Positions 1-64,000 of a stretch of 64,000 bases of DNA are shown in pieces (position 1 is the stretch's first letter; each line of letters starts with the position of its first letter). The translations under genes were made by a program, and so were the position numbers. A model generated the notes under the pieces. That model was not told the origin of the DNA. It searched no databases and saw only the letters and a program-made list of their open reading frames with translations. This DNA comes from Pseudodesulfovibrio hydrargyri (GTDB lineage Bacteria > Desulfobacterota > Desulfovibrionia > Desulfovibrionales > Desulfovibrionaceae), in contig NZ_LKAQ01000004.1 of NCBI RefSeq assembly GCF_001874525.1, positions 559,531-623,530 of the forward strand, read 5' to 3'.

Positions 1-72
1 CGGTTCCCTCTCCCCTTCTCCCGGACCCCCATCCCCTCTTCCTTCCTAAACTTTTTGTGCCGCCTTCGGCGG
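1..72 (+). repeat. Palindromic intergenic repeat (family C), cut by the window edge
   Basis: This stretch has the right half of a repeat seen in full at 8574-8660, 21447-21562 and, reversed, at 45611-45735. It reads from a CCCTCTCCCC-type arm through a CCCCATCCCC box to an AAACTTTTTGTGCCG tail and a small GCCGCC-TTC-GGCGG hairpin. The left arm of the large hairpin lies before base 1. Confidence 0.6.
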
Positions 73-205
73 AGTCCGGGTAGTTTGCGGGGGGTCTGGT
101 TTCTTATTGGGACGGTGCCTAAACACCGTAGTATCATTCCGTATTTTCTTGCGGTCAACGCCCTCGCTTGATAGCGTCGGCCTACACTTGTCAAGAGCGC
201 CGCAT

Positions 206-1468
206 ATGTCAAGCATACATATATATTGGGACGAATCGCACTTCTGGGGGCTGCTGGCCGCCCGGGCCCTGACGGCCTGGTCCGTGCCCCACCGGCTGGT
301 GCGCGGCTCAGAAATAGCCGATGGCGCGCTTGCTGGCAAGTTCGGCGAGGTCCCGGCCGCGCTGCTCGTGCCCGGCGGGCGGGCCAAGGGCAAGGCCGAC
401 CGGCTGGGCGGGCGCGGCATGGACGCGGTCCGCGACTACGTGCGCGGCGGCGGCGCCTATCTCGGCTTCTGCGGCGGGGCCGGGCTGGCCCTGTCCACCC
501 CCTTCGGCCTGGCCCTTTCGCCCTGGACACGCAAGGGATACCGCAACCGGCTGCACCACTTTCTTTCGGGCCACGTCAACGCCAGCCTGGACACGAAAAA
601 CGACCTCGTCCCGGACGGAATGGACGAAGGGCTGCTCCCGGTCTGGTGGCCGGGCCGGTTCGATCCCGTGGACCCGGCGGTCAGCGTGCTGGCCCGCTAC
701 GGCAAGCCCGGACCGGATTTCTGGGTGGCGGACCTCAACCTGGCCACCCTGCCCAAGGGAACCATGGCCGACTGGGAAAACCTGTACGGCGTGAACCTGA
801 GCCCGGACTTCCTGGAAGGCACGCCCGTGGTGGCGGCCAACGAATTCGGCAAGGGGCGGGTCGTCCTGAGCTACGCCCACCTGGAAACGCCCGCCTCCAA
901 CCAGGCCAACCGCTGGCTCTCGCACATCCTCGGCCGGGTGCTCGACGAGCCCGAATCCGCCGTGGCCGCGCGCGGCCCGGTCCCGGCCTGGGACGTGGCC
1001 GCCCGCCCGGTCGTCTGGGAGGACGCGGTGCTCATCCGCGCCCGCCGGATCATGGAGGAAATCATCCGCACCGGGGCCGAGCACTTCCTGCTCTTCTGGC
1101 GCAACCCGTGGCTGCTCGGCTGGCGGCGCGGCATCCCGGGCGCGGGCGTGAACACCCTGTACTCGCTCATCTGCGAGTCCCTGGCGGCCGAACCCAACGA
1201 CGCCGCCCTCGCCTTCTGGGAGGAGCACCGCGACCGCTTCCGGGTGCTCATGGACCTGCTCGGCAACGGGCTGACCGGCTACCTCCTGGCCGAACGGCTG
1301 GCCATGACCGTGTTCCACTCGGATTCGGGCGCGGTCTCCAAGGAGGGCCTCCGGGAGCAGCGGCGCGCCCTGTTCGGCCTGCCTCCGGAACCGGGCGGCA
1401 TCTATGCCGACCTGGCCGGGCTGCTCGAGGAACTCTACTGGCGGCTGTCACTCACCCGGAATACCTGA
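206..1468 (+). CDS. BPL_N / class I amidotransferase-like protein
   Basis: A protein of about 420 residues. The N-terminal part resembles the biotin-protein ligase N-terminal (BPL_N) fold, a relative of class I glutamine amidotransferases. An LLVPGGRA stretch near residue 55 is followed by YLGFCGGAG near residue 90, with Cys at the nucleophile elbow. The C-terminal half has no motif I recognise. I chose the ATG at 206 because the family match begins there and the reading frame upstream codes for unlikely sequence. No Shine-Dalgarno sequence precedes it. No signal peptide or membrane segment is visible, so it is probably cytoplasmic. The substrate is unknown, and the Cys-containing elbow alone does not prove amidase activity. 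Confidence 0.75.
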   Translation: MSSIHIYWDESHFWGLLAARALTAWSVPHRLVRGSEIADGALAGKFGEVPAALLVPGGRAKGKADRLGGRGMDAVRDYVRGGGAYLGFCGGAGLALSTPFGLALSPWTRKGYRNRLHHFLSGHVNASLDTKNDLVPDGMDEGLLPVWWPGRFDPVDPAVSVLARYGKPGPDFWVADLNLATLPKGTMADWENLYGVNLSPDFLEGTPVVAANEFGKGRVVLSYAHLETPASNQANRWLSHILGRVLDEPESAVAARGPVPAWDVAARPVVWEDAVLIRARRIMEEIIRTGAEHFLLFWRNPWLLGWRRGIPGAGVNTLYSLICESLAAEPNDAALAFWEEHRDRFRVLMDLLGNGLTGYLLAERLAMTVFHSDSGAVSKEGLREQRRALFGLPPEPGGIYADLAGLLEELYWRLSLTRNT

Positions 1469-1498
1469 CTAATCCCGAATTACCATTTTTTCAGTCAA

Positions 1499-1528
1499 TT
1501 GCCATGTGGCTGACAGGTGTGATATGTG
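1499..1528 (+). promoter_or_regulatory. Possible promoter of the FapA-like gene
   Basis: TTGCCA (1499-1504), an 18-base spacer and TATGTG (1523-1528). Transcription would begin near 1535, which favours one of the ATGs at 1591 or 1609 as the start of the next gene over the earlier in-frame ATG at 1504. This is a weak match read by eye. Confidence 0.3.
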
Positions 1529-1608
1529 TAACAAAAGGGGTGGCTCCCGCCGGCACGGATCGGCCGGACGAACAGCCTTTTCCATTCATCATGCAAAAGC
1601 GGTGCGTC

Positions 1609-3510
1609 ATGGCGGATGAAGAGTCTCTGAAAACGTGTCCCGAAGCGGTTTTCCGCTTTTCCATGTCCGAAGACGGCATGAAACTGGGCGTCAACCGGTA
1701 CTTTCCCCCCAACGGAGGAAAGGGACCGAGCGTTGCCCTGCTCAAGGCCCAGGTGGCGGCCTGCGGGGTGCGGCTGCCCGTGGACGAGGACGCGGCCAAG
1801 CGCATCGTGGAGGCGGTCACCACCGGGGCCGAGTTCCGGGGCATCACCCTGGTCCGGGGCATCCCGCCCCGGGAGCCGAGAGAGGCCACCTTGGCGCCCC
1901 TGGGGGACCTGGAATTTCCCGTATTTCCGGGGGACCGCTTCCTGCGCTTCCGACCGGCGGCCAAGGCGGCCGACGGAGAATCCATCGACGGGCGGCCCGT
2001 GCCGCCCAGCACCACCTTCACGCCCAAGCCGGTCAAGGTCGAGTTGGGCGAGAACGTGGCCTGGGACTCGTCCGAAGAGGCTTACTATTCCCAGGTCTGG
2101 GGCCTGGCCCGCATCCGCGACGACGTGGTCTCCGTGGACCCGGTGGCCCGCATCACCCCGGACGAGGTCGAGGTCGTGGGGACCCTTTTCCACAAGGATT
2201 TCCGGGGCAAGCCCATCACCCCCGAGCGCATCGAAAAGGAGCTGCGCGACATGGGCGTACTCATCCCCGTGGACCTGCAGGGACTGGCCGCCAAACTGAG
2301 GCAGGCGGCGGACATGAACATGTCCCTGCCCAACCAGGTCCTGGTCAAGGGCACGCACCCGGTGCCGGGCCGCGACGGCTGGCTGGAATCGCTGGTAGCC
2401 ACCCGCGAGGAGACCGGCACCGAGGACGCCGCGGGCCGCCTCGACTTCCGCGACCGGGGCGTCTACCCCATGGTCAACACCGGACAGATCATCGGCAGGC
2501 TGCACCCGCCCACCCCGGGCGAGGGCGGCATCGACATCCACGGCAAGACCATCCCGCCCCACGCGGGCAGGGAGCTCAAGATCACGCTGGGCGAGAACGT
2601 CCTGCTGCAGACCGACGGGGTGACCTATTCCTCCAAGGCCCAAGGCGTGGCGGTCATGGAGCGGAACACCCTGTCCGTGACCCAGTGCCTGGTGATCCAG
2701 GGCAACGTGGACCTCAACTCGGGCAACGTGAAGGTCGAGCACGGCTCGGTCAAGGTCCTGGGGTCGATCCAGGCCGGATTCTCGGTCTCGGCCCCGACGC
2801 ACATCCTGGTGGAGGGTTCCATCGAGAGCGCCGCCGTGTACGCGGGCGGCCTGGTGGAGGTCAAGGGCGGCATCCTCATGCCCGACGGCGGCGAGATCCT
2901 CAGCGACGGCCGGGTCATCGCCAACTACGCCGTGGGCGCGCGCATCCGGGCCAAGCACGACGTGGTCATCGCCAACGAGATCCAGAATTCGGTCATCCGC
3001 ACGGGCGGCAGGCTCATCGCCCTGTCCGGCAAGGGCACGGTCCAGGGCGGGGTCATCCTGGCCCGCCGGGGCATCGAGGTCAACGAGCTCGGCTCCGAGC
3101 TGGGCGTGGCCACGACCGTGGGCATCATCGTCGAGGAGGCCGAGGACGAAAAGCTGCGCGAGGAACGCGGCCGGGTGGTCCAGGCCATCAAGAAGATCGA
3201 GGCCACCCTGGGCACCGAGCCGCCCGAGGTTCTCCTGGCGCGCACCCCGGAGGCCAAGCGGCCGGCCCTGTTCGAGGTCGTCAAGCACCGCGAGGCGCTC
3301 ATCCAGCGGCGCGAAGCCCTGAGCGCCAAGATTCACCGGCTGCTGCTGCGCCACCAGGAGGAGATGCAGGGCGTGACCATCCAGGTAAAGAAATTCGTCC
3401 ACCCCGGGACCATGATCACCTTTGGCAAGACCCGGAAAAAGGTCGAGAAACGGCTCGAGGCCTCGACCTTCTACTGGGACCCGGAAAAGCGTGACGTGCT
3501 CTGCCGCTAG
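1609..3510 (+). CDS. FapA (DUF342) family protein
   Basis: A protein of 633 residues of the FapA/DUF342 type. The N-terminal third is a mixed region, and the middle (about residues 300-480) is a run of short beta-strand repeats such as NVDLNSGNVKVEHGSVKVLG and GSIESAAVYAGG, typical of a right-handed beta-helix that resembles bactofilins and MinC. It ends in a charged, probably coiled-coil segment. FapA of Vibrio acts in glucose-PTS signalling, but in sulfate reducers the role is unknown. The ATG at 1609 starts a plausible acidic N-terminus; the ATG at 1591 is an alternative. Its stop codon overlaps the stop of the convergent truA gene in a shared CTAG. Confidence 0.8.
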   Translation: MADEESLKTCPEAVFRFSMSEDGMKLGVNRYFPPNGGKGPSVALLKAQVAACGVRLPVDEDAAKRIVEAVTTGAEFRGITLVRGIPPREPREATLAPLGDLEFPVFPGDRFLRFRPAAKAADGESIDGRPVPPSTTFTPKPVKVELGENVAWDSSEEAYYSQVWGLARIRDDVVSVDPVARITPDEVEVVGTLFHKDFRGKPITPERIEKELRDMGVLIPVDLQGLAAKLRQAADMNMSLPNQVLVKGTHPVPGRDGWLESLVATREETGTEDAAGRLDFRDRGVYPMVNTGQIIGRLHPPTPGEGGIDIHGKTIPPHAGRELKITLGENVLLQTDGVTYSSKAQGVAVMERNTLSVTQCLVIQGNVDLNSGNVKVEHGSVKVLGSIQAGFSVSAPTHILVEGSIESAAVYAGGLVEVKGGILMPDGGEILSDGRVIANYAVGARIRAKHDVVIANEIQNSVIRTGGRLIALSGKGTVQGGVILARRGIEVNELGSELGVATTVGIIVEEAEDEKLREERGRVVQAIKKIEATLGTEPPEVLLARTPEAKRPALFEVVKHREALIQRREALSAKIHRLLLRHQEEMQGVTIQVKKFVHPGTMITFGKTRKKVEKRLEASTFYWDPEKRDVLCR

Positions 3511-4259
3511 TTGTCCGGCCCGTACTCCACCCGGACCAGGGTCAGCCCCTGGGGCGGCACCGTTGCCGGGGCCAGGGTGCGGTCGCCCGATTCCAGGATG
3601 GCCCGGACCTCGTCCACGCCGAGCTTCCCCCTGCCGCAGGCCACCAGGCAGCCCACCAGATTGCGGATCATCTGCTTGAGAAACCCATCGGCCGTGAACC
3701 GCCAGACCGATTCGTGCGCGGTCGCGCCGACATGCCGCGAGATGTCGGTGACGGTCCGCACCGTGGACCCCACGTCCGTGCCCACGTTCTGAAAGGCCGC
3801 GAAGTCGTGCTCTCCCGTGAGCGCTTTGGCGGCGGCCTCCATGCGCGCGAAGTCCACGGGCCCGCAGTCCCAGACGAAACGGCGGCGCTGGGGCAGACAG
3901 AATTCCCGCTCGTGCCACAGGCAGTATTCGTAGGTCTTGGACACGGCCCCGTACCGGGCGTGGAAGTCGCCGGGAGCCGGAGCCGCGTCGAGCACGCGCA
4001 CGTCGCGCGGCAGGATGGCGTTCAGGCTGCGTCGCCACGGAAACCCGGGCCGGCCGTCCGGGACATCGAAGTGGACCGTCTGGCCCAGGGCGTGGACCCC
4101 GGAGTCGGTCCGCCCGGAACCGTGCACGCGGACCTCGCGCCCGAGGATGGTATGGAGCGCCCGCTCCAGTTCGCCCTGCACGGTGCGGTCGGCGGGCTGC
4201 ACCTGCCAGCCGCAGAACTCGGTCCCCTCGTAGGCCACAACCATTCGGATACGTGTCAT
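3507..4259 (-). CDS. truA: tRNA pseudouridine(38-40) synthase TruA
   Basis: A 250-residue pseudouridine synthase that isomerises uridines 38-40 in the anticodon arm of tRNAs. The catalytic aspartate is visible as D52 in SGRTDSGVHA, and the later MIRNLVG motif near residue 205 is also typical. Length is normal for the family. The ATG at 4259 aligns with known N-termini (VVAYEGTEFCGWQ). No Shine-Dalgarno precedes it; instead a -35/-10 pair ends six bases upstream, suggesting a leaderless message. It converges on the FapA-like gene, and the two stop codons share the palindrome CTAG. Confidence 0.95.
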   Translation of the reverse strand: MTRIRMVVAYEGTEFCGWQVQPADRTVQGELERALHTILGREVRVHGSGRTDSGVHALGQTVHFDVPDGRPGFPWRRSLNAILPRDVRVLDAAPAPGDFHARYGAVSKTYEYCLWHEREFCLPQRRRFVWDCGPVDFARMEAAAKALTGEHDFAAFQNVGTDVGSTVRTVTDISRHVGATAHESVWRFTADGFLKQMIRNLVGCLVACGRGKLGVDEVRAILESGDRTLAPATVPPQGLTLVRVEYGPDN

Positions 4260-4265
4260 GGGCCT

Positions 4266-4294
4266 GCTATACGTGAAGGCGGTACGCAGTTCAA
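4266..4294 (-). promoter_or_regulatory. Promoter of truA, probably leaderless
   Basis: On the minus strand TTGAAC (4294-4289), a 17-base spacer and TATAGC (4271-4266), then six bases to the truA ATG. The predicted transcription start falls on the start codon. Confidence 0.6.
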
Positions 4295-4314
4295 CGAAAG
4301 GAAAGCGCCCCCAC

Positions 4315-4385
4315 GCGCCGAAGGCGCACAAGAGGGATGCAAGGGTGCGAACCCTATCGCTGCTGTCGCCATCTCTAAGGCTCGA
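4315..4385 (+). repeat. Structured intergenic repeat (family D), copy 1
   Basis: About 70 bases that match, in reverse complement, 42642-42712, with a single mismatch over the 50-base core from GGGATGCAAGG to TCTAAGGCTC. It contains a GCGCC-GAA-GGCGC hairpin and a GGGTGCGAACCC hairpin. A third, partial copy is at 27093-27121. It lies in the gap between truA and the MotE-like gene. Confidence 0.75.
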
Positions 4386-4463
4386 AGACTCGCCAGGAGC
4401 TGCCGCTGCCCGCCGGAGGCGAAGTCATCCAATACCGCCGCGAAGCGGCTTCCATCCTTGATT

Positions 4464-4498
4464 AAAAAAAAGGCGGGCGGCCCGAAGACCGCCCGCCC
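4464..4498 (-). terminator. Rho-independent terminator of the fliJ/MotE unit
   Basis: Read on the minus strand: a GC hairpin (GGCGGGCGGTC, loop, GCCGCCCGCC) followed by eight T. It starts 24 bases after the MotE-like stop codon. Confidence 0.85.
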
Positions 4499-4521
4499 GT
4501 TGGGTTCGTTGTCGCGCCCGC

Positions 4522-5238
4522 CTAGTTGGCGAAGGGAATCTGGAGCTTGGTCAGTTCCTCGGAGAGCTTGGCCGCCTTCTTGGATTCCACGAAGGACAGG
4601 ATTTCGCCCGCCTGCCTGCCGCGCATGCCGGACAGGACCTTGACGGCCAGGACGTCGTCCATGGACTGCAGGATTTCGGCGGCCTTCTTGGCCTTGGTGT
4701 TGGAGAGCATGTCGACCAGCTGCTTGACGCGCTGATCCTTGATCTGTTTGGCCTCGTCGAGCATGGACTGGATCTCGTCGTGAAGTTTCTGGACCTTGAC
4801 GGCCTCGGCCTTGATGGACGCCTCCATCTCCTTGAGGGTCCGCTCCTTGATGGCCAGCTCCTCCTCTTTCTTCTTCAGGGCCTTCCACTCGGCGGGCATG
4901 TCCGCCTCGGTGCGCTTCTGCGCCGCGGCCTGATCCTTGGCCGCTTCGGCCTGGGCCGCGCGGTTGGCCTCGGAATTGGCCTTGTCCGCGATGGGCGTGG
5001 TGGACGCGGCGGGCGCGGCACGGGTCTGGGCCTCGGCGGTTTCGCCGGAGAGCACGTCGGGCAGCACGGTCTCGACCGCCTTGAGCGTCAGGGAATCGAC
5101 GCTCAACAGGCCGAACACGGCCAGCTTCAACAGGGCCAGGAAAACGAGGCTGAGGAGAACCTTAGTGATCGTGAGGCTCGAACCGGATCGTTGACATTTC
5201 GTCGTTTTCCTTTTCTTCGCGGGCGTTTTCTTGGTCAT
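4522..5238 (-). CDS. motE: MotE-family protein (flagellar motor chaperone-like)
   Basis: A 238-residue protein with a basic N-terminus, one membrane segment at about residues 25-48 and a long charged coiled coil (about 115-185). The C-terminal part, KAAEILQSMDDVLAVKVLSG, is of the MgtE_N type. This is the architecture of MotE, a chaperone for the MotC stator protein in other bacteria. It follows fliJ, which supports a flagellar role. An AGAGG sequence lies six bases before the ATG at 5238, so I kept this start although it overlaps fliJ by 77 bases. The alternative is that translation begins later, just before the membrane segment. Confidence 0.8.
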   Translation of the reverse strand: MTKKTPAKKRKTTKCQRSGSSLTITKVLLSLVFLALLKLAVFGLLSVDSLTLKAVETVLPDVLSGETAEAQTRAAPAASTTPIADKANSEANRAAQAEAAKDQAAAQKRTEADMPAEWKALKKKEEELAIKERTLKEMEASIKAEAVKVQKLHDEIQSMLDEAKQIKDQRVKQLVDMLSNTKAKKAAEILQSMDDVLAVKVLSGMRGRQAGEILSFVESKKAAKLSEELTKLQIPFAN

Positions 5239-5602
5239 GGTGCCTCTTGGCTTGCGTTTGCTTGAGCTTCTCCAGGAGCTTCTTGTCCTTGGATCGTTCC
5301 ACGGCTTCCGTGCGGGATCTTTGCAATTTGAGTTCCAACCCGTTCAGCTCCACCCTGGCGACGGAGATGTCCTGGGACAGGGCGTCCTTGTATTGCCGCC
5401 ACAGCCACATGTCGTTGGCCGACGTACGCGACTCGGCCTCATGGGCCAGATGATCGGCCAGCCGGGCCTCGAGCCCGGCCAGCTTCTCGGCCTGGGCGTC
5501 GCGGGCGGCCTGGGCCCGGGCCAGGGCGCCCTTGGCCTGCTCCTCCAGCTGCTCGCGGTAATCGAGCACCTTGTCGAGCTTGAAATGAAACGGTTTGGGC
5601 AT
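5162..5602 (-). CDS. fliJ: Flagellar export protein FliJ
   Basis: A 146-residue, almost fully helical, charged protein whose length and coiled-coil character match FliJ, the soluble chaperone of the flagellar type III export apparatus that works with the FliI ATPase. The N-terminal FHFKLDKVLDYREQLEEQAK is typical. It lies 40 bases after the 57-codon gene and overlaps the MotE-like gene by 77 bases, so the three probably form one transcript. No other flagellar gene lies in the window. Confidence 0.85.
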   Translation of the reverse strand: MPKPFHFKLDKVLDYREQLEEQAKGALARAQAARDAQAEKLAGLEARLADHLAHEAESRTSANDMWLWRQYKDALSQDISVARVELNGLELKLQRSRTEAVERSKDKKLLEKLKQTQAKRHHDQENAREEKENDEMSTIRFEPHDH

Positions 5603-5642
5603 GGCGTGCGGTTGTCCTGACGGCGGTTTGACGCGGCGCGGC

Positions 5643-5816
5643 CTAGCCCTCGGCCCCGGCGGGCCTGCCCGCCATGCCGCAGTAGCCGGTGCCCTTTTCC
5701 CGGTCCACCCAGCGCCACATCATGCACTGGGCCACCTGGCACATCTTCATCTTGTCGTCGTGGGTCATGAGCAGGGGACAGAACAGGAATTTCGCGTCAT
5801 CCACATGAACAAGCAT
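5643..5816 (-). CDS. Small cysteine-containing protein (57 residues)
   Basis: A short gene starting at the ATG at 5816 with a strong AAGGAG five bases upstream. The product has four cysteines (CPLL, MCQVAQC and YCGMAG contexts) and a cluster of methionines and tryptophan. Cysteines at such spacing could bind a metal, but I recognise no named family. I infer that it is real from the ribosome-binding site and its placement in front of fliJ. The function is unknown. Confidence 0.7.
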   Translation of the reverse strand: MLVHVDDAKFLFCPLLMTHDDKMKMCQVAQCMMWRWVDREKGTGYCGMAGRPAGAEG

Positions 5817-5840
5817 AGGGCCACTCCTTGCGCAAGAATG

Positions 5841-5872
5841 AAAAACGGCGCGCCGAATCACCGGCGCGCCGT
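5841..5872 (-). terminator. Terminator of the secreted-protein gene
   Basis: Minus strand: ACGGCGCGCCG, six-base loop, CGGCGCGCCGT, then T5. It lies about 30 bases after the stop of the gene at 5900-7213. Confidence 0.85.
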
Positions 5873-5899
5873 CAACATAGCGTGTATCCGGACCGCTGG

Positions 5900-7213
5900 C
5901 TAGCTGCCGGGCACGGCCTCGCGCCCGGCCACTTCCTCGGTCCGGGCGGCCACGGGGCCGGGCGCGGTCCCGGCCTGCGGGGCCTGGGCCACGGGTTGCG
6001 GAGTCTCGTCGCCCAGGGTGACCAGGGTCTCCATGCCGAGCATGGACTTGAGCTTTTCGAGCGCCAGCACCGAGCGGCGGGCCTTGTCGTCCAGGACCTC
6101 GGCGTATCCGCCGTCGCGGATGACCTTGGCGTAGTCGCTGTCCTGGAGCTTGGGATCGTCCTTGAAGCGGGCCTCGAAGTTGCGGGCGTACTCCTGGATC
6201 AGCCCGTCCACGCGGCCTTCGGGCATGCCCAGAATGCTTTTGAGGCCCTCGGCCAGGTACTCGGGAGTCAGATCCGGAGACTCGACCACCTTGGAGAAGC
6301 TGCGCACGTAGCGCAGGGTGCCGTCATAGATGTGCGAGCGCTGGACCACGTTCATGCCCGCCCAACCGGCCTTGAGCCACTTGAACAGGAAGACCGTGGA
6401 GCGCGGCGCGGCCGCGTCCTGCTCCACGAACACCTGGACCGAACCCGAGGCGTAGGTGAAGGTGTCCATCCAGCCGATCATGCCCCGGTTGAGGCCCTCC
6501 TGGCCGGAGTAGAAGTAATCCCAGCGGGTGTCGTCCAGGATGGCTCCCTTGCGCCCCACGTCGGACTTGCCGTCCTGCTGGGACACGGAGATGAGCACGT
6601 TTTTGCCCTGGAACTTGACCAGGATCATCAGCCGGTTCAGGTCATAGCCGTAGTAGGCCTCGGCAAAGGAGTCGGGCGTGGTCATCTCGTATTCCCGGCC
6701 GCGAACCACCACGGGGGCGTCCTCGGTCAGGCCGGGCAGCTCCTCCCACATCCCTCTTGACCGGGACAGGAACTCGCTGCCCTTGTGCCAGCCGGACATG
6801 CGCAGGACCGCCGGACAGAGCAGGTAGTTGGGGATGTCCGGGTTGTAGAAGAACTTGAGGATGCGCGTCAGGTCCGTGGACACGTCGCGGCGCAGGCAGA
6901 TGCCCCGGCCGCCGAACCGCTTGGCCGGTTCGATGTCCTTGGGGTCCGCGTCCACGTTGACCACGAAGTCGAGCATGGGCCGGATGTCGGCCACGGAGAG
7001 CTGTTCGGAGGGGTCCTCGAGCACGCCGAAAAGATGGGATATGCCCTTTTCCACGTCACCGGCCAGCGGCTCGGGCTTGGGGGAAAGGTTCACTTCCATG
7101 AGCCCCTCGGGCTCGTCCTCGGCCAGGGCGGGCATTGCGGTCAGGCACAGCGCGAACAGCGCCAACACAAGAACCCACCGTCCCCGAATACGGGGCTGTT
7201 TTTTATTTTCCAT
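5900..7213 (-). CDS. Secreted protein of unknown function
   Basis: A 437-residue protein with a Sec signal peptide (basic start, hydrophobic VLVLALFALCLTAMPALA, likely cut after ALA at about residue 31). The rest is mixed alpha/beta with no further membrane segment, and the last 40 residues are a Pro/Ala-rich low-complexity tail. I do not recognise a domain. It stands alone between its own promoter (7288-7316) and terminator (5841-5872). It is probably periplasmic. Confidence 0.75.
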   Translation of the reverse strand: MENKKQPRIRGRWVLVLALFALCLTAMPALAEDEPEGLMEVNLSPKPEPLAGDVEKGISHLFGVLEDPSEQLSVADIRPMLDFVVNVDADPKDIEPAKRFGGRGICLRRDVSTDLTRILKFFYNPDIPNYLLCPAVLRMSGWHKGSEFLSRSRGMWEELPGLTEDAPVVVRGREYEMTTPDSFAEAYYGYDLNRLMILVKFQGKNVLISVSQQDGKSDVGRKGAILDDTRWDYFYSGQEGLNRGMIGWMDTFTYASGSVQVFVEQDAAAPRSTVFLFKWLKAGWAGMNVVQRSHIYDGTLRYVRSFSKVVESPDLTPEYLAEGLKSILGMPEGRVDGLIQEYARNFEARFKDDPKLQDSDYAKVIRDGGYAEVLDDKARRSVLALEKLKSMLGMETLVTLGDETPQPVAQAPQAGTAPGPVAARTEEVAGREAVPGS

Positions 7214-7287
7214 AGGCTTTACAGATAGTTATTATTCGTTTGTACCCGCCGGACAGCGAGCCATTTCATGCATCCCTTCAATGCTTT

Positions 7288-7316
7288 TATGTAGTAACCT
7301 TCCCCAGGTTTGGCAA
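7288..7316 (-). promoter_or_regulatory. Promoter of the secreted-protein gene with a small palindrome
   Basis: Minus strand: TTGCCA (7316-7311), 17-base spacer, TACATA (7293-7288). The spacer contains AACCT-GGGGA-AGGTT, an inverted repeat that could be an operator. The predicted leader is about 70 bases. Confidence 0.5.
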
Positions 7317-7346
7317 GCCGGATCGACCGATTCCCGACCGGCCGGA

Positions 7347-8534
7347 TCAATCCGCCGAATTGGTTGGTTTTTTCTTGAAGCCCAGCAGTTCCACGCGGGT
7401 CACGGCCTTGCCGCCGAACTTGCGCCGGACCGCGTCCACGGCCTTGTCCAGCTCGCTGGTGGCCTCCTTGCCGGCCGGCCCCTCCTCGAACAGGGTCACC
7501 TGCCGGGCCCGGGCCTCGAAATTGGACACCCCCACCCCGATGAGCCGCACCGAGCGGGGCAGCTTCACCTGGTCGAGCAGGGCGCAGGCGGTCTCGTAGA
7601 TGACCCCGGTGTTATCCGTGCGCCCGTCCAGGCTCTTCGACCGGGTGATCTGGCTGAAATCCGAATACTTGATCTTCAGGGTCACGGTCCGCCCCTTGTA
7701 CCCGTGGCGGCGCAGGTCCTCGCCCACCCGCTCGGACTGGGCCAGGAGCCACTTCCTGAGCAGGGCCCTGTCCGTGGTGTCCTCGCTGAAGGTGTTCTCC
7801 GCGCTGCAGCTCTTGGCCGCCTCATGGGGCGTGACCGGCGTGGGGTCGATGCCGCGCGCCCGGTCAAAGAGCGCCGAGCCGTACTTGCCCAGCCGGTCCT
7901 CCCAGTACTCGCCGGGCTTGAGCAAAATATCCCCGCAGGTGCGCACGCCGAGGCGTTTGAGCACGTCCAGGAGCTTGGCCCCCACCCCCGGGATCCTGCC
8001 CACGGGCAATGTCCGCAGGAACTCGCCGACCTCCTCGTGGCGGACGATGAACATGCCGTCCGGCTTGTCCATGTCCGAGGCGATCTTGGCCAGAAAACGC
8101 ACCGGGGCCGCGCCCACCGAACAGGTCAGCCCGGTGACCTCCTTCATACGCTCTTTGATCCGCCGCCCGACCTCGTCGATGGGCCCGAACAACCGCTCCA
8201 GGCCGGTCCCGTCCAGGTACGCCTCGTCCACGCTGGCCTGCTCCACCGTGGGCGAAAACTCCCGCAGCACGTCCATGGCCAGGTGCGAAATCTCCTTGTA
8301 CCGCCCCATGCGGCCCGGGACCATGATGATCTCCGGGCACAGCTTGCGCGCCTTGACCACGGACATGGCCGAGCGCACCCCGTATTTGCGCACCTCGTAG
8401 CTGGCCGCCGAAACCACGCTGCGGTCCGACGTCCCGCCCACGGCCACCGGCTTGCCCTTCAACTCCGGGTTGTCCATCTGCTCCACGGACGCGAAAAACG
8501 CGTCCATGTCGATATGTAGAATCCAGGTGCGCAT
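7347..8534 (-). CDS. dinB: DNA polymerase IV
   Basis: A Y-family translesion polymerase of 395 residues. The metal-binding acidic residues are visible: HIDMDAF at residues 7-13 and SVDEAYLD with D103/E104, matching the E. coli numbering. The helix-hairpin-helix GRIPGVGAK and the little-finger domain follow. I chose the ATG at 8534 (MRTWILHIDMD) over that at 8540 because a -35/-10 pair ends seven bases before 8534, which would put transcription start on that codon. No Shine-Dalgarno is seen. No LexA box was identified, so SOS control cannot be claimed. Confidence 0.93.
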   Translation of the reverse strand: MRTWILHIDMDAFFASVEQMDNPELKGKPVAVGGTSDRSVVSAASYEVRKYGVRSAMSVVKARKLCPEIIMVPGRMGRYKEISHLAMDVLREFSPTVEQASVDEAYLDGTGLERLFGPIDEVGRRIKERMKEVTGLTCSVGAAPVRFLAKIASDMDKPDGMFIVRHEEVGEFLRTLPVGRIPGVGAKLLDVLKRLGVRTCGDILLKPGEYWEDRLGKYGSALFDRARGIDPTPVTPHEAAKSCSAENTFSEDTTDRALLRKWLLAQSERVGEDLRRHGYKGRTVTLKIKYSDFSQITRSKSLDGRTDNTGVIYETACALLDQVKLPRSVRLIGVGVSNFEARARQVTLFEEGPAGKEATSELDKAVDAVRRKFGGKAVTRVELLGFKKKPTNSAD

Positions 8535-8541
8535 CCCCATA

Positions 8542-8570
8542 ATTTTACCCTGTCCCGCCCAGCCCCGCAA
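8542..8570 (-). promoter_or_regulatory. Promoter of dinB, probably leaderless
   Basis: Minus strand: TTGCGG (8570-8565), 17-base spacer, TAAAAT (8547-8542), then seven bases to the ATG at 8534. The -35 half overlaps the edge of a repeat of family C. Confidence 0.55.
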
Positions 8571-8573
8571 GGG

Positions 8574-8660
8574 GATGCCTCCGGCGTCCAGAGGGGAAAC
8601 TTTTGGAAAAGTTTCCCCTCTGGACTCCCCTTCAAAACTTTTTATCGCCGCTTCGCGGGG
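8574..8660 (+). repeat. Palindromic intergenic repeat (family C)
   Basis: It begins GATGCCTCCGGCG and then forms a 19-base-pair stem (8586-8604 with 8607-8625). It ends with a CAAAACTTTTTAT run and a GCCGCTTCGCGG hairpin. It shares its borders with the copies at 21447, 44027 and 45611 (reversed), but the stem sequence is different. Confidence 0.75.
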
Positions 8661-8786
8661 AGGTAGCGCCACAATATGGGTATTTGTCCCACCGCGCTCC
8701 ACATGCCGTCATTCTTCTCCCAAAATGGAGCGAATCGGGTGCGCAGCACCCGACAGCGGCTCAGTCCCTCGTGCTTGGAATAGGCT

Positions 8787-8872
8787 TTGATTCGCCCCGT
8801 CCTGGGGCTCACCCCTTCGGGGCGTTGCGGAAGGACCGCAACATCCAAATCCGCTGTCCTGCGGATTTGTCG
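8787..8872 (+). repeat. Three-hairpin repeat (family A), copy 1
   Basis: It shares its start (TTGATTCGCCCCG) and its end (CAAATCCGCTGTCCTGCGG and on to TTTGTCG) with 42527-42610. Between them are a CCCC-TTC-GGGG hairpin and a second hairpin whose stem differs between copies: GTTGCGG/CCGCAAC here, GCGCCT/AGGCGC there. This copy runs straight into the family B element. Confidence 0.7.
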
Positions 8873-8974
8873 AGAGTGGGTCAGCTGTGCATTTTTCGAG
8901 GGACCGCCTGACTGCGGCGTACCCCAGTACGTGAGGATCAGGCGGTCCCTCGAGAGATGTGCAGATGGCCCGCT
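8872..8974 (+). repeat. Two-stem structured element (family B), copy 1
   Basis: Left flank GAGAGTGGGTCAGCTGTGCA, then a 16-base-pair outer stem (8896-8911 with 8938-8953). Next comes an internal loop, CTGCGG against TGAGGA, and an inner hairpin CGTAC-CCCA-GTACG (8918-8931). The right flank is ATGTGCAGATGGCCCGCT. The copy at 52008-52107 has the same plan with different stem bases. It could be a structured RNA or a REP-like DNA repeat. Confidence 0.75.
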
Positions 8975-8994
8975 CTCGGAAGCCGCCTATCGCG

Positions 8995-10374
8995 CTAGTT
9001 CTTCTGGCACGCAGTAACGAAGGCCTTCGCTATATCCGGATTGGAACCAAAATGAAGGTGTACGTACGACCCCAAAGTATTCCAGGTAACAAAGCCTTCC
9101 GGCACTTCAAGAGGGCCCTTGCGACCTGCCAGATCATAAACCGGATGCAGGTTTTCAGGGGGAGGGGTCTGGATGGAGGAGTAGTGGAACTCGTGTCCGC
9201 GCGCGAAGGTCCCCGTCGGGCCGAGCATGGTGGCCTCGCGGACCGTGACCTCGCGGTAGCCCAGGGCGCGGAACTTCTCGCCCATCTCGGCGCGCACCGG
9301 GTAGACCCCGGCCATGGCGTAGCGGCCCCGGCCGGTGACGATATCGTTCATGAGCAGCATGAACCCGCCGCATTCGGCGTAGACCGGGCGGCCGGACTCG
9401 CAGAACTCCTTGATCTCGCGGCGCATGCGCGTGTTCTGGCCGAGTTCGAAGGCGTACAGTTCGGGATAGCCCCCGCCGAGGTACAGCCCGTCCAGGTGCT
9501 CGGGCAGGCGGGTGTCGTTCAGGGGGGAGAATTCGACGAGACGCGCGCCCGCCTCGCGCAGCAGGCGGAGATTCTCCTCGTAGTAGAAGCAGAACGCGTT
9601 GTCGCGAGCCAGGCCGATGGTCACCTTGGGCAGTTGGGGCACGGGCTCGAACGGGGCCACGGCCTCCACCTCGGGCACGAAGTGCAGCAGCGCGTCCGGG
9701 TCGAGCCCGCTCTCCACCCAGTCGGCCAGCCGCTGATAGCGGTCCAGGTCCGGGCCGTCCTGATCCGGGGTGACCAGGCCGAGGTGGCGCGAAGGGGTGC
9801 TGATGTCCTCGTCGCGGCCGAGGCAGCCGAGCACGGGCACGTCGGGCACCAGGGTCATGGCCTCGCGCAGCAGTTCGGCGTGGGACGGACTGCCCACGCG
9901 GTTGAAGATCACCCCGGCGAGGGTCACCTCGGGGTCGAAATCCGCGTACCCGGCCACCAATGCGGCGGCGGACCGGGCCATGGACCGCGCGTCCACCACC
10001 AGGATGACGGGCAGGCCGAGGATCTTGGCCATCTGGGCCGTGGACCCGGCGTCGCCCGTGCCGGAGATGCCGTCGAACAGCCCCATGACCCCTTCGATCA
10101 CGGCCACGTCGCTGTCCGCCGCGTAACGGTTGAAGATGTCCTCGTTGGTGGACTCGCCGAGCATCCAGCCGTCCAGGTTGTGGCTGGGCACCGGGCGGCC
10201 GTCCCGGGCGCAGGCCAGGGCGTGATGTCCGGGGTCGATGAAGTCCGGCCCGCACTTGAACGGCTGGACCTTCAGCCCCCGGCGGGCCAGGGAGGCCATC
10301 AGCCCCAGGGAGATGGAGGTCTTGCCGCACCCGCTGTGCGTTCCGGCGATGACGAATGCCCTGACCGCGCCCAT
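8995..10374 (-). CDS. cbiA: Cobyrinate a,c-diamide synthase (CbiA/CobB type)
   Basis: A 459-residue ATP-dependent amidotransferase that converts the a and c carboxylates of cobyrinate (or its hydrogenobyrinate relative) to amides in corrinoid synthesis. The N-terminal dethiobiotin-synthetase-like domain starts with the P-loop GTHSGCGKT at residues 11-19. The C-terminal glutaminase domain has the Cys nucleophile in YAECGGFML near residue 330 and a late HEFHYS histidine. GGGAG stands before the ATG. The upstream TPR gene ends 13 bases away. No other cobalamin gene lies in the window. Confidence 0.92.
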   Translation of the reverse strand: MGAVRAFVIAGTHSGCGKTSISLGLMASLARRGLKVQPFKCGPDFIDPGHHALACARDGRPVPSHNLDGWMLGESTNEDIFNRYAADSDVAVIEGVMGLFDGISGTGDAGSTAQMAKILGLPVILVVDARSMARSAAALVAGYADFDPEVTLAGVIFNRVGSPSHAELLREAMTLVPDVPVLGCLGRDEDISTPSRHLGLVTPDQDGPDLDRYQRLADWVESGLDPDALLHFVPEVEAVAPFEPVPQLPKVTIGLARDNAFCFYYEENLRLLREAGARLVEFSPLNDTRLPEHLDGLYLGGGYPELYAFELGQNTRMRREIKEFCESGRPVYAECGGFMLLMNDIVTGRGRYAMAGVYPVRAEMGEKFRALGYREVTVREATMLGPTGTFARGHEFHYSSIQTPPPENLHPVYDLAGRKGPLEVPEGFVTWNTLGSYVHLHFGSNPDIAKAFVTACQKN

Positions 10375-10387
10375 GTCCGCTCCCGGC

Positions 10388-11122
10388 CTAGACCAGGCCC
10401 TTCTTGGTCAGATGGTTCATCATCTTGCGCCCTTCCTCGTGCTTGGGGGCCAGCTCCAGGCACTTGGCCAGGGCCTCGGCGCAGGCGGCCCAGTCCTGGC
10501 GCTCGAACTGGGCGCGGGCCAGGTTGTACCACAGGTTCTCGTCGTTGTTCGACAGGTCCAGGGCGCGGCGGTAGTAGTCCACGGCCTGGCCGAAGAGCTT
10601 CTTCTTGCGCAGGGCGATGCCGTACTCGTTGAACAGGTGCTTGTGGTCGTCGGAAAAGGCGGTATCCAGGCCGAGGATGCGGTCGAAAACCTTCTTGGCC
10701 TTTTCCTCCTCGTCCCGGGCCAGAAGGCACAGGCCGATGCCGAAGTTGGCGCGCACGTTCTGCTCGTCCAGGTTCAGGGCGTTGGCGTATTCGTACTCGG
10801 CCGTGAAATTCTCGCCGCGCTTGCGGAACTTGTCGCCGCGGGCCACGGACTTCTGAACCGAACGCAGGTTGCCGATCACCTCCTTGAAAAGCTGGGGCAT
10901 GGGCAGGTAGTCGGACAGCAGTTCGTCCTTGGTGATCAGCTCCACCGGCCCGAAGGGCACGTTCTTGCTGTTCAGTCCCTGAAGTTCGATTTTTTCGCCG
11001 TCCACTTCCCTGGCATAGTACATGGCCGTCTGCTCGACGCGGCGCGTCGTGGTGCCCGTGCCGATCTTGGCCTTGCGTTCTATGGAAAAGACGCCTTCGA
11101 TCAATCCTTGTTCACTCATCAT
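10388..11122 (-). CDS. TPR-repeat protein
   Basis: A 244-residue soluble protein. After an N-terminal region of about 95 residues without recognised motif it has at least three tetratricopeptide repeats (for example NLDEQNVRANFGIGLCLLA and LFGQAVDYYRRALDLSNND). These usually form a protein-binding scaffold. It has no signal peptide. Two consecutive ATGs at 11122 and 11119 are possible starts. The partner protein is unknown. It is followed closely by cbiA, but I see no functional link. Confidence 0.8.
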   Translation of the reverse strand: MMSEQGLIEGVFSIERKAKIGTGTTTRRVEQTAMYYAREVDGEKIELQGLNSKNVPFGPVELITKDELLSDYLPMPQLFKEVIGNLRSVQKSVARGDKFRKRGENFTAEYEYANALNLDEQNVRANFGIGLCLLARDEEEKAKKVFDRILGLDTAFSDDHKHLFNEYGIALRKKKLFGQAVDYYRRALDLSNNDENLWYNLARAQFERQDWAACAEALAKCLELAPKHEEGRKMMNHLTKKGLV

Positions 11123-11230
11123 TGTCTCGTTGTGGTCCGCTCGTTCTCGTCCGGTGTCTGGGGTTGGTTGAAATGGTCGGCCGCGTGCATCGTCTGACGA
11201 TACACCGGATCAGTCCCGATAGGAAGCGTT

Positions 11231-12577
11231 CTACCCGGCCGGGGGCTCCGGGGCCGGGGCCGCGCGCAGGACCAGGTATCCCGCGATGCCCGCGATCAGG
11301 GACGCGCCGAGCACGGCGGTCTTGGCCCCGGCGAGCAACCCCGGGGCGTGGCCGAAGGCCAGGGTGGCGATGAACAGGGACATGGTGAAGCCGATGCCGC
11401 CGAGCAGTCCGGCCCCGATGAAGTGCCTGAGTGTCACGCCGCGCGGGTAGCCTTCGGAAAAGTGGATGATGAACAGGACCATGAGCACGATGCCCAGAGG
11501 CTTGCCCAGGACCAGGCCGAGCGCCGTACCCAGGGCCGCCGGTACGGCCGGGGCCGGGATGCCGCCGCTTAAGCTCACGCCCGCGTTGGCCAGGGCGAAG
11601 ACCGGCATGACCACGTAGTCCACCAGGGGATGCAGTCCGTGTTCGAGGCGTTGCAGCGGGGTCTGGGCGCGGGTGGTGATGCGCTGCATGGACAGAAGGG
11701 CCGAGTGCATGTCCTGGTTGGTCAGGACCGATTCGTCCGGCCCGGCCGCCTCGCGGTAGTCGTCGATCAGCCGGGCGGCGTTGACTGAGTAGGCCCCGGC
11801 CTCGCACCGGGTGCGGGCCGGGATGGCGAAGGCCATGAGCACGCCGGCAACCGTGGAGTGGACCCCGGACTTGAGCACGAAGAACCACAGCAGGCAGCCG
11901 ACCAGGGCGTAGAAGACCGGGGTGCGCACGCCCATGCGGTTGGCGACGAAGGCCAGGACCAGACAGAGCGCGCCCAGGCCGAGCATGATCAGCGAGATGT
12001 CCGCCGTGTAGAACAGGGCGATGACCAAAATGGAGCCGATGTCGTCGACAATGGCCACGGCGGTCAGGAATATCTTGATCTGGTAGGGCACGCGGTCGCC
12101 GAGCAGGGCCAGGATGCCCAGGGCGAAGGCGATGTCCGTGGCCATGGGGATGCCCCAGCCAGCCATGGACGGCTCGCCCTGGTTGACCAGGGCGAAGAGG
12201 GACGCCGGCACGACCATGCCGCCGATGGCCGCGGCGAGGGGCAGCACGGCGTGGCTGCGGGTGGACAGCTCGCCGACCAGGAATTCGCGTTTGATCTCCA
12301 GGCCGACCACGAAGAAGAACAGGGCCATGAGCCCGTCGTTGACCCACAGGATGACCGGCTTGGACAGGGCGGCCCCGCCGAAGCCCACGGTGAACTCGGT
12401 GCCCCACAGGGCGTCGTAGGAATCGGCCCACGGGGAGTTGGCCCAGACGAGCGCGGCCAGGGCCCCGGCGATGAGCAGGATGCCGCTGGTGGATTTGGAC
12501 CGGAAGAACTCCTGGAACGGCATGAGCACCTGTTCGATGGGTTCCACTCCGCAGCTTATGAACCGGCGTATGGCCAT
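11231..12577 (-). CDS. nhaA: Na+/H+ antiporter NhaA
   Basis: A 448-residue inner-membrane antiporter exchanging protons for sodium. The hallmark aspartates are seen in GIPMATDIAFALGIL and AIVDDIGSILVIALF (the pair equal to D163/D164 of E. coli). About 11-12 hydrophobic segments are present. The ATG at 12577 has GGGGAG eight bases upstream. It stands 26 bases before the GGDEF-EAL gene on the same strand, so it may be co-transcribed with that unit. Confidence 0.95.
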   Translation of the reverse strand: MAIRRFISCGVEPIEQVLMPFQEFFRSKSTSGILLIAGALAALVWANSPWADSYDALWGTEFTVGFGGAALSKPVILWVNDGLMALFFFVVGLEIKREFLVGELSTRSHAVLPLAAAIGGMVVPASLFALVNQGEPSMAGWGIPMATDIAFALGILALLGDRVPYQIKIFLTAVAIVDDIGSILVIALFYTADISLIMLGLGALCLVLAFVANRMGVRTPVFYALVGCLLWFFVLKSGVHSTVAGVLMAFAIPARTRCEAGAYSVNAARLIDDYREAAGPDESVLTNQDMHSALLSMQRITTRAQTPLQRLEHGLHPLVDYVVMPVFALANAGVSLSGGIPAPAVPAALGTALGLVLGKPLGIVLMVLFIIHFSEGYPRGVTLRHFIGAGLLGGIGFTMSLFIATLAFGHAPGLLAGAKTAVLGASLIAGIAGYLVLRAAPAPEPPAG

Positions 12578-12603
12578 ATGGCGTCTCCCCGTTTGTGCGT
12601 GCG

Positions 12604-15186
12604 TCAACCGCGCCGCTGTCCCTCCAGGAGGTGGTCCACCTCGGACACGGTCAGCGGCTTGTAGAAGAAATACCCCTGCACGAACCGGCACCCCTCCCGT
12701 TCCAGGAAGCCGAGTTGGCCCGAGGTCTCCACGCCCTCGGCCACGATCTTGAGCCCCATGGACTCACCCAGGGAAAATACCGTGCGCACGATGGCCTGGC
12801 TGTCCGGGTCCTCGTCCACGGCGATGATGAAAGAGCGGTCCACCTTGACCACGTCGATGGGGAAGCGCTGGAGGTAGGACAGCGACGAGTAGCCCGTGCC
12901 GAAGTCGTCGATGCAGATGCGGATGCCGAGGTCCTTGAGCTGTTGCAGGATATCCTCGGCCACGGACGGGTTGTCCATGAGCGCGGACTCGGTGATCTCT
13001 ATGTTCAGGGAGTCGGCGGACAGTCCCGAGTCCTCCAGGGCGCGGGATATCTGCCCGGCCAGCATGGACTGGCCGAAATGCTTGCCCGAGATGTTGATGT
13101 TCACGGTCAGTTCGCTGCCCTTTGTCACCCCGGCCAGGGTCTGCCAGCGCCGGACCTGGGCGCAGGCCTCTTCCAGGACGAGGTTGTCGATGGCGTAGAT
13201 CAGGCCGGTGTCCTCGGCCAGGGAGATGAAATCGCTGGGCCCGATGATGCCGTGCTCCGGGTGACGCCAGCGGACCAGGGCCTCGAACCCGCAGACCTGC
13301 CGGGTGTCCAGCTCGACGATGGGCTGATAGACCACCTCGAACTCGCGCAGGTCCACGGCCCGGCGCAGGTCGGTCTCCAGCTCCATGAGCTGCAGGGCCT
13401 GGTCATGCATCTTGCGGTTGAAGACCTTGAAGCGCGACTTGCCCAGTTCCTTGGCCCGGTACATGGCCGTGTCCGCGTCGCGCAGCAGCGCCTCGGGCCG
13501 GTCGTAACCGTCGGTCTTGAGCACGATGCCCAGGGAGGCCGAGGTGAAGACCTCGTTGCCGCCTATGGTGAACGGCTGGCGCACGCCTTCGAGGATGCGC
13601 CGGGCGATGGCGATGGCGTCCTTGGGCGCGGATATCTCTTCCTGTAAAATGGCGAATTCGTCGCCCCCGAACCGGGCGATGGTGTCCACGGACCGGCCGC
13701 ACTGCTCGAGCACCCGCGCCACCCCGCGCAGCAGCTCGTCGCCCGCGTCGTGGCCGAGTGAATCGTTGACCACCTTGAAGCGGTCCAGGTCCATGTACAG
13801 GACCGCGAACATGTGCTTGCGCCGCCTGGAGCGCTCCATGGCCATGCGCAGGTGGTCCAGGAACAGGGCGCGGTTGGGCAGGCCGGTGAGCGGATCGTGG
13901 AAGGCCTGGCGCTTGAGCTGGTCCTCGGCCTTCTTGCGCATGGTGATGTCCTCGATGGACCCTTCGAAGCAGACGATGTTGCCCTGGGCGTCCACGATCT
14001 TGCGCGCGTTCTCCGCGACCCAGATGATCCGGCCGTCGCGCTTGCGCACCTTGGACACGAAATTCTTGACCTCGTTGCGTTCATCGATGAGGCGCAGGAA
14101 CTCCTTGCGCCGGTCCGGGTCCACGTACATCTGGGTGCCGATGTCGTAGATGGAGCTCATCAGGTCCTCGGGCGACTTGTAGCCGAGGATGCGCGCCAGC
14201 GCGGGGTTGGTGTCCTGGAACCGGCCCGAGTAGGAGGACTGGTAGATGCCCTCCACCGCGTTCTCGAAAATGGTCCTGTACTTCTTCTCGGCCTTGCGCA
14301 GGGCGTCGCCGATGACCTTGCGCTCGGCTATTTCGATCTTGAGCTGAGTGTTGGTGCGCATCAGCTCGCTGGTGCGCTCCTCGACCTTCTGCTTGAGGGC
14401 GTCGCGGGCCTCCTGCAGCTCGCGGGTCTTCTGCTTGACCCGGTCCTCCAGGCTGCCGACCAGCTCGGATATCTGTCCGGTCATGGCCTCCATGGCCTTG
14501 GCCAGCTGGCCGACCTCGTCGTTGGAGTTGATCTCGGGCACCTTGCCGAAGTCCTTGACCGCCACGCGGCCCGCGTACTCGGTCAGCTGGCGCAGGGGCT
14601 TGGAGATGTTGACCACGAACAGGAAGACGAGCAGGAGGCTGGCACCGAACAGGATGAGCATGACCACCTGCTGTTCGACCACGGCCTCGTGGATGTTCCG
14701 GTCGATGACCGCGTAGTCCATGCCGATGTGCACGTCCCCGGCCAGGCCGGACAGGATGGGGCTCGAGACGTGCAGATACCGTTTGCCGTCCAGGATCACG
14801 TCACGCAGGATGTGCTCCTCGCGGGTCTCCACCCGGGGAGTCTCGGCCACCATGCGCAGGATCCGGTCCGGGACGAACGGCACGAAGGTGTGGGCCAGGA
14901 CGTTGCCGTTCTCGTCGGCCACCAGCACGTAGGAGACCGCGCTGATCCCCAGGTACTGGTCGATGCGGGCCTGGAGCGCGCCCGCGTCCTTGCTCAGGAT
15001 GGTGGAGATGTCGGACTCGGCCACGGACCGGGCCAGGGCCAGGGCCTTGGACTCGTATTCGCGGGTCATCTCGTGCCGCAACCGGTTGGAGAAGGTCACC
15101 GAGGTGACCACCGCGACCATGCCGAAGATCACGACCATGAGCAGCAGCGGCTTGATGAACAGTTTGGAGGCCTTCATTTCCGCCAC
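12604..15186 (-). CDS. Membrane GGDEF-EAL protein with periplasmic sensor, HAMP and PAS
   Basis: An 860-residue c-di-GMP enzyme. Two membrane segments (about 12-30 and 175-200) flank a periplasmic domain, then come HAMP (about 200-250), a coiled coil, PAS/PAC (about 310-420), GGDEF and EAL. RFGGDEF near residue 508 is intact, with RSVD upstream matching the inhibitory site. The EAL domain keeps FEALVRW (about 635), NINISG, IEITES, IDDFGTGYS, VKVDRSF and VAEGVET, so both synthesis and hydrolysis look possible. Its start overlaps the upstream binding-protein gene by 13 bases, implying translational coupling and a probable ligand relay. Confidence 0.92.
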   Translation of the reverse strand: MAEMKASKLFIKPLLLMVVIFGMVAVVTSVTFSNRLRHEMTREYESKALALARSVAESDISTILSKDAGALQARIDQYLGISAVSYVLVADENGNVLAHTFVPFVPDRILRMVAETPRVETREEHILRDVILDGKRYLHVSSPILSGLAGDVHIGMDYAVIDRNIHEAVVEQQVVMLILFGASLLLVFLFVVNISKPLRQLTEYAGRVAVKDFGKVPEINSNDEVGQLAKAMEAMTGQISELVGSLEDRVKQKTRELQEARDALKQKVEERTSELMRTNTQLKIEIAERKVIGDALRKAEKKYRTIFENAVEGIYQSSYSGRFQDTNPALARILGYKSPEDLMSSIYDIGTQMYVDPDRRKEFLRLIDERNEVKNFVSKVRKRDGRIIWVAENARKIVDAQGNIVCFEGSIEDITMRKKAEDQLKRQAFHDPLTGLPNRALFLDHLRMAMERSRRRKHMFAVLYMDLDRFKVVNDSLGHDAGDELLRGVARVLEQCGRSVDTIARFGGDEFAILQEEISAPKDAIAIARRILEGVRQPFTIGGNEVFTSASLGIVLKTDGYDRPEALLRDADTAMYRAKELGKSRFKVFNRKMHDQALQLMELETDLRRAVDLREFEVVYQPIVELDTRQVCGFEALVRWRHPEHGIIGPSDFISLAEDTGLIYAIDNLVLEEACAQVRRWQTLAGVTKGSELTVNINISGKHFGQSMLAGQISRALEDSGLSADSLNIEITESALMDNPSVAEDILQQLKDLGIRICIDDFGTGYSSLSYLQRFPIDVVKVDRSFIIAVDEDPDSQAIVRTVFSLGESMGLKIVAEGVETSGQLGFLEREGCRFVQGYFFYKPLTVSEVDHLLEGQRRG

Positions 15187-16418
15187 CTCTCCCAGCTGTC
15201 CACGGCCCGGAACCGGCCTTCCCTGACCGTAGTCGGGTAGACGGCGTCGAGCCCCTGATGGCGGTCGGGGCCGAAATGCGCATCCACCCCGATGCCCAGG
15301 TCGAAGTCACGGATGGACTCCATGACCTCGGGGATGCGCTCACGCCGGGGATCGTCGCCCATGCGCCGGACCATCTCGCCCAGGAGCATGCCGTTCAGAA
15401 AGCCCTCGAAACTGACGAAGCTGTAGCGGCGCGGGGAATATTCCTCCCCGCCCGATGGCATGGCGCCCCCCTCGTAGTTGCCCATGATCTCGCGGTACAG
15501 GCGCACGCCGGGCAGGCCGGTCTCCTCGTAGCTCGGGACCACCTGGGACTGGATCAGGTCGGCCGTGTAGTCCCTGCCCGAGCGCTCGCTCTCACCCTTG
15601 AGTAGGTCGAGCATCTTGTCGCTGTCCGTGAAGGACAACCCGGCGATGGGCAGGCCGCATCCCGCATTGCGGGCGTCGCGGACAAAGGCCGCCTGGGCGG
15701 CGTAGGTTCCGACCACGACGATGGCGTCCACGCCCGCGGCCAGGAGATGCTGGACCTCAAAGGAAAAATCCCGCTCAAAGGCGGCCCCCCGGCGGTAGGC
15801 GGCCTCGGATGCTATGCGCAGTCCGTGGGCGGCCAGGGCGCGGCGCACGCCGTCCCAGCCGGTGCGGCCGTAGGCGTCGGATTGGTAGAAGACCCCGATG
15901 CGGCTCCGGCCCACGTCCAGCAGGCGGTTGACCAGGACCCTGGTCTCGTCGAAATAGGAGGCCCGCAGGTTGAAGACGTACCTGCCGAACGGCTCGTCGC
16001 GCAGGGGCTGCGCCCCGGTGAAGGGAAAAAGCATGTAGATGTGCCGGTCGCTGAACTTCTGCAGCAGGGGCAGGACGTGGGTGGCCGTGGGCGTACCCAC
16101 GTAGCCGGCCAGGGCGAAGACGTTGTCGCGGACGATGAAGTTGACCGTGTTCTGGAAGCAGGGGCCCGGGTTGTACCCGTCGTTGGCCGGCTCGACCCGG
16201 ATGGCCCATCCGCCCTCGCCCACATGGGCGTTGTAATAGTCGAGGTAGGCAGTCAGACCGCGGTAATACTCGATGCCCAGTTCGCCGTTGGCCCCGGTGA
16301 AGGCCGCGGACATGCCGAAGACCAACTCCCGCTCCCCCTGGGCCCTGGCCGGAACAAGGCCGAGCGTCAAGACGGCGAGCAGCGCAAGCAATGCGGCAAC
16401 GGGCGGTATTTTCCTCAT
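15174..16418 (-). CDS. Periplasmic ligand-binding protein (LivJ-like)
   Basis: A 414-residue protein with a Sec signal peptide (MRKIPPVAALLALLAVLTLG, cut after ARA) and a Peripla_BP_6 fold like leucine/branched-chain amino-acid receptors (LVFGMSAAFTGANGELGIEY at the mature start). No ABC permease or ATPase is nearby. The gene overlaps the GGDEF-EAL sensor by 13 bases, so it probably presents a ligand to that sensor and is not a transport component. The ATG at 16418 starts the signal peptide; an in-frame GTG at 16427 is possible. The ligand is unknown. Confidence 0.88.
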   Translation of the reverse strand: MRKIPPVAALLALLAVLTLGLVPARAQGERELVFGMSAAFTGANGELGIEYYRGLTAYLDYYNAHVGEGGWAIRVEPANDGYNPGPCFQNTVNFIVRDNVFALAGYVGTPTATHVLPLLQKFSDRHIYMLFPFTGAQPLRDEPFGRYVFNLRASYFDETRVLVNRLLDVGRSRIGVFYQSDAYGRTGWDGVRRALAAHGLRIASEAAYRRGAAFERDFSFEVQHLLAAGVDAIVVVGTYAAQAAFVRDARNAGCGLPIAGLSFTDSDKMLDLLKGESERSGRDYTADLIQSQVVPSYEETGLPGVRLYREIMGNYEGGAMPSGGEEYSPRRYSFVSFEGFLNGMLLGEMVRRMGDDPRRERIPEVMESIRDFDLGIGVDAHFGPDRHQGLDAVYPTTVREGRFRAVDSWERWRK

Positions 16419-16541
16419 TTTATCCACGGTTGAGTCATGCCATTCCTGGGGGGAAAGTGCAACCGCCGCGCGGAGTTCTCCGGCTCGTGAACGGACGGCG
16501 CGGAGCGCTCCGCAAGGGGATGAAGGCAGGGGGAAAAGGGG

Positions 16542-17021
16542 TTAGACGGCGTCCACGAACTCGCAGCGCAACCCGCCGTGATCGTCCACGTGGACCAGGG
16601 CCAGGGAGCCGTTCTCGCCCAGGGAGCCGGGGTTGACCAGCCGGACCCCGTCGACCACGGACCAGTCGCGGGCGTGGGTGTGGCCGTAGCAGACCAGGTC
16701 GTAGTCCGGCCCGAAGGCCCGGGCCACGGCGCTCGGCACCTGGGAGCGCGGACCCCAGCCGTGGGTCACGCCCACGGTCAGCCCGCCCACCCGCGCGGTG
16801 AGCATGGGCTCCAGCCGCTCGGCCAGCTCCGGGTCCCAGTCGCAGTTGCCGCGCACGCACAGAAAATTGTCGTGGCGCAGGAAGTAGGACCAGGCGGCCG
16901 TGGAGGTGATGTCACCGCAGTGGATCAACGCGTCGGACGGGCCGAGCCAGCGGTCGTACACGGCGTCAAGCCAGGAGGGCGGCGTACCCATATGGGTGTC
17001 CGAAATAACGGCGATCTGCAT
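16542..17021 (-). CDS. YfcE/MJ0936-type metallophosphodiesterase
   Basis: A 159-residue calcineurin-fold phosphoesterase. The metal ligands are clear: ISDTHMG at residues 6-12, HCGDIT near 35, RGNCDWD near 58, THGW near 87 and YGHTHARD near 112. Small proteins of this family hydrolyse simple phosphodiesters with Mn or Ni, and the natural substrate is usually unknown. It lies 20 bases after mlaA on the same strand and may ride on the Mla transcript. Confidence 0.88.
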   Translation of the reverse strand: MQIAVISDTHMGTPPSWLDAVYDRWLGPSDALIHCGDITSTAAWSYFLRHDNFLCVRGNCDWDPELAERLEPMLTARVGGLTVGVTHGWGPRSQVPSAVARAFGPDYDLVCYGHTHARDWSVVDGVRLVNPGSLGENGSLALVHVDDHGGLRCEFVDAV

Positions 17022-17041
17022 GGAAACGGGAAGGGGTGTGC

Positions 17042-17878
17042 CTATTCGGCGACCTTCTTTGCCCGGTAGCGGATGTACGCGTCGCGGACCGCGGCGTACT
17101 TGTCCACCGCTCCGTCGGTCAGAGTCTCGTACTCGTTGCCTTCAAGCTGCAGGGAGAGCTCGTTCAGATTCTTGTAGGCGCGGATGGCGATGAACTCGAG
17201 GAAGGTGAACCGGCCGTAGGTCACCGGATCGCAGTACGCGTCCGCCACCCAGCCCACGGTGCCCCGGATGGAGCTGGGGCCGATGAACGGCCAGACCAGG
17301 TAGATGCCGGGACCGAACCCGGCCTTGCCAAGGGTCTGGTCGAAGCCGTCGGCCGTGGGCCGCTCGGGCTCCCAATTCTTGGGCATGCCGCCGGTAACGT
17401 CGCCCAGGCCGAGCACGCCGAACGAGGTGTTGGCCACGAACTTGGAGGTCTCCATGTAGGCGGCGTCCCACTTGCCGGTCAGCAGGTCGTTGAGGAACCG
17501 GACCGGGAAGAGCAGGTTGGTGAAGAAATTCGAAACCCAGGTGCGGGGACGGGGCGGGATCGCCCAGGCGTATCCCTGGGCCATGGGCCGGAACAACCCC
17601 CGGTACAGGACGTCGTTGATCTGGAACCAGGCCCGGTTCCAGCCGGACAGGGGGTCGCTGACCAGAGGCTGGTCGCTGTATGCGGCGTCGAACTCGTCGA
17701 AATCGTCCGCAGCGCTGGGCGAAGTGGCGGGTACACTGGCGGGCTCACCGCCGAACTGGGCCACGATCACGGGTTCGGCCGGGGCGTCGGCAGCGAAACA
17801 GACCCCCGCTGCTCCGAGCAGGAGCGCGGCGGCAAGCACCATGGCCAGCAGGCGAAGTCCTTCTTGTTCTCCCTTCAT
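17042..17878 (-). CDS. mlaA: MlaA-family outer-membrane lipid transport protein
   Basis: A 278-residue VacJ/MlaA protein that in other bacteria extracts misplaced phospholipids from the outer membrane and hands them to MlaC. Typical motifs are DPLSGWNRAWFQINDVLYRG, FFTNLLFPVRFLNDLL and GPSSIRGTVGW. A signal peptide is present. The only cysteine near the cut site (AGVCFA) has Val before it, which does not fit a lipobox, so cleavage after CFA by signal peptidase I is more likely. The ATG at 17878 overlaps the mlaC stop by one base; a GTG at 17881 is also possible. It is the last mla gene of the operon. Confidence 0.9.
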   Translation of the reverse strand: MKGEQEGLRLLAMVLAAALLLGAAGVCFAADAPAEPVIVAQFGGEPASVPATSPSAADDFDEFDAAYSDQPLVSDPLSGWNRAWFQINDVLYRGLFRPMAQGYAWAIPPRPRTWVSNFFTNLLFPVRFLNDLLTGKWDAAYMETSKFVANTSFGVLGLGDVTGGMPKNWEPERPTADGFDQTLGKAGFGPGIYLVWPFIGPSSIRGTVGWVADAYCDPVTYGRFTFLEFIAIRAYKNLNELSLQLEGNEYETLTDGAVDKYAAVRDAYIRYRAKKVAE

Positions 17879-18510
17879 CACGACGCCGGTTCTTCCTCTT
17901 TGCCCTGGTCGATCTGTTCGATGCGATCCTGGATCGTTTTCAGCAAATCCTCGCCGGTCCCCTTGTTCAGGACCTCGGCGAACTGGCTGCGGTAATTCAT
18001 CACCAGGCTCACGCCTTCGGCGACGACATCATAAATCATCCATTTCCCTTGAACGATTTTCAAGCGAAATTCAACAACTATTTTCTTGTCTTTGTCAATG
18101 ATTTCCGTTTGGACCTTGGCGTTGTTGCCGGAAATCTCTTCCCGCGTGTAGTTCACGTTCTGCCCGCCATAGGCCGGAATGCGCTTCAGATAGGAGCGTT
18201 CCAGGAGCTTGACGAAGGCCTCCCGCAGCTGTGCGTGCAGCTCCGGGGACATCTCCAGCCAGGGCCGCCCCACGGCGAACTTGGTGACCAGGCCGAAGTC
18301 GATGTACTGCTCGGCCACCTCGCGCAGACGGGTGATGGCCTCGTCGTGCTGGGCCGGGTCCTGCATGGCCGGGTCGGACAGCATCTGGATGATCTTGTCC
18401 ACGCCCTCGCGCACGCGTTCGGTGGGAGACTGCGCGGCCTGGGCGGCTTGAGCGCCGAAGGCCAAAAGGCAGCCCAAAACGAGGGCCGCTGCTATTTTCT
18501 TGCAAACCAT
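17878..18510 (-). CDS. mlaC: MlaC-type periplasmic phospholipid carrier
   Basis: A 210-residue protein with a signal peptide (MVCKKIAAALVLGCLLAFG, cut after AQA). Its MlaC/Ttg2D domain (DFGLVTKFAVGRPWLEMSPE, then VEFRLKIVQGKWMIYDVVAE) resembles the soluble carrier between the inner-membrane MlaFED pump and MlaA. I chose the ATG at 18510, which has GAGGG 11 bases upstream; an ATG at 18528 is in frame but without a Shine-Dalgarno. It lies 31 bases after mlaD. Confidence 0.92.
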   Translation of the reverse strand: MVCKKIAAALVLGCLLAFGAQAAQAAQSPTERVREGVDKIIQMLSDPAMQDPAQHDEAITRLREVAEQYIDFGLVTKFAVGRPWLEMSPELHAQLREAFVKLLERSYLKRIPAYGGQNVNYTREEISGNNAKVQTEIIDKDKKIVVEFRLKIVQGKWMIYDVVAEGVSLVMNYRSQFAEVLNKGTGEDLLKTIQDRIEQIDQGKEEEPAS

Positions 18511-18541
18511 AATATTTCTATCCCTCATAAGCCCGCGGCCC

Positions 18542-18988
18542 CTAGACGGAACCGAAGGCGAACTTGCTGATCAGATCCTCGAGATCGATGGCGGGCTGAG
18601 TGTTGAACAGGGTATCGCCCGGCTTGACCGGGTCGCCGAGCCCGCCCGGCACGATCTTCACGTACTTGTCGCCGATCAGGCCGTTGGTCTTGATCGCGGC
18701 GATGGCGTCGTCCGTGAGTTCCACTTCCTTCAAAAGCATCATGGAAACCGCGGCCACGCCCTTTTTCTGGTCCAGGCCGATCTGGCTGACAAAGCCGATC
18801 TCCACGCCGAACATCTGCACCGGAGCGTTGACCTTCAGCCCGGAAATGTCGGTGAAATTCGCCTTGATCTCGTAATACTTGTCCGAGAACAGCTGCACGT
18901 TGCCCAGCTTGACGCTCATGTAGACAACGGCCAGCAGCCCCATGATCACGAAGATCCCCACTGCGGTCTCTTTCTTTATTCTGAACAT
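18542..18988 (-). CDS. mlaD: MlaD-type MCE-domain protein
   Basis: A 148-residue protein with one N-terminal membrane segment (ETAVGIFVIMGLLAVVYMSV) and one MCE domain (LKVNAPVQMFGVEIGFV, then IGDKYVKIVPGG). It is the substrate-binding ring of the Mla ABC transporter in the inner membrane. Its length is normal for single-MCE MlaD. It overlaps the mlaF gene by 13 bases, a sign of coupled translation. Confidence 0.93.
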   Translation of the reverse strand: MFRIKKETAVGIFVIMGLLAVVYMSVKLGNVQLFSDKYYEIKANFTDISGLKVNAPVQMFGVEIGFVSQIGLDQKKGVAAVSMMLLKEVELTDDAIAAIKTNGLIGDKYVKIVPGGLGDPVKPGDTLFNTQPAIDLEDLISKFAFGSV

Positions 18989-19836
18989 CTATTGTCCTTA
19001 CGGATGGTGATTTTCGCGCCCAGGGCCTCGCCGCAGTCTATGCGCATCATGGCCGGGTCGATGGGCGGCATGGTCAGCCTCGGAGCATCGCGCTCCTCGG
19101 CCTTGCGGTCCAGGAACCGGCGCAGGTACGGGTCCGTGGTCTTTTCCAGTTCCTCGATGGTGCCCTGGTACAGGCAGCGGTGCTCGCCCAGGATGACCAC
19201 GAAATCGGCCAGCCCGCGCATGCTCGCCAAATCGTGGGTGACCACGACCATGGTCATGTCGAAATGGCACATCATCTCCAGCAGGAGTTGGTCCAGTTCG
19301 GCCGAAAGCACCGGGTCCAGGCCGGAGGTGGGCTCGTCGCAGAACAACACCTGCGGGTCCATGACCAGGGCGCGGGCCAGACCGGCCCGCTTGCGCATGC
19401 CGCCGGACAGTTCGTTGGGGAACAGATCCAGGGCGTGGCCCAGGCCGACCAGTTCGAGCCGGTCCTGGACGATGCGCATGATCTCCGCCTCCTTGAGCCG
19501 GGTGTGCTCGCGCAGGGGCAGGGCCACGTTGTCCTTGAGCCGAAGCGACCCGAGGAGCGCGCCGTCCTGGAAGAGCACGCCCGTGCGCTGGCGCATGCAG
19601 TGCGCCTGCCGGGCCGTCAGCGCGCCCAGGTCGTGGCCGTCCATCAGAATGCGCCCGCCCATGACCGGGTGCAGCCCCAGGATGTGCTTGAGCACCGTGG
19701 ACTTGCCGCAGCCCGAGCCGCCCACGATCATGGACAGCTTGCCGCCGGGAAATTCTATGTTCAGATCCTTGACCACGGGCGTTTCGCCGTACCCCACGGT
19801 CAGGTTCTCCAGTCGTATGCTCGGTGCCTCGCTCAC
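18976..19836 (-). CDS. mlaF: MlaF-type ABC ATPase
   Basis: A 286-residue ATPase of the lipid transporter MlaFED. It has Walker A GGSGCGKST near residue 39, signature LSGGMRKR near 145, Walker B VLFCDEPTSGLD near 170 and H-loop VVTHD near 205. The C-terminal extension after residue 245 is longer than in E. coli MlaF and unassigned. It follows mlaE by 10 bases. Confidence 0.93.
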   Translation of the reverse strand: MSEAPSIRLENLTVGYGETPVVKDLNIEFPGGKLSMIVGGSGCGKSTVLKHILGLHPVMGGRILMDGHDLGALTARQAHCMRQRTGVLFQDGALLGSLRLKDNVALPLREHTRLKEAEIMRIVQDRLELVGLGHALDLFPNELSGGMRKRAGLARALVMDPQVLFCDEPTSGLDPVLSAELDQLLLEMMCHFDMTMVVVTHDLASMRGLADFVVILGEHRCLYQGTIEELEKTTDPYLRRFLDRKAEERDAPRLTMPPIDPAMMRIDCGEALGAKITIRKDNRCSE

Positions 19837-19846
19837 GCCTTCTCCC

Positions 19847-20650
19847 CTACCACAACAGCGACGTCAGAATGTAATCCGCAGCCAGGATGACGACGCAGGA
19901 CTTGACCACCGCGCTGGTGGTGGACTGGCTGACGCCCTCGGGACCGGCGTGGCCGGACCGCAGGTGCGTGAAGTAGCCCTCGAAACAGCAGATGGTGCAG
20001 ACCAGCACGCCGAAGACGATGGACTTGACGAACCCGCCCTGGATGTCGTCCCAGTCCAGCGAACCGGACACCCGCGACCAGTACACGCCCGCGTTGGCCC
20101 CGAGCAGCTTCACGCCCGTCAGCCACCCGCCCCACAGGGCGATGAGGTTGAAGAACGCGGTCAGCAGGGGGAAACTGATCAGGCAGGCGGCCATCTTCGG
20201 GGCCACCAGGTAGCGCATGGGGTTGACGTCCATGATGGTCAGGGCGTCGATCTGCTCGGAGATGCGCATGACCCCGATCTCGGCGGTCATGGCCGATCCG
20301 GCCCGGCCCGTGAGCATGATCGCGGTCAGCACCGGGGCCAGTTCGCGGACCATGGACAGGGCCACGCCCGTGCCCAGAAAACCGTCCGCGCCGAACACCG
20401 ACAGGGCGTAATAGAGCTGCATGCCCATGACCATGCCCGTGAACAGCCCTATCAGGGCGATCACCGACACGGACTGCACTCCGATGAAATATATCTGGCG
20501 GACGATTTTGGGGAATTGCCCGAAACCCGCGAAGATGAGCCGCAGGGAATCGAGGAGGAAGAGAGCCATGCTCCCGATTTCGTCCACGATCGCGCGACAG
20601 ATTCCGCATGGGAACAGAGGTATGGCTGTTCCGCGTGTTTTCTCCGTCAT
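19847..20650 (-). CDS. mlaE: MlaE-type ABC permease
   Basis: A 267-residue inner-membrane permease with about five to six hydrophobic segments. It carries the family motif region FTGMVMGMQLYYALSVFG, RELAPVLTAIMLTGRAGSAM and AEIGVMRISEQIDAL. It is the first gene of the mlaE-F-D-C-A operon. The ATG at 20650 has GGGAG eight bases upstream, which I prefer to the earlier in-frame start at 20665. No MlaB (STAS) gene is present in the operon. Confidence 0.93.
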   Translation of the reverse strand: MTEKTRGTAIPLFPCGICRAIVDEIGSMALFLLDSLRLIFAGFGQFPKIVRQIYFIGVQSVSVIALIGLFTGMVMGMQLYYALSVFGADGFLGTGVALSMVRELAPVLTAIMLTGRAGSAMTAEIGVMRISEQIDALTIMDVNPMRYLVAPKMAACLISFPLLTAFFNLIALWGGWLTGVKLLGANAGVYWSRVSGSLDWDDIQGGFVKSIVFGVLVCTICCFEGYFTHLRSGHAGPEGVSQSTTSAVVKSCVVILAADYILTSLLW

Positions 20651-20756
20651 GTGAATGGCTCCCAACCCTTGGACAGCGCCCCGCGCCGTCCCGACGAACG
20701 CCCCCCGCCGTCAACAAACGGCAGGCGGCGCATCATCCAATTTGGAATCTTTACCC

Positions 20757-20785
20757 AATATAAACATAAACGGCAAGACCGTTAA
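20757..20785 (-). promoter_or_regulatory. Promoter of the mla operon with a small palindrome
   Basis: Minus strand: TTAACG (20785-20780), 17-base spacer, TATATT (20762-20757). AACGG-TCTTG-CCGTT (20783-20769) overlaps the -35 end and spacer and could be an operator. The surrounding 60 bases are much richer in AT than the genes. Confidence 0.5.
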
Positions 20786-20825
20786 ATAAATTTACTTATG
20801 AAATCAAAACGGCCGCGCACCGGGC

Positions 20826-21440
20826 TCATTCCGCCCCGGACTTGCCGTTCTTGCGCGCCCACCAGTCCCGGTCCGGGCCGAGAAACCACCAGTCCTTGTG
20901 GTCCGTCTCCATGACGGTTTCGGCCAGTTCCCGGCCCCACTGCGTGCGCACCCGCTTGACCGCGTCCCCGAGCCACTGCCCGGCGTACTTGTTGCCAAGG
21001 TCCAGCTCCTCCTTCAGGTTCAGGATGAAGTCAAGCTGATCCGCATCCTGGGCCAATTTGGCCTCCAGGGTTTCGGTCTCCTCCAGCTCCTTCCAGTACC
21101 CGAGGATATCCTCGCCCAGTCCCGTGCCTTCGGTGGCGTGCTCCAGCACCCTGGTGCGCTTGGACTTGTTGTAGATGTGGGCCACGTAGTTGAAGTCCCC
21201 GGTGCGCGCCTCGTGCAAATCGTGGAACAGGCACATGTACGTGGTCCGGGCCACGTCCGCCCCGGCCATCAGGGCCAGGACATGGCCGATGACCGCCGTG
21301 CGGAACGAATGCTCGGCCACGTTCTCCGAGCCCGTGCCCAGAAACTGGTACCCGGTCCTCGGTGTCTTGCGCAACATGCCGCACTCGTTCAAAAAATCCA
21401 CTATGCGGGTCATTTTGCCGCGCGCTTTCATATCTGCCAT
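20826..21440 (-). CDS. HD-domain hydrolase (YfbR 5'-nucleotidase-like)
   Basis: A 204-residue HD-family phosphohydrolase. The metal ligands are visible as ENVAEHSFRTAVIGH near residue 38, CLFHDLHEARTGD near 68 and the late DADQLD near 135. This pattern is close to E. coli YfbR, which removes phosphate from dNMPs, so a nucleotide clean-up role is likely. The ATG at 21440 has GGAGG six bases upstream, and that ribosome-binding site lies inside a family C repeat. Confidence 0.88.
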   Translation of the reverse strand: MADMKARGKMTRIVDFLNECGMLRKTPRTGYQFLGTGSENVAEHSFRTAVIGHVLALMAGADVARTTYMCLFHDLHEARTGDFNYVAHIYNKSKRTRVLEHATEGTGLGEDILGYWKELEETETLEAKLAQDADQLDFILNLKEELDLGNKYAGQWLGDAVKRVRTQWGRELAETVMETDHKDWWFLGPDRDWWARKNGKSGAE

Positions 21441-21446
21441 GGATGT

Positions 21447-21562
21447 GCCTCCGGCGGCCGGGGGAAGGGGAGGAAAAACCCTTTGAAAAGGGTTCTTTCC
21501 TCCCCTTCCCCCGGACCCCCATCCCCTCCTTTTCCTCAACTTCTTATAGCCGCTTCGCGGGG
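21447..21562 (+). repeat. Palindromic intergenic repeat (family C)
   Basis: It begins GCCTCCGGCGGCC and has a stem of about 26 base pairs with one bulge (21458-21514), rich in GGGGAAGGGG/CCCCTTCCCC. This is followed by CCCCCATCCCC and a GCCGCTTCGCGG tail. It separates argJ from the HD hydrolase gene, both on the minus strand. Confidence 0.75.
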
Positions 21563-21602
21563 CGGGAGGGACGGGAGTTCGGTGTATTACTTAATATTAA
21601 AT

Positions 21603-22784
21603 TTAACTGCGGTAGTCAGCGTTGATGGACACGTATTCGCGGGTCAGATCGGATGCCAGGAGCATGGAGGAGCCCGGGCCGTCGCCCACGTCGATGTGGA
21701 TGACGATGTCCCGCTCCTTCATGATCGGTTTCAGCAGGTCGTCCATGTCGCCCGGCTCCGGGGTGCCGTCGCGGAAGACCAGCACGCCGCCGATCTTGAG
21801 GACCAGGTCCTCGGCCTTGAAATCCGCGCCCGAATAACCCGCCGCGCAGATGATCCGGCCCCAGTTGGGGTCCGAACCGAACAGCGCGGTCTTGACCAGG
21901 GGCGAGTTGCCCACGGCCCGGGCCACCTTCTCGGCGTCCAGGTCGTTCTTCGCGCCCGAGACTTCGATGAAGGCCACCTTGGTGCCGCCCTCGGCGTCCA
22001 TGACGATCTTGTAGGCCAGCTCCTCGAGCACGGCGAGCAGGTGCTTGCGCAGCAGCACGTAGTCGTCCTCGGACTCGATGGCCACGCCCGACTCGCCGTT
22101 GGCCAGGGCCAGGACGCAGTCGTTGGTGGACATGTCGCCGTCCACCGTGACCCGGTTGATGGTCAGGTTCACGCAGTCGGCCAGCATGGTCTGCCACGCC
22201 TCGGCCGAGATGTCCGCGTCGCAGGCCACGAAGCAGAGCATGGTGGCCATCTTCGGCGAGATCATGCCCGCGCCCTTGCACATGCCGAGCAGGCGGACCT
22301 CGCCGCCCTTGAGCGTAAAGGAGCTCTCGGCCAGCTTGTGCACCGTGTCCGTGGTCATGATCGCGCGGGCCGTGTCTTCCGGACCGGCCGTGGACAGGCT
22401 CTCGTTAAGCGCGGGCATGACGTCGGCCCATTTCTGCATATTGAACTGCGCGCCGATGACCCCGGTGGAGGCGGGCAGCAGTTCGTCGGCCGGGACGCCC
22501 AGCGCCTTGGCAGCCAGATTCAGGGTCTCTCGGCAGTTGGCCCGGCCCTCATCGCCCGTGCAGGCGTTGGCCTGGCCCGAGTTGGCCAGGAAACCGGACA
22601 TCTTCCGGCCGTCGGCCAGCATCTCCTTGCACTGGAGCACGGGCGCGGCCTGGAACTTGTTGGTGGTGAACACCCCGGCGGCCACGGCCGGGGTGCGGCT
22701 GACGATGGCCCCCAGGTCGAGTTTGCCTGGCTTCTTGAACGACGCCGCGGCCGCGGCGAAGGTGTATCCAACGGGTATCTTCAT
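21603..22784 (-). CDS. argJ: Bifunctional ornithine acetyltransferase / N-acetylglutamate synthase ArgJ
   Basis: A 393-residue arginine-biosynthesis enzyme that moves the acetyl group from N-acetylornithine to glutamate. The self-cleavage site is visible in KMATMLCF, between A180 and T181; the new N-terminal Thr is the nucleophile. Upstream STGVIG and KGAGMI form the oxyanion and binding region. Whether it is bifunctional or only recycles acetyl groups cannot be told from sequence. GGAGAACCCG precedes the ATG. It is divergent from the TauE-like gene. Confidence 0.95.
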   Translation of the reverse strand: MKIPVGYTFAAAAASFKKPGKLDLGAIVSRTPAVAAGVFTTNKFQAAPVLQCKEMLADGRKMSGFLANSGQANACTGDEGRANCRETLNLAAKALGVPADELLPASTGVIGAQFNMQKWADVMPALNESLSTAGPEDTARAIMTTDTVHKLAESSFTLKGGEVRLLGMCKGAGMISPKMATMLCFVACDADISAEAWQTMLADCVNLTINRVTVDGDMSTNDCVLALANGESGVAIESEDDYVLLRKHLLAVLEELAYKIVMDAEGGTKVAFIEVSGAKNDLDAEKVARAVGNSPLVKTALFGSDPNWGRIICAAGYSGADFKAEDLVLKIGGVLVFRDGTPEPGDMDDLLKPIMKERDIVIHIDVGDGPGSSMLLASDLTREYVSINADYRS

Positions 22785-22859
22785 CGGGTTCTCCGGATGC
22801 TGTTTTCGAATCGACCACAGCCATAACGCAGAGTCGGCCCGCTGAAAAGAGGGAAGTGG

Positions 22860-23630
22860 TTGCCTCGGCCCGCGAGCGGGGGTATGCCAGTCGCCATGGG
22901 CCCGCTCAACCTCGCGCTGATCTTCCTGACCTTCTTCTTCGCCGCCTTTCTCAAGGGCACGGCCGGTCTCGGGTTCGCCACCACCTGCCTGGGCATCATG
23001 GCCGCCTACCTGGACATGCGCGTGGCCATCCCCCTGGTGATCATCCCGTCGCTGCTGTCCAACGCCCTGGTCATGATCGACGCGGGCGGCTTTCTGCCCA
23101 TCCTGCGCCGCTTCAAGTTCATGTTCCTGGCCGCCCTGCCCGGCCTGGCCCTGGGCCTGTGGCTGCTGGGCGGCGGCTCCTCGGCCATGCCCCGGCTGGT
23201 CCTGGGCGCGGCCATGATCCTCTATGGCGGGGGGAGCCTGTGGGGCCGCACCCTGAACCTGACCCAGCGCCCGCTCCTGGACTGCGCCGTGGGCGTGGTC
23301 ACCGGCGCGGTCAACGGCCTGACCGGCTCGCAGATCATGCCCATCCTGCCCTACCTCATGGCCCTGCCCATCTCCAAGGACGAGCTCGTCCAGGCCATCA
23401 ACACCTCCTTCACCCTGTCCTCGATCATCATGCTCGTGGGCCTGAACCGGCTCGGGCTGGTCTCCACGGAACTGGTCGTCATCTCCCTCGCCGGCCTGAT
23501 TCCCGTGTTCCTGGGCATATACATCGGCGGCAAGGTCCGGCGCAGGCTGCCCGAGGCCACCTTCCGCAAGATCGTCTTCGCCCTCATCGGGCTGCTCGGC
23601 GCGGGGCTGGTCATCCGCGCCTTCCTGTAG
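22860..23630 (+). CDS. TauE/SafE family membrane permease
   Basis: A membrane protein of 256 residues with about eight hydrophobic segments and the duplicated family motif: FAAFLKGTAGLGFAT near residue 30 and GVVTGAVNGLTGSQ near 150. Members move sulfonates, sulfite or other anions; the substrate here is unknown. I chose a TTG at 22860 because GAGGGAAG stands at the right distance; ATGs at 22884 or 22896 are possible starts and would remove only 8-12 residues. Confidence 0.85.
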   Translation: MPRPASGGMPVAMGPLNLALIFLTFFFAAFLKGTAGLGFATTCLGIMAAYLDMRVAIPLVIIPSLLSNALVMIDAGGFLPILRRFKFMFLAALPGLALGLWLLGGGSSAMPRLVLGAAMILYGGGSLWGRTLNLTQRPLLDCAVGVVTGAVNGLTGSQIMPILPYLMALPISKDELVQAINTSFTLSSIIMLVGLNRLGLVSTELVVISLAGLIPVFLGIYIGGKVRRRLPEATFRKIVFALIGLLGAGLVIRAFL

Positions 23631-23633
23631 CTC

Positions 23634-23663
23634 TTGCCTTCCGGGCCGGAAACGGCCTATTCT
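23634..23663 (+). promoter_or_regulatory. Promoter of the DUF3124 gene
   Basis: TTGCCT (23634-23639), 18-base spacer, TATTCT (23658-23663). It closely resembles the panB promoter at 37751-37780, sharing a GGCC-type end of the spacer and a TAYTCT -10. Here a short leader with AAGGAG follows. Confidence 0.55.
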
Positions 23664-23695
23664 GTCTCAAATCGGATATCCAAGGAGTCCACCCC

Positions 23696-24172
23696 ATGCG
23701 CACCACGTCCCTTCGCCTGATCGCGGCCCTTCTGGCCGTGGCCGTCCTCAGCCTGCCCGCCCTGGCCGGGCGCAAGCTCCACGTGTCGAAGGGACAGACC
23801 GTGTACGTGCCCATCTACTCCCACATCTACCAGGGCCCAAAGGGCAAGCCGTACAACCTGTCCGGCCTGCTCTCCATCCGCAACGTGGACTACGACAACT
23901 CCATCGTCGTGACCTCGGTCAGATACTACGACGACAACGGCACCCTGGTGAAGGACCACTTCGCCGAGCCCGTGGTCATCGAGCCCATGGGCACCCGCGA
24001 GGTCTACGTGTCCGAGCGTGATCTGTCCGGCGGTTCCGGGGCCAATTTCACGGTCAAGTGGCAGGCCGAGAAAAACACCGCCGTGCCCGTGATCCAGGCG
24101 GTCATGATCGGCACCGCCTCGGGACAGGGCATCTCGTTCGTCTGCGAAGGGGTGGTCATCGAAGAGAACTGA
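23696..24172 (+). CDS. DUF3124-type exported protein
   Basis: A 158-residue protein with a signal peptide (LRLIAALLAVAVLSLPALAG, cut after ALA) and a single beta-rich domain. Its features, such as GQTVYVPIYSHIY and SIRNVDYDNSIVVTSVRYYD, match what I know of DUF3124. The function is unknown, and the fold suggests a periplasmic binding or assembly role. AAGGAG lies eight bases before the ATG at 23696. It has its own promoter in the gap after the permease. Confidence 0.82.
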   Translation: MRTTSLRLIAALLAVAVLSLPALAGRKLHVSKGQTVYVPIYSHIYQGPKGKPYNLSGLLSIRNVDYDNSIVVTSVRYYDDNGTLVKDHFAEPVVIEPMGTREVYVSERDLSGGSGANFTVKWQAEKNTAVPVIQAVMIGTASGQGISFVCEGVVIEEN

Positions 24173-24302
24173 CGCCGTGCCGCCCGCCCGGGCCGCCCGT
24201 CCGACCCATTGCGCATCCCTGGCCCCGCCCCATCCGCGGGAGGCCTGACGGTTTGACCGCCGTGACAGGCCATCGCGAGACGCCGGGGCGACAAGACACC
24301 CA

Positions 24303-25487
24303 ATGAAAACCAGCGTATTCTCCAGCCTGTTCATCGCCACCGTGGTCGTCATGCTCGGCATCGGCGTCATCTCCCCCATCCTGCCCCTGTACGCCCACGG
24401 CATGGGCGCTTCGGGCCTGGAGATCGGCGCGATCTTCTCCGGGTTCGCCCTGTCGCGCCTCTTCCTCGCCCCCCTGGTCGGGCGCTTCGCCGACCAGCAC
24501 CGGAAAAAGCGCATCCTCATGGCGGGCCTGGTCCTGTTCATCGCCGTATCCCTGGCCTACGTGGCCGCAGATTCGCCCGCCGTGCTGCTGCTCATCCGCC
24601 TGATCCAGGGCGGCGCCAGCGTGCTGGTCACGCCCGTGGCCCAGTCCTACGTGGGCGACATCACCCCGGTGGGCCAGGAGGGTCGGCTCGGCAACCTGTA
24701 CTTCATGTCCATGTTCATGGGCATGGCCGCGGGCCCCTACCTGGGCGGCTGGCTCTGCGACAACCACGGCATGGCCGCGCCCTTCTACGCCATGAGCGTA
24801 TTGTCCTTCCTCGCCCTGCTCCTGATCCTCTTCCTGGTGCCCGACGCCCCGGCCACCAAGCCCAAATCCGGCAAATCCCGGTCCGGGCTCAAGGGGTTGC
24901 TGCCCATCTTCCGCGACCGGCCCATGTGGGGAGTCATGACCTACTTCTCCACGCGCGGCTTCTACCGCTGGGGGTTCAACTCCTTCTTCCCCATGCTCGC
25001 GGTCCAGGTCAGCGGGGCCAGCGCCGCCGGAATCGGGCTGGTCCTGTCGTCCTACATGTTCGCGGGCTCCCTGTTCCAGTACCCCTGCGGCCTGCTGGTG
25101 GACAAACACCCCCGCCACAGGGTCGCGTTCGTGCTCTGGGGCGGGGTCCTGGCCGCCCTGTCCATGCTCGCCATCGCCTACTGCCGGACCATGGTCATGT
25201 TCTTCCTCCTCTCCCTGGCCATGGGCCTGCTCAGCGCGGTCTCCCGCGCCGCCTGCATCGCCATCCAGACCGAGCGGGGCCGCATCCACGGCATGGGCGC
25301 GGCCGCCGGGGCGTTCACCGCCTCCATGAGCCTGGGCCAGGTCACCGGCCCCCTGGTCCTGGGGTTGGTCGTGGACCGGGCGGATATTCCCCTGGCCTTC
25401 ATCGTGGCCGGGCTGGTCGGCCTGGCCGGGGCCCTGGCCGCGCCCTACCTGCTGCGCCAGAGCGGCGAGGGCCGCGCCGCCTCCTGA
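24303..25487 (+). CDS. MFS transporter
   Basis: A 394-residue major facilitator with 12 hydrophobic segments. The loop 2-3 motif is GRFADQHRKKRILMAG near residue 60, and the repeat motif VDKHPRHRVAFV lies near 265. It is most like drug or sugar efflux carriers of the MFS_1 group; the substrate is not predictable. No Shine-Dalgarno is evident before the ATG. It converges on the small gene at 25613-25966, with a hairpin at 25509-25548 between them. Confidence 0.88.
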   Translation: MKTSVFSSLFIATVVVMLGIGVISPILPLYAHGMGASGLEIGAIFSGFALSRLFLAPLVGRFADQHRKKRILMAGLVLFIAVSLAYVAADSPAVLLLIRLIQGGASVLVTPVAQSYVGDITPVGQEGRLGNLYFMSMFMGMAAGPYLGGWLCDNHGMAAPFYAMSVLSFLALLLILFLVPDAPATKPKSGKSRSGLKGLLPIFRDRPMWGVMTYFSTRGFYRWGFNSFFPMLAVQVSGASAAGIGLVLSSYMFAGSLFQYPCGLLVDKHPRHRVAFVLWGGVLAALSMLAIAYCRTMVMFFLLSLAMGLLSAVSRAACIAIQTERGRIHGMGAAAGAFTASMSLGQVTGPLVLGLVVDRADIPLAFIVAGLVGLAGALAAPYLLRQSGEGRAAS

Positions 25488-25508
25488 CCCCCGGCGCACA
25501 ACGCAGGA

Positions 25509-25548
25509 ATCCCGCGGCCACACCCTGCTAAGAGTATCGCCGCGGGAT
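25509..25548. terminator. Hairpin between convergent genes
   Basis: ATCCCGCGGC (25509-25518) pairs with GCCGCGGGAT (25539-25548) across a 20-base loop. It has no T run on either side, so it is only a possible bidirectional terminator. Confidence 0.4.
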
Positions 25549-25612
25549 CGTTCGTGCGGAGTTCCAACTCGTCGGCAATGCAGGCCTGAAGCGGCCTGAT
25601 CGCCAAAACCTT

Positions 25613-25966
25613 CTAGGCGTCCAGCTCCTTCATCAGCCATTCCTTGATGGGCGGAGTCAGCTCCAGGATGCCCTTGATGCCCTTGATGTCGTCGAGCAGT
25701 TGCCCGGCCAGGTCGTCGGGGACCTTCTTGGAACAGAGGATGGTCGAACCGTAGTTGTCCATCTTCATCAGCACCACCTTGGGCTCGGCCCAGGTGTCGA
25801 TGGCGAAATACACGGAATACTCGCCGGACGTGGTCACCGGCGAACGCATGGCGTCGCGGTAGTTGTTATTGCCCCATTCCAGGTACAGGGTGACGGCATC
25901 CTCGTGGATCATGTCCCAGTTCACTTCGTTCAGCCATTGCCTGCAGGCGTTGGTGTCGTCGCTCAT
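25613..25966 (-). CDS. Small conserved protein, probably DVU0772 family
   Basis: A 117-residue acidic soluble protein. WLNEVNWDMIHEDAVTLYLE at residues 11-30 and the C-terminal ELTPPIKEWL recall a small family known from Desulfovibrio (DVU0772-like); this is from memory and is not certain. The function is unknown. A strong GGAGGGAAT stands before the ATG. No membrane segment or metal motif is visible apart from one cysteine. Confidence 0.8.
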   Translation of the reverse strand: MSDDTNACRQWLNEVNWDMIHEDAVTLYLEWGNNNYRDAMRSPVTTSGEYSVYFAIDTWAEPKVVLMKMDNYGSTILCSKKVPDDLAGQLLDDIKGIKGILELTPPIKEWLMKELDA

Positions 25967-26037
25967 ATTCCCTCCAAAGAGTATTTATTCCGTCTTATGA
26001 TAATAGGTCTCGTCCGGCATCCTGTCCACCTCCCCTC

Positions 26038-26460
26038 TCACGGGTCGATGCCTTTCTCCCGGTTCTGCCGGACCACCCGGGCCAGGACCGCGAAACCGGC
26101 CAGCAGCATCAGCGCGGCCAGCTCCCGGACCCACAGCGCCCAGACCGCGCCCCCGGCCACCAGCAGCGCGAACAGCAGCCGCGCCCACTTCACCCGGTTC
26201 CACGGCGCGGCCGACCAGTCCTTCTCCCACTCCACGCCCCGGCGCGCGAACCGAAACCACCGATTCTCCGGCGGCTCGTCCAGCCTCAATTCGAAAAAAC
26301 CGACCCCCAGCAGGATCAGCGAAGCGGCCAGCATCAGATAGCTGTGCGACAGCAGCGTCAGGCAAAACAGGACCAGGGCCGCGCAATGCAGGCTCCAGTT
26401 CCACGGCTGCCGGTGTCTCAACACCGCGAGCGCGAACAATGACGAAGGCGTGACGACCAT
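26038..26460 (-). CDS. Small membrane protein of unknown function
   Basis: A 140-residue protein with four hydrophobic stretches: two tightly spaced near residues 22-55 and two near 90-125. A charged loop between them holds two tryptophan/arginine patches. I recognise no family. I chose the ATG at 26460 because GGAGGGAGC lies directly before it; an ATG at 26484 is in frame but has no Shine-Dalgarno. It is divergent from the cinA-type gene. Confidence 0.7.
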   Translation of the reverse strand: MVVTPSSLFALAVLRHRQPWNWSLHCAALVLFCLTLLSHSYLMLAASLILLGVGFFELRLDEPPENRWFRFARRGVEWEKDWSAAPWNRVKWARLLFALLVAGGAVWALWVRELAALMLLAGFAVLARVVRQNREKGIDP

Positions 26461-26547
26461 GCTCCCTCCGGTCCGACCATACAAACGACTTCGCCGTCAT
26501 TGCAACCCATTACGGGTTTTTGTAGAACCTATGGACGGAGGAACAAC

Positions 26548-27033
26548 ATGGATACCTATCTCATCTCGCGGGCCGTGGCCGAAGTGGGCGAATGCCTGCG
26601 CGTCCAAAAACACTTCCTGGCAACCGCCGAATCCTGCACCGGCGGCCTGCTCGCCAGCACCCTGACCGACACCCCCGGCAGCTCCGAATGGTTCGCCGGG
26701 TCTGTGGTCGCCTACTCCAACGCGGTCAAGAACAAGCTCCTCGGCGTGCCCGACGAAACCCTGGAACAGCACGGCGCGGTCTCCGAACCGGTCGTCCTGG
26801 CCATGGCCCGGGGCGTGCTCGAAACCATCGGCGCGGACGTGTCCGTGGCCGTCTCCGGCATCGCCGGCCCCTCGGGCGGCACGCCCGAAAAACCGGTCGG
26901 CACCGTCTGGATCGCCTGGGCCTGGCCCGGCGGCTCCCGCGCCAAGCGGTACAATTTTCAGGGCACCCGGGACCAGGTGAAAAGCCAGACCGTCATGGCC
27001 GCCATCAACGGATTATTGGGCGTGACCAAGTAG
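26548..27033 (+). CDS. pncC: CinA C-terminal type nicotinamide-nucleotide amidase
   Basis: A 161-residue stand-alone CinA C-terminal domain (PncC), which hydrolyses nicotinamide mononucleotide to nicotinate mononucleotide in pyridine nucleotide salvage. The active-site region is AESCTGGLLASTLTDTPGSS near residue 27, with later GIAGPSGGTPEKPVGTVW. The ATG at 26548 follows GGAGGAACAAC. No N-terminal CinA (MoCF) domain is attached. A large terminator-like palindrome lies 225 bases downstream. Confidence 0.92.
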   Translation: MDTYLISRAVAEVGECLRVQKHFLATAESCTGGLLASTLTDTPGSSEWFAGSVVAYSNAVKNKLLGVPDETLEQHGAVSEPVVLAMARGVLETIGADVSVAVSGIAGPSGGTPEKPVGTVWIAWAWPGGSRAKRYNFQGTRDQVKSQTVMAAINGLLGVTK

Positions 27034-27092
27034 GGCGACCGTGGGAAGGCTTAGGGGATGCCTCCGGCGGCCCCTTCGGGGTGGCCAGGGCG

Positions 27093-27121
27093 CTGCCCTA
27101 TCGCTGCTGTCGACGGCTCTA
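27093..27121 (+). repeat. Family D repeat, partial copy
   Basis: CCCTATCGCTGCTGTCG followed by a four-base change and CTCTAAG, the same order as in 4350-4383 and (reversed) 42642-42675. The remaining parts of the repeat are missing. Confidence 0.55.
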
Positions 27122-27258
27122 AGACCGAGCAAGCTCGGCCTAAGACCCGACGCGTCCCCGCTTAAGGCCGAGGGCCTTAAGAATCCCGTAGCCTCGCTAC
27201 GCTCGGAGGTGCGGACGCGGAAGGCTGGCAAAAGAACGCCTTCCGCCGTGCCGGTTGG

Positions 27259-27334
27259 CGATTTCGGACAGAAAAACGGATGAACGGCGTGCTTCTTCGC
27301 GAGAAGGAGCACGCCGTTTTTCTATCCGAAATCG
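27259..27334 (+). terminator. 76-base near-perfect palindrome containing an intrinsic terminator
   Basis: The outer arms (27259-27279 and 27314-27334) pair with one mismatch in 21. The inner hairpin, CGGCGTGCTTCTTC-GCGA-GAAGGAGCACGCCG (27285-27316), is followed by T5, which is a standard plus-strand terminator, presumably for the cinA-type gene. The mirrored A5 on the left could also serve minus-strand transcripts. Confidence 0.75.
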
Positions 27335-27535
27335 CGGGTTGTTTTTGGGTGAAGGCGGTAAGCGATAAAACCACTTTTCTAGCCGACGTAGGATAACGCC
27401 GCCAAGTCGATTAGCCGTGATCCGCCATCTCGCCTGCGGCGTTGGGCAACCGTCCCGAACCATGCGGGACACCACCTGACCGCGCACACTCCACCCCTCA
27501 CGCGAAACAGACCGTTTCACGCGCTCGTACGCCTC

Positions 27536-27640
27536 TGCCGAAGGCACACAAAAAGTTTGGGAGAGTCTTAAGAACCTTTTTCCCAAAAGGTTCTTAAGCC
27601 GTCGGAGACGCCCGCCCGGCGAGGGCCCGCCGGAGGCATT
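27536..27640 (-). repeat. Palindromic intergenic repeat (family C), reversed
   Basis: A CACACAAAAAGTTTGGGAG border, then a perfect 14-base-pair stem (27567-27580 with 27585-27598, loop TCCC), then a border ending in CGCCGGAGGCATTCCCC. It lies immediately after the rnhA stop and may act as its terminator. Confidence 0.65.
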
Positions 27641-27643
27641 CCC

Positions 27644-28129
27644 CTACTCCATGCCCTCGTCCACGAGCAGGTCGCGCCCGGAGGCCGCGCCCCGGGCCAG
27701 GTCGTCGACGCGTTCGTTGAGCAGGTGCCCGGCGTGCCCCTTGACCCAGTGGAAGGAAACGTCGTGCTCCTCGATCAGCGGCATGAGGCGGCGCCAGAGG
27801 TCCTGGTTCTTGACCGGTTTCTTGGCCGCTGTTTTCCAGCCGTTGCGCTGCCAGTTCTTGAGCCAGCGCTGGGTGATGGCCTGCTGGACGTATTTGGAGT
27901 CGGTCCAGAGATCCACGGTGCAGGGCCGGGTCAGGGCGGACAGGCCGACGATGACGGCGAGCAGCTCCATGCGGTTGTTGGTGGTCCGCTTGTAGCCCTG
28001 GGCGAGTTCCTTGTAGTTGTCGGCGGACTCGCCCTTGTATTCGCCGAAGATGAGGACCGCGCCGTAGCCGCCCGGGCCGGGGTTGCCGAGGCAGGAACCG
28101 TCCGTATACATGGTCACGCGATCACTCAC
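27644..28129 (-). CDS. rnhA: Ribonuclease HI
   Basis: A 161-residue RNase HI that cuts RNA in RNA-DNA hybrids. The active-site acids are visible: D10 in [18 protein letters not shown]55 in NNRMELLAV, the DLWTDSKYV aspartate near 75 and the NERVDDLAR aspartate near 140. It starts at a GTG at 28129 with AAGGAG seven bases upstream; the family N-terminus begins just after. It lies two bases after the stop of the upstream membrane-anchored protein gene, so the two are co-transcribed. Confidence 0.95.
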
Positions 28130-28131
28130 GC

Positions 28132-28638
28132 TTATTCTCCTTGGTTCAATGAATCGAGTTTCTTGAGGATTTCCACCAGGACCTCCTGGACGGCCAGGGG
28201 CCAGTCGCCGTCCTTGAAGGCCGGGAGCAGGAAGGTGGTCTTGAGGGAATCGATGAATTCCGGGCCGAGCGCGGAGCGCATGAGCGGCGGGAAGCGCAGC
28301 TCGGCCGCGTCGATGGCCGGAGCCAGGCCGATGTACAGGGTCTTGTCGTCCAGTTCCGGGACCACGAAGTCGCCGCCGTAGATCTGGATCTTGCAGTTGA
28401 GCCCCCATTTTTCGCGCAGGGCCTGGGTGAAGGAGACGATCATCTTCTTCTGGTCCTGAGTCAGGGTGCCGGTCTCGTCGTACACGGCGCTCTTCTGGTT
28501 AAGGACCTGGACCACGTGCTCGTTGTTCTTCATGAACGCCCAGATGACGGCGGCGAAGACCAGGAGGAGCGCCAGGGAACGGATGACCTTTTCCCTGGGC
28601 GTGGAACCGTGCACTCGGGGGATGTTGATGCGGCGCAT
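28132..28638 (-). CDS. Membrane-anchored protein, possibly TPM-domain-like
   Basis: A 168-residue protein with one membrane segment near residues 20-38 and an exported or cytoplasmic domain of about 125 residues. The order of elements ([17 protein letters not shown], then [10 protein letters not shown]) is faintly like the TPM domain, but I am not sure of this. It shares a transcript with rnhA. The function is unknown. Confidence 0.7.
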
Positions 28639-28736
28639 TTCCGCTTTCTATCGTGCTGAGGGATTTCAGGCAAGGGCGAAGGAGGCTTGCCTCTTTTCCC
28701 CAAGGCCGTCGAGCCAGCTTCGAGTGCAAGGCGCAA

Positions 28737-28787
28737 AAACGGTTCCAGGCCGAAGCGTACCCGGCGTACGGAGGGTTTGAACCGTTT
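28737..28787 (+). repeat. Hairpin-in-hairpin, possible distant family B element
   Basis: AAACGGTTC (28737-28745) pairs with GAACCGTTT (28779-28787). Inside is CGTAC-CCGGC-GTACG (28756-28770) followed by GAGGG. The plan recalls family B (variable outer stem, CGTAC/GTACG inner stem, GAGG on the 3' side), but the internal loop sizes differ. Confidence 0.45.
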
Positions 28788-28821
28788 GCGGCAACGCGGC
28801 AATCGGGCCTGTATCGGCGGC

Positions 28822-30051
28822 CTAGCCCTCGCCGCGCAGGGCCTGGATGGGGTCCAGGGAGGCGGCCTGGCGGGCGGGCTTGAGGCCGAAGACCAGCCCC
28901 ACGGCCTGGGACCCGGCCAGGGCCATGAAGAACGCCTTCCAGGAGAACTGGATGGTCAGGATGTCGAGGCGCGACAGGAACTGGCCCAGCCCCAGGCCGA
29001 GGAACAGGCCGAGCACCCCGCCGAGCATGGTCAGGGCGCAGGCCTCGACCAGGAACTGGAGCATGATGGCCGAATTGCGCGCGCCCATGGCCTTTTTCAG
29101 GCCGATCTCCTCGGCCCGCTCCGAGACCGAGATGGAGAACAGGTTGGCCAGCACGAATCCGCCCACGAGCACGGCGATGCCCGCGGTCACGCCCAGGAAG
29201 ACGGTCAGACCGCCCTTGAAGAACGCCAGGAACTTGAGGATCTCATCGGCGGTGACGATGGAGAAGTCGTCGTCCTCCTCGGGCGCGAGGTGGTGCAGGT
29301 GCCGGAGCAGGGAGCGCAGGTTCTCGGTGTGCGCGGGCATGTAGTCCGGCTCCACGAACTTGACGCGCAGGGCGCGGAAGTATTTGCGATCCATGTTGTA
29401 GCGCTGGACCAGGGTGGACAGGGGAATGATGATCCGGTTGTCCACGTCGCCGCCCCCGCCCGAGGTCACGCCCCGGTAGGAGAGCTTGCCCACCACCTGG
29501 AACGGGATGCCCGAGATGTACAGGACCCGGCCCACGGGCGACTCGCCGCCGAACAGTTCGCGGGACGGTGTTTCGCCCAGCAGGGCGACCTTGGCCCCGA
29601 TGCGCTCGTCCTCGGCCGACAGGTCGCGTCCCTCGCTGAGCGGCCAGTTCCAGGCCTTGGAATAGCCCTCGGTGGTGCCCACGATGACCACGTCGTGGTA
29701 AGTGCGGTTGCCCGCCCGGACCGTCTGTCCGTACTTGGCCCGCATGGGCAGCACCTGGTACGCGCCGGGCAGGGAATCCTGGATGCGCGCGGCGTCCTCG
29801 CGGCTGAGCGTCAGGGTGCGCATGCCCACGGCCCGTTTCTGGAAGTTGCCGCCGAAGACCAGGGCCGCGTCCGGCCCGAACATGTCGACCATGTCCACGG
29901 CCATGCGGTTGGCCCCGTCCACGGCCGTGATGATCAGGGTCAGGGAGGCGATGCCGAAGGCCACGCCCAGGACCACGAAGATGGAACGCAGCTTGAAGGC
30001 CCAGACGGCCTCCAACCCCATGCCCGCCACCCGGGATACGGTCCGTATCAT
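28822..30051 (-). CDS. MacB-type ABC transporter permease
   Basis: A 409-residue FtsX/MacB-like permease. One membrane segment near residues 20-42 is followed by a large periplasmic MacB_PCD domain (about 45-280) and three C-terminal membrane segments (near 290-310, 340-365 and 375-395). It ends in LKPARQAASLDPIQALRGEG, typical of the family. It has no ATPase domain of its own. The matching ATPase and adaptor genes are at 32341-34130, separated from it by a chemoreceptor gene on the other strand. I infer that they still form one exporter. Confidence 0.88.
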   Translation of the reverse strand: MIRTVSRVAGMGLEAVWAFKLRSIFVVLGVAFGIASLTLIITAVDGANRMAVDMVDMFGPDAALVFGGNFQKRAVGMRTLTLSREDAARIQDSLPGAYQVLPMRAKYGQTVRAGNRTYHDVVIVGTTEGYSKAWNWPLSEGRDLSAEDERIGAKVALLGETPSRELFGGESPVGRVLYISGIPFQVVGKLSYRGVTSGGGGDVDNRIIIPLSTLVQRYNMDRKYFRALRVKFVEPDYMPAHTENLRSLLRHLHHLAPEEDDDFSIVTADEILKFLAFFKGGLTVFLGVTAGIAVLVGGFVLANLFSISVSERAEEIGLKKAMGARNSAIMLQFLVEACALTMLGGVLGLFLGLGLGQFLSRLDILTIQFSWKAFFMALAGSQAVGLVFGLKPARQAASLDPIQALRGEG

Positions 30052-30356
30052 GCGCCCGCCGGCCCGGCTCCGGGAAGCGGCCGGCTGCCGCGCTCCGCGA
30101 GGGGGGAATATTTCGATCCGTCTGTCTGTTCGATCATGCCGATACCCCGGCGGCCGCCCTTTTTGTTTGTCCGCGCCGCCTGGGGCCACCCTAGCACAGG
30201 AGCCGGGCGGTGCGCCACGCCGGATTGCGTTCCGCCCTGGGCACTTTGTCCGCCAAGTTCCACTATTACGAATACTGTTATTTATAATGGAATGTTTTTG
30301 AGCCCATGCGATAGTGGCAAGTGTCAACGTTCACTCAGCCAAACAGAGAGACCACT
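30052..30356. other. 305-base divergent region between permease and chemoreceptor
   Basis: The right half (about 30255-30300) is AT-rich and contains TATAAT at 30283-30288, a possible -10 for the chemoreceptor gene. The -35 (TTCCAC at 30258, 19 bases away) is poor. No gene is seen. Confidence 0.4.
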
Positions 30357-32267
30357 ATGAAAATACCCAGACTCAGACTCACAGGCCAGTTGCTGCTTCC
30401 CATCCTCGGCGTCGTCATCCTCGGCATCGCCCTGCTCCAGGGATTCAGCTTTGTGGAATCCTCCGAAATCCTGGAGGCGGAAATCATCTCCTCGACCACC
30501 AGGGACCGCGACGCGGCGGTCAGGGCCATGGACCTGTGGCTGACCTCCCAAACCGACGAGCTGGACCTGTGGAGCAAGGAGCCCATGTTCGCCCGGGCCC
30601 TGGAAGGGGACGGGGCGGCGCACAAAGAGGTCGTCGCCTTCGCCCTCAACGTCAAGAAGGGCTATCCTGAACTGGAAAGCCTGGGCATCGCCGACGCCAA
30701 GGGCGCCATTGTCGCCGGTTCGGAGTCCGCGGAAGGCAAACAGATCGGCAACATGGCGGGCCAGGGCTATTTCCAGGCCTCCATGCGCGGCGAGACCTTT
30801 ATCGGTTCGCCGGTCAAATCCGAGCGCACCGGCCTGCCGGTGATGACGATCTCCGCTCCGATCCGGGACGCCTCCGGCAAGGTGCTCGGCGTACTGCTCA
30901 AGGTCATCAAGTTCGACGTCATCTACAAAGAGATACTGGCCCCGATCAAGATCGGTTCGAGCGGCTACGCCTTCATCACGGACCGCAACGGGACGGTCAT
31001 CGGCCACGCCAACCCGGACCGGGTGTTCAAGGGAAACATCTCCACCATCAAATTCAGCGAGCAAATTCTGACCAACAAGATCGGGACCCATAAGTATTAC
31101 TACCCCGTGCAGAAGGAGTGGAAGGCCATGGCCTACGGCTATGTGGAGCGCGCGGGCTGGCACATCCTGGTCACCGCCCCGCTGAGCGAGCTGCTGTCCC
31201 CCCTGGGCAGCATGCGCAATTTCTCCATCGTCGGCTCCCTGGTCACCATCCTGGCCGTGGCCCTGGTGATCTTCTGGGTGGTCAGGAAGATCGTGACGGC
31301 CATGCGGGATGCGGTCACGATATCCTCGGCCATAGCCGGCGGCTCCCTGGACGTGGACGTGCCCGAACGGTTCCTCGGCAAGGAGGATGAGATCGGCGAA
31401 CTGGCCAGGGCGCTCCAGGGGATGGTCGACAACCTCATGCGGACGATCTCGTCCATCCGGGGGGCCACGGAAGAGATCGCCGCGGGCAGCGAGGAACTGG
31501 CGTCCTCGTCCCAGGCCGTGTCGGACGGGGCCACCACCCAGGCCGCCAGCGTGGAGGAGGTCTCCTCGAGCATGGAGCAGATGACCGCCTCCATCAGCCG
31601 CAACGCGGAGAACGCCGACCAGACCCGGACCATAGCCCGGCAGGCGGCCCAGGACGCGGCCACCGGCGGCGAGGCCGTGAGCCAGACCGTGTCGGCCATG
31701 CGCGAGATCGCGGACAAGATATCGATCATCGAGGAAATCGCGCGGCAGACCAACCTGCTGGCCCTGAACGCGGCCATCGAGGCGGCCCGTGCCGGGGAGC
31801 ACGGCAAGGGGTTCGCCGTGGTCGCGGCCGAGGTCCGCAAGCTGGCCGAACGCAGCGGCCTGGCCGCGGCCGAGATCAGCGAGCTGTCGGCCAACAGTGT
31901 GCAGGTGGCGGAAAAGGCGGGCGGCCTGCTCGAAAAGATCCTGCCCGACATCAACCACACCGCCGAACTGGTCCAGGAGATCGCGGCCGCGAGCAACGAG
32001 CAGAACGCGGGCGCGGCGCAGATCAACGACGCCATCCAGCAGCTGGACGGGATCATCCAGACCAACGCCTCGGCCTCGGAGGAGATCGCCGGGACCAGCG
32101 AGGAGTTGGCCGGGCAGTCCGAGTCCCTGCGCCAGGCTGTCGGATTCTTCAGGTTGCGCGAGGACGCGGTCTTCGCCCGGCATAACTCCGTGACGACCGC
32201 TGCCCGGGCGCCACACCCCGCCCTGCCCGCCGACGGTGGCGGGGAGGACGACTTCGAACGGTTCTAA
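30357..32267 (+). CDS. Methyl-accepting chemotaxis protein with a Cache sensor
   Basis: A 636-residue chemoreceptor. The first membrane segment ([18 protein letters not shown]) is followed by a periplasmic Cache-type domain (about 40-275), a second segment (about 288-308) and HAMP (about 310-365). The signalling domain has the conserved hairpin [20 protein letters not shown] near residue 465. GAGAG precedes the ATG at 30357. It sits in reverse orientation inside what looks like a MacAB-type operon. The ligand is unknown. Confidence 0.94.
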
Positions 32268-32271
32268 AAGG

Positions 32272-32306
32272 AACGCCCCGCTCCGGCAGCCGGAGCGGGG
32301 CGTTTC
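32272..32306 (+). terminator. Terminator of the chemoreceptor gene
   Basis: AACGCCCCGCTCCGG, loop CAG, CCGGAGCGGGGCGTT and one more T: 15 paired bases starting four bases after the stop. The A/T ends of the stem would supply the T run. Confidence 0.85.
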
Positions 32307-32340
32307 CCTTCGCGCGGCCGACAGGCCGTGCAGTCTCTCC

Positions 32341-33042
32341 CTAGGCCTTCACATCCTCGGCGATGCGTCCGTCGTGCAGGCGGATGATCCGATCGGCCTC
32401 GCGGGCCACGTCCTCGTCGTGGGTGACCAGGACGATGGTCTGCCCGGCCCGGTGCACGTCGTGGAACAGTTTCATGATCTCGCCCGAGGTGTGTGAGTCG
32501 AGCTGGCCGGTGGGCTCGTCGGCCAGCAGGATCCGCGGGTCGTTGAGCAGGGCGCGGGCCATGGCCACGCGCTGCTGCTGGCCGCCGGACAGGCGCGAAG
32601 GCTTGAAGTGCATGCGGTCGGCCAGGCCGACGCGCTCCATGAGGTTCTCCGCGCGGGCGGTCAGTTCGGCGCGCGGCCTGCCGGAGTAGAGACCGGGCAG
32701 GATGACGTTTTCCAGGGCCGTGGCGTAGGAGATCAGATAGAAGGACTGGAACACGAAGCCCAGCGCGCGGTTGCGCAGATCGGACTGCTGGTCGTCGTCC
32801 AGGTTGGAGGCGTCGCGGCCGAGCAGGCTGTAGACGCCCGCGGTGGGCCGGTCGAGCAGGCCGATGATGTGCAACAGGGTGGACTTGCCCGATCCGGACG
32901 TGCCCTGCAGGGCGATGAACTCGCCCTGGGCCACGTCCAGGGTGATGCCCTTGAGGACCTTGATCCCGGGATCGGACTCGTCGCCCTTGCCCTGGAGAAA
33001 GGTCTTGGTGATGTCCTTGAGCGAGATGGCCGGCTGCGTCAT
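32341..33042 (-). CDS. MacB/LolD-type ABC ATPase
   Basis: A 233-residue ATPase with Walker A GTSGSGKST near residue 48, signature LSGGQQQRVAMARALL near 150, Walker B ILLADEPTGQLDS near 170 and an H-loop THDE near 205. This is the LolD/MacB group, which drives extrusion or mechanotransmission. Its start overlaps the stop of the upstream adaptor gene by one base (TGATG). The gene that would normally follow is the permease, now found beyond the chemoreceptor at 28822-30051. Confidence 0.92.
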   Translation of the reverse strand: MTQPAISLKDITKTFLQGKGDESDPGIKVLKGITLDVAQGEFIALQGTSGSGKSTLLHIIGLLDRPTAGVYSLLGRDASNLDDDQQSDLRNRALGFVFQSFYLISYATALENVILPGLYSGRPRAELTARAENLMERVGLADRMHFKPSRLSGGQQQRVAMARALLNDPRILLADEPTGQLDSHTSGEIMKLFHDVHRAGQTIVLVTHDEDVAREADRIIRLHDGRIAEDVKA

Positions 33043-34130
33043 CACAGCCCCTTCTTGCCGACCTTGGCCCCGGGCAGGACCAGTTGGGTGGCGACCACGT
33101 CGCCCTCGGACAACCCCTTGAGGACCTCGGAGCGCTCCAGGCCGGTCAGGCCGAGTTCGGGGGTGACCTCCTCGGGCTGCTTTTCCGGGTCGGTCACGCG
33201 GAAGCAGACCTGGCGGTCCCTGACCCACTTGAGCGCGTTGTTGGGCACGGTCAGCACGTCGTCCTTGGTCTGGACGACGATCTTACACTGGGTGGTCATC
33301 TCGGGGCGCAGGAAGTCGGCCTGCGCGAGGGTGACCTTCACCAGGGTACGGTAGTAGACGATGTTGTCGCGGATTTCCGGCTCTGGATAGATGCGGTCGA
33401 CCAGACCCTCGAAGACCTTGTCGCGGTAGGCGTCCACGGTGTAGCGCACGGGCAGGCCGGGCTTGACGCGTCCCACGTCGGTCTCGTCCACGTATATCCA
33501 CATCTCGAGCTTCTCGGGGTTGAGCACGGTGATCAGGTTGGACACGGACAGACCGGAGACGATAGTCTCGCCCTCCTGGGCGGCCACCTGGCTGACCACG
33601 CCGTCGATGGGCGAATAGATGCTGGTGTAGGAAAGCTGGACCCTGAGGGTGTCGAGAAAGGCCTTGGCCGCGGCCACGCTGAAGCGGGCCATCTCCGCGT
33701 CCTGGGTGGCCACGTCCAGGGAGTCCTGGGCCTCGAGCCGTTTCTGGACCAGGGTGCGCTTGCGGGGCAGGTTCTTCTCCATGTATTCGAGCTTGGCCTG
33801 GGCCAGGTCGAGGTTGGCCTTGGCCTCGGCTATGCGCGCCCTGAGCTCGCGGGCGTCGATCTTGGCGATCAGGTCGCCCTTCCTGACGTGATCGCCGACC
33901 TTGACCGGCACGGACTCGAGCACGCCGGTGGCCTGGGCCCCGATCTTGACCTGGGCCCCCACCTGGGCCTTGACGATGCCGGTGGCCTCCAGGACCTTGG
34001 ACACGCTGCCCCGCGTGACCTTCGCGGTCTTGAGGACCTTGATCCGGTCCCTGGACTGGCCCGCGGTGAAGTACCAGACGCCGCCCCCGGTCAGGAGCGC
34101 GGCGATGAGGATGAATATGAGCTTTTTCAT
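33042..34130 (-). CDS. MacA-like periplasmic adaptor (HlyD/RND type)
   Basis: A 362-residue membrane-fusion protein. It has an N-terminal anchor (LIFILIAALLTGGGVWYF), a barrel-sandwich lipoyl domain split around a helical hairpin (about 95-165), then beta-barrel parts. The LESVPVKVGDHVRKGDLIAKI and SPIDGVVSQVAAQEGETI halves are clear. With the neighbouring ATPase and the displaced permease it would make a MacAB-type exporter; no outer-membrane TolC gene is nearby. It overlaps the YkgJ-like gene by four bases. Confidence 0.9.
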   Translation of the reverse strand: MKKLIFILIAALLTGGGVWYFTAGQSRDRIKVLKTAKVTRGSVSKVLEATGIVKAQVGAQVKIGAQATGVLESVPVKVGDHVRKGDLIAKIDARELRARIAEAKANLDLAQAKLEYMEKNLPRKRTLVQKRLEAQDSLDVATQDAEMARFSVAAAKAFLDTLRVQLSYTSIYSPIDGVVSQVAAQEGETIVSGLSVSNLITVLNPEKLEMWIYVDETDVGRVKPGLPVRYTVDAYRDKVFEGLVDRIYPEPEIRDNIVYYRTLVKVTLAQADFLRPEMTTQCKIVVQTKDDVLTVPNNALKWVRDRQVCFRVTDPEKQPEEVTPELGLTGLERSEVLKGLSEGDVVATQLVLPGAKVGKKGL

Positions 34131-34543
34131 GTCTGCGTGTCTTTGTCCTGTTGGATTTCCCGCCGCAGGACGGCGGAGAAATCGGCGGGTTTGCGCGGCT
34201 TGCGGCCGAACAGCACGTCGCGGAAGGTCGCGGCCCTGAAGGCGTAGCCGCAGTCGTCCGGAAGACGGCCGCCCCTGTAATATAACGACTTGGACGGATA
34301 ATTTCTACATAAAGCGGGCCGGGTGTCGTGGGCGGTGCACAGATGGTCGTCCCCGAGCAGGGCGCAGTCGAAGAGCAGAAACCCCTGGTCGCCGCGCCCG
34401 GCCGGGCGGAAGCGGGCGAACTCCGGGGCCTCGGCCACCATCCTTTCGTACCGGGCCGCGCGGCGCAGCCAGCGCCCCCGGCCCAGCAGATTGATGGACC
34501 GGCAACAGCCGCCGCAGCGGTTGCACCGGCCGACCACCTCCAC
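34127..34543 (-). CDS. YkgJ-family cysteine-cluster protein
   Basis: A 138-residue protein with the YkgJ/UPF0153 cysteine pattern: CNRCGGCC at residues 7-14, then CALL, HLCTAHDTRPALCRNYP near 70-82 and PDDCGY near 97. The family is thought to bind Zn or Fe-S, but no activity is established. Translation starts at a GTG at 34543. Its stop overlaps the MacA-like start by four bases, so it heads the exporter transcript. Confidence 0.85.
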   Translation of the reverse strand: MEVVGRCNRCGGCCRSINLLGRGRWLRRAARYERMVAEAPEFARFRPAGRGDQGFLLFDCALLGDDHLCTAHDTRPALCRNYPSKSLYYRGGRLPDDCGYAFRAATFRDVLFGRKPRKPADFSAVLRREIQQDKDTQT

Positions 34544-34669
34544 CTCGCGGCGCAGGACGCGGGACCGCAGCCGCCGGAAGAGACCGGTCAGGAATCGATC
34601 CCGGCCATGCCTGCCGCCTCCGAATTATGCCCAATGCGGTCGCGTTCATGGTTTTTCCTCCGGCTTTTC

Positions 34670-34698
34670 TTGACCTGTCCCGGCAATATGCCTACTTC
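34670..34698 (+). promoter_or_regulatory. Promoter of hflKC, probably leaderless
   Basis: TTGACC (34670-34675), 17-base spacer, TACTTC (34693-34698), then eight bases to the hflK ATG. No Shine-Dalgarno lies before the start. Confidence 0.55.
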
Positions 34699-34706
34699 TG
34701 TTCATT

Positions 34707-35777
34707 ATGAATTGGGATTGGGACAAATTACAAAAGCAGCAACAGGGGCGCCCCGGCGGCAAGCCGCCGGGCTTCGACGATTTCCAGGACCAGCTCGAGA
34801 AACTGAAGAAGTTCAAGCTGCCCGGCTGGAAGCTCGTCATTCCTCTCCTCGTCCTCCTCTGGATCGCCAGCGGGTTCTACATCGTCGAGCCCGACGAGGT
34901 CGGCGTGGTCAAGCAGTTCGGCAAGTTCAACCGCATCACCACGGCGGGTCCGAACTACCACATTCCCTATCCGGTGGAAAGCGCGCTCACCCCCAAGGTG
35001 ACCCAGATCCGGCGCGTGGAATTCGGCTTCCGGTCCGTGGGCAGACCCGTCACCCAGAGCTTCCAGCAGGGGGTCAGCCGCGAGGTCAAGGAGGAATCCC
35101 TGATGCTCACCGGGGACGAGAACATCGTCTCGGTCCAGTTCATCGTCCAGTACATGATCAAGGACGCCGAGAACTATCTGTTCAACGTCAACGACCCGGA
35201 ACAGACCCTGGCCCACGCGGGCGAGGCGGCCATGCGCGAAGTCATCGGCAACGGCAAGATCGACGACGCCCTGACCACCGGCAAGCAGGAGATCCAGGTC
35301 CAGACCCGCGAACTGATGCAGCGCATCCTGGACAACTACCACAGCGGGCTGTCCGTGGTGGCCGTGCAGATGCAGAACGTGCATCCGCCGGACGAGGTCA
35401 TCGAGGCCTTCAAGGACGTGGCGAGCGCCCGCGAGGACAAGAGCCGCTACATCAACGAGGCCGAGGCCTACCAGCGCGACATCCTGCCCAAGGCGCGCGG
35501 CGAGGCGGCCCAGATCACCAACGCGGCCCAGGCCTACAAGGAGACCAAGATTCGCGGGGCCGAGGGCGACGCCGCCCGGTTCCTGGCCGTGCTCAAGGAG
35601 TACGACAAGGCCAAGGACATCACCCGCGAGCGCCTCTACCTGGAGACCATGGAGTCCATCCTTTCCAATCCCGACGCGGAGAAGCTGATCATGTCCGACG
35701 ACGCCCTGAAGCAATCCGTGCCCTACCTCCCCCTGGACAAGCAGCTCCGCCGGGCCGCTCCCAAGGAAGCGAACTAA
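34707..35777 (+). CDS. hflK: FtsH protease modulator HflK
   Basis: A 356-residue SPFH/band-7 protein. The N-terminus is a Gly/Pro/Lys-rich cytoplasmic tail, then one membrane segment (near 45-62). The band-7 domain (about 65-260) includes VEPDEVGVVKQFGKF and AQMQNVHPPDEVIEAFKDV-like features, and an Ala/Glu-rich coiled coil follows. HflK and HflC form a large cage around the FtsH protease in the inner membrane. It lies 12 bases before hflC, which carries its own GGGGGAC ribosome-binding site. Confidence 0.95.
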   Translation: MNWDWDKLQKQQQGRPGGKPPGFDDFQDQLEKLKKFKLPGWKLVIPLLVLLWIASGFYIVEPDEVGVVKQFGKFNRITTAGPNYHIPYPVESALTPKVTQIRRVEFGFRSVGRPVTQSFQQGVSREVKEESLMLTGDENIVSVQFIVQYMIKDAENYLFNVNDPEQTLAHAGEAAMREVIGNGKIDDALTTGKQEIQVQTRELMQRILDNYHSGLSVVAVQMQNVHPPDEVIEAFKDVASAREDKSRYINEAEAYQRDILPKARGEAAQITNAAQAYKETKIRGAEGDAARFLAVLKEYDKAKDITRERLYLETMESILSNPDAEKLIMSDDALKQSVPYLPLDKQLRRAAPKEAN

Positions 35778-35789
35778 GGGGGACATGAC

Positions 35790-36638
35790 ATGAAAAAAAC
35801 GACCATCATCATAAGCGTGCTCATCATCCTGGGCGCCTTTGTCCTGACCTCCGCGGCCTTCACCGTGGACCAGACCCAGCAGGCCATCGTCATCCAGCTC
35901 GGCCGCCCGGTGACCGGCCAGCTCGGACCGGGCCTGCACTTCAAGCTGCCCCTGATCCAGAACGTGGTCTTCTTCGACGCCCGCATCCTGGACTTCGACG
36001 CCAAGCCCGAGGAGATCACCACCACGGACAAGAAGTACATGAACGTGGACTCCTACACCAAGTGGCGGATCACCGACCCCCTGACCTTCTACACCAAGGT
36101 GCGCACCATCCAGGGCGCGCGCGCCCGGCTGGACGACATCGTCCGCTCGCAGCTGCGGGTGGCCCTGGGCCGCTACACCCTGATCGAGGTGGTCTCGCAC
36201 AAGCGCCAGGAGATCATGGACGCGGTCACCTCGCGCTCCAAGGAACTGCTCCTGCCCTACGGCATCGAGGTCATCGACGTGCGCATCAAGCGCACGGACC
36301 TGCCCGCCGAGAACGCCCGGTCCATCTACGGACGCATGAAGGCCGAGCGCGAACGCCAGGCCAAGCAGTACCGTTCCGAAGGCCAGGAGGCCTCGGCCAA
36401 GATCAAGGCCAATGCCGACAAGGAGCGGGCCATCATTCTGGCCGACGCGCGCAAGCAGGCCGAGATCATCCGAGGCGAGGGCGACGCCCAGGCCACGAAG
36501 GTCTACGCCGAATCTCTGGGGCAAAGTCCCGAGTTCTACGATTTCACCCGGAGCCTGGACGCCTATAAGAGCGGTTTCGAGAAGAATACCCGGTTCATAC
36601 TGACGCCAAAGAGTCCCTTCCTGAAACACCTTCAGTAG
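35790..36638 (+). CDS. hflC: FtsH protease modulator HflC
   Basis: A 282-residue SPFH protein with an N-terminal membrane segment (IIISVLIILGAFVLTSAAF) and a band-7 domain. A charged helix (SIYGRMKAERERQAKQYRSE) and the C-terminal region SPEFYDFTRSLDAYKSGF are highly typical of HflC. It partners HflK. A strong terminator follows 22 bases after the stop. Confidence 0.95.
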   Translation: MKKTTIIISVLIILGAFVLTSAAFTVDQTQQAIVIQLGRPVTGQLGPGLHFKLPLIQNVVFFDARILDFDAKPEEITTTDKKYMNVDSYTKWRITDPLTFYTKVRTIQGARARLDDIVRSQLRVALGRYTLIEVVSHKRQEIMDAVTSRSKELLLPYGIEVIDVRIKRTDLPAENARSIYGRMKAERERQAKQYRSEGQEASAKIKANADKERAIILADARKQAEIIRGEGDAQATKVYAESLGQSPEFYDFTRSLDAYKSGFEKNTRFILTPKSPFLKHLQ

Positions 36639-36660
36639 AAAAACGCCCGTACCTCGAATG

Positions 36661-36695
36661 AGGATGTGGTCACATAAGGGCCACATCCTTTTTCT
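36661..36695 (+). terminator. Terminator of hflKC
   Basis: AGGATGTGG, loop, CCACATCCT, then TTTTCTTTT. It lies 22 bases after the hflC stop. Confidence 0.88.
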
Positions 36696-36781
36696 TTTGC
36701 TAAAAAAAACCTTAAACGATATCATTGACATTATCGGGAGATTCTCCCAAAGTCGCCAGGAGATTTTCCCGGCATTGAAAA

Positions 36782-36800
36782 AACGACGGATTCCGTCGTT
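36782..36800. promoter_or_regulatory. Operator-like palindrome before the CI-like regulator
   Basis: AACGACGGA-T-TCCGTCGTT, a perfect 19-base inverted repeat around one base. It lies 117 bases before the regulator's start in an AT-rich gap that also has TATAAT at 36831-36836. A self-binding site for the regulator is a natural guess but unproven. Confidence 0.45.
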
Positions 36801-36916
36801 CGGTTCGGGGGAGTATCCCCCCTTGAAAAATATAATGGCGCACATACAGGGATTTCAATATTCCGATTATGAGGACTGGTCCCCGATATGCCGCCATCAC
36901 TCGTTAAGGAGCGACT

Positions 36917-37639
36917 ATGCCCAAGAAGAAACGGAGATGTGACGAAGCGCAGCTCAAGTGGTTCGAGGAAGCACTTGAACGCATCAAAAAGGCGACCGGA
37001 GCCCGCACCCAGGTCCAACTGGCCGAGGTGCTCGATGTCCGTCAATCGAGTATTTCGGACGCCAAGCGCAGATGCTCTATCCCCGCTGACTGGTTCTTGA
37101 AACTGTACCGCAGCCACGGCCTGGACCCGGACTGGCTGTCCGAAGGCGTGGAGCCCGTGTATATCAACGCCGACAAGGCCAAGGTCCCGGCCGACACCCT
37201 GTTGCGCGAGACCCCGGCCCCTTACGGCCGCATGAACTCGCGCGGCCGCCTCGTGCCGGTCTCCACCATGGCCGGCGCGGACAAGGACGCCGCCCAGTGG
37301 GAGCCCAAGTCCATCGAAGAGCTGTCCGTGCCCGAGTCCTTCTGCCGGCCCAAGCTGCTGGTGGTCAAGGTCGACTCCGCGAGCATGGACCCGGTCATCA
37401 CGCGCGGCGCCTTCGTCGGCATCGACCGCGACCAGAGCGAGCACCCGGACGGCGACCTGTGCGCGGTCCACTTCCCGCACCAGGGTCTGACCATCCGCCG
37501 GGTCTTCCACCAGGGAGACACCTTCCTGCTCAAGGCGGACAACGACCAGTACTCCGACCTGACCATTCCGGCCGAAGAGATGAACGACCGCACCGTGGGC
37601 CGCGTCATCTGGGTTCTGCAGAACCTCGCCCCCATGTAG
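36917..37639 (+). CDS. CI-like repressor with S24 (LexA-type) domain
   Basis: A 240-residue regulator. The N-terminal helix-turn-helix (TQVQLAEVLDVRQSSISDA, residues 32-50) is of the phage CI group. The C-terminal domain resembles S24 peptidases, with a possible Ala-Gly cut site in VSTMAGADK near residue 116 and the nucleophile Ser in DSASMDPVI near 158. The usual catalytic Lys position reads TIRR, with Arg replacing Lys, so self-cleavage may be lost. No phage genes are near. It is probably a host regulator of unknown targets. Confidence 0.85.
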   Translation: MPKKKRRCDEAQLKWFEEALERIKKATGARTQVQLAEVLDVRQSSISDAKRRCSIPADWFLKLYRSHGLDPDWLSEGVEPVYINADKAKVPADTLLRETPAPYGRMNSRGRLVPVSTMAGADKDAAQWEPKSIEELSVPESFCRPKLLVVKVDSASMDPVITRGAFVGIDRDQSEHPDGDLCAVHFPHQGLTIRRVFHQGDTFLLKADNDQYSDLTIPAEEMNDRTVGRVIWVLQNLAPM

Positions 37640-37674
37640 GGCGCACCGGGTTTCGGTCGACGCCGAAACGCACA

Positions 37675-37709
37675 AGAGGGCCGTCCGCATGCCGGACGGC
37701 CCTTTTTTT
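37675..37709 (+). terminator. Terminator of the CI-like gene
   Basis: GGGCCGTCCG, short loop CATG, CCGGACGGCCC, T7. It lies about 38 bases after the stop codon. Confidence 0.9.
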
Positions 37710-37750
37710 CACCTCGTTCGCGCCGCTATCCCGCCCCGGAGCAAGAATCC

Positions 37751-37780
37751 TTGACTTGGGCCCGCCCACGGCCCTACTCT
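37751..37780 (+). promoter_or_regulatory. Promoter of panB, probably leaderless
   Basis: TTGACT (37751-37756), 18-base spacer, TACTCT (37775-37780), seven bases, then the panB ATG. No Shine-Dalgarno is present. Confidence 0.6.
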
Positions 37781-37787
37781 CCGGGCC

Positions 37788-38675
37788 ATGACCACTACCA
37801 ACAAGACCACCCCGGAGTCCCAGGCCAAGCCCGTCACCGCGCCCGACATCCAGGCCATGAAGGGAGGCGGCAAGATCTGCTGCCTGACCGCCTACGACTA
37901 CTCGTCCGGGCTCATCGCGGACCGGGCGGGCGTGGACCTCGTCCTGGTGGGCGACTCGTTAGCCATGGTCGTGCTCGGCCGTCCGGACACCCTGTCCGTG
38001 ACCGTGGACGAGATGGTCCACCACACCAGGGCCACGGCTCAGGGCGTCAAGCGCGCCCTGCTCGTGAGCGACATGCCGTTCATGTCCTTCGCCACCGTGG
38101 ACCGCGCCCTGGATACAGCCCACCGGCTCATGAGCGAGGGCGGGGCCAGGGCGGTCAAGCTCGAGGGCGGCCGGCCCGTGGTCCCGCAGATCACCGCCCT
38201 GGCCGAGGCCGGCGTGCCGGTCATGGCCCACCTGGGGCTGACCCCGCAGCACGTGGCCAAGTTCGGCGGGTTCAAGGCCCAGGGCAAATCCGCCGAGGCC
38301 ACCCGCCAGCTCATCGAGGATGCCCAGGCCGTGGAGGAGGCGGGCGCGTTTTCCGTGGTCCTGGAGGCCATCCCGGTGGAGACCGCCCAGCTCATCACCG
38401 AGGCCGTGAATATCCCGACCATCGGCATCGGCGCGGGCAACGTGACCGACGGCCAGGTCCTGGTCTACCACGACGCCCTCGGCCTGTTCGACCGCTTCAC
38501 GCCCAAGTTCGTGCGCCGCTTCGCCGAACTGGGCGAGGCCTCGCGCCAGGCCGTGGAGCTCTACTGCGCCGAGGTGCGCAAGACCACCTTCCCGGGCGAC
38601 AAGAACACCTTCTACATGCCCGAAGCCGAGCTGGCCCAGGTCCGCAGGATCAAGGTCAAACCCAAGAAGAAGTAG
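37788..38675 (+). CDS. panB: 3-methyl-2-oxobutanoate hydroxymethyltransferase PanB
   Basis: A 295-residue enzyme that transfers a hydroxymethyl group from methylene-tetrahydrofolate to ketoisovalerate, giving ketopantoate for coenzyme A synthesis. The metal ligands are visible in LVGDSLAMV (near 55) and the EGG of KLEGG (near 126). The active-site glutamate is in VLEAIP (near 192), and IGIGAG lies near 215. Its stop directly abuts the start of the next gene, so the two are co-translated. The start probably lies at the very 5' end of its message. Confidence 0.95.
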   Translation: MTTTNKTTPESQAKPVTAPDIQAMKGGGKICCLTAYDYSSGLIADRAGVDLVLVGDSLAMVVLGRPDTLSVTVDEMVHHTRATAQGVKRALLVSDMPFMSFATVDRALDTAHRLMSEGGARAVKLEGGRPVVPQITALAEAGVPVMAHLGLTPQHVAKFGGFKAQGKSAEATRQLIEDAQAVEEAGAFSVVLEAIPVETAQLITEAVNIPTIGIGAGNVTDGQVLVYHDALGLFDRFTPKFVRRFAELGEASRQAVELYCAEVRKTTFPGDKNTFYMPEAELAQVRRIKVKPKKK

Positions 38676-39728
38676 ATGCATCTCGACCTCTCCTGGCCGG
38701 TCCTCTGGAACGGCCTGTTCTGGCCGCTCATCAGGCTGACCTTCTTCATCTCCGTGGCCCTGATGGTCGGCATCCTCATCGAGTCCCTGCGCTGGACCCG
38801 ATACGCGGCCAAGCTGGCCGATCCCCTGGCCCGGCGCGCCCGGCTCAAGGACATCTCGGCGGCCAGCTTCACCATGGCCTTCTTCTCCGGGCTGACGGCC
38901 AACACCATGCTGGCCGAGGCCCACGAAAAGGGCGAGCTGTCGGACCGGGAGCTGGTCCTGTCCAACCTGTTCAATTCCCTGCCCACCTATTTCCTGCACC
39001 TGCCGACCATCTTCTTCATCGCCAGCCCGTTCATCGGCTCGGCGGCCTACACCTACGTGGGACTGACCGCCCTGGCCTCCGTCCTGCGGACCATGGGCAT
39101 CGTCTTCGCGGGCAAATTCCTGCTCCCGCCCCTGCCGCCCGGATGCCTGCCCTGCCGTTTGGCCGAGATGGAAGGGGACAGGCCCAGGGTGCGGATCACC
39201 TGGCGACGGCTCAAGCGGCGGCCCGGCCCGGTCATCCTCATCGTCCGGCGCAGGCTCGCGGCCAACCTGGGCCGAGCCCTCAGACTGGCCTGGAAACGGT
39301 TCATAAAGAGGCTGCCCAAGATCCTCTACGTGACCTGCCCCGTCTACACCCTGTTCTTCGTGCTCAAGCAGCTCGGCCTGTTCGCCTGGATCCAGTCGGC
39401 CATGGCGGGCGGTGTGCCGCTGTTCACCTTCCTGCCGCCCGAGGCCCTGTCCATCGTGGCCTTCCACATGGCCGCCGAGTTCACCGCCGGGCTGGCCGTG
39501 GCCAGCGCGCTCATCGCCGACACCAGCCTGACCCAGGTGCAGGTCATCCTGGCGCTCATGCTCGGCAACGTGCTCTCCTCCCCGGTGCGCGCCTTTCGCC
39601 ACCAGTTCCCCTACTACGCGGGCATCTTCCGGCCGCGCATGGCCTTCAAGCTCATTCTCTACAACCAAGTCTCGCGCAGCCTGACCATCGCCCTGGTGGG
39701 CGCGGTCTACGCCCTGGCCATGAACTGA
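38676..39728 (+). CDS. Nucleoside-recognition (Gate) domain-like membrane protein
   Basis: A 350-residue membrane protein with about eight hydrophobic segments in two halves around a basic loop (near residues 165-210). FFSGLTANTMLAEAHEKGEL and FHMAAEFTAGLAVASALI are arranged like Gate-domain transporters. I infer transport of a small molecule, but the substrate is unknown. It follows panB without a gap, yet I see no link to pantothenate from sequence alone. Confidence 0.75.
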   Translation: MHLDLSWPVLWNGLFWPLIRLTFFISVALMVGILIESLRWTRYAAKLADPLARRARLKDISAASFTMAFFSGLTANTMLAEAHEKGELSDRELVLSNLFNSLPTYFLHLPTIFFIASPFIGSAAYTYVGLTALASVLRTMGIVFAGKFLLPPLPPGCLPCRLAEMEGDRPRVRITWRRLKRRPGPVILIVRRRLAANLGRALRLAWKRFIKRLPKILYVTCPVYTLFFVLKQLGLFAWIQSAMAGGVPLFTFLPPEALSIVAFHMAAEFTAGLAVASALIADTSLTQVQVILALMLGNVLSSPVRAFRHQFPYYAGIFRPRMAFKLILYNQVSRSLTIALVGAVYALAMN

Positions 39729-39742
39729 CCCCCCCCCTCGAC

Positions 39743-39790
39743 TTGTGCAACTGTGCACAAAAATATGTGCAATAGACGTCACATTGCACA
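39743..39790 (+). promoter_or_regulatory. Cluster of TGTGCA half-sites, possible activator sites
   Basis: Three forward TGTGCA sites (39744, 39752, 39766) and one reverse site, TTGCACA (39784-39790). The last two form a 25-base inverted repeat. The first pair also fits TGT-N10-ACA (39744-39759). They lie 80-130 bases before the expected start of the sigma-54-type promoter, where enhancer-binding activators usually sit. Confidence 0.55.
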
Positions 39791-39844
39791 AATGTTGAAC
39801 ATGCAACGAACTATTAACTTACTGTAATAATTGATTTCTGTTCT

Positions 39845-39862
39845 TTGGCACACCCTGTGCTT
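39845..39862 (+). promoter_or_regulatory. Sigma-54-type -24/-12 promoter
   Basis: TTGGCACACCCTGTGCTT, with GG at 39847-39848 and GC at 39859-39860, ten bases apart as required. Only the -12 half deviates (GTGC in place of TTGC). Expected transcription start is near 39872, next to the ATG at 39873. Confidence 0.6.
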
Positions 39863-39872
39863 AAAGCAAGTC

Positions 39873-40073
39873 ATGATTGATGCAGTTACCGTCACTCTCA
39901 TCATCCTGGTCGCCGTGTTGTTGCGGCGGCCCCTCCTCACCGACCCGGACGCCGACCACGGCGTCCGGGAAGACGGGGAAGATTTCGGCTTTACGGCCAG
40001 GGTCCCCGTGCCCGTCCGGACGTCATCCCCCCATCCCGTCCGGGTGAAACGGCGCAAGGACCGGGCCTTTTAG
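39873..40073 (+). CDS. Small membrane protein (66 residues)
   Basis: A short gene between the sigma-54-type promoter and a terminator. The product has one N-terminal membrane segment (IDAVTVTLIILVAVLL), then an acidic stretch (DPDADHGVREDGED) and a basic C-terminus (RVKRRKDRAF). Codon third positions are GC-rich as in real genes here. No Shine-Dalgarno is present, and the ATG lies at the expected mRNA end. I recognise no family. The alternative is that the transcript is a small RNA. Confidence 0.5.
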   Translation: MIDAVTVTLIILVAVLLRRPLLTDPDADHGVREDGEDFGFTARVPVPVRTSSPHPVRVKRRKDRAF

Positions 40074-40093
40074 CATATACCATACCTCCCTTG

Positions 40094-40145
40094 AAAAGCA
40101 GTTTCTAACCTCAAAACCCCTCCTCAAAAGCAGACCTCTAACCTC
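40094..40145 (+). repeat. Direct repeat of about 20 bases
   Basis: AAAAGCAGTTTCTAACCTC (40094-40112) and AAAAGCAGACCTCTAACCTC (40126-40145), 32 bases apart, placed just before a terminator hairpin. They could be regulator sites or a recent duplication. Confidence 0.6.
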
Positions 40146-40146
40146 T

Positions 40147-40180
40147 GAAAGGGCCGCGCAAGCGGCCCTTTCGCCTTTCC
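40147..40180 (+). terminator. Terminator after the small membrane protein gene
   Basis: GAAAGGGCCGC, tetraloop GCAA, GCGGCCCTTTC: 11 perfect pairs, followed by GCCTTT. It separates the sigma-54-type unit from the sensor kinase. Confidence 0.75.
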
Positions 40181-40201
40181 TGCCGTCCCGCAACCACCAA
40201 G

Positions 40202-40247
40202 CCGATTCGGGCATTTCCTTGTCAGAATCGGTCCGACGGCGTATGTA
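40202..40247 (+). promoter_or_regulatory. Promoter of the sensor kinase gene with an overlapping inverted repeat
   Basis: TTGTCA (40219-40224), 17-base spacer, TATGTA (40242-40247). CCGATTC (40202-40208) and GAATCGG (40225-40231) form an inverted repeat that brackets the -35, suggesting repression at this site. The leader is about 35 bases. Confidence 0.55.
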
Positions 40248-40289
40248 TATGCCAAATCGCCATCCTACAAACGGCCCGGACGTGCGCAC

Positions 40290-41690
40290 ATGAACGACCT
40301 CGACAAGGACCACGATCTCTCGAACGACAGCCTGCTCGACCTGACCGACGACGAGCGCATGGCCTTCATCGTCGAGCGCATCGAGGCCAAGTTCCTGGAC
40401 TACGACGGGTACGACTTCTCCCGACGGCAGCTCCTGGCCCTGAACATCTTCTTCGAGCTCTCCCAGGAGCTGCGCGGGCGCGAGATGTTCTACACGGTCT
40501 GCATGGCCATCCCGCAGGCCCTGTTCGGCCTGGAATCGGTCATGTACATCCTCGAGGACGAGGAGACCTTCTCCCTGGCCGCCTGCTCCACGGGCAAATG
40601 CGACAAGGACACCACCCTGCCGTGGAGCGAGTTCATGAACGAACGGCTGACCATCCGGGGCGAGTACATGCACATCCCCATCCGGGGCAACCCGGACTAC
40701 AACGACATGCTCTCCTTCGAACCGCCCCACAACGTCCTGGGCAGCTTCGTCATGCACCCCTGCTCCGGCCTGCCGGGCCATGCCCGGCTCTTCCTCGAAA
40801 AATACGTCAACCGCGTGGGCTACCAGCTCCACCACCGGATCATCCGCGCCCGCAACCGGGAGCACATCGCCTTCATCAAGTCCATGGTCCAGGACATCGG
40901 GCACAACGTCATCGTCCCCAACATGTACTACAAGCTCTATTTCAACCGGCTCAGGCGCAAGATCGAACAACTGCATCTGTCCACCTCATCCATCCTGGCC
41001 AAGGTCAACGAGGACGCGACCCCGGAACTCGTGGGAGAGGGCAACCGGCTGGCCGAGATCGCCGGGGGCATCGAGGCCCAGTACCAGGAGATATACTCCC
41101 ACTACGAGTCCACCTCCATGTTCCTGGAGACCCTGCTCAGGCGGCGGCACTTCGAGGAGGGCCGCTACGTGCTCGAAAAGCGGGACGTGAACCTGCCCAC
41201 CGCGGTGGTCGCCCCGGTCGTGGAGCGGTTCCGCCACCGGTTCGAGGAAAACGGCATCCAGCTCATCCTGATCGGCGAATGCACCGAGAACCAGGTCATC
41301 CGCCTGGTCCTGGACCGGGGCCTCATATCCCAGGTCCTGGACAACCTCCTGTCCAACGCCCTCAAGTACACCGAGCCCGCGCCCGACGGGGAGGGCGGAG
41401 AGGAGAAGTGCGTGACCTACGGCTGGAAGGTCATGGCCGACTTCTTCGGGCCGGGCAGGCCCGGCATCCGCGTGTGGGTGACCTCCTCGGGCGTCCCCCT
41501 GGACCTGGACGAGCCCATGGACGTATTCAAGCCCGGCTTCCGCGCCGACAACGTCGCCCACAAGGCGGGCACCGGCCGGGGCCTCTACTTCGTCCGCCAG
41601 GTGGTCGAGCTGCACAACGGCCGCGTCTCCTACGCTCCCACCGAAGAAGGGAACGAATTCTCCTTCGTACTACCGTTCGAGCAGGCATAA
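40290..41690 (+). CDS. Cytoplasmic sensor histidine kinase-like protein
   Basis: A 466-residue soluble protein. A GAF-like input region (about 55-185) is followed by helices with IKSMVQDIGHNVIVPNMYY near residue 200, where the histidine may be the phosphate acceptor. It ends with a HATPase domain: N-box DNLLSNALKYTEP near 351 and G-box KAGTGRGLYFVRQVVELHNG near 430. The dimerisation helix does not match the usual HisKA motif. No response regulator is adjacent. No membrane segments are seen, so it senses an internal signal. Confidence 0.85.
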   Translation: MNDLDKDHDLSNDSLLDLTDDERMAFIVERIEAKFLDYDGYDFSRRQLLALNIFFELSQELRGREMFYTVCMAIPQALFGLESVMYILEDEETFSLAACSTGKCDKDTTLPWSEFMNERLTIRGEYMHIPIRGNPDYNDMLSFEPPHNVLGSFVMHPCSGLPGHARLFLEKYVNRVGYQLHHRIIRARNREHIAFIKSMVQDIGHNVIVPNMYYKLYFNRLRRKIEQLHLSTSSILAKVNEDATPELVGEGNRLAEIAGGIEAQYQEIYSHYESTSMFLETLLRRRHFEEGRYVLEKRDVNLPTAVVAPVVERFRHRFEENGIQLILIGECTENQVIRLVLDRGLISQVLDNLLSNALKYTEPAPDGEGGEEKCVTYGWKVMADFFGPGRPGIRVWVTSSGVPLDLDEPMDVFKPGFRADNVAHKAGTGRGLYFVRQVVELHNGRVSYAPTEEGNEFSFVLPFEQA

Positions 41691-41711
41691 GACGCCGGCT
41701 TGCGATAACGG

Positions 41712-41743
41712 CCCCTCGAAAAATGCACAGCCGGCCCACTCTC
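41712..41743 (-). repeat. Family B flank without its hairpin
   Basis: On the minus strand the 31 bases from GAGAGTGGG to CGAGGG match the left flank of the element at 8872-8902 with two differences. The two-stem part is absent, and a short right-flank-like stretch (GGCCGTTATCGC) follows directly. It looks like a deletion form or an empty site. Confidence 0.65.
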
Positions 41744-41797
41744 CCAAGCCTCTGTTCGGGCCATGGGGAGAAGACATGGGATGAGGACGCGCCCGGC

Positions 41798-41826
41798 TTG
41801 ACAATCCGGCGGCTTGCCTGTCCAAT
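41798..41826 (+). promoter_or_regulatory. Promoter of the LysE-family gene
   Basis: TTGACA (41798-41803), 17-base spacer, TCCAAT (41821-41826). The -35 is perfect and the -10 weak. The leader is about 30 bases, with GGAG before the ATG. Confidence 0.5.
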
Positions 41827-41862
41827 CGCGGTTCGATTTTCCCTTTCTCAACCGGAGCGCGC

Positions 41863-42486
41863 ATGGATCTCGATACCTATCTGGTCTTTCTGACCGCCAC
41901 CGTGGTGGTGCTGCTCATTCCCGGGCCCACCGTAATGATGGTCGTGGGCAGCTCGCTGGCCCAGGGACGGCGCGCCGCCGTGCCCCTGGCGCTGGGTGTG
42001 GGCCTGGGCAACGCCGTGGCCGCCATTGCCTCCCTGGCCGGGCTGGGCGTCCTCCTGGCCGCCTCCGCCGAGCTGTTCACCGCCTTCAAATGGGTCGGCG
42101 CGGCCTATCTCGTCTACCTCGGCGTCAAGGCGTGGCGGGCCGCTCCCGAAACGAACCCCGGACCGAGCCCGGCGCGCCCGGCCAGCGGCCGGACCCACCT
42201 GCTCAACGCCTGTCTGGTCACGGCCACCAACCCCAAGGCCATCGTCTTCCTGTGCGCCTTCCTGCCCCAGTTCATCACCCAGGACCGCCCCCAGCTGCCG
42301 CAACTGCTCATCCTCGAGATCACCGTCCAGATCCTGAGCATGGCGTCGGCCCTGTTCTACGCCCTGCTCGCGGCCAAGGCCCGCCGCATCGTGGCCAACC
42401 CGGCCTCCATGAAAATCGTCAACCGGATAGGCGGGACGACCTTGATCGGCGCGGGGATAGTGACCGCCGCTTTGAAGAGAGCGTAG
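41863..42486 (+). CDS. LysE-family amino-acid exporter
   Basis: A 207-residue membrane protein with six hydrophobic segments and the family motif IPGPTVMMVVGSSLAQGRRA at residues 19-38, followed by ALGVGLGNA. The second half has ATNPKAIVFLCAFLPQF near residue 128. LysE/RhtB proteins export amino acids or their derivatives; the substrate is unknown. GGAG lies before the ATG. The sensor kinase upstream ends 172 bases away with a repeat between, so they are separate units. Confidence 0.92.
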   Translation: MDLDTYLVFLTATVVVLLIPGPTVMMVVGSSLAQGRRAAVPLALGVGLGNAVAAIASLAGLGVLLAASAELFTAFKWVGAAYLVYLGVKAWRAAPETNPGPSPARPASGRTHLLNACLVTATNPKAIVFLCAFLPQFITQDRPQLPQLLILEITVQILSMASALFYALLAAKARRIVANPASMKIVNRIGGTTLIGAGIVTAALKRA

Positions 42487-42526
42487 TAAGGAGGCCGCTT
42501 CGCGGCGGTAGTCGGGTGATTTCGCC

Positions 42527-42610
42527 TTGATTCGCCCCGACCTGGGCTCACCCCTTCGGGGTCGCGCCTTATCAGGCGCGGTCCAAATCCGCTGTCCTGC
42601 GGATTTGTCG
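42527..42610 (+). repeat. Three-hairpin repeat (family A), copy 2
   Basis: The same order as at 8787-8872: TTGATTCGCCCCG start, CCCC-TTC-GGGG hairpin, a hairpin with changed but still paired stem (GCGCCT-TATC-AGGCGC), then AAATCCGC-TGTCCT-GCGGATTT. Here family D follows where family B follows in copy 1. Confidence 0.7.
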
Positions 42611-42641
42611 GCGGGCAGCCCTAGCTCTTAGGCGAATCATC

Positions 42642-42712
42642 GAGCCTTAGAGATAGCGACAGCAGCGATAGGGTTCGCACCCTTGCATCCCATTTGGCGC
42701 CTTCGGCGCGGT
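42642..42712 (-). repeat. Structured intergenic repeat (family D), copy 2
   Basis: Reverse complement of 4315-4385 with one mismatch in the 50-base core. It retains the GGGTTCGCACCC hairpin and the GGCGCC-TTC-GGCGC hairpin. Confidence 0.75.
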
Positions 42713-42749
42713 CTGTTTCGCTGCGCGATTGAATTTCGGCCGCACACAT

Positions 42750-42790
42750 GCAAAACGCCCCCGGTCCTTGGTGGAGTCGGGGCGTTTTGC
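42750..42790 (-). terminator. Terminator of the PerM-like gene
   Basis: CAAAACGCCCC and GGGGCGTTTTG form 11 pairs. On the minus strand T4 falls at the end of the stem. It is about 15 bases past the stop at 42806. Confidence 0.75.
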
Positions 42791-42805
42791 ATTCTATCGT
42801 TGCGA

Positions 42806-43939
42806 TCAGTCCGTTTCCGCTACCGGGTCAGGCGGGAGTGCGGCCGCCTTCTTGGCCAGCAGGCGGCGGTAGTAGGACAGGCACAGGCAGGTCATGGGCA
42901 GGGCGATGAGCAGGCCGAGGAAGCCGAGCAGCTTGCCCCAGACCGACAGGGACAGGAGGATGAGCCACGGGGACAACCCCAGGCTCTCGCCCTGGATTTT
43001 CGGGACCAGGACCGCGTCCTGGATGACCTGGACCACGGCCATGACCGCCACGGCCAGGCCGATCCCCACCCACAAGGACTCGCCCGCCTCCAGCGAGTCG
43101 AGCCCGGCCAGGAGCAGGACCGGAACCACTCCGGCCACGCCCAGGTACGGCGCGATGTTCAATATCCCGATGAGCAGCCCCAGGACCAGGCCGAGCGGCA
43201 GCCCGATGAGCATGAAACCGATGGCCATGAGCACACCCACTATCAGGCAGACGATGATCTGCCCCCGGAAATACAGCCCCATGGTCTTCTCGAACTCATC
43301 CAGGAACCCGGTCACGCCCTCGCGGTACTGCGCGGGCAGGTAGTCCTGCCACCCGGCCTTGATGCGCCCGAAATCGGCCAGCAGAAAGATGACGTACAGG
43401 ACGATGACGAATACCCCGAACAGCCCGGCCGCCGCGTTGATCGCGCCCACGGCCACGCCCCGGATGCCCGGGACCAGGTTGCCGAGCACCCCCTTGGCCG
43501 CATTGAGCGCTCCCTGGGCCGTGAACAGATCCCTGACCTCGGGCGACTGCACGGTGTCGCGCAGCCACTGCCAGATGTCCGGCGGCAGATGGGCCGCCAC
43601 CTTGTCCGCGAACTCGGTGTTCGTGATCAGCCGCGACAGGACTTCGCCCATGTGCGCGAACTCGCCGACCACCATGGGCACCACCAGCAGGACGACCCCG
43701 GCCACGGCCACGAGCAGCAACAACATGGTCAGCAACACGGCCACGCCGCGATTGCCCACCCGCTTCTCGATGAAACAGGTCAGGGGATTGAGCAGATAGG
43801 TCACCAGCAGGGCCGCCACGAACGGCACCAGCACGCCCGACAGATAGCCCAGCAGCCAGACCATGCCGATGAAAAATCCGGCCCCCAGGACCATCCGCAC
43901 CACGGAATCCAGGGTGTACGGCTTGCCGCTCTCGAACAT
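42806..43939 (-). CDS. AI-2E family (PerM-like) membrane protein
   Basis: A 377-residue membrane protein with about eight hydrophobic segments and a large soluble part (about 75-190). The C-terminal motifs GLPLGLVLGLLIGILNIAPY and VVQVIQDAVLVPKIQGESLG are typical of the PerM/AI-2E exporter family (UPF0118). Some members export autoinducer-2, others act as Na+/H+ antiporters; the role here is open. GAGGAGGGCCC precedes the ATG. Confidence 0.9.
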   Translation of the reverse strand: MFESGKPYTLDSVVRMVLGAGFFIGMVWLLGYLSGVLVPFVAALLVTYLLNPLTCFIEKRVGNRGVAVLLTMLLLLVAVAGVVLLVVPMVVGEFAHMGEVLSRLITNTEFADKVAAHLPPDIWQWLRDTVQSPEVRDLFTAQGALNAAKGVLGNLVPGIRGVAVGAINAAAGLFGVFVIVLYVIFLLADFGRIKAGWQDYLPAQYREGVTGFLDEFEKTMGLYFRGQIIVCLIVGVLMAIGFMLIGLPLGLVLGLLIGILNIAPYLGVAGVVPVLLLAGLDSLEAGESLWVGIGLAVAVMAVVQVIQDAVLVPKIQGESLGLSPWLILLSLSVWGKLLGFLGLLIALPMTCLCLSYYRRLLAKKAAALPPDPVAETD

Positions 43940-44026
43940 GGGCCCTCCTCAAAAAAAGATAAGAAAATGAATCTGCCCCGTTCCTTACCAGCCCACCCCG
44001 GTTTAGACAACGCCCTCTTGTGTGAA

Positions 44027-44091
44027 GATGCCTCCGGCGGCCGGGGCGCTGCCCTGGACCCTCCAAAACTTTTTGTCGCCGCTTCGCGGAG
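44027..44091 (+). repeat. Family C repeat, short form without the large stem
   Basis: GATGCCTCCGGCGGCC border, 25 bases lacking the large hairpin, then CAAAACTTTTTGTCGCCGC and the GCTTCGCGG hairpin. It lies upstream of the PerM-like gene, next to a full copy in reverse orientation. Confidence 0.6.
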
Positions 44092-44157
44092 GCGCACACG
44101 CGAAAAGCCGCGCCAATAACTACGATAAACGCACGTCACACCGCGCTCGCACACCCG

Positions 44158-44275
44158 CGCAGCGGCACAAAAAGTTTAGAAAGGAGAGAGGGGATGGGGG
44201 GCTCGGGGGGAAGGGGAGAGAGGGAACCCTTTTCTCAAAGGGTTCCCTCTCTCCCCTTCCCCCCGGTTCTTCCTT
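44158..44275 (-). repeat. Palindromic intergenic repeat (family C) with a perfect 29-base-pair stem
   Basis: 44204-44232 pairs without mismatch to 44237-44265, with loop TCTC. The border CGGCACAAAAAGTTTAGAAAG and a GGGGATGGGG box stand to the left. It starts 20 bases after the serB stop on the minus strand, so it may also end serB transcription. Confidence 0.8.
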
Positions 44276-44285
44276 CCGCCGCGCG

Positions 44286-45494
44286 CTACACCACGTCGCG
44301 GGAGCGCATGCCGAGGAGGAAGAGGATGGCGTCGAGGCCCAGCGTGGAGATGGCCTGCCGGGCGCCTTGTTTGACTTTGGGTTTGGCGTGGAAGGCGATG
44401 CCCAGCCCCGCGAGGTTGAGCATGGGCAGGTCGTTGGCCCCGTCGCCCACGGCGATGACCTGTTGCAGGGAGATGCGTTCCTGGTCGGCGATGGACTGGA
44501 GCAGTTCGGCCTTTTTCTGGGCGTCCACGATATCGCCCACGGCCTTGCCGGTGAGTTTGCCGTCCACTATTTCAAGCTCGTTGGCATAGACGTAGTCGAT
44601 GCCGTAGCGTTTGCGCAGGATTTCTCCGAAATAGGTGAACCCACCGGACAGGATGGCGATCTTGTAGCCCACGTTCTTGAGGTTGGAGATGAGTTTTTCC
44701 GCGCCCTCGGACATGGGCAGCCGGTCGGCGACCTTCTTGAGCACGGACTCGTCGAGTCCTTCGAGCAGGGAAAGGCGTTTGCGCAGGGACTGCTTGAAAT
44801 CGAGTTCGCCGCGCATGGCGGATTCGGTGATGGCGGCCACCTGTTCGCCCACGCCCGCCTCCTTGGCCAGTTCGTCGATGACCTCGGCCTGGATCAGGGT
44901 GGAGTCCATGTCGAACGCCACCAGGCGGCGGTTGCGGCGGAAGATGTTGTCTTCCTGGAAGCCGATGTCGACCATCATCCTGGAGGAGATTTCCAGAAAC
45001 TGGGCGCGCAGCCCAGCCACGTCCCTGGGGGTGCCGCGCACGGTGAATTCGACGCAGCCGCGCGAGCATTCGTAGTCGTTGCAGTCCAGCGGCACGCGCC
45101 CGGACAACCGGTAGATGGTATCGATGTTCAGCCCGGCCTCGGACACGACCTTGGTGATGGCCGCTATCTGGGAGGAGGAGACCGAGCGGGCCAGCAAGGT
45201 GATTATGTAGCGCGGCTTGTGCGCCTCGCCCACCCAGGAGCTGTACTGATCCTCGTCCAGGGGGTGCAGGCGCATGGTCACGCCGAGTTCGTGGGCCTTG
45301 AAGAGCAGGTCCTTGAGCACGGGCTGGGAGTTGGCGGGCAGCCGGATGAGGATGCCGAGCGTCAGGAAGTTGTGGATGACCACCTGCCCGATGTCGAGCA
45401 CGTCCACGTCGTAGCCTGCCAGGACGCCGGACAGTTCGGCGGTCAGCCCGGGCCGGTCGCCGCCCGTCACATGCACCAATATGATCTTTTCCAT
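44286..45494 (-). CDS. serB: Phosphoserine phosphatase SerB with two ACT-like domains
   Basis: A 402-residue enzyme for the last step of serine synthesis. The N-terminal half (about 1-175) has two ACT-like regulatory domains, starting ILVHVTGGDRPGLTAELSGV. The HAD phosphatase follows, with nucleophile and acid D195/D197 in FDMDSTL, then SGGFTYF near 290 and GDGANDLPML near 350. The length fits the two-ACT type. The start has only a weak GGGGG upstream. Family C repeats flank it on both sides. Confidence 0.94.
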   Translation of the reverse strand: MEKIILVHVTGGDRPGLTAELSGVLAGYDVDVLDIGQVVIHNFLTLGILIRLPANSQPVLKDLLFKAHELGVTMRLHPLDEDQYSSWVGEAHKPRYIITLLARSVSSSQIAAITKVVSEAGLNIDTIYRLSGRVPLDCNDYECSRGCVEFTVRGTPRDVAGLRAQFLEISSRMMVDIGFQEDNIFRRNRRLVAFDMDSTLIQAEVIDELAKEAGVGEQVAAITESAMRGELDFKQSLRKRLSLLEGLDESVLKKVADRLPMSEGAEKLISNLKNVGYKIAILSGGFTYFGEILRKRYGIDYVYANELEIVDGKLTGKAVGDIVDAQKKAELLQSIADQERISLQQVIAVGDGANDLPMLNLAGLGIAFHAKPKVKQGARQAISTLGLDAILFLLGMRSRDVV

Positions 45495-45610
45495 GGATAA
45501 AACCCCCGTGCGAACTTCGTGCGGACCATCTCACATATCCCCAAGACAGTAAACCTTGAGGGCCAAGACCTCCCGGCGAAACGGCGTCACGTACGCATAC
45601 GACCATCCCG

Positions 45611-45735
45611 CTCCGCGAAGCGGCACAAAAAGTTTAGGAAGGATGAGGGGATGGGGGTACGGGGGAAGGGGAGAAGGGAACCCTTTTCTCAAAGGGTTCC
45701 CTTCTCCCCTTCCCCCGGTCGCCGGAGGCCGGCGG
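45611..45735 (-). repeat. Palindromic intergenic repeat (family C) with a perfect 27-base-pair stem
   Basis: 45660-45686 pairs without mismatch to 45691-45717, with loop TCTC. Compared with the copy at 44204-44265, both arms have lost or changed the same positions, so pairing is kept. The border CGGCACAAAAAGTTTAGGAAG and a GGGGATGGGG box are to the left; CGCCGGAGGCCGG is to the right. Confidence 0.8.
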
Positions 45736-45743
45736 CACAACCA

Positions 45744-45780
45744 AGACCAGCCCCCGGCGCGGCGCGGCGGGGGCTGGTCT
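45744..45780 (-). terminator. GC hairpin after the 52-codon gene
   Basis: AGACCAGCCCCCG and CGGGGGCTGGTCT, 13 perfect pairs around an 11-base loop. On the minus strand it is followed by TGGTTGT, a weak T run. It probably ends the bactofilin transcript. Confidence 0.6.
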
Positions 45781-45802
45781 CGGGGCAACCGGGTCGGGCC
45801 GG

Positions 45803-45961
45803 TTACTTCTTTTTCGCTTCGGATTTGGCCTCGCGGATGTAGGCCAGGCCGTCGGTGAGGGAGCGGACGTGGCGCTGCAGGAGCAGTTCGGCCTCGCGCT
45901 TGTCCTCGGCGGTAAAGGCGACGTATTCTCTACCGTTGTCTTCGATAACCACTTCAAACAT
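45803..45961 (-). CDS. Small charged protein (52 residues)
   Basis: A gene of 53 codons starting at the ATG at 45961 with GGAGG six bases upstream, a strong site. The product begins MFEVVIEDNGREYVAFTAED and continues with a charged helix (residues 18-36). It ends in a Lys/Glu/Ala-rich tail. It lies 12 bases after the bactofilin stop and is probably co-translated with it. I recognise no family, but the ribosome-binding site, codon use and placement argue that it is real. Confidence 0.75.
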   Translation of the reverse strand: MFEVVIEDNGREYVAFTAEDKREAELLLQRHVRSLTDGLAYIREAKSEAKKK

Positions 45962-45973
45962 GGTGAACCTCCG

Positions 45974-46444
45974 TTAGGCCCCGCTATCGTCGGAGCCGGT
46001 CTTGGCGATTTCAATTTCCCTGGCGACCGGCTTGGGAGCGCCGCCGCCGAAATTCGCGGACACGACCTTGGGCTTGGCCTCGACGGCCGCCCCCTGGGTC
46101 ATGATGATGGTTCCTTCAACCACGGCGCCGTTTTCCACCACAAGCACCTTCGTGTCAAGGCTGCCCTTGAGCACGCTGGTCTTTTCGAAGACGGCCTTTT
46201 CCCTGACGTGCACTTCGCCGAGGATTTCGCCGCAGGAATTCAGCTGGCCCACGCGCACGGACCCTTCGATGCGGGCCTTGCGCCCGAGAATGAGCACGCC
46301 TTCGGTGGAGATTTCGCCTTCGAACCGGCCGTCGATGCGGACCGTGCCGACGAAATCGAGTTTGCCCTTATATTCGGTGCCAACGCCCAGAAAGGCGTTC
46401 AATTCGGAACTTTCCTTGGTGTTTTTGCTGCTAAAAAGGCCCAT
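45974..46444 (-). CDS. Bactofilin
   Basis: A 156-residue polymer-forming cytoskeletal protein. The central domain (about 15-115) is a series of beta-strand repeats (GTVRIDGRFEGEISTEGVLI, ARIEGSVRVGQLNSCGEILG) that make a right-handed beta-helix. The ends are short and flexible. Bactofilins assemble into filaments that localise wall enzymes, stalk or flagellar factors. The 52-codon gene follows directly and might be a partner. Confidence 0.92.
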   Translation of the reverse strand: MGLFSSKNTKESSELNAFLGVGTEYKGKLDFVGTVRIDGRFEGEISTEGVLILGRKARIEGSVRVGQLNSCGEILGEVHVREKAVFEKTSVLKGSLDTKVLVVENGAVVEGTIIMTQGAAVEAKPKVVSANFGGGAPKPVAREIEIAKTGSDDSGA

Positions 46445-46823
46445 TTCATCTTCCTCGCTCGTTTCCCGGTCGGCTCAGGCCGTCCCGTGTTGCGGTCATT
46501 ACAGCAGAGCAGGTTTTCCCTATATACCCGGCTGGTGCCGAATGCCACTTTTTTTTCCACAGGGGAAGGGGCCGATCCGATGGAAAAACACCCGCCGGGA
46601 ACCGGATGTCCTTTGCCCGGTCCGTCATCCTGTACAAATAGTGGGGCAGAGTGGTTCCGATACGGCAAAAGGCGGCCCTTTTCCGGCGGGAATGTGGAGA
46701 AACCCGGAGTATCGGGACGGAACACGGGCCAAAAGTTTTTTACATTTCCTCCGGGATCGGCTCACTTCGGGCCGTGGACGGAGGAGGACCGGTTCGACCC
46801 TCACGAAAATTGAAGAAAGGAGA
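46445..46823. other. 379-base gap without a recognised gene
   Basis: It separates the bactofilin gene from the acetyltransferase gene, both on the minus strand. A TATATA near 46515 may be the -10 of the bactofilin promoter. I see no repeat of the families described and no convincing reading frame. Confidence 0.5.
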
Positions 46824-47243
46824 CTAGTCCAGGACCCTGCCCATGCTCAGGCGGGGCTCGACGGTAAAGCCGTTGGCCTCGTAGAAGCGGCGCACCGCCT
46901 CGTTGGATTCGAGGATCTGGAGGTTGACCTTGACGCACCCGCGCCTTTTGAGGGCTTCAATCGCGTGATCCAGGAGACGGGAGCCCAGCCCTTTTCCGCG
47001 CTGGTCCGGGGCCACGGCCATGGAATATATCCAGCCCCGGTGACCGTCGTATCCGGCCATGACCGTGCCGAAAACCGCCTCGTCCGCCTCGGCCACCCAG
47101 AACAGATCGTCCACCGCGATCTTGCGGTCAATGGCGAAGGCGGGGTCGTTGTAGGCGGACGGGTAGCCGAATATCTCGCGCCACAGGGCCATGACCCGGT
47201 CGCGGTGGCGGGCGTCGTCGTATGTAATGATGGTGTGGGACAT
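46824..47243 (-). CDS. GNAT-family N-acetyltransferase
   Basis: A 139-residue acetyltransferase with the acetyl-CoA site VAPDQRGKGLGSRLLDHAIE near residue 77 and the C-terminal NEAVRRFYEANGF near 115. The substrate is unknown; its form is close to YpeA/RimI-like small acetyltransferases. I chose the ATG at 47243. No Shine-Dalgarno is visible, and a weak TGGACT/TACACC pair lies just upstream, so it may be another leaderless message. It is divergent from the sugar isomerase gene. Confidence 0.88.
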   Translation of the reverse strand: MSHTIITYDDARHRDRVMALWREIFGYPSAYNDPAFAIDRKIAVDDLFWVAEADEAVFGTVMAGYDGHRGWIYSMAVAPDQRGKGLGSRLLDHAIEALKRRGCVKVNLQILESNEAVRRFYEANGFTVEPRLSMGRVLD

Positions 47244-47296
47244 GGAGGGGGTGTAGCCCGCGCCCGGGGTGGAAGTCCAGCCGCACCCGCTTCTTC

Positions 47297-47325
47297 TTGA
47301 CGCCGGTACCCGGCTCACCTAGATA
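47297..47325 (+). promoter_or_regulatory. Promoter of the sugar isomerase gene, probably leaderless
   Basis: TTGACG (47297-47302), 17-base spacer, TAGATA (47320-47325), six bases, then the ATG at 47332. No Shine-Dalgarno is present. Confidence 0.65.
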
Positions 47326-47331
47326 GATTTC

Positions 47332-48003
47332 ATGAAACGCAGCGAGATCAACGCCCTCATCCAGGATGCCAAGGAATTTTTCGCCTCCTTCAAGTTCGCC
47401 TTGCCGCCGTGGGCCTTCTGGTCCCCGGAACAATGGAAGGGCAAGGGCGAATCCGAGGTGGTCCGCAACCAGCTCGGCTGGGATCTGACCGACTACGGAG
47501 CGGGCGAGTTCGACCGGCGCGGGCTGATCCTGTTCACCATCCGCAACGGCAACCTGGCCACGGGCCATCCCAAGAAGTATGCGGAAAAGATCATGATCGT
47601 CCGCGAAAACCAGATCTGCCCCATGCATTTCCACTGGTCCAAGACCGAGGACATCATCAACCGGGGCGGCGGCAACCTGGTCATCGAGCTGTACGGGTCC
47701 ACGCCCGCCGAGGAATTGGCCAAGGAGCCCCTGGCCGTGTCCGTGGACGGGTTCACGCGCATCGTCCAGCCCGGCGGCACGGTGGTGCTTACGCCCGGCG
47801 AGTCCATCTTCCTGGAACAGGGCATGTACCACAGGTTCTACGGCGAGCCGGGCAAGGGCAAGGTCCTGGTGGGCGAGGTCTCGTCCGTGAACGACGACAA
47901 CGCCGACAACCGGTTCCATGAACCCCAGGCCCGATTCCCCGAGATCGACGAGGACGAAGCCCCGCTGCACCTGCTGTGCACGGACTACCCGAAATACGTC
48001 TAG
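47332..48003 (+). CDS. D-lyxose/D-mannose-type sugar isomerase (DUF1498-like)
   Basis: A 223-residue cupin-fold enzyme. The metal ligands fit MHFHWSKTEDI near residue 100 and the later MYHRFYGEPG near 167, as in D-lyxose isomerases of the DUF1498 group. The N-terminal motif MKRSEINALIQDAKEFF and ALPPWAFWSP are also typical. It would convert D-lyxose to D-xylulose or D-mannose to D-fructose; the true substrate is not set by sequence. No sugar transporter or kinase lies beside it. Confidence 0.85.
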   Translation: MKRSEINALIQDAKEFFASFKFALPPWAFWSPEQWKGKGESEVVRNQLGWDLTDYGAGEFDRRGLILFTIRNGNLATGHPKKYAEKIMIVRENQICPMHFHWSKTEDIINRGGGNLVIELYGSTPAEELAKEPLAVSVDGFTRIVQPGGTVVLTPGESIFLEQGMYHRFYGEPGKGKVLVGEVSSVNDDNADNRFHEPQARFPEIDEDEAPLHLLCTDYPKYV

Positions 48004-48041
48004 GGCCCCGAACGCCCTTCCTTCCCATCGCTCTTGCGGGC

Positions 48042-48060
48042 GGGTCGCACCCTTTTTTTT
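48042..48060 (+). terminator. Weak terminator after the sugar isomerase gene
   Basis: GGGT-CGC-ACCC followed by T8. The stem is very short, but the T run is strong. Confidence 0.45.
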
Positions 48061-48090
48061 ACGCACCGGCACCACCCATTTCCCTTCACA

Positions 48091-48122
48091 AAAGTCACGC
48101 ATTATACCCAATGCGTGACTTT
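48091..48122. promoter_or_regulatory. 13-base inverted repeat before the importer operon
   Basis: AAAGTCACGCATT and AATGCGTGACTTT around ATACCC: perfect arms, total 32 bases. It lies directly upstream of the -35 of the operon starting at 48258. It fits a dimeric regulator site, and given the operon's likely substrate a molybdate/tungstate-sensing regulator is a candidate. Confidence 0.6.
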
Positions 48123-48133
48123 CCAGGTTTTTC

Positions 48134-48163
48134 TTTACAGAAAAAAAACCGGACTGTTATGAT
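48134..48163 (+). promoter_or_regulatory. Promoter of the ABC importer operon
   Basis: TTTACA (48134-48139), 18-base spacer, TATGAT (48158-48163). The leader is about 88 bases, with GAGAGG before the first ATG. Confidence 0.6.
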
Positions 48164-48257
48164 CCGTAATTAGTCGCCACAGCCGGGCGCGCGCCCTTAC
48201 ACGGCACGCGCATCAGGCTATCCCGGACAACACCAAGCCCGTGAGAGGTATTTCCCG

Positions 48258-49301
48258 ATGAAAAAATTCCTGCAATTGTCGCTGCTCGCCAGCCTGCTCC
48301 TGATGTTGCTGTGCTCCTCCGCCCTTGCCCAGCGCACGGTCACCGACCAGTTGGGCCGGACCGTGACCATTCCGGACACGGTCGACCGGGTGGTGGTCCT
48401 GCAGCACCAGTCCCTGGACGTCATGATCCAGCTCGGGGCACAGGACAAGGTCGTCGGCATCCTCGAAAAGTGGGAGAAGTATCTGCCCGGCGCGGCCAAG
48501 ACCATGGCCGACATCAATTCCCTGCCCACTCCGGGCGGGCTCGATACCGTGAACATGGAGGCCCTGCTGGCCGTCCATCCCGACCTGGTCATCGTCACCC
48601 ACTACGCGCCCAAGGAGATGATCCAGCAGATCAGCGACGCGAACATCCCGGTGGTCGGCGTTTCCCTGTTCGACGCGGCCAGTGAGGAGGCCGCCAAGCT
48701 CAACCCGGACCTGGCCGACGCCCAAGCGGCCTATGACAAGGGGCTCAAGGACGCCGTGCTGCTCCTGGGCGAGATCTGCAACAAGCAGGCGCGGGCAGAG
48801 CGGCTCATGCAGGTGGTCGAGGCCAACCAGAAGGTCCTCAAGTCGCATCTGGGCGACATCCCCGAGAGTGAGCGGGTCAAGTGCTACATGGCCCGCAACA
48901 ACCTGCACACCTACGGCGCGGGCAAGTACACCAGCGTGATCATGGAGCGCGCGGGCGGCGTCAACGTGGTCGCCAAGGAGGTCACGGGCTTCAAGGAAGT
49001 GACCATGGAGGACGTGCTGCGCTGGGACCCCGAGGTGGTCTTCATCCAGTGGCGGCACCGCTCCGCCGCCGACGGCCTGCGCAACGACCCGGCCTGGCAG
49101 CAGGTCTCGGCCATCAGAAACGGACGGCTGTATGTCACCCCCGAATACGTCAAGCCGTGGGGCCACGCCCTGCCCGAATCCATGGCCCTGGGCGAACTGT
49201 GGATGGCCAAGACCCTCTATCCCGAGAAGTTCAAGGACGTCGACCTGGATGCCATGGTCGAGTCCTATTACCAGGAATTCTACGGCATTGCCTTCGAATA
49301 G
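48258..49301 (+). CDS. Periplasmic substrate-binding protein of a FecCD-type importer
   Basis: A 347-residue class III (BtuF/FhuD/MolA-like) binding protein. The signal peptide (LQLSLLASLLLMLLCSSALA) is cut after ALA. The domain begins with VTDQLGRTVTIPDTVDRVVV and has the long linker helix (near 165-185) and late WGHALPESMALGELW. Such proteins bind iron chelates, cobalamin, haem or molybdate/tungstate. The downstream ModA-like gene and the facing FmdE-type gene favour an oxyanion. The permease gene starts inside its 3' end. Confidence 0.9.
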   Translation: MKKFLQLSLLASLLLMLLCSSALAQRTVTDQLGRTVTIPDTVDRVVVLQHQSLDVMIQLGAQDKVVGILEKWEKYLPGAAKTMADINSLPTPGGLDTVNMEALLAVHPDLVIVTHYAPKEMIQQISDANIPVVGVSLFDAASEEAAKLNPDLADAQAAYDKGLKDAVLLLGEICNKQARAERLMQVVEANQKVLKSHLGDIPESERVKCYMARNNLHTYGAGKYTSVIMERAGGVNVVAKEVTGFKEVTMEDVLRWDPEVVFIQWRHRSAADGLRNDPAWQQVSAIRNGRLYVTPEYVKPWGHALPESMALGELWMAKTLYPEKFKDVDLDAMVESYYQEFYGIAFE

Positions 49302-50325
49302 CCCCTACCCCCCGCGGTCGCGCCCGACCCTCGGCAGTCTTGCTCCGTGGGCGGGCGTGGCCGCTGTATTCTGCATAGGGCTCGCCTGGGGCCGGTATCC
49401 CGTGGGCATAAGTGAGGTCCTGCGCATCCTGGGACACGCGGCCGGGCTGCCGGTCGAGCGCGACTGGCCGGGCGTGCTCGAGACCGTGGTCATGCAGGTG
49501 CGCCTGCCGCGCGTACTGGCGGCCATGCTCATCGGCGGCGGTCTGTCCGTGGCGGGCGCGGCCTTCCAGGGGCTGTTCCGCAACCCGCTGGTCTCGCCGT
49601 ATATTCTGGGCGTGGCCTCGGGCGCCGGTTTCGGCGCGGCCCTCGGCATCCTGCTGTGGAACTCGCCCTGGCTCATCCAGGGCTCGGCCTTTTTCTTCGG
49701 CATGCTCGCCGTGACCTCGGCCTGGATCATGAGCCGACTGTACCGCTCGTCCGGGCCCATGATCATCATCCTGGCCGGAGTGGTGGTCGGCGCGTTCTTC
49801 CAGTCCCTGCTCTCCCTGGTCAAGTATGTGGCCGACCCGGACGACAAGCTGCCGGTCATCGTCTACTGGCTGATGGGCTCCCTGTCCTCCATGACCATGG
49901 ACCGGCTGCTGACCGTGTGCCTGCCCATGGGCGTGTGCGTGCTCGGCCTGTTGCTGGTCCGCTGGCAGCTCAACGTCCTGTCCCTGGGCGACGAGGAGGC
50001 AAGGACCCTGGGCGTGGAGGCGGGCCGCCTGCGGCTGGGCGTGATCGTGGCCGTGACCGTGGTGACCGCCAGCGCGGTCTCGGTCAGCGGCATCATCGGC
50101 TGGGTCGGGCTGGTGGTCCCGCACCTGGCGCGCATGCTGGTCGGCCCGGACTACCGCAGGCTCATCCCGGCCAGCCTGGCGCTCGGGGCGTGCTATCTGG
50201 TGCTCATCGACGGGCTGGCCCGCAACCTGACGGCCACCGAGATCCCGCTGGGCATCCTGACCGCGTCCGTGGGCGCGCCGTTTTTCGCCGTGCTGCTCGG
50301 CAGGGGGAGGACGGGATGGGCATGA
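49288..50325 (+). CDS. FecCD-family ABC permease
   Basis: A 345-residue permease with about ten hydrophobic segments and the family motifs VRLPRVLAAMLIGGGLSVAG near residue 73, FQGLFRNPLVSPYILG and late GWVGLVVPHLARMLVGPDYR near 270. The frame is open upstream, but the only start in a good position is a TTG at 49288, which overlaps the binding-protein gene by 14 bases. The exact start is uncertain. It forms the membrane channel with the next ATPase. Confidence 0.9.
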   Translation: MPSNSPYPPRSRPTLGSLAPWAGVAAVFCIGLAWGRYPVGISEVLRILGHAAGLPVERDWPGVLETVVMQVRLPRVLAAMLIGGGLSVAGAAFQGLFRNPLVSPYILGVASGAGFGAALGILLWNSPWLIQGSAFFFGMLAVTSAWIMSRLYRSSGPMIIILAGVVVGAFFQSLLSLVKYVADPDDKLPVIVYWLMGSLSSMTMDRLLTVCLPMGVCVLGLLLVRWQLNVLSLGDEEARTLGVEAGRLRLGVIVAVTVVTASAVSVSGIIGWVGLVVPHLARMLVGPDYRRLIPASLALGACYLVLIDGLARNLTATEIPLGILTASVGAPFFAVLLGRGRTGWA

Positions 50326-51101
50326 CCCTGCGCGCCGAGGGGCTGAGTTTCGCCTATCCGGGCCGCGACGCGGTCTGGGCGGACGTCGACCTGGCCGCCC
50401 GGCCCGGCCGGGTGCTGTCCATTCTCGGGCCCAACGGCACGGGCAAATCCACTCTGCTGCGCTGCCTGGCCGGGCTGGTGCCACCGCGCACGGGACGAGT
50501 CCTGGCGGGCGACCAAGACCTCGCCGCCCTAAGCCGCCGCAGAACCGCGCAGGCCATCGCCATGGTCCCGCAGACCCACACTCCGGTCTTCACCTACCGC
50601 GCCCTGGACGTGGTGGTCATGGGCCGGACCCCGCACCTGGGCGCATTCGCCTCGCCGAACCGGAGGGACTTCGACGCGGCCCGGGGAGCCATGGAGACCA
50701 TGGGCATCAGCCACCTGGAAAACGTGTCCTACAGCGAGACCAGCGGCGGCGAGCGGCAGCTCATCCTCTTTGCCCGATCCCTGGCACAGGGCGCGGACAT
50801 CCTGCTCCTGGACGAGCCCACCTCCCACCTGGACTTCGGCAACCAGGCGCGCACCCTGGCCCTGATCCGCTCCCTGGCCGACCGGGGGCTGACCGTGATC
50901 ATGACCACCCATTTCCCGGACCACGCCTTCGAGATATCCGACCAGACCGCCCTGCTGGCGCGTGGACGGCTTCAGGCCGTGGGCTCCACTGAAACGGTCC
51001 TGTCTCCGGAGTCCCTGTCGTCGCTCTACGGCCTGGGCGTGGACATCCACCGGCTGGACAACGGCAGGACCGTGTGCACGGTCCGCCGGGAGGAACCGTG
51101 A
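50316..51101 (+). CDS. ABC ATPase of the FecCD-type importer
   Basis: A 261-residue FecE/BtuD/MolC-like ATPase: Walker A GPNGTGKST near residue 36, Q-loop VPQTHTP near 85, signature TSGGERQLILFARSL near 142, Walker B ILLLDEPTSHLD near 163 and H-loop TTHFPDHA near 195. GGGGGAGG precedes the ATG. It overlaps the permease by ten bases and the next gene by four (GTGA), so all four genes are translationally coupled. Confidence 0.93.
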   Translation: MGMTLRAEGLSFAYPGRDAVWADVDLAARPGRVLSILGPNGTGKSTLLRCLAGLVPPRTGRVLAGDQDLAALSRRRTAQAIAMVPQTHTPVFTYRALDVVVMGRTPHLGAFASPNRRDFDAARGAMETMGISHLENVSYSETSGGERQLILFARSLAQGADILLLDEPTSHLDFGNQARTLALIRSLADRGLTVIMTTHFPDHAFEISDQTALLARGRLQAVGSTETVLSPESLSSLYGLGVDIHRLDNGRTVCTVRREEP

Positions 51102-51814
51102 ACCTGACCGTGCTCGCCGCGGGAAGCCTGCGCAAGGCCCTGCCCGCCATGGCAAAGTCCGTCGGGCTGACCCTGGACGTGCGCTTCGGCCCGGCCGGGC
51201 TGCTGCGCGGGCGCATCGAGGACGGGCTGCGCCCCGAGCTGTTCCTGTCCGCGAGCATGGCCCACGCGCGGGCCGTGGCCCGGTTTGCCGACTACGGCGA
51301 GGCCGTGCCCCTGCTCGAAAACCGGCTCTGCCTGTTCGGTCGCGAGGAGATTCTGGCCGAGGGCGACGCCCTGCGTGCCATGCTCGACCCGGACAGCCGA
51401 CTGGGGACGTCCACTCCGGGCGCGGACCCGGGCGGGGATTACGCGCTCGCGGTCTTCGACCGGGCCGAGACCATCCGCCCGGGCAGCCGGGACATGCTCC
51501 GGGACCGCGCCCGCGCCCTAGTCGGCGGCGACTTGCCGTCCGAAGCCTCGGGCTCGCCGGTCGTGGACCTCTTCCAGACGGGCAAAGTGGACCTCTTCCT
51601 CGGCTACCGGACCACGGCCGTGGACGTGACCGCCCGCTGCCCCGGCCTGTCCATTCTGGACCTGCCCCCCGAACTGTCCGTGCGCCCCCTCTACGGCGCC
51701 GTTGCCCGCGCCACGGGCGATGCCCGCGCCGCCCTGGACGCCCTGCGCTCGCCCGAGGCCATGGAGGCGGCCGCAAACTGCGGCTTCCTCCCGGCGGACA
51801 AGCGAATTCGTTGA
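51098..51814 (+). CDS. ModA-like oxyanion-binding protein without signal peptide
   Basis: A 238-residue protein like ModA/WtpA molybdate-binding proteins: LTVLAAGSLRKALPAMAK at the very start is where mature ModA begins, followed by FGPAGLLRGRIEDG and LFLSASMAHARAV. It starts at a GTG at 51098 with GGGAGGAACC upstream, overlapping the ATPase stop. No signal peptide or upstream start could encode one, so it should stay in the cytoplasm. It may act as an internal molybdate/tungstate store or sensor for the importer. That role is inference. Confidence 0.82.
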   Translation: MNLTVLAAGSLRKALPAMAKSVGLTLDVRFGPAGLLRGRIEDGLRPELFLSASMAHARAVARFADYGEAVPLLENRLCLFGREEILAEGDALRAMLDPDSRLGTSTPGADPGGDYALAVFDRAETIRPGSRDMLRDRARALVGGDLPSEASGSPVVDLFQTGKVDLFLGYRTTAVDVTARCPGLSILDLPPELSVRPLYGAVARATGDARAALDALRSPEAMEAAANCGFLPADKRIR

Positions 51815-51838
51815 CAGCCGACACGGCTCCACTCCAAT

Positions 51839-51869
51839 AAAAAAAGGACACCCGCGCCAGGGGTGTCCC
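51839..51869 (-). terminator. Terminator for minus-strand transcription
   Basis: Minus strand: GGACACCC, seven-base loop, GGGTGTCC, then T7. It lies 25 bases past the ModA-like stop and 263 bases past the FmdE-type stop, so minus-strand RNA would include the family B element. Confidence 0.7.
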
Positions 51870-52007
51870 AACATTCACTTCCAAGCGCCCTACCGGGAGT
51901 GACTCGGGCGGCAAAGCCGCCCGACAGCGGCTCCCGCCCCCCGCGCAGCGCTGTGCGCAAGTATCTTCTTCCCGAACCGCCCTCCCGCGCCCGCACAAGG
52001 CTTGGAA

Positions 52008-52107
52008 GAGTGGGGCAGATGTGCATTTTCTTCCTGGGGCTTTCACCGCAGCGTAGCCGTCTACGTGAGGATGAAAGCCCCAGGGAAAAATGTGAAGATG
52101 GCCCGCT
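52008..52107 (+). repeat. Two-stem structured element (family B), copy 2
   Basis: Left flank GAGTGGGGCAGATGTGCA, then a 13-base-pair outer stem (52033-52045 with 52072-52084) and an internal loop CCGCAG against TGAGGA. The inner hairpin is CGTAG-CCGT-CTACG (52052-52065), and the right flank is ATGTGAAGATGGCCCGCT. Both stems differ in sequence from copy 1 yet remain perfectly paired, while the loop and flanks are conserved. Confidence 0.75.
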
Positions 52108-52131
52108 ATCGCGAGCCGCCCGCCGCGCTCC

Positions 52132-53757
52132 CTACTTACCAAAGGGGCATTTGGGGAAGGAACAGGACTTGCAATTCATGCAGAAGCCGCCCTCGCCCAG
52201 ACGGGCCAGGTCCTTGCGGCGCAGTTCCTGTCCGGCCAGAATGCGCGGCAGGACCACGTCGAAGGCCGTGGTCTTGTAGAACAGGGCGCAGGCCGGGACG
52301 CCGATGATGGCGGCGCCGCCAAGCTTGCCCACCAGGGTCATGGTGCCGGGGAGCATGGGCACGCCGTAGAGGTCGCCGTGCAGGCCCGCGTCCACCAGGG
52401 CGGCGCGGGTGACGTCGTCCGGGTCCACGGACATGCCCGCCGTGGTGATGACCACCTCGCAGCCGCCGTCGAGCATGGCCGTGGCCGCCTTGGTAATGGC
52501 CTCGCGGTCGTCGGGCACGATGTCGGTCATGTGCACGGTGCAGCCGAGCCTGATGACCTTGGACGAGACGATCGGGATGAACTTGTCCTCGATGATCCCC
52601 TGGAAAACCTCGGTGCCGGTGACCAGGATGCCCACCTTGGCGGGCGCAAGCGGCAGCACGGACAGGACCGGGCCTTCGCCCAGCGCGGTCAGGGCGCGGC
52701 TGAACCGGTCGCGGGAGATGTACAGGGGAATGGCCCGGGTCCCGGCCACGCCCTTGCCCTCGGGCATGAGCGAACCGTCGTGGCGGGTGGCCAGCATGAC
52801 GTCCGGGGAAAGATTGAAGCGGGAGAGCGCGTCCAGGTCGATGGACAGCATGCCCGGATACTCGGCGAAGAAGTTGATCTTGCCCTCTTCCGGGTTCGGG
52901 TCGTAGGTGATGCCCGGCCCGGCCATGCGCTTTGCGAACGCCTTGACCGCGTCGTTCTCGTGGACCCACTCGTCGCCGGGCACGGCCTCGCCGTCGTAGA
53001 CGTTGAACTTGCCGATGCGCTGCAGCCGGCAGACGTCGCCGATGTCGAAGACGTCGCCCGCCTTGGTGATCGGGCCCTTGGACTCGCCGGGCTCGATGCC
53101 GGTCATGTCGTGGACCGCCTGCTTGCCCACGGCCTGTTCCACGGGCACAATCTTGAGGTCCGGAGCGTCATCGGCGCACAGCACGCCCTCCATGGACTCG
53201 TACGGGGCCTCGCCCTGACAGCCGCGGCAGATGGAGCCGTCCGAGCCGGGGTACGCCTCGCCGCAGACCGGGCAGACGTCGATGGAGGTCATGTGGCCGT
53301 GGCCGAGGTATTTCTTGGACACGGTCACGGGCCGGATGGAGCAGATGGTGTCCCCGGCCTCCTCGATCTCCCTGAAGAGCTGGTCGGTGTCCTGCTCGGC
53401 CTTGGGCTTTTCCTTCATAAACCAGGCGCGGATCTCGGGCCATTTGGCCAGCTTCTCCTGGTCGATGGCCACGCGGACCCCCTGGCCGGTGAATTTGTCG
53501 TACAGGGACACGGCGTAGCGCCCCAGCAGCTTGACCTTCATCCAGTTGTTGCCCGTGGAGCACAGGGTCAGAAGCTGGACCGCGTCGGGCAGGCATTTGC
53601 CGGACTCGACCAGGGCCTCGAACAGGGTGCCCTCGGGCAACCTCGCCTTGGCCGCCTCCACCATGTATCCGCCGATGAGCAGGCCGGGAGCCGGATAGCC
53701 GTGAAATTCCCTGGCCTTTTGCTTGAATTCCTCAAACGTGTACTGTCCGATGTTCAT
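52132..53757 (-). CDS. FmdE-MoCF fusion protein with terminal cysteine cluster
   Basis: A 541-residue protein. The N-terminal FmdE-type domain (about 1-170) has FHGYPAPGLLIGGY and CLPDAVQLLTLCSTGN. A zinc ribbon follows, with CPVC near 195 and CRGC about 12 residues on. The middle is MoeA-like, and the C-terminal MoCF molybdopterin-binding domain (about 355-510) has VGILVTGTEVF and VVITTAGMSVDPDDVT. The last residues, CMNCKSCSFPKCPFGK, could ligate an Fe-S cluster. It is likely a cytoplasmic factor in molybdenum or tungsten cofactor handling. GAGGCG precedes the ATG. Confidence 0.88.
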   Translation of the reverse strand: MNIGQYTFEEFKQKAREFHGYPAPGLLIGGYMVEAAKARLPEGTLFEALVESGKCLPDAVQLLTLCSTGNNWMKVKLLGRYAVSLYDKFTGQGVRVAIDQEKLAKWPEIRAWFMKEKPKAEQDTDQLFREIEEAGDTICSIRPVTVSKKYLGHGHMTSIDVCPVCGEAYPGSDGSICRGCQGEAPYESMEGVLCADDAPDLKIVPVEQAVGKQAVHDMTGIEPGESKGPITKAGDVFDIGDVCRLQRIGKFNVYDGEAVPGDEWVHENDAVKAFAKRMAGPGITYDPNPEEGKINFFAEYPGMLSIDLDALSRFNLSPDVMLATRHDGSLMPEGKGVAGTRAIPLYISRDRFSRALTALGEGPVLSVLPLAPAKVGILVTGTEVFQGIIEDKFIPIVSSKVIRLGCTVHMTDIVPDDREAITKAATAMLDGGCEVVITTAGMSVDPDDVTRAALVDAGLHGDLYGVPMLPGTMTLVGKLGGAAIIGVPACALFYKTTAFDVVLPRILAGQELRRKDLARLGEGGFCMNCKSCSFPKCPFGK

Positions 53758-54076
53758 ATTCGCCTCGTCTTCTATAGAGTATCCGGCGTTGCCGCCGCCG
53801 CGATTTCTCCACTTTGCCGCTGAAAAAGGAAACGCACTATGCCATGGCCGTGACATTGGCGCAACACGGACTCACCTTGCATGTTCCTGCACTACGTTTG
53901 AACGCACATCGGCCCTGATTTTGAAGCCTGGGAGAAATTTTCGCGGAATGCGGCCCGGTGCGGCTTGGGGCAGAACGAATCCGGCGACGAAAAAAGGGGC
54001 CGCCCCGTTTCCGGAGCGGCCCTGTCTCAGCCTTGATGCCTAGCGAGGTGACGTTACGTGGCCAGGCTGTGCCGGT
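53758..54076. other. Gap between dsrP and the FmdE-type gene
   Basis: Holds the dsr terminator (53990-54022) and about 230 bases upstream of the FmdE-type gene in which I find no convincing promoter or gene. Confidence 0.5.
53990..54022 (-). terminator. Terminator of the dsrMKJOP operon
   Basis: Minus strand: GGGCCGCTCC, loop, GGGGCGGCCCC, then T6. It is about 55 bases past the dsrP stop. Confidence 0.88.
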
Positions 54077-55327
54077 TTAAGCCTCGGCAGCGGCTTCTTC
54101 GGATACGCAACCGCAGTCGTCCTCGGAGGAACAGACACAGGTGTCCTCGGAGGAGCAGCCGCAGGGCAGCTTCTGGGAGTGGCCCACTTCCTCCTTGACC
54201 TCCGTGGCGATCTTGAACAGCACGGTCACGATCAAGGCGCCGATGGAGTAGATCATCATCGAGACCAGCAGTTCCTTGCCGGTCGGCCAGTACGGCGTGA
54301 TGGTGTCGAACGGCGTGGGGTTGAAGCCGCCGATGAGCAGACCGAGGCCCTTGTCCAGCCAAGTGGCGATGATCAGCATGGCCAGGGTCCAGGGCAGCAG
54401 CTTGAGGTTGTTGCGCAGGCGCGGGGTCACCAACAGGGTGATGGAGATCGCCGCGAACACGACAAAGGTCCACATCAGGGTCACCAGGCCGGTGCTCGCG
54501 TGCTCAAAGAGGTAGAGCAGCGGATGCATGTGGCCGGGGATGTTGGAGTAGAAGGCCGTGAACACTTCCAGCAGGAAGAAGAACATGTTGATGCACATGG
54601 CGTACATGATGATCTTGACCAGCGTGGAAAGCGCGTTCTTGGGCATCTTGAAGGTGGTGACCTTCTCGGTGACCAACAGCACCAGGACCAGGATGGCCGG
54701 TCCGGCGCAGAACGCCGAGGCCAGGAAGCGGGCGGCCAGGATGGCGGTCAGCCAGTAGTGGCGGCCGGGCAGTCCCTGGTACAGGAACGCGGTCACGGTG
54801 TGGATGGAGAAGGCCCAGATGATGGACGTGTAGATGAACGGCTTGACCCACTTGGGATGGGGCAGGTGCTGCCGATCCGCCTGCAGGCAGGTCCAGCCGC
54901 AGAGCAGGTTCAGGAACAGGTAGCCGTTGATGACGATCATGTCCCAGAACAGGATGGAGTTCGGGGTCGGATGGAAGACCATGTTCATCATGCGCTGCGG
55001 CTGCCCGATGTCGACGATGACGAAGAGCAGGCACATGACGCAGGCCGCGATGGCCATGAACTCGCCGAAGATGACCATGTGCTTGTTGGTCTTGTAGGAG
55101 TGGAAGTAGTTGGGCAGCACGATCATGACGCCCGAGGCGGCCAGGCCGACCAGGTAGGTCAGCTGGGAGATGTAGAATCCCCAGGATACGTCGCGGCTCA
55201 TGCCGGTGGTCTTCAGGCCGACCGTGAGCTGGTTGACGTAGGCCGCGAAGCCTATGGCGATGAGAACCAGGAGGAACGCAATCCAGCCGTAGTATCTCTT
55301 GGAGCCTTTCAGAGCTAATTCAAGCAT
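54077..55327 (-). CDS. dsrP: DsrP, membrane subunit of the DsrMKJOP complex
   Basis: A 416-residue NrfD/PsrC-type integral membrane protein with about ten hydrophobic segments. It handles quinones in the DsrMKJOP complex, which links the membrane to cytoplasmic DsrC/DsrAB sulfite reduction. FMAIAACVMCLLFVIVDIGQ and RFLASAFCAGPAILV are typical. The C-terminal 30 residues carry six cysteines in three C-x-C pairs (389/391, 397/399, 405/407) separated by SSEDT and SSEDD, a tail I do not know from other DsrP proteins. AGGAGG lies before the ATG. Confidence 0.95.
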   Translation of the reverse strand: MLELALKGSKRYYGWIAFLLVLIAIGFAAYVNQLTVGLKTTGMSRDVSWGFYISQLTYLVGLAASGVMIVLPNYFHSYKTNKHMVIFGEFMAIAACVMCLLFVIVDIGQPQRMMNMVFHPTPNSILFWDMIVINGYLFLNLLCGWTCLQADRQHLPHPKWVKPFIYTSIIWAFSIHTVTAFLYQGLPGRHYWLTAILAARFLASAFCAGPAILVLVLLVTEKVTTFKMPKNALSTLVKIIMYAMCINMFFFLLEVFTAFYSNIPGHMHPLLYLFEHASTGLVTLMWTFVVFAAISITLLVTPRLRNNLKLLPWTLAMLIIATWLDKGLGLLIGGFNPTPFDTITPYWPTGKELLVSMMIYSIGALIVTVLFKIATEVKEEVGHSQKLPCGCSSEDTCVCSSEDDCGCVSEEAAAEA

Positions 55328-55338
55328 TCCGATTCCTC

Positions 55339-56109
55339 CTAAATGATGTAGTAAACACTGGGCTCAGTGCCTGCCGAGGGTTTACGACGAATGGTGAACT
55401 TCTCGCGAAGCACCTTGCGGACTTCGGAATCCGGGTCCTTCAGGTCGCCGAAGTGCATGGCGCCCTCGGAGGCCTCCACGCAGGCGGGCTCCTTGCCCAC
55501 GGCCAGGCGCTCGACGCAGAAGTTGCACTTCTCGACGACGCCGCGCATGCGGGTGGGGAACTCGGGGTTCAGCTTCTCCAGATCCAGGCCCAGCCGGGGC
55601 TCGCCCCAGTTGAACGACCGGGAGCCGTAGGGACAGCCGGCCATGCAGTAGCGGCAGCCGATGCAGCGGTGGTAGTCCATGGCCACGATGCCGTCCGGGC
55701 GCTGGAAGGTCGCCTTGGTCGGGCAGACGCGCACGCACGGCGGGTTCTCGCAGTGGTTGCACAGCAGCGGGAAGACACGCTCGTGGACCTCTTCGGCCAG
55801 GTGCGGGTTCTCCTGCTCCGGGAAGGTGTGCGCGTAGGTGTCGTGCCACAGCCACTTCACTTCCTGCTTGCCCTCGATGTGGGGCACGTTGTGGATGTGG
55901 TGGCAGACCCCGGCCAGCTTGTCGATGGCCTCGGCCGTGTGCAGCTTGGTGGTGTCGATGACCATGGCCCAATGCTCGGCATGGATGGCCGTTGAGTTGG
56001 GCTTGACCGGGGCGTGTCCCTCGGAGGCCAGCGCCTTTTTGGGGGCCACGGCCAGCCCGGCGGCGGCGATACCGGCAAGCTTGATGAAGGTTCTTCTGCT
56101 GTTCTTCAT
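55339..56109 (-). CDS. dsrO: DsrO, periplasmic iron-sulfur subunit
   Basis: A 256-residue ferredoxin-like protein carried out by the Tat route: SRRTFIKLAG twin-arginine signal at residues 4-13, cut after ALA near 28. It has cysteine sets for three to four [4Fe-4S] clusters: CNHCENPPCVRVCP near 115, CIGCRYCMAGCPYG near 148 and CNFCVERLAVGKEPAC near 194. It passes electrons between DsrJ and DsrP in the periplasm. Its ATG overlaps the dsrJ stop by one base, and GGAGGG precedes it. Confidence 0.95.
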   Translation of the reverse strand: MKNSRRTFIKLAGIAAAGLAVAPKKALASEGHAPVKPNSTAIHAEHWAMVIDTTKLHTAEAIDKLAGVCHHIHNVPHIEGKQEVKWLWHDTYAHTFPEQENPHLAEEVHERVFPLLCNHCENPPCVRVCPTKATFQRPDGIVAMDYHRCIGCRYCMAGCPYGSRSFNWGEPRLGLDLEKLNPEFPTRMRGVVEKCNFCVERLAVGKEPACVEASEGAMHFGDLKDPDSEVRKVLREKFTIRRKPSAGTEPSVYYII

Positions 56110-56495
56110 TATTTCAAACCCTCCGGCTGAACGTGGCAATCCCAGCAATAGGGAGAGACACCCGCGTCGTTGTGACACTTGTCGCAGAAGTCGGCCTTGC
56201 TGGCGTGGCACTTCATGCAGGTGTTCTGCAGGGAGATGGTGAACTCTTTGCCCTTGTGGTTGATATAGGTCCTCTTGCCGTCACGCAGGGCCCAATCGCG
56301 CCACTCGTTCAGCAGCTGCATGTGCTCGGTGCGCATGAACTCGGTGGATTCGATGCACTCCTTCTCGTTCTTGGGCAGCTTGAGCTCGGGCTCCTTGTAT
56401 TGCTTGGTCATGGTGCCGAGCGCAAAGGGAGCGGTCAGCATCGCGAAGAAGATGACCAGCCCGGCGACGATCGCAAATCCGTTGTACATTTTCAT
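56109..56495 (-). CDS. dsrJ: DsrJ, triheme cytochrome c subunit
   Basis: A 128-residue periplasmic cytochrome with an uncleaved N-terminal membrane anchor (near 8-27). Three heme sites are visible: CMKCH at 93-97, CDKCH at 104-108 and CWDCH at 117-121. C47 in KECIEST matches the unusual His/Cys heme ligand known in this family. GGAGGATGCATAA precedes the ATG inside the end of dsrK, and the dsrK stop abuts the start. Confidence 0.95.
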   Translation of the reverse strand: MKMYNGFAIVAGLVIFFAMLTAPFALGTMTKQYKEPELKLPKNEKECIESTEFMRTEHMQLLNEWRDWALRDGKRTYINHKGKEFTISLQNTCMKCHASKADFCDKCHNDAGVSPYCWDCHVQPEGLK

Positions 56496-58166
56496 TTATG
56501 CATCCTCCTTGGTCGGGGGCGTCCAGTCGTCGTCTTCGTCCTCGAAACCGGGGAGGGGTTCCTGGCGCATGTCCATGGTCCGGACCTCGCCCTCTTCGAG
56601 GACCAGGGCGTTGGCGACCAGCTCGTGGGTGCCGGAGATGGTCACGCCCGGAGCCCAGTAGTCGGCCAGCGGGATCAGGGTCGCGCGGTCGATGGCGCAG
56701 ATGCAGGCCATCAGGTTCACGCCGTGCTGTTCCTGCACGTAGCGCAGGGCGTTGCCGCGGGGCAGGCCGCCGCGCAGGCGGATCTCCATGATCTCGTCGG
56801 TGTTCAGGCCGGAGCCGCCCGCACAGCAGAAGGTCTGCTCGCGGATGGTCGCCGGGGGCATCTCGAAGAAGTTGTTGCACACGTGCTTGAGCACGTAGCG
56901 CGGTTCTTCCAGCAGGCCCATGCCGCGCGCCGGGTTGCAGGAGTCATGGAAGGTCACCCGCAGATGGTCGTTGCGGCTGGGATCCAGCTTCAGCTTGTTG
57001 TGCTTGATGAGGTCGGCGGTGAACTCCGTGATGTGGAGCATCTTGGTCGCCGCGGCGGTGTTGAACACGGTGCCGGTGATGGGCGACTTCGGGGTGGTCA
57101 TGCCGGACCACTGGGTGTCGCCGTTCATGGTGTCCATGTACTGGTGGATGACGCGCCACATGTGGCCGCACTCGCCGCCCAGGATCCACTTGCAGCCCAG
57201 ACGCTCGGCCTCGGCGTACATCTTGGCGTTGAGCTTCTTCATGGACTCGTTGTTGGTGAACGAGCCGAAGTTGCCGCCCTCGGACGCGTAGGTGGACAGG
57301 GTGTAGTCCAGGTCGAGGTAGTCGAACAGGAGCAGGTAGCCCATGAAGGTGTAGATGCCGGGGTCGGCGAACACGTCGCCGGACGGCGTGATGAACAGGA
57401 TCTCGTGGCCCTTCTCGTTCAGCGGGGCCTTGACTCTCCGGCCGGTGACCTCCTCGATGTCGTCGACCATGAAGTCGACGATGTCCTTGAAGGCGTGGGG
57501 CTGGATGCCGAGGTGGTTGCCGGTGATGTTGCAGTTGGAGACCGGCTCCATGATCCAGTTGGTGTTCAGGCCGACCAGGTGCATGAGCTCGCGGGCCATC
57601 ATGGTCATTTCCGCGGTGTCGATGCCGTAGGGGCAGAACAGGGAGCAGCGGCGGCACTGGGTGCACTGGTAGAAGTAGATGAACCACTCTTTGAGGACAT
57701 CCTCTTCCATGACCCGGGAACCGGTGAACTTGGACAGGATCTTGCCGGCCACGGTGAACTCGCCGCGGTAGACCGAACGCATCAGCTCGGCGCGGAGCAC
57801 GGGCATGTTCTTGGGGTCGCCGGAGCCGATGAAGTAGTGGCACTTGTCGGCGCAGGCGCCGCAGCGCACGCAGATGTCCATGAACAGCTGCAGGGAGCGG
57901 AACTTCTTGAGCCGCTCACGGAAACCGTTGACCACGGTCTCCTTCCAGTTGGCGGGCAGCTTCCAGTCGACGTCGGACGGGACCCACTGGCGCGGCTCGC
58001 CCCACAGGCCGGGCAGTTTCTTGTCCATGTACGCGATCTTCTCGGGCTTGGCGGGGTAGCACCAATGGCCGGGCGAGAAGTCCACCGGGGTTTCCATCCA
58101 TCCGGTGAGCGGCGGATTGTAGTCTATGCTCTTGAAGAGCTCGTCTGCTTTGGGAATGTCGGACAT
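56496..58166 (-). CDS. dsrK: DsrK, cytoplasmic catalytic-type iron-sulfur subunit
   Basis: A 556-residue HdrD-like protein. Two ferredoxin-type cluster motifs, CVRCGACADKCHYF near residue 98 and CTQCRRCSLFCPYG near 167, are followed by two CCG domains: HDSCNPARGMG near 408 and FCCAGGSG near 448. It is thought to reduce the DsrC trisulfide or disulfide on the cytoplasmic side, the key step tying sulfite reduction to the membrane. No signal peptide is present, as expected. It lies 45 bases after dsrM. Confidence 0.96.
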   Translation of the reverse strand: MSDIPKADELFKSIDYNPPLTGWMETPVDFSPGHWCYPAKPEKIAYMDKKLPGLWGEPRQWVPSDVDWKLPANWKETVVNGFRERLKKFRSLQLFMDICVRCGACADKCHYFIGSGDPKNMPVLRAELMRSVYRGEFTVAGKILSKFTGSRVMEEDVLKEWFIYFYQCTQCRRCSLFCPYGIDTAEMTMMARELMHLVGLNTNWIMEPVSNCNITGNHLGIQPHAFKDIVDFMVDDIEEVTGRRVKAPLNEKGHEILFITPSGDVFADPGIYTFMGYLLLFDYLDLDYTLSTYASEGGNFGSFTNNESMKKLNAKMYAEAERLGCKWILGGECGHMWRVIHQYMDTMNGDTQWSGMTTPKSPITGTVFNTAAATKMLHITEFTADLIKHNKLKLDPSRNDHLRVTFHDSCNPARGMGLLEEPRYVLKHVCNNFFEMPPATIREQTFCCAGGSGLNTDEIMEIRLRGGLPRGNALRYVQEQHGVNLMACICAIDRATLIPLADYWAPGVTISGTHELVANALVLEEGEVRTMDMRQEPLPGFEDEDDDWTPPTKEDA

Positions 58167-58211
58167 ATTCTTATCTCCTCGGATAAAGAAAGTATCACCA
58201 GGTGGTGAACC

Positions 58212-59258
58212 CTAGGCCTCGGCCTCGTCTTTGGGCACCCCGTTCTCGGGGTTGTCCAGGGGCAGGCCCGCCTCGGCCATGGGCACGCCGAATTCCTTCT
58301 CGTAGTCGGCGTAGGCGTGGGCCTTGATATTGGGGTCGTTCCAGGGGTTCACGTGGTGCTTGGCGCGCGAGTCGTTCGGCAGGTTGCGGGTCGGGGACAG
58401 GAAGACGCCCGGCATGTGCATGAGCTTGCTGAACGGGAAGTAGGCCATGAGCGTGCTGACCAGGAAGACGTGGACGAAGAAGGAGGCGGAGATGGACTCG
58501 GGGACGACGTAGTGGAACGTCACCAGACCCATGGTCAGCTCCTTGATCGCGATGATGTCGACCTTGGCGTAGTAGCGCATGTAGATGCCCGACAGGGCGA
58601 CGGACAGGATCAGCAGCAGCGGGAAGTAGTCCGAGACGTAGCTGATGTAGTTGATCCTGGGGAGAACCAGCCTGCGGCCGAGCAGCAGCAGCACGCCGGC
58701 CACCAGGCCGGCGTCGCTCAGGTACATGACCGGAGCGCCGATCTGCAGGATGCCGTCCACGAACTCGATCGCGCCCACCGGGAGGAACGGAATCGGTTCG
58801 AGGAACAGGCGCAGGTGCCGCAGGGCGATGATGAAAAAGGAGTAGTGGAAGGTGATGGCGAAGAGCCACAGCCACTTGCTCGATTTGTAGGCGACGACCG
58901 GATGGTCCTTGCCCTGGTGCAGGGACACCTGGGTGTTCCGGAACAGGGAGCGGAACGCGAAGACCTCGAGGACCATGCGGAAGAAGGTCTGGGCGCCGGT
59001 CTGGGGACAGTCCAGCTTGTTCTGCTTGAACAGCTCGGGATCGAAGGACTGGAACTGGCCGCCGGTTGTGGGGATGCGGAACGGCACGGCGCTCCGGCCC
59101 CAGGTGACGACTTTGTATACAAAGCCGATAATGAAGATGATGAACGCCGTCGTCGGGATGCAGACACCGAAGAAAGTCCTCATGTGTGCCGCATCAACCC
59201 CGAACAACGGGATCAACACCAGGAGAAAGACGAACAGAAGTGAGTAAAGAGCATTCAT
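58212..59258 (-). CDS. dsrM: DsrM, cytochrome b-type membrane subunit
   Basis: A 348-residue NarI-like membrane protein that carries two b hemes and exchanges electrons with menaquinone. About five to six hydrophobic segments are seen, with histidines in HYSFFIIALRHLRLF near residue 140 and FFVHVFLVSTLMAY near 262. The C-terminus is a soluble tail. It is the first gene of the operon, and GAGGTGACGGTAG lies before the ATG. Confidence 0.95.
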   Translation of the reverse strand: MNALYSLLFVFLLVLIPLFGVDAAHMRTFFGVCIPTTAFIIFIIGFVYKVVTWGRSAVPFRIPTTGGQFQSFDPELFKQNKLDCPQTGAQTFFRMVLEVFAFRSLFRNTQVSLHQGKDHPVVAYKSSKWLWLFAITFHYSFFIIALRHLRLFLEPIPFLPVGAIEFVDGILQIGAPVMYLSDAGLVAGVLLLLGRRLVLPRINYISYVSDYFPLLLILSVALSGIYMRYYAKVDIIAIKELTMGLVTFHYVVPESISASFFVHVFLVSTLMAYFPFSKLMHMPGVFLSPTRNLPNDSRAKHHVNPWNDPNIKAHAYADYEKEFGVPMAEAGLPLDNPENGVPKDEAEA

Positions 59259-59455
59259 CTACCGTCACCTCGCTTGAAGGTTGGACCGCCGGGATTACCT
59301 GGACGGCCTGCCACTTTTCGGGACTCCCCGGAGGGGGCGGCGCAAAGATGTTTGAAGCTATGCATCGAAGAAGGATTCCCTGCCTTGCGGAAGGAACCCC
59401 CACCCCCTTGTCATACTTCGCCCGGCTTGCACCGTGCGCCACACCCGGCGCGTCC

Positions 59456-59983
59456 CTAATCGGCCGATTTATCGACCGTAACGTCCGCAACCATTCCGGC
59501 TTTCCTGAGCAGACTGCTCTGGGCGCGCTTCACTTCCTCCACGCGGAACCGGAAGACCTCTTCGCGACTTTTGCTGTAGATGTCGAAGGACATCATGGCC
59601 AGGTTGTCCACCTTGGCCTCGAACCGGAGCAGCTCCTCCAGGGTGCCGTCCTTCTTCATGGGCCGGAAAAACTCGTCGCGAAGGAGTTTTTTCAGCAAAA
59701 AGACAAAACTGATGGCCTGGGAGGGGGTGAAGTCCTGCACCGCCCTGATACGGATGAGCTTGTCGAGGCTCTTGGCCATACCCTCGGCATCCCGCCAATC
59801 GATCAGGTGGTCGAACAGTTCCCCGGTGGCCTCGATGATGGCCGCCCCCACCGGGTTCTGGAATCGATCCTTCTGTCGGGTCCAGACTTTCTGGGTTTCC
59901 TTGGGATAGGTCCTCAGGACCAACTCCGCCCACTTCTGCGACAGCTCGGCCTTGCGTTCGGCCAACGTGGATTCAAAAGTCAT
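59456..59983 (-). CDS. RsbRD N-terminal domain protein upstream of dsrM
   Basis: A 175-residue soluble, all-helical protein. ERKAELSQKWAELVLRTYP at residues 9-27 and a later region of TPSQAISFVFLLKKLL type match the RsbRD_N globin-like sensor domain, without the STAS domain that usually follows. It lies 197 bases before dsrM on the same strand. I infer that it may sense a signal linked to sulfate respiration, but this is untested. I chose the ATG at 59983; a TTG two codons earlier is open. Confidence 0.82.
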   Translation of the reverse strand: MTFESTLAERKAELSQKWAELVLRTYPKETQKVWTRQKDRFQNPVGAAIIEATGELFDHLIDWRDAEGMAKSLDKLIRIRAVQDFTPSQAISFVFLLKKLLRDEFFRPMKKDGTLEELLRFEAKVDNLAMMSFDIYSKSREEVFRFRVEEVKRAQSSLLRKAGMVADVTVDKSAD

Positions 59984-60101
59984 TAACAACCCGCATCAAT
60001 CCGTGAATCGGCCCACTTGCGTACCCGGTCCTCTCGGCGCAGGCGGACATTTCACGGACAGGCCTTTGATAGATAGTGAAAATCATCACGTAAAACTCAG
60101 A

Positions 60102-60132
60102 ACCATATTCCAAACCCATGGGAAAACGTCAA
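60102..60132 (-). promoter_or_regulatory. Possible promoter of the RsbRD_N-dsrMKJOP region
   Basis: Minus strand: TTGACG (60132-60127), 19-base spacer, TATGGT (60107-60102). Good -35, longer spacer than ideal. The leader is about 115 bases. Confidence 0.4.
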
Positions 60133-60218
60133 GGTTTTTTCAAGGAAAAACCGGCCAATGAAAAGGGTTATCAGGGCTTGACGGCCCCTTGGAAAATTCC
60201 GGCGGAACGTCTCCCTCG

Positions 60219-62795
60219 TCAGCCGCGCACGACCCTGTTGCGGCCCATGCGCTTGGCCTTGTACAGGGCCTCGTCCGCCCGGTTCAGGACCTCTTCCACG
60301 GTCTTGTCCCCGGGGCTTACCCGGGTCACGCCCATGGACACCGTGAAGGTCACGGTGTCCTCCCCCACCTCCACCGCGAGCCCGGCCAGGGTCGAGCGCA
60401 GCCGCTCGGCCACCTCCACGCCCTCGTCGATCCCGGTCTGGGGCAGGATGACCGCGAATTCCTCCCCGCCCAGCCGGCCGAAGATGTCCGGCGCGCGCAA
60501 CAGCGACGAGACCGCGCCGGACAGGGCCTTGAGGACCTGGTCCCCGGCCGCGTGCCCGTAGGTGTCGTTGATGGACTTGAAATAATCGATGTCGAGCATG
60601 ATCACGGCCAGGGGCAGGTCGTAGCGCTTGGCCCGCTGCACCTCCACCCCGCCCAGGGAGAAGAACTGGTGGCGGTTGCTGGCCCCGGTCAGGGCGTCGG
60701 TGGTGGCCAGCAGCTTCATCTCCTGTTCCAGCTCGATGCGTTTGGTCACGTCGTGGATGACCGAATAGAGGCGCTGGGCCCCCTGGACCATGATCGGCCC
60801 GGAATAGACCTCCACGTCGCGCAGCTCGCCGCCGGCCAGCCGGTGCCGGACGATGAAGTAGGTCCGCCCCTCGTCCATGGAGCGGCGCATCTCGGAGAAC
60901 ATCTCGTCCCGACCCAGGGCGTTGATCTGGCTCAGGTTCATGGTCCGCATGACCTCGATGGGGTAGCCGTAGAAGTCCGCGGCCGCCGGGTTGGCGTCGA
61001 TGATCCGTTCGGACTTGGGATCGGTCAGGAGCATGATGGCGTGGTTGTTCTCGAAAAAGGCCCGGTACTGCTTCTCGCTCTCGCGCAGGACCCTCTCGGC
61101 CTCGATGCGCCTGGTGATGTCGCGGAAGGTCCCCTCCATGGCCACGGGCTCGCCCTGGTTGTTCAGAACCTGGTGGGCATTGGCCTCGATGACGATGGCG
61201 GTCCCGTCCTTGCGCCGGGCGGTCATCTGCAGCCCCCGGATTGCCCCCTTGGCCTGCAGGGCCTCGCGGAATCCGACGCGCTCGCTGACCTGCCGGTACA
61301 GGGTGTCGATGTTCCGGCCCACCAGCTCGGACTCCTCGAACTGGAGCAGCCGACAGGTGGCCGGGTTGACCATGAGCACGGTCCCTTCCAGGTCCGTGAC
61401 CATGTACCCCTCCTCGATGGTCTCGAAGATGCGCCTAAACTTCTCCTCGCTGCGCTTGAGCTCGGCCTCGGCGTACTTGCGGTCCGAGATGTCGCGGATG
61501 ACGTTGACCACGCCCAGCGTGGCCCCGTCGTCGCCCTTGATCAGCGAGACCGACTGGTCGGCCGGAAATATCTCGCCCTTGCGCCGCTTGAGCGGCAGCT
61601 CGAACAGGGCGCGCTCCCCGGCCTCGAAGGCGGCCTTTGAGCGGGCCAGGAAATCCTCGTAGTGCCCGGCGTTGACGTGCAGCCCGCTGACCGGCTCGCC
61701 CTGCAGGTCGGCCTGGGACCGCTCGAACATGGCCTCGGCCGCCGGGTTGGCGTCCAGGATAGTCATTTCCGGGGTCAGGATGAGCACGGCCTCGCCCAGG
61801 GCGACGAAGGAGCTGCGCAGCCACAATTCCTTTTCGGCCAGGGTCTCCTCGATGACCCGCTGCTCGGTGATGTCCGTGCCCGACAGGAGCATGCCCACGG
61901 GCAGGCCGCCCTCGGTGGTCAGGACCTGGCTCTGCCACTGGATCATGCGTCTGAACCCCTCGCGCGTGGTCACGGGAAAGGAACGCTCGTCCTCTTCCTC
62001 CACCTGGCCGGACAGGACCAGGTACAGGCAGTCGCGTATTGCGTCGCGCTGGGGCGGGGGAACCAGAATGTCCACCCAGTCCCGGCCCAGAAGCTCCTCC
62101 TCGGCGTAGCCCAGCATGCGGCAGGCGGTCCGGTTGACCATGTCGACCCTGCCCGCGGCATCCAGGGTGAAGACCATGGCCCCGATCACGTCGAGGTAGT
62201 GGGCCACTCGGTTGCGCTCCCCGGCCAGTTCGCGCTCGCCCTCCACCCGGTCGGTGATGTCGTCCAGAACCACTGCGTAGCCGGTGCGGCGGTCGGGGAA
62301 ATCGGCGGCCAGGGAGACCGCGACGCTGAAATGGCGCTCGCCATGGCGCTGGACCACGGGCACGTCCAGGCGGCAGGCCTCGACCCCTTCCACGCCCAGC
62401 CCCTCGGCCTCCAGGGGGCCCTCCAGCCAGGGGGCGAGCTCCTTCAAGGGCACGGGGGCATGGTCGCCCCGGCACCACGCCTCCACGTCGGCCGCGCCGG
62501 TCAGTTCGCAGGCCGCCGGATTCATGACTTCCACCGCGAAGTCCGCGTCGAGCAGCAGGACCGGCGTGCGCAGGCTCAGGAACAGGGTGTTCAGCCGGGA
62601 CGCCCTCAGGCTGGCCGCCGAGCCGCCGTCCGCTCCGCGCATGGCGGCCGGACCGGGTTCGGCCGACTCCGCCAAAAGCGCCTCGCAGAACGTTGCCCAG
62701 AACTCCACGGGATCGTCGCCGTCCCGCAGGCGGGCGGCGTGTTCCCGGACGCGTTTCCGGAGGCGTTCCTCAGGGGTGGTGCGGCGGTTCTTCAA
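60219..62795 (-). CDS. Soluble five-PAS diguanylate cyclase
   Basis: An 858-residue protein without membrane segments. Five PAS domains follow one another (near residues 65-165, 190-320, 320-430, 435-560 and 560-690), each with a typical DANPAA or VNPAT-type turn. The GGDEF domain has FGRLGGEEFAV near residue 775 and RAPD before it as an inhibitory site, so c-di-GMP synthesis is likely. I chose a TTG at 62795 because GAGGA stands eight bases upstream; the ATG at 62834 has no Shine-Dalgarno. Confidence 0.9.
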   Translation of the reverse strand: MKNRRTTPEERLRKRVREHAARLRDGDDPVEFWATFCEALLAESAEPGPAAMRGADGGSAASLRASRLNTLFLSLRTPVLLLDADFAVEVMNPAACELTGAADVEAWCRGDHAPVPLKELAPWLEGPLEAEGLGVEGVEACRLDVPVVQRHGERHFSVAVSLAADFPDRRTGYAVVLDDITDRVEGERELAGERNRVAHYLDVIGAMVFTLDAAGRVDMVNRTACRMLGYAEEELLGRDWVDILVPPPQRDAIRDCLYLVLSGQVEEEDERSFPVTTREGFRRMIQWQSQVLTTEGGLPVGMLLSGTDITEQRVIEETLAEKELWLRSSFVALGEAVLILTPEMTILDANPAAEAMFERSQADLQGEPVSGLHVNAGHYEDFLARSKAAFEAGERALFELPLKRRKGEIFPADQSVSLIKGDDGATLGVVNVIRDISDRKYAEAELKRSEEKFRRIFETIEEGYMVTDLEGTVLMVNPATCRLLQFEESELVGRNIDTLYRQVSERVGFREALQAKGAIRGLQMTARRKDGTAIVIEANAHQVLNNQGEPVAMEGTFRDITRRIEAERVLRESEKQYRAFFENNHAIMLLTDPKSERIIDANPAAADFYGYPIEVMRTMNLSQINALGRDEMFSEMRRSMDEGRTYFIVRHRLAGGELRDVEVYSGPIMVQGAQRLYSVIHDVTKRIELEQEMKLLATTDALTGASNRHQFFSLGGVEVQRAKRYDLPLAVIMLDIDYFKSINDTYGHAAGDQVLKALSGAVSSLLRAPDIFGRLGGEEFAVILPQTGIDEGVEVAERLRSTLAGLAVEVGEDTVTFTVSMGVTRVSPGDKTVEEVLNRADEALYKAKRMGRNRVVRG

Positions 62796-63060
62796 GCGTT
62801 CTGTCCTCGGTGGGCGGTGTGGTTCGACGGCCATTTCCGCATGTGTCGCCCAGGGCGGACGGCGCACGGGATGCGGGCGCAAACCATACTTCTTCGCGAC
62901 CCCGTTGTCGAGCCGGGCGGCCCATGTTGGCCATTTGTCACAATGAATGCACCGCCGTGCAAACGGCTGTACGACGCCCCGAAGAGGCGTATGTCACCAG
63001 ACTTACAGGAAAGTGGAATCCGAGGCCGGAGCCGCCGCGCGCGAAGCCGGGCGAGAAAAG
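62796..63060. other. Gap before the diguanylate cyclase gene
   Basis: Apart from the possible promoter at 62882-62910, I see no gene or repeat in this stretch between trmI and the cyclase gene, both on the minus strand. Confidence 0.5.
62882..62910 (-). promoter_or_regulatory. Possible promoter of the diguanylate cyclase gene
   Basis: Minus strand: TCGACA (62910-62905), 17-base spacer, TATGGT (62887-62882). The same -10 appears before the RsbRD_N gene. The leader would be about 80 bases. Confidence 0.4.
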
Positions 63061-63089
63061 AAAAAAGGCCCGCTCCATGGAGCGGGCCT
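63061..63089 (-). terminator. Terminator of trmI
   Basis: Minus strand: palindrome GGCCCGCTCC-ATGGAGCGGGCC, then T6. It starts 15 bases after the stop. Confidence 0.9.
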
Positions 63090-63103
63090 GAACGGGTTCG
63101 GAA

Positions 63104-63979
63104 TCAGAATTCGGCGTCGTCCCCGACATCTTCCGTGGCCGGGGCGTCGGGCAGGTCCTCGATGGCCGGAGCCTCGTCCGGGTCGGCAACCCCCTCGGGC
63201 CGGGGCCTGGCCGCGGGCGGCTCCATATACCGGGCAAAGACCAGGAAGCCGGTGTGGGCGACCATGCGGTCGTCCGGACGCAGCCGGTCGGCCACGGGCT
63301 TCCAGCGGCGGACCAGGATTTCCAGGACCTCGAGGTCGGCGAAGGGGCCGTCCTCCAGACCGCGCAACAGGTCGGACACCTGGTTGACCGTGGGCAGCAG
63401 AAAGCCGCACATGGCCCCGGGGATGACCGCACTGGGGATGGAATGGAGATATTCCCACGGGGTGCGCACGTCCAGGAACAGTGCGTCCGCGCCGGAGTGC
63501 AGGAAGCCGTCCTCGATGTTCTGGTTGACCTGCTCCACGCGGTGGGACAGGCCGACGCGCTCCAGATTCTTGCCCGCCAGCTTGAAGAAGTCGGCGCGGC
63601 GCTCGTAGGTGATGACCTTGCCGGTGTCGCCCACGAACCAGGCCAGGGCCGTGGTCAGGCCGCCCGAGCCCGTGCCGGACTCGATGACCGTGGAGCCGGG
63701 CCCGATGCCCAGTTTCATCATCAGGTAGCCGATCTCCTTGGGGTACATGATCTGCGTCTGGCGCTTCACCCCCTTGATCAGGTCGTGCAGGGTCGGTTTG
63801 AGGACCAGATACGCCTTGCCCAGGTGGGTCTGGACGTACTGGCCGAAGCCGGCCTCGGCGATGTCGTCCATGAGCAGCTTGCCGTCATGGGTGTGGACCT
63901 CGCCGCCGGCCTCGAGCTTGCGCAGGTAGCGTTTGCCCTTGTGGCTGATGAGCAGAATGAGTTGTCCCGGTTCGATCAT
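63104..63979 (-). CDS. trmI: tRNA (adenine-58-N1)-methyltransferase TrmI
   Basis: A 291-residue SAM-dependent enzyme that methylates A58 in the T loop of tRNA. The N-terminal beta-barrel domain is followed by a Rossmann fold with VIESGTGSGGLTTALAWFV near residue 98 and the downstream DALFLDVRTPWEYL near 165. The last 40 residues are an acidic Pro/Asp-rich tail without known role. AGGAGG precedes the ATG at 63979, 21 bases before the window end, so the upstream neighbour is not seen. Confidence 0.94.
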   Translation of the reverse strand: MIEPGQLILLISHKGKRYLRKLEAGGEVHTHDGKLLMDDIAEAGFGQYVQTHLGKAYLVLKPTLHDLIKGVKRQTQIMYPKEIGYLMMKLGIGPGSTVIESGTGSGGLTTALAWFVGDTGKVITYERRADFFKLAGKNLERVGLSHRVEQVNQNIEDGFLHSGADALFLDVRTPWEYLHSIPSAVIPGAMCGFLLPTVNQVSDLLRGLEDGPFADLEVLEILVRRWKPVADRLRPDDRMVAHTGFLVFARYMEPPAARPRPEGVADPDEAPAIEDLPDAPATEDVGDDAEF

Positions 63980-64000
63980 GATTCTCAGGCCTCCTGAAAG

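Follow-up and report, generated by a model that had tools for sequence, protein, structure and literature searches.

What kind of sequence is the hairpin that sits behind a CobB/CbiA-type gene in this 64,000-nucleotide stretch of Pseudodesulfovibrio hydrargyri DNA (the window), and do the paired changes in its stems mean that its fold is under selection? The sequence-only reading described two copies of one plan and offered either a structured RNA or a mobile hairpin of the kind moved by a TnpA-REP-type enzyme. We believe the hairpins are probably a family of miniature, non-autonomous IS5-type transposable elements (MITEs) with a conserved hairpin core. The conserved many-copy architecture and the mobile repeat of the earlier proposal survive in this answer, the TnpA-REP route does not, and the RNA becomes a ranked rival. 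We hold the MITE reading because of the IS5-type ends and 4-bp target duplications of related elements, an insertion sequence (IS) at locus L355 that has the same ends, and the ends of IS5 relatives on plasmids. The reading is firmer for the elements found across the phylum (phylum-type) than for copies like the first two in the window (window-type).

The hairpins of the window and their family

Copies 1 and 2 lie where they were first described and follow one plan, but they are not a two-copy element, since the window holds two more members: a full divergent copy and an internally deleted remnant (Table 1). The outer stem of copy 1 has 16 perfect pairs, with CTGCGG opposite TGAGGA, and that of copy 2 has 13 pairs, with CCGCAG opposite TGAGGA. 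The claim that both stems differ between the copies while pairing is kept holds; these are strong hairpins whose arms have changed in concert. Against 200 dinucleotide shuffles the folding z is -10.60 on the plus strand and -6.45 on the minus strand for copy 1, and -7.07 and -7.01 for copy 2. The conserved flanks are borne out as well, and the pairing extends into them, which makes the unit about 127 nt long. In the alignment of copies the middle arms vary, whereas the tip (CYGCRG / CGTAS..STACG / TGAGGA) and the flanks stay conserved.

Table 1. Hairpin copies, their parts and neighbouring genes in the 64-kb window, by position
Feature	Position	Strand	Basis
Upstream module of copy 1, GGAGCGA..GACAGCGGCTC	8727..8762	+	most of the 16 aligned copies have it on their upstream side
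Extra palindromic module (CCCCTTCGGGGCGTTGCGG..GGATTTG), between GGCTTT and the core of copy 1	8789..8869 (limits approximate)	+	L007, L015, L043, L088, L090, L220
Copy 1, whole near-palindrome, 127 nt	8860..8986	+	model R1, 114.7 bits, E 6.1e-29 in window; partly by construction (copy 1 is among the 16 sequences that built R1)
Copy 1, left variable arm TCGAGGGACCGCCTGA	8896..8911	+	sequence reading; partner 8938-8953
Copy 1, conserved tip CTGCGG / CGTAC..GTACG / TGAGGA	8912..8937	+	sequence reading; conserved in alignment A2
Copy 1, right variable arm TCAGGCGGTCCCTCGA	8938..8953	+	sequence reading
CobB/CbiA-type gene	8995..10374	-	Pfam GATase_3, CbiA; TAG stop 8 nt beyond copy 1
Copy 3, divergent phylum-type, full	28694..28829	+	model R2, 97.9 bits, E 3e-23; absent from R2 building set
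MacB/FtsX-type permease gene	28822..30327 (start uncertain)	-	Pfam MacB_PCD, FtsX; TAG stop abuts copy 3
Internally deleted window-type remnant (left arm and right outer tail)	41695..41755	-	R1, 26.3 bits; sequence
Copy 2, whole near-palindrome	51994..52119	+	model R1, 120.0 bits, E 2.2e-30; partly by construction (also among the 16)
Copy 2, left variable arm CCTGGGGCTTTCA	52033..52045	+	sequence reading
Copy 2, conserved tip CCGCAG / CGTAG..CTACG / TGAGGA	52046..52071	+	sequence reading
Copy 2, right variable arm TGAAAGCCCCAGG	52072..52084	+	sequence reading
FmdE and molybdopterin-binding-domain gene	52132..53856 (start uncertain)	-	Pfam FmdE, MoCF_biosynth; TAG stop 12 nt beyond copy 2

A single strict pattern recovers 16 copies from the genome. 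The covariance-model search that had been suggested as a check, run with a model built from those 16 (R1), gives 92 matches in the genome at E<=0.01; both strands are often counted at one place, and the matches reduce to 48 distinct places, 46 window-type and 2 divergent, with one extra 26-bit remnant excluded from the count. Most copies keep the stem paired, the opposite of what had been named as evidence against a selected structure. Among 40 relatives searched, R1 has matches at E<=1e-3 in 19 of the 24 from the same genus and in 1 of the 16 from outside it. A second model, R2, was built from 12 divergent forms without any window copies. With the scoring limited to 11 candidates in each genome, it matches 97 of 297 genomes taken from across the phylum and 70 of 199 genera, and named records with the divergent form belong to Pseudodesulfovibrio and Fundidesulfovibrio. 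R2 also finds copy 1 of the window at E 1.9e-10 and copy 2 at E 1.9e-8, and at E<=0.01 it finds no place in the window beyond copies 1, 2 and 3. The plan across the phylum, from 25 loci read and 75 copies tabulated, runs AGGCTGTTCAAAAA, CAGATGCAAGGCG, a variable arm, GAGGCGTAC..GTACGCCGCAG or a variant of it, a second variable arm, CAACGCCGCAGATG and TTTTTCAACAGCCT. The hairpins are a dispersed repeat family with one hairpin plan, present in many sulfate-reducing bacteria.

Several copies are surrounded or interrupted by further modules. The word GACAGCGGCTC of the upstream module occurs twice in the window against 0.09 expected, and the palindromic module next to copy 1 recurs in other copies and also within the CCGGCGGCC repeat of L220, which belongs to another repeat family. 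Six loci carry an insert of about 62 nt at one internal site (AAGTGAATTGT..AGGTACA): L238, L234, L246 and L244 in genome G002 and L256 and L206 in G049. Inserts of at least 39 nt are seen in the tip loop of L087 (G000, this genome) and L163 (G006), with the words GCTCGGTCTTAGAGA and ACAGCAG in common. Other small palindromes (CCTCCGTAGCAGGACTACTGCGGAGG, and the TTCGACAGG..CCTGTCGAA type) lie within hairpin arms at L338, L341, L351, L356 and L366 (G184, G155). Half-elements stand in tandem with an 86-nt pitch beside one full element at about 5750-6050 of G260:C131 (L343, L346, L349, L352). The start of a different repeat family, GCCTCCGGCGGCC, is found on the plus strand of the window at 21447-21459, 27060-27072 and 44030-44042, with 7 matches at up to one mismatch against 1.05 expected; this family consists of long hairpins with variable arms, often upstream of the hairpin element.

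Ends, target duplications and the seat behind stop codons

The phylum-type elements of other genera end in CAGG[C/T]TGTTGAAAAA, read inward. They are short and gene-less, and they share their terminal inverted repeats with an autonomous IS. That IS, at L355 in genome G260, is 1342 bp long, has the ends of the hairpin element and is bordered by CTAG on both sides. Its 357-aa open reading frame contains DUF772 and DDE_Tnp_1 and scores 263.5 bits with the NCBIfam model IS5_4, for which the cut-off is 140. G260 holds both this IS and hairpin elements. Full-length phylum-type elements have ends of the same kinds as the IS, plus an extra stretch of 25 nt on the left; between the interior of the IS and the hairpin core no homology was found by eye. 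A pattern search for the end motif covered six genomes; each had between 0 and 141 matches, and a single pair of ends was spaced 1.3 kb apart. From this search the L355 IS is the sole one found in the phylum with the element's ends.

The duplications point the same way. At 14 full-length loci the 4-bp flanks are exact duplications in 6 (CTAA three times, CTAG, CTAT and ATAG) and differ by one mismatch in 4 more. Taking all 45 end-to-end readings, which count some loci in both orientations, 8 have identical 4-bp flanks, where 2000 shuffles gave 1.58 on average and never more than 6. Three of four distant, plasmid-borne IS5 relatives of the transposase that were fetched have ends of the CAGG..GAAAA type and identical repeats (TTAG, TTAG and CTAA); the fourth has no such ends within 350 nt. 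A relative of the transposase on a viral contig has TTAG followed by CAGGCCGCGGAAAAAGG at its left end, the one end seen. Two further viral contigs with the left-end motif, L398 and L399, were set aside as carriers of a mover, as each has one end and no transposase was identified in them (open reading frames were listed for L399). Phage and plasmid DNA gave no match to the element itself.

Within the genus the picture is less complete. Of 36 genus genomes, 2 hold transposases resembling the one at L355, and the case with three copies has other ends. In this genome no close transposase was found at E<=1e-10. The IS1182-like elements of G044 were considered as a mover and rejected because their ends differ (TTCAGACTGCTGACAAACC), and for those of G012 no match to the element's ends was established. 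Target duplications were not found at window-type copies, and the ends of these copies have drifted from CAGGCTGTTGAAAAA. The original reading named a match to a known transposon end as evidence against itself; the wider family has such a match, but the diverged ends of the copies in the window do not. The probable membership of the window-type copies in a MITE family rests on hairpin homology. We infer that elements have been mobilised within the genus.

Where the elements sit can be examined through their neighbours. We surveyed 158 copies, 157 from the genus and one from another family, the relatives' copies being sampled from the best-scoring, with genes called by a model derived from nine in-frame seed genes. 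Gene calling gave a neighbour beyond the right end for 153 copies, of which 137 have it on the opposite strand. The distance between the element and the stop codon of this opposite-strand neighbour is -1 to 12 nt in 72 of the 137 and 60-90 nt in 40. For copies with both neighbours, 68 of 125 lie within 12 nt of the stop against 6.5 expected from uniform placement. TAG is the stop in 58 of 72 genes of the near class, compared with 19 of 40 in the far class (p 5e-4) and 53 of 106 upstream genes (p 4e-5). In the phylum-wide set 45 of 75 right ends and 9 of 75 left ends fall between -12 and 20 nt from an opposite-strand stop, a contrast that is overstated because in full-length copies the left end was placed 25 nt inside its true position. 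The end of copy 3 meets a CTAG (28822-28825) that includes the TAG stop of the adjacent permease gene.

The MITE reading offers a simple reason for this seat. Copies would abut stop codons because YTAR-like targets contain TAA or TAG, although the fit is less exact for window-type copies, which stand a few nucleotides off the codon. An IS5-type transposase would insert the elements in trans at YTAR-like sites; insertion at a stop codon would rebuild the TAA or TAG and be tolerated, which would leave copies tight behind gene ends.

Inherited places, exchanged arms and the rival explanations

Comparison of relatives shows occupied and empty sites. An element stands behind the cobB-type stop at 3 of 30 loci read (G000, G002 and G049), the frame being uncalled in at least L178 and L182, and in G017 an element starts in the other orientation about 115 nt further on. 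Behind the FmdE-type stop it is present at 5 of 30 loci (G000, G002, G006, a divergent type in G019 and a truncated one in G049). When 15 loci of this genome were compared by eye with G002 and G049, the 30 comparisons gave a core in 10, a short form or remnant in 11 and no element in 9. Where a place is shared the arms can be very different. Of 25 pairs between G000 and G002 with both flanks matched, in 5 the arms differ in 17-20 letters out of 28 while the flanks are 83-95% alike, and in three of these five at least one arm type is identical to one at another locus; the smaller arm differences between pairs are partly one-base shifts. Inverted tips are present in 4 of the 48 copies in G000 and in 1 of the 42 in G002; at one orthologous place the tip of L040 is inverted relative to L154. 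In L149 the tip has been palindromised, and L077, L255 and L246 are chimeric, each combining arms of two types that do not match.

Recombination between copies together with template switching at the palindrome would probably lie behind this turnover. Positions are often inherited while arms are replaced by types from other loci, and the two processes would produce paired changes at the level of DNA. Paired arm changes alone are not proof of selection on RNA, because arms are swapped, flipped and made chimeric at inherited places. The earlier statement that they are the mark of selection on structure is weakened accordingly, as processes at the DNA level can produce them without selection; an excess of G.U over A.C on one strand keeps some selection possible. 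There is a caution here for RNA-family discovery in general: in dispersed palindromes, exchange and template switching can make covariation alone misleading.

Other origins for the family have to be weighed against the MITE reading. A palindrome of the REP/REPIN type moved by a RAYT (Y1) transposase, an explanation already disfavoured, would account for many intergenic palindromic copies beside gene ends. Of 36 genus genomes, 17 have matches to Y1_Tnp, and in some the genes are intact, among them G021, which is rich in elements and has several. However, no Y1 domain is found in four element-rich genomes (G002, G006, G041 and G049), and this genome (G000) and G017 have only fragments, the one in this genome being 75 aa long. 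The wider family moreover has 4-bp duplications and IS5-type ends, which REPs are not known to have. The Y1_Tnp searches reject RAYT as the general mover even though G021 is rich in both, and we consider this origin highly improbable. We also think it very unlikely that the hairpin is a transcription terminator or a stabiliser of mRNA 3' ends that hosts keep behind genes. Its very stable stem and the 72 of 137 neighbours with a stop no more than 12 nt away fit such a role, but neither strand of copies 1 and 2 has a U-run after the hairpin, the 40 copies of the far class have a separate terminator in between in the cases read by eye, and most cobB-type and FmdE-type orthologs do without the element.

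The more serious rival is a structured RNA, a regulatory 3' UTR element or a small RNA, whose function maintains the conservation and whose mobility is secondary or past. In the phylum-wide alignment 91.7% of cells are paired, compared with 35-39% in slid controls, and 876 cells have changes on both sides against 239 in shuffles. Plus-strand G.U outnumbers A.C by 247 to 58 (27 columns against 6, p 0.0003), and still by 109 to 51 without the six richest columns. In all four elements that were compared the fold is better on the plus strand than on the minus, and the core has conserved non-canonical spots (CAGATG..CAGATG, GCAAGGCG and CAACGCC). In the genus the outer stem has 693 G.U against 67 A.C, mostly in fixed columns. 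The covariation and the G.U bias of the phylum-wide alignment are suggestive of an RNA fold on the plus strand. Yet the alignment is fitted to a model and leans towards pairing, its columns share ancestry, and the wobble bias of the variable stem in the genus is weak (125 G.U against 91 A.C). The arm exchanges at inherited places and the gain and loss between close species in the by-eye comparisons also speak against this rival, and the better-folding plus strand is antisense to the abutting gene. Rfam has no match for the element: there are 0 matches in the window at the gathering threshold and, at permissive thresholds, none on the element in sets of 12 and 9 loci. The permissive matches of the 12-locus set lie off the element and are chance-like (miRNA and similar). 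We judge a structured RNA of this kind unlikely.

Part of this evidence remains outside the MITE explanation all the same. The interior of a typical MITE is free to change, whereas this core is kept over many genera and 43 of its 46 pairs have changed on both sides in the phylum alignment; core conservation and G.U bias fit selection on a single-stranded fold. It is possible, if rather doubtful, that the core is a structured single strand that moves, either a hairpin RNA shared across the phylum or a folded ssDNA domain, and that it rides on IS5-type ends while its plus-strand fold is selected. Its covarying stems, conserved bulges and tandem G.A pairs, its docking at stop codons and the renewal of its arms by exchange might then be features of one such element, a suggestion we make just as tentatively. 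If it were true, the conserved part of a transposable element would be a structure and not a gene, and a functional strand-biased core would make the family a mobile structured nucleic acid.

Comparison with known systems

Whatever its core does, this widespread repeat of the Desulfobacterota has apparently gone unrecognised so far. We found no description of the hairpin family as a MITE in the literature searched, supplements lying outside that search, and the element's sequence words gave one match in published text, in an unrelated paper. The ISAzs10-type IS5 elements (NCBIfam IS5_4) have CAGG..GAAAAA ends with identical TTAG or CTAA repeats in 3 of 4 records; they carry a transposase, whereas the hairpin elements are gene-less. 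REP/REPIN-RAYT systems resemble the hairpin family in their many intergenic palindromes, but the hairpin family has no consistent Y1 transposase and does have IS5-like ends and duplications. The ERIC repeats of enterobacteria are near-palindromes of about 127 nt, are intergenic and have insertions at fixed internal sites. The hairpin family is like them in all three respects, but at E<=0.01 a 246-nt blastn query found nothing in 20,395 E. coli records.

The 'multicopy nucleotide sequences' of Geobacter form intergenic families, one of which has 24 copies with a central palindrome GRCGTAGCGCTGCTACGCC and is said to be present in Desulfotalea too; they are described there as predicted short RNAs and not as MITEs (PMC2700814, PMC2996986). 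As described, that palindrome resembles the CGTAG..CTACG tip (PMC2700814, PMC2996986). MITEPsy1 of Pseudomonas syringae is reported as a gene-less, IS5-related MITE of about 100 nt with a 4-nt target duplication, CTAG or YTAA, and 18-nt terminal inverted repeats that resemble those of an IS5-family element (PMC3189936). The hairpin family is likewise small and gene-less, with IS5-like ends and a 4-nt duplication. MITEPsy1 has different ends and is present in few copies and few strains (PMC3189936), whereas the hairpin family has a conserved covarying core, extends across the phylum and exchanges its arms.
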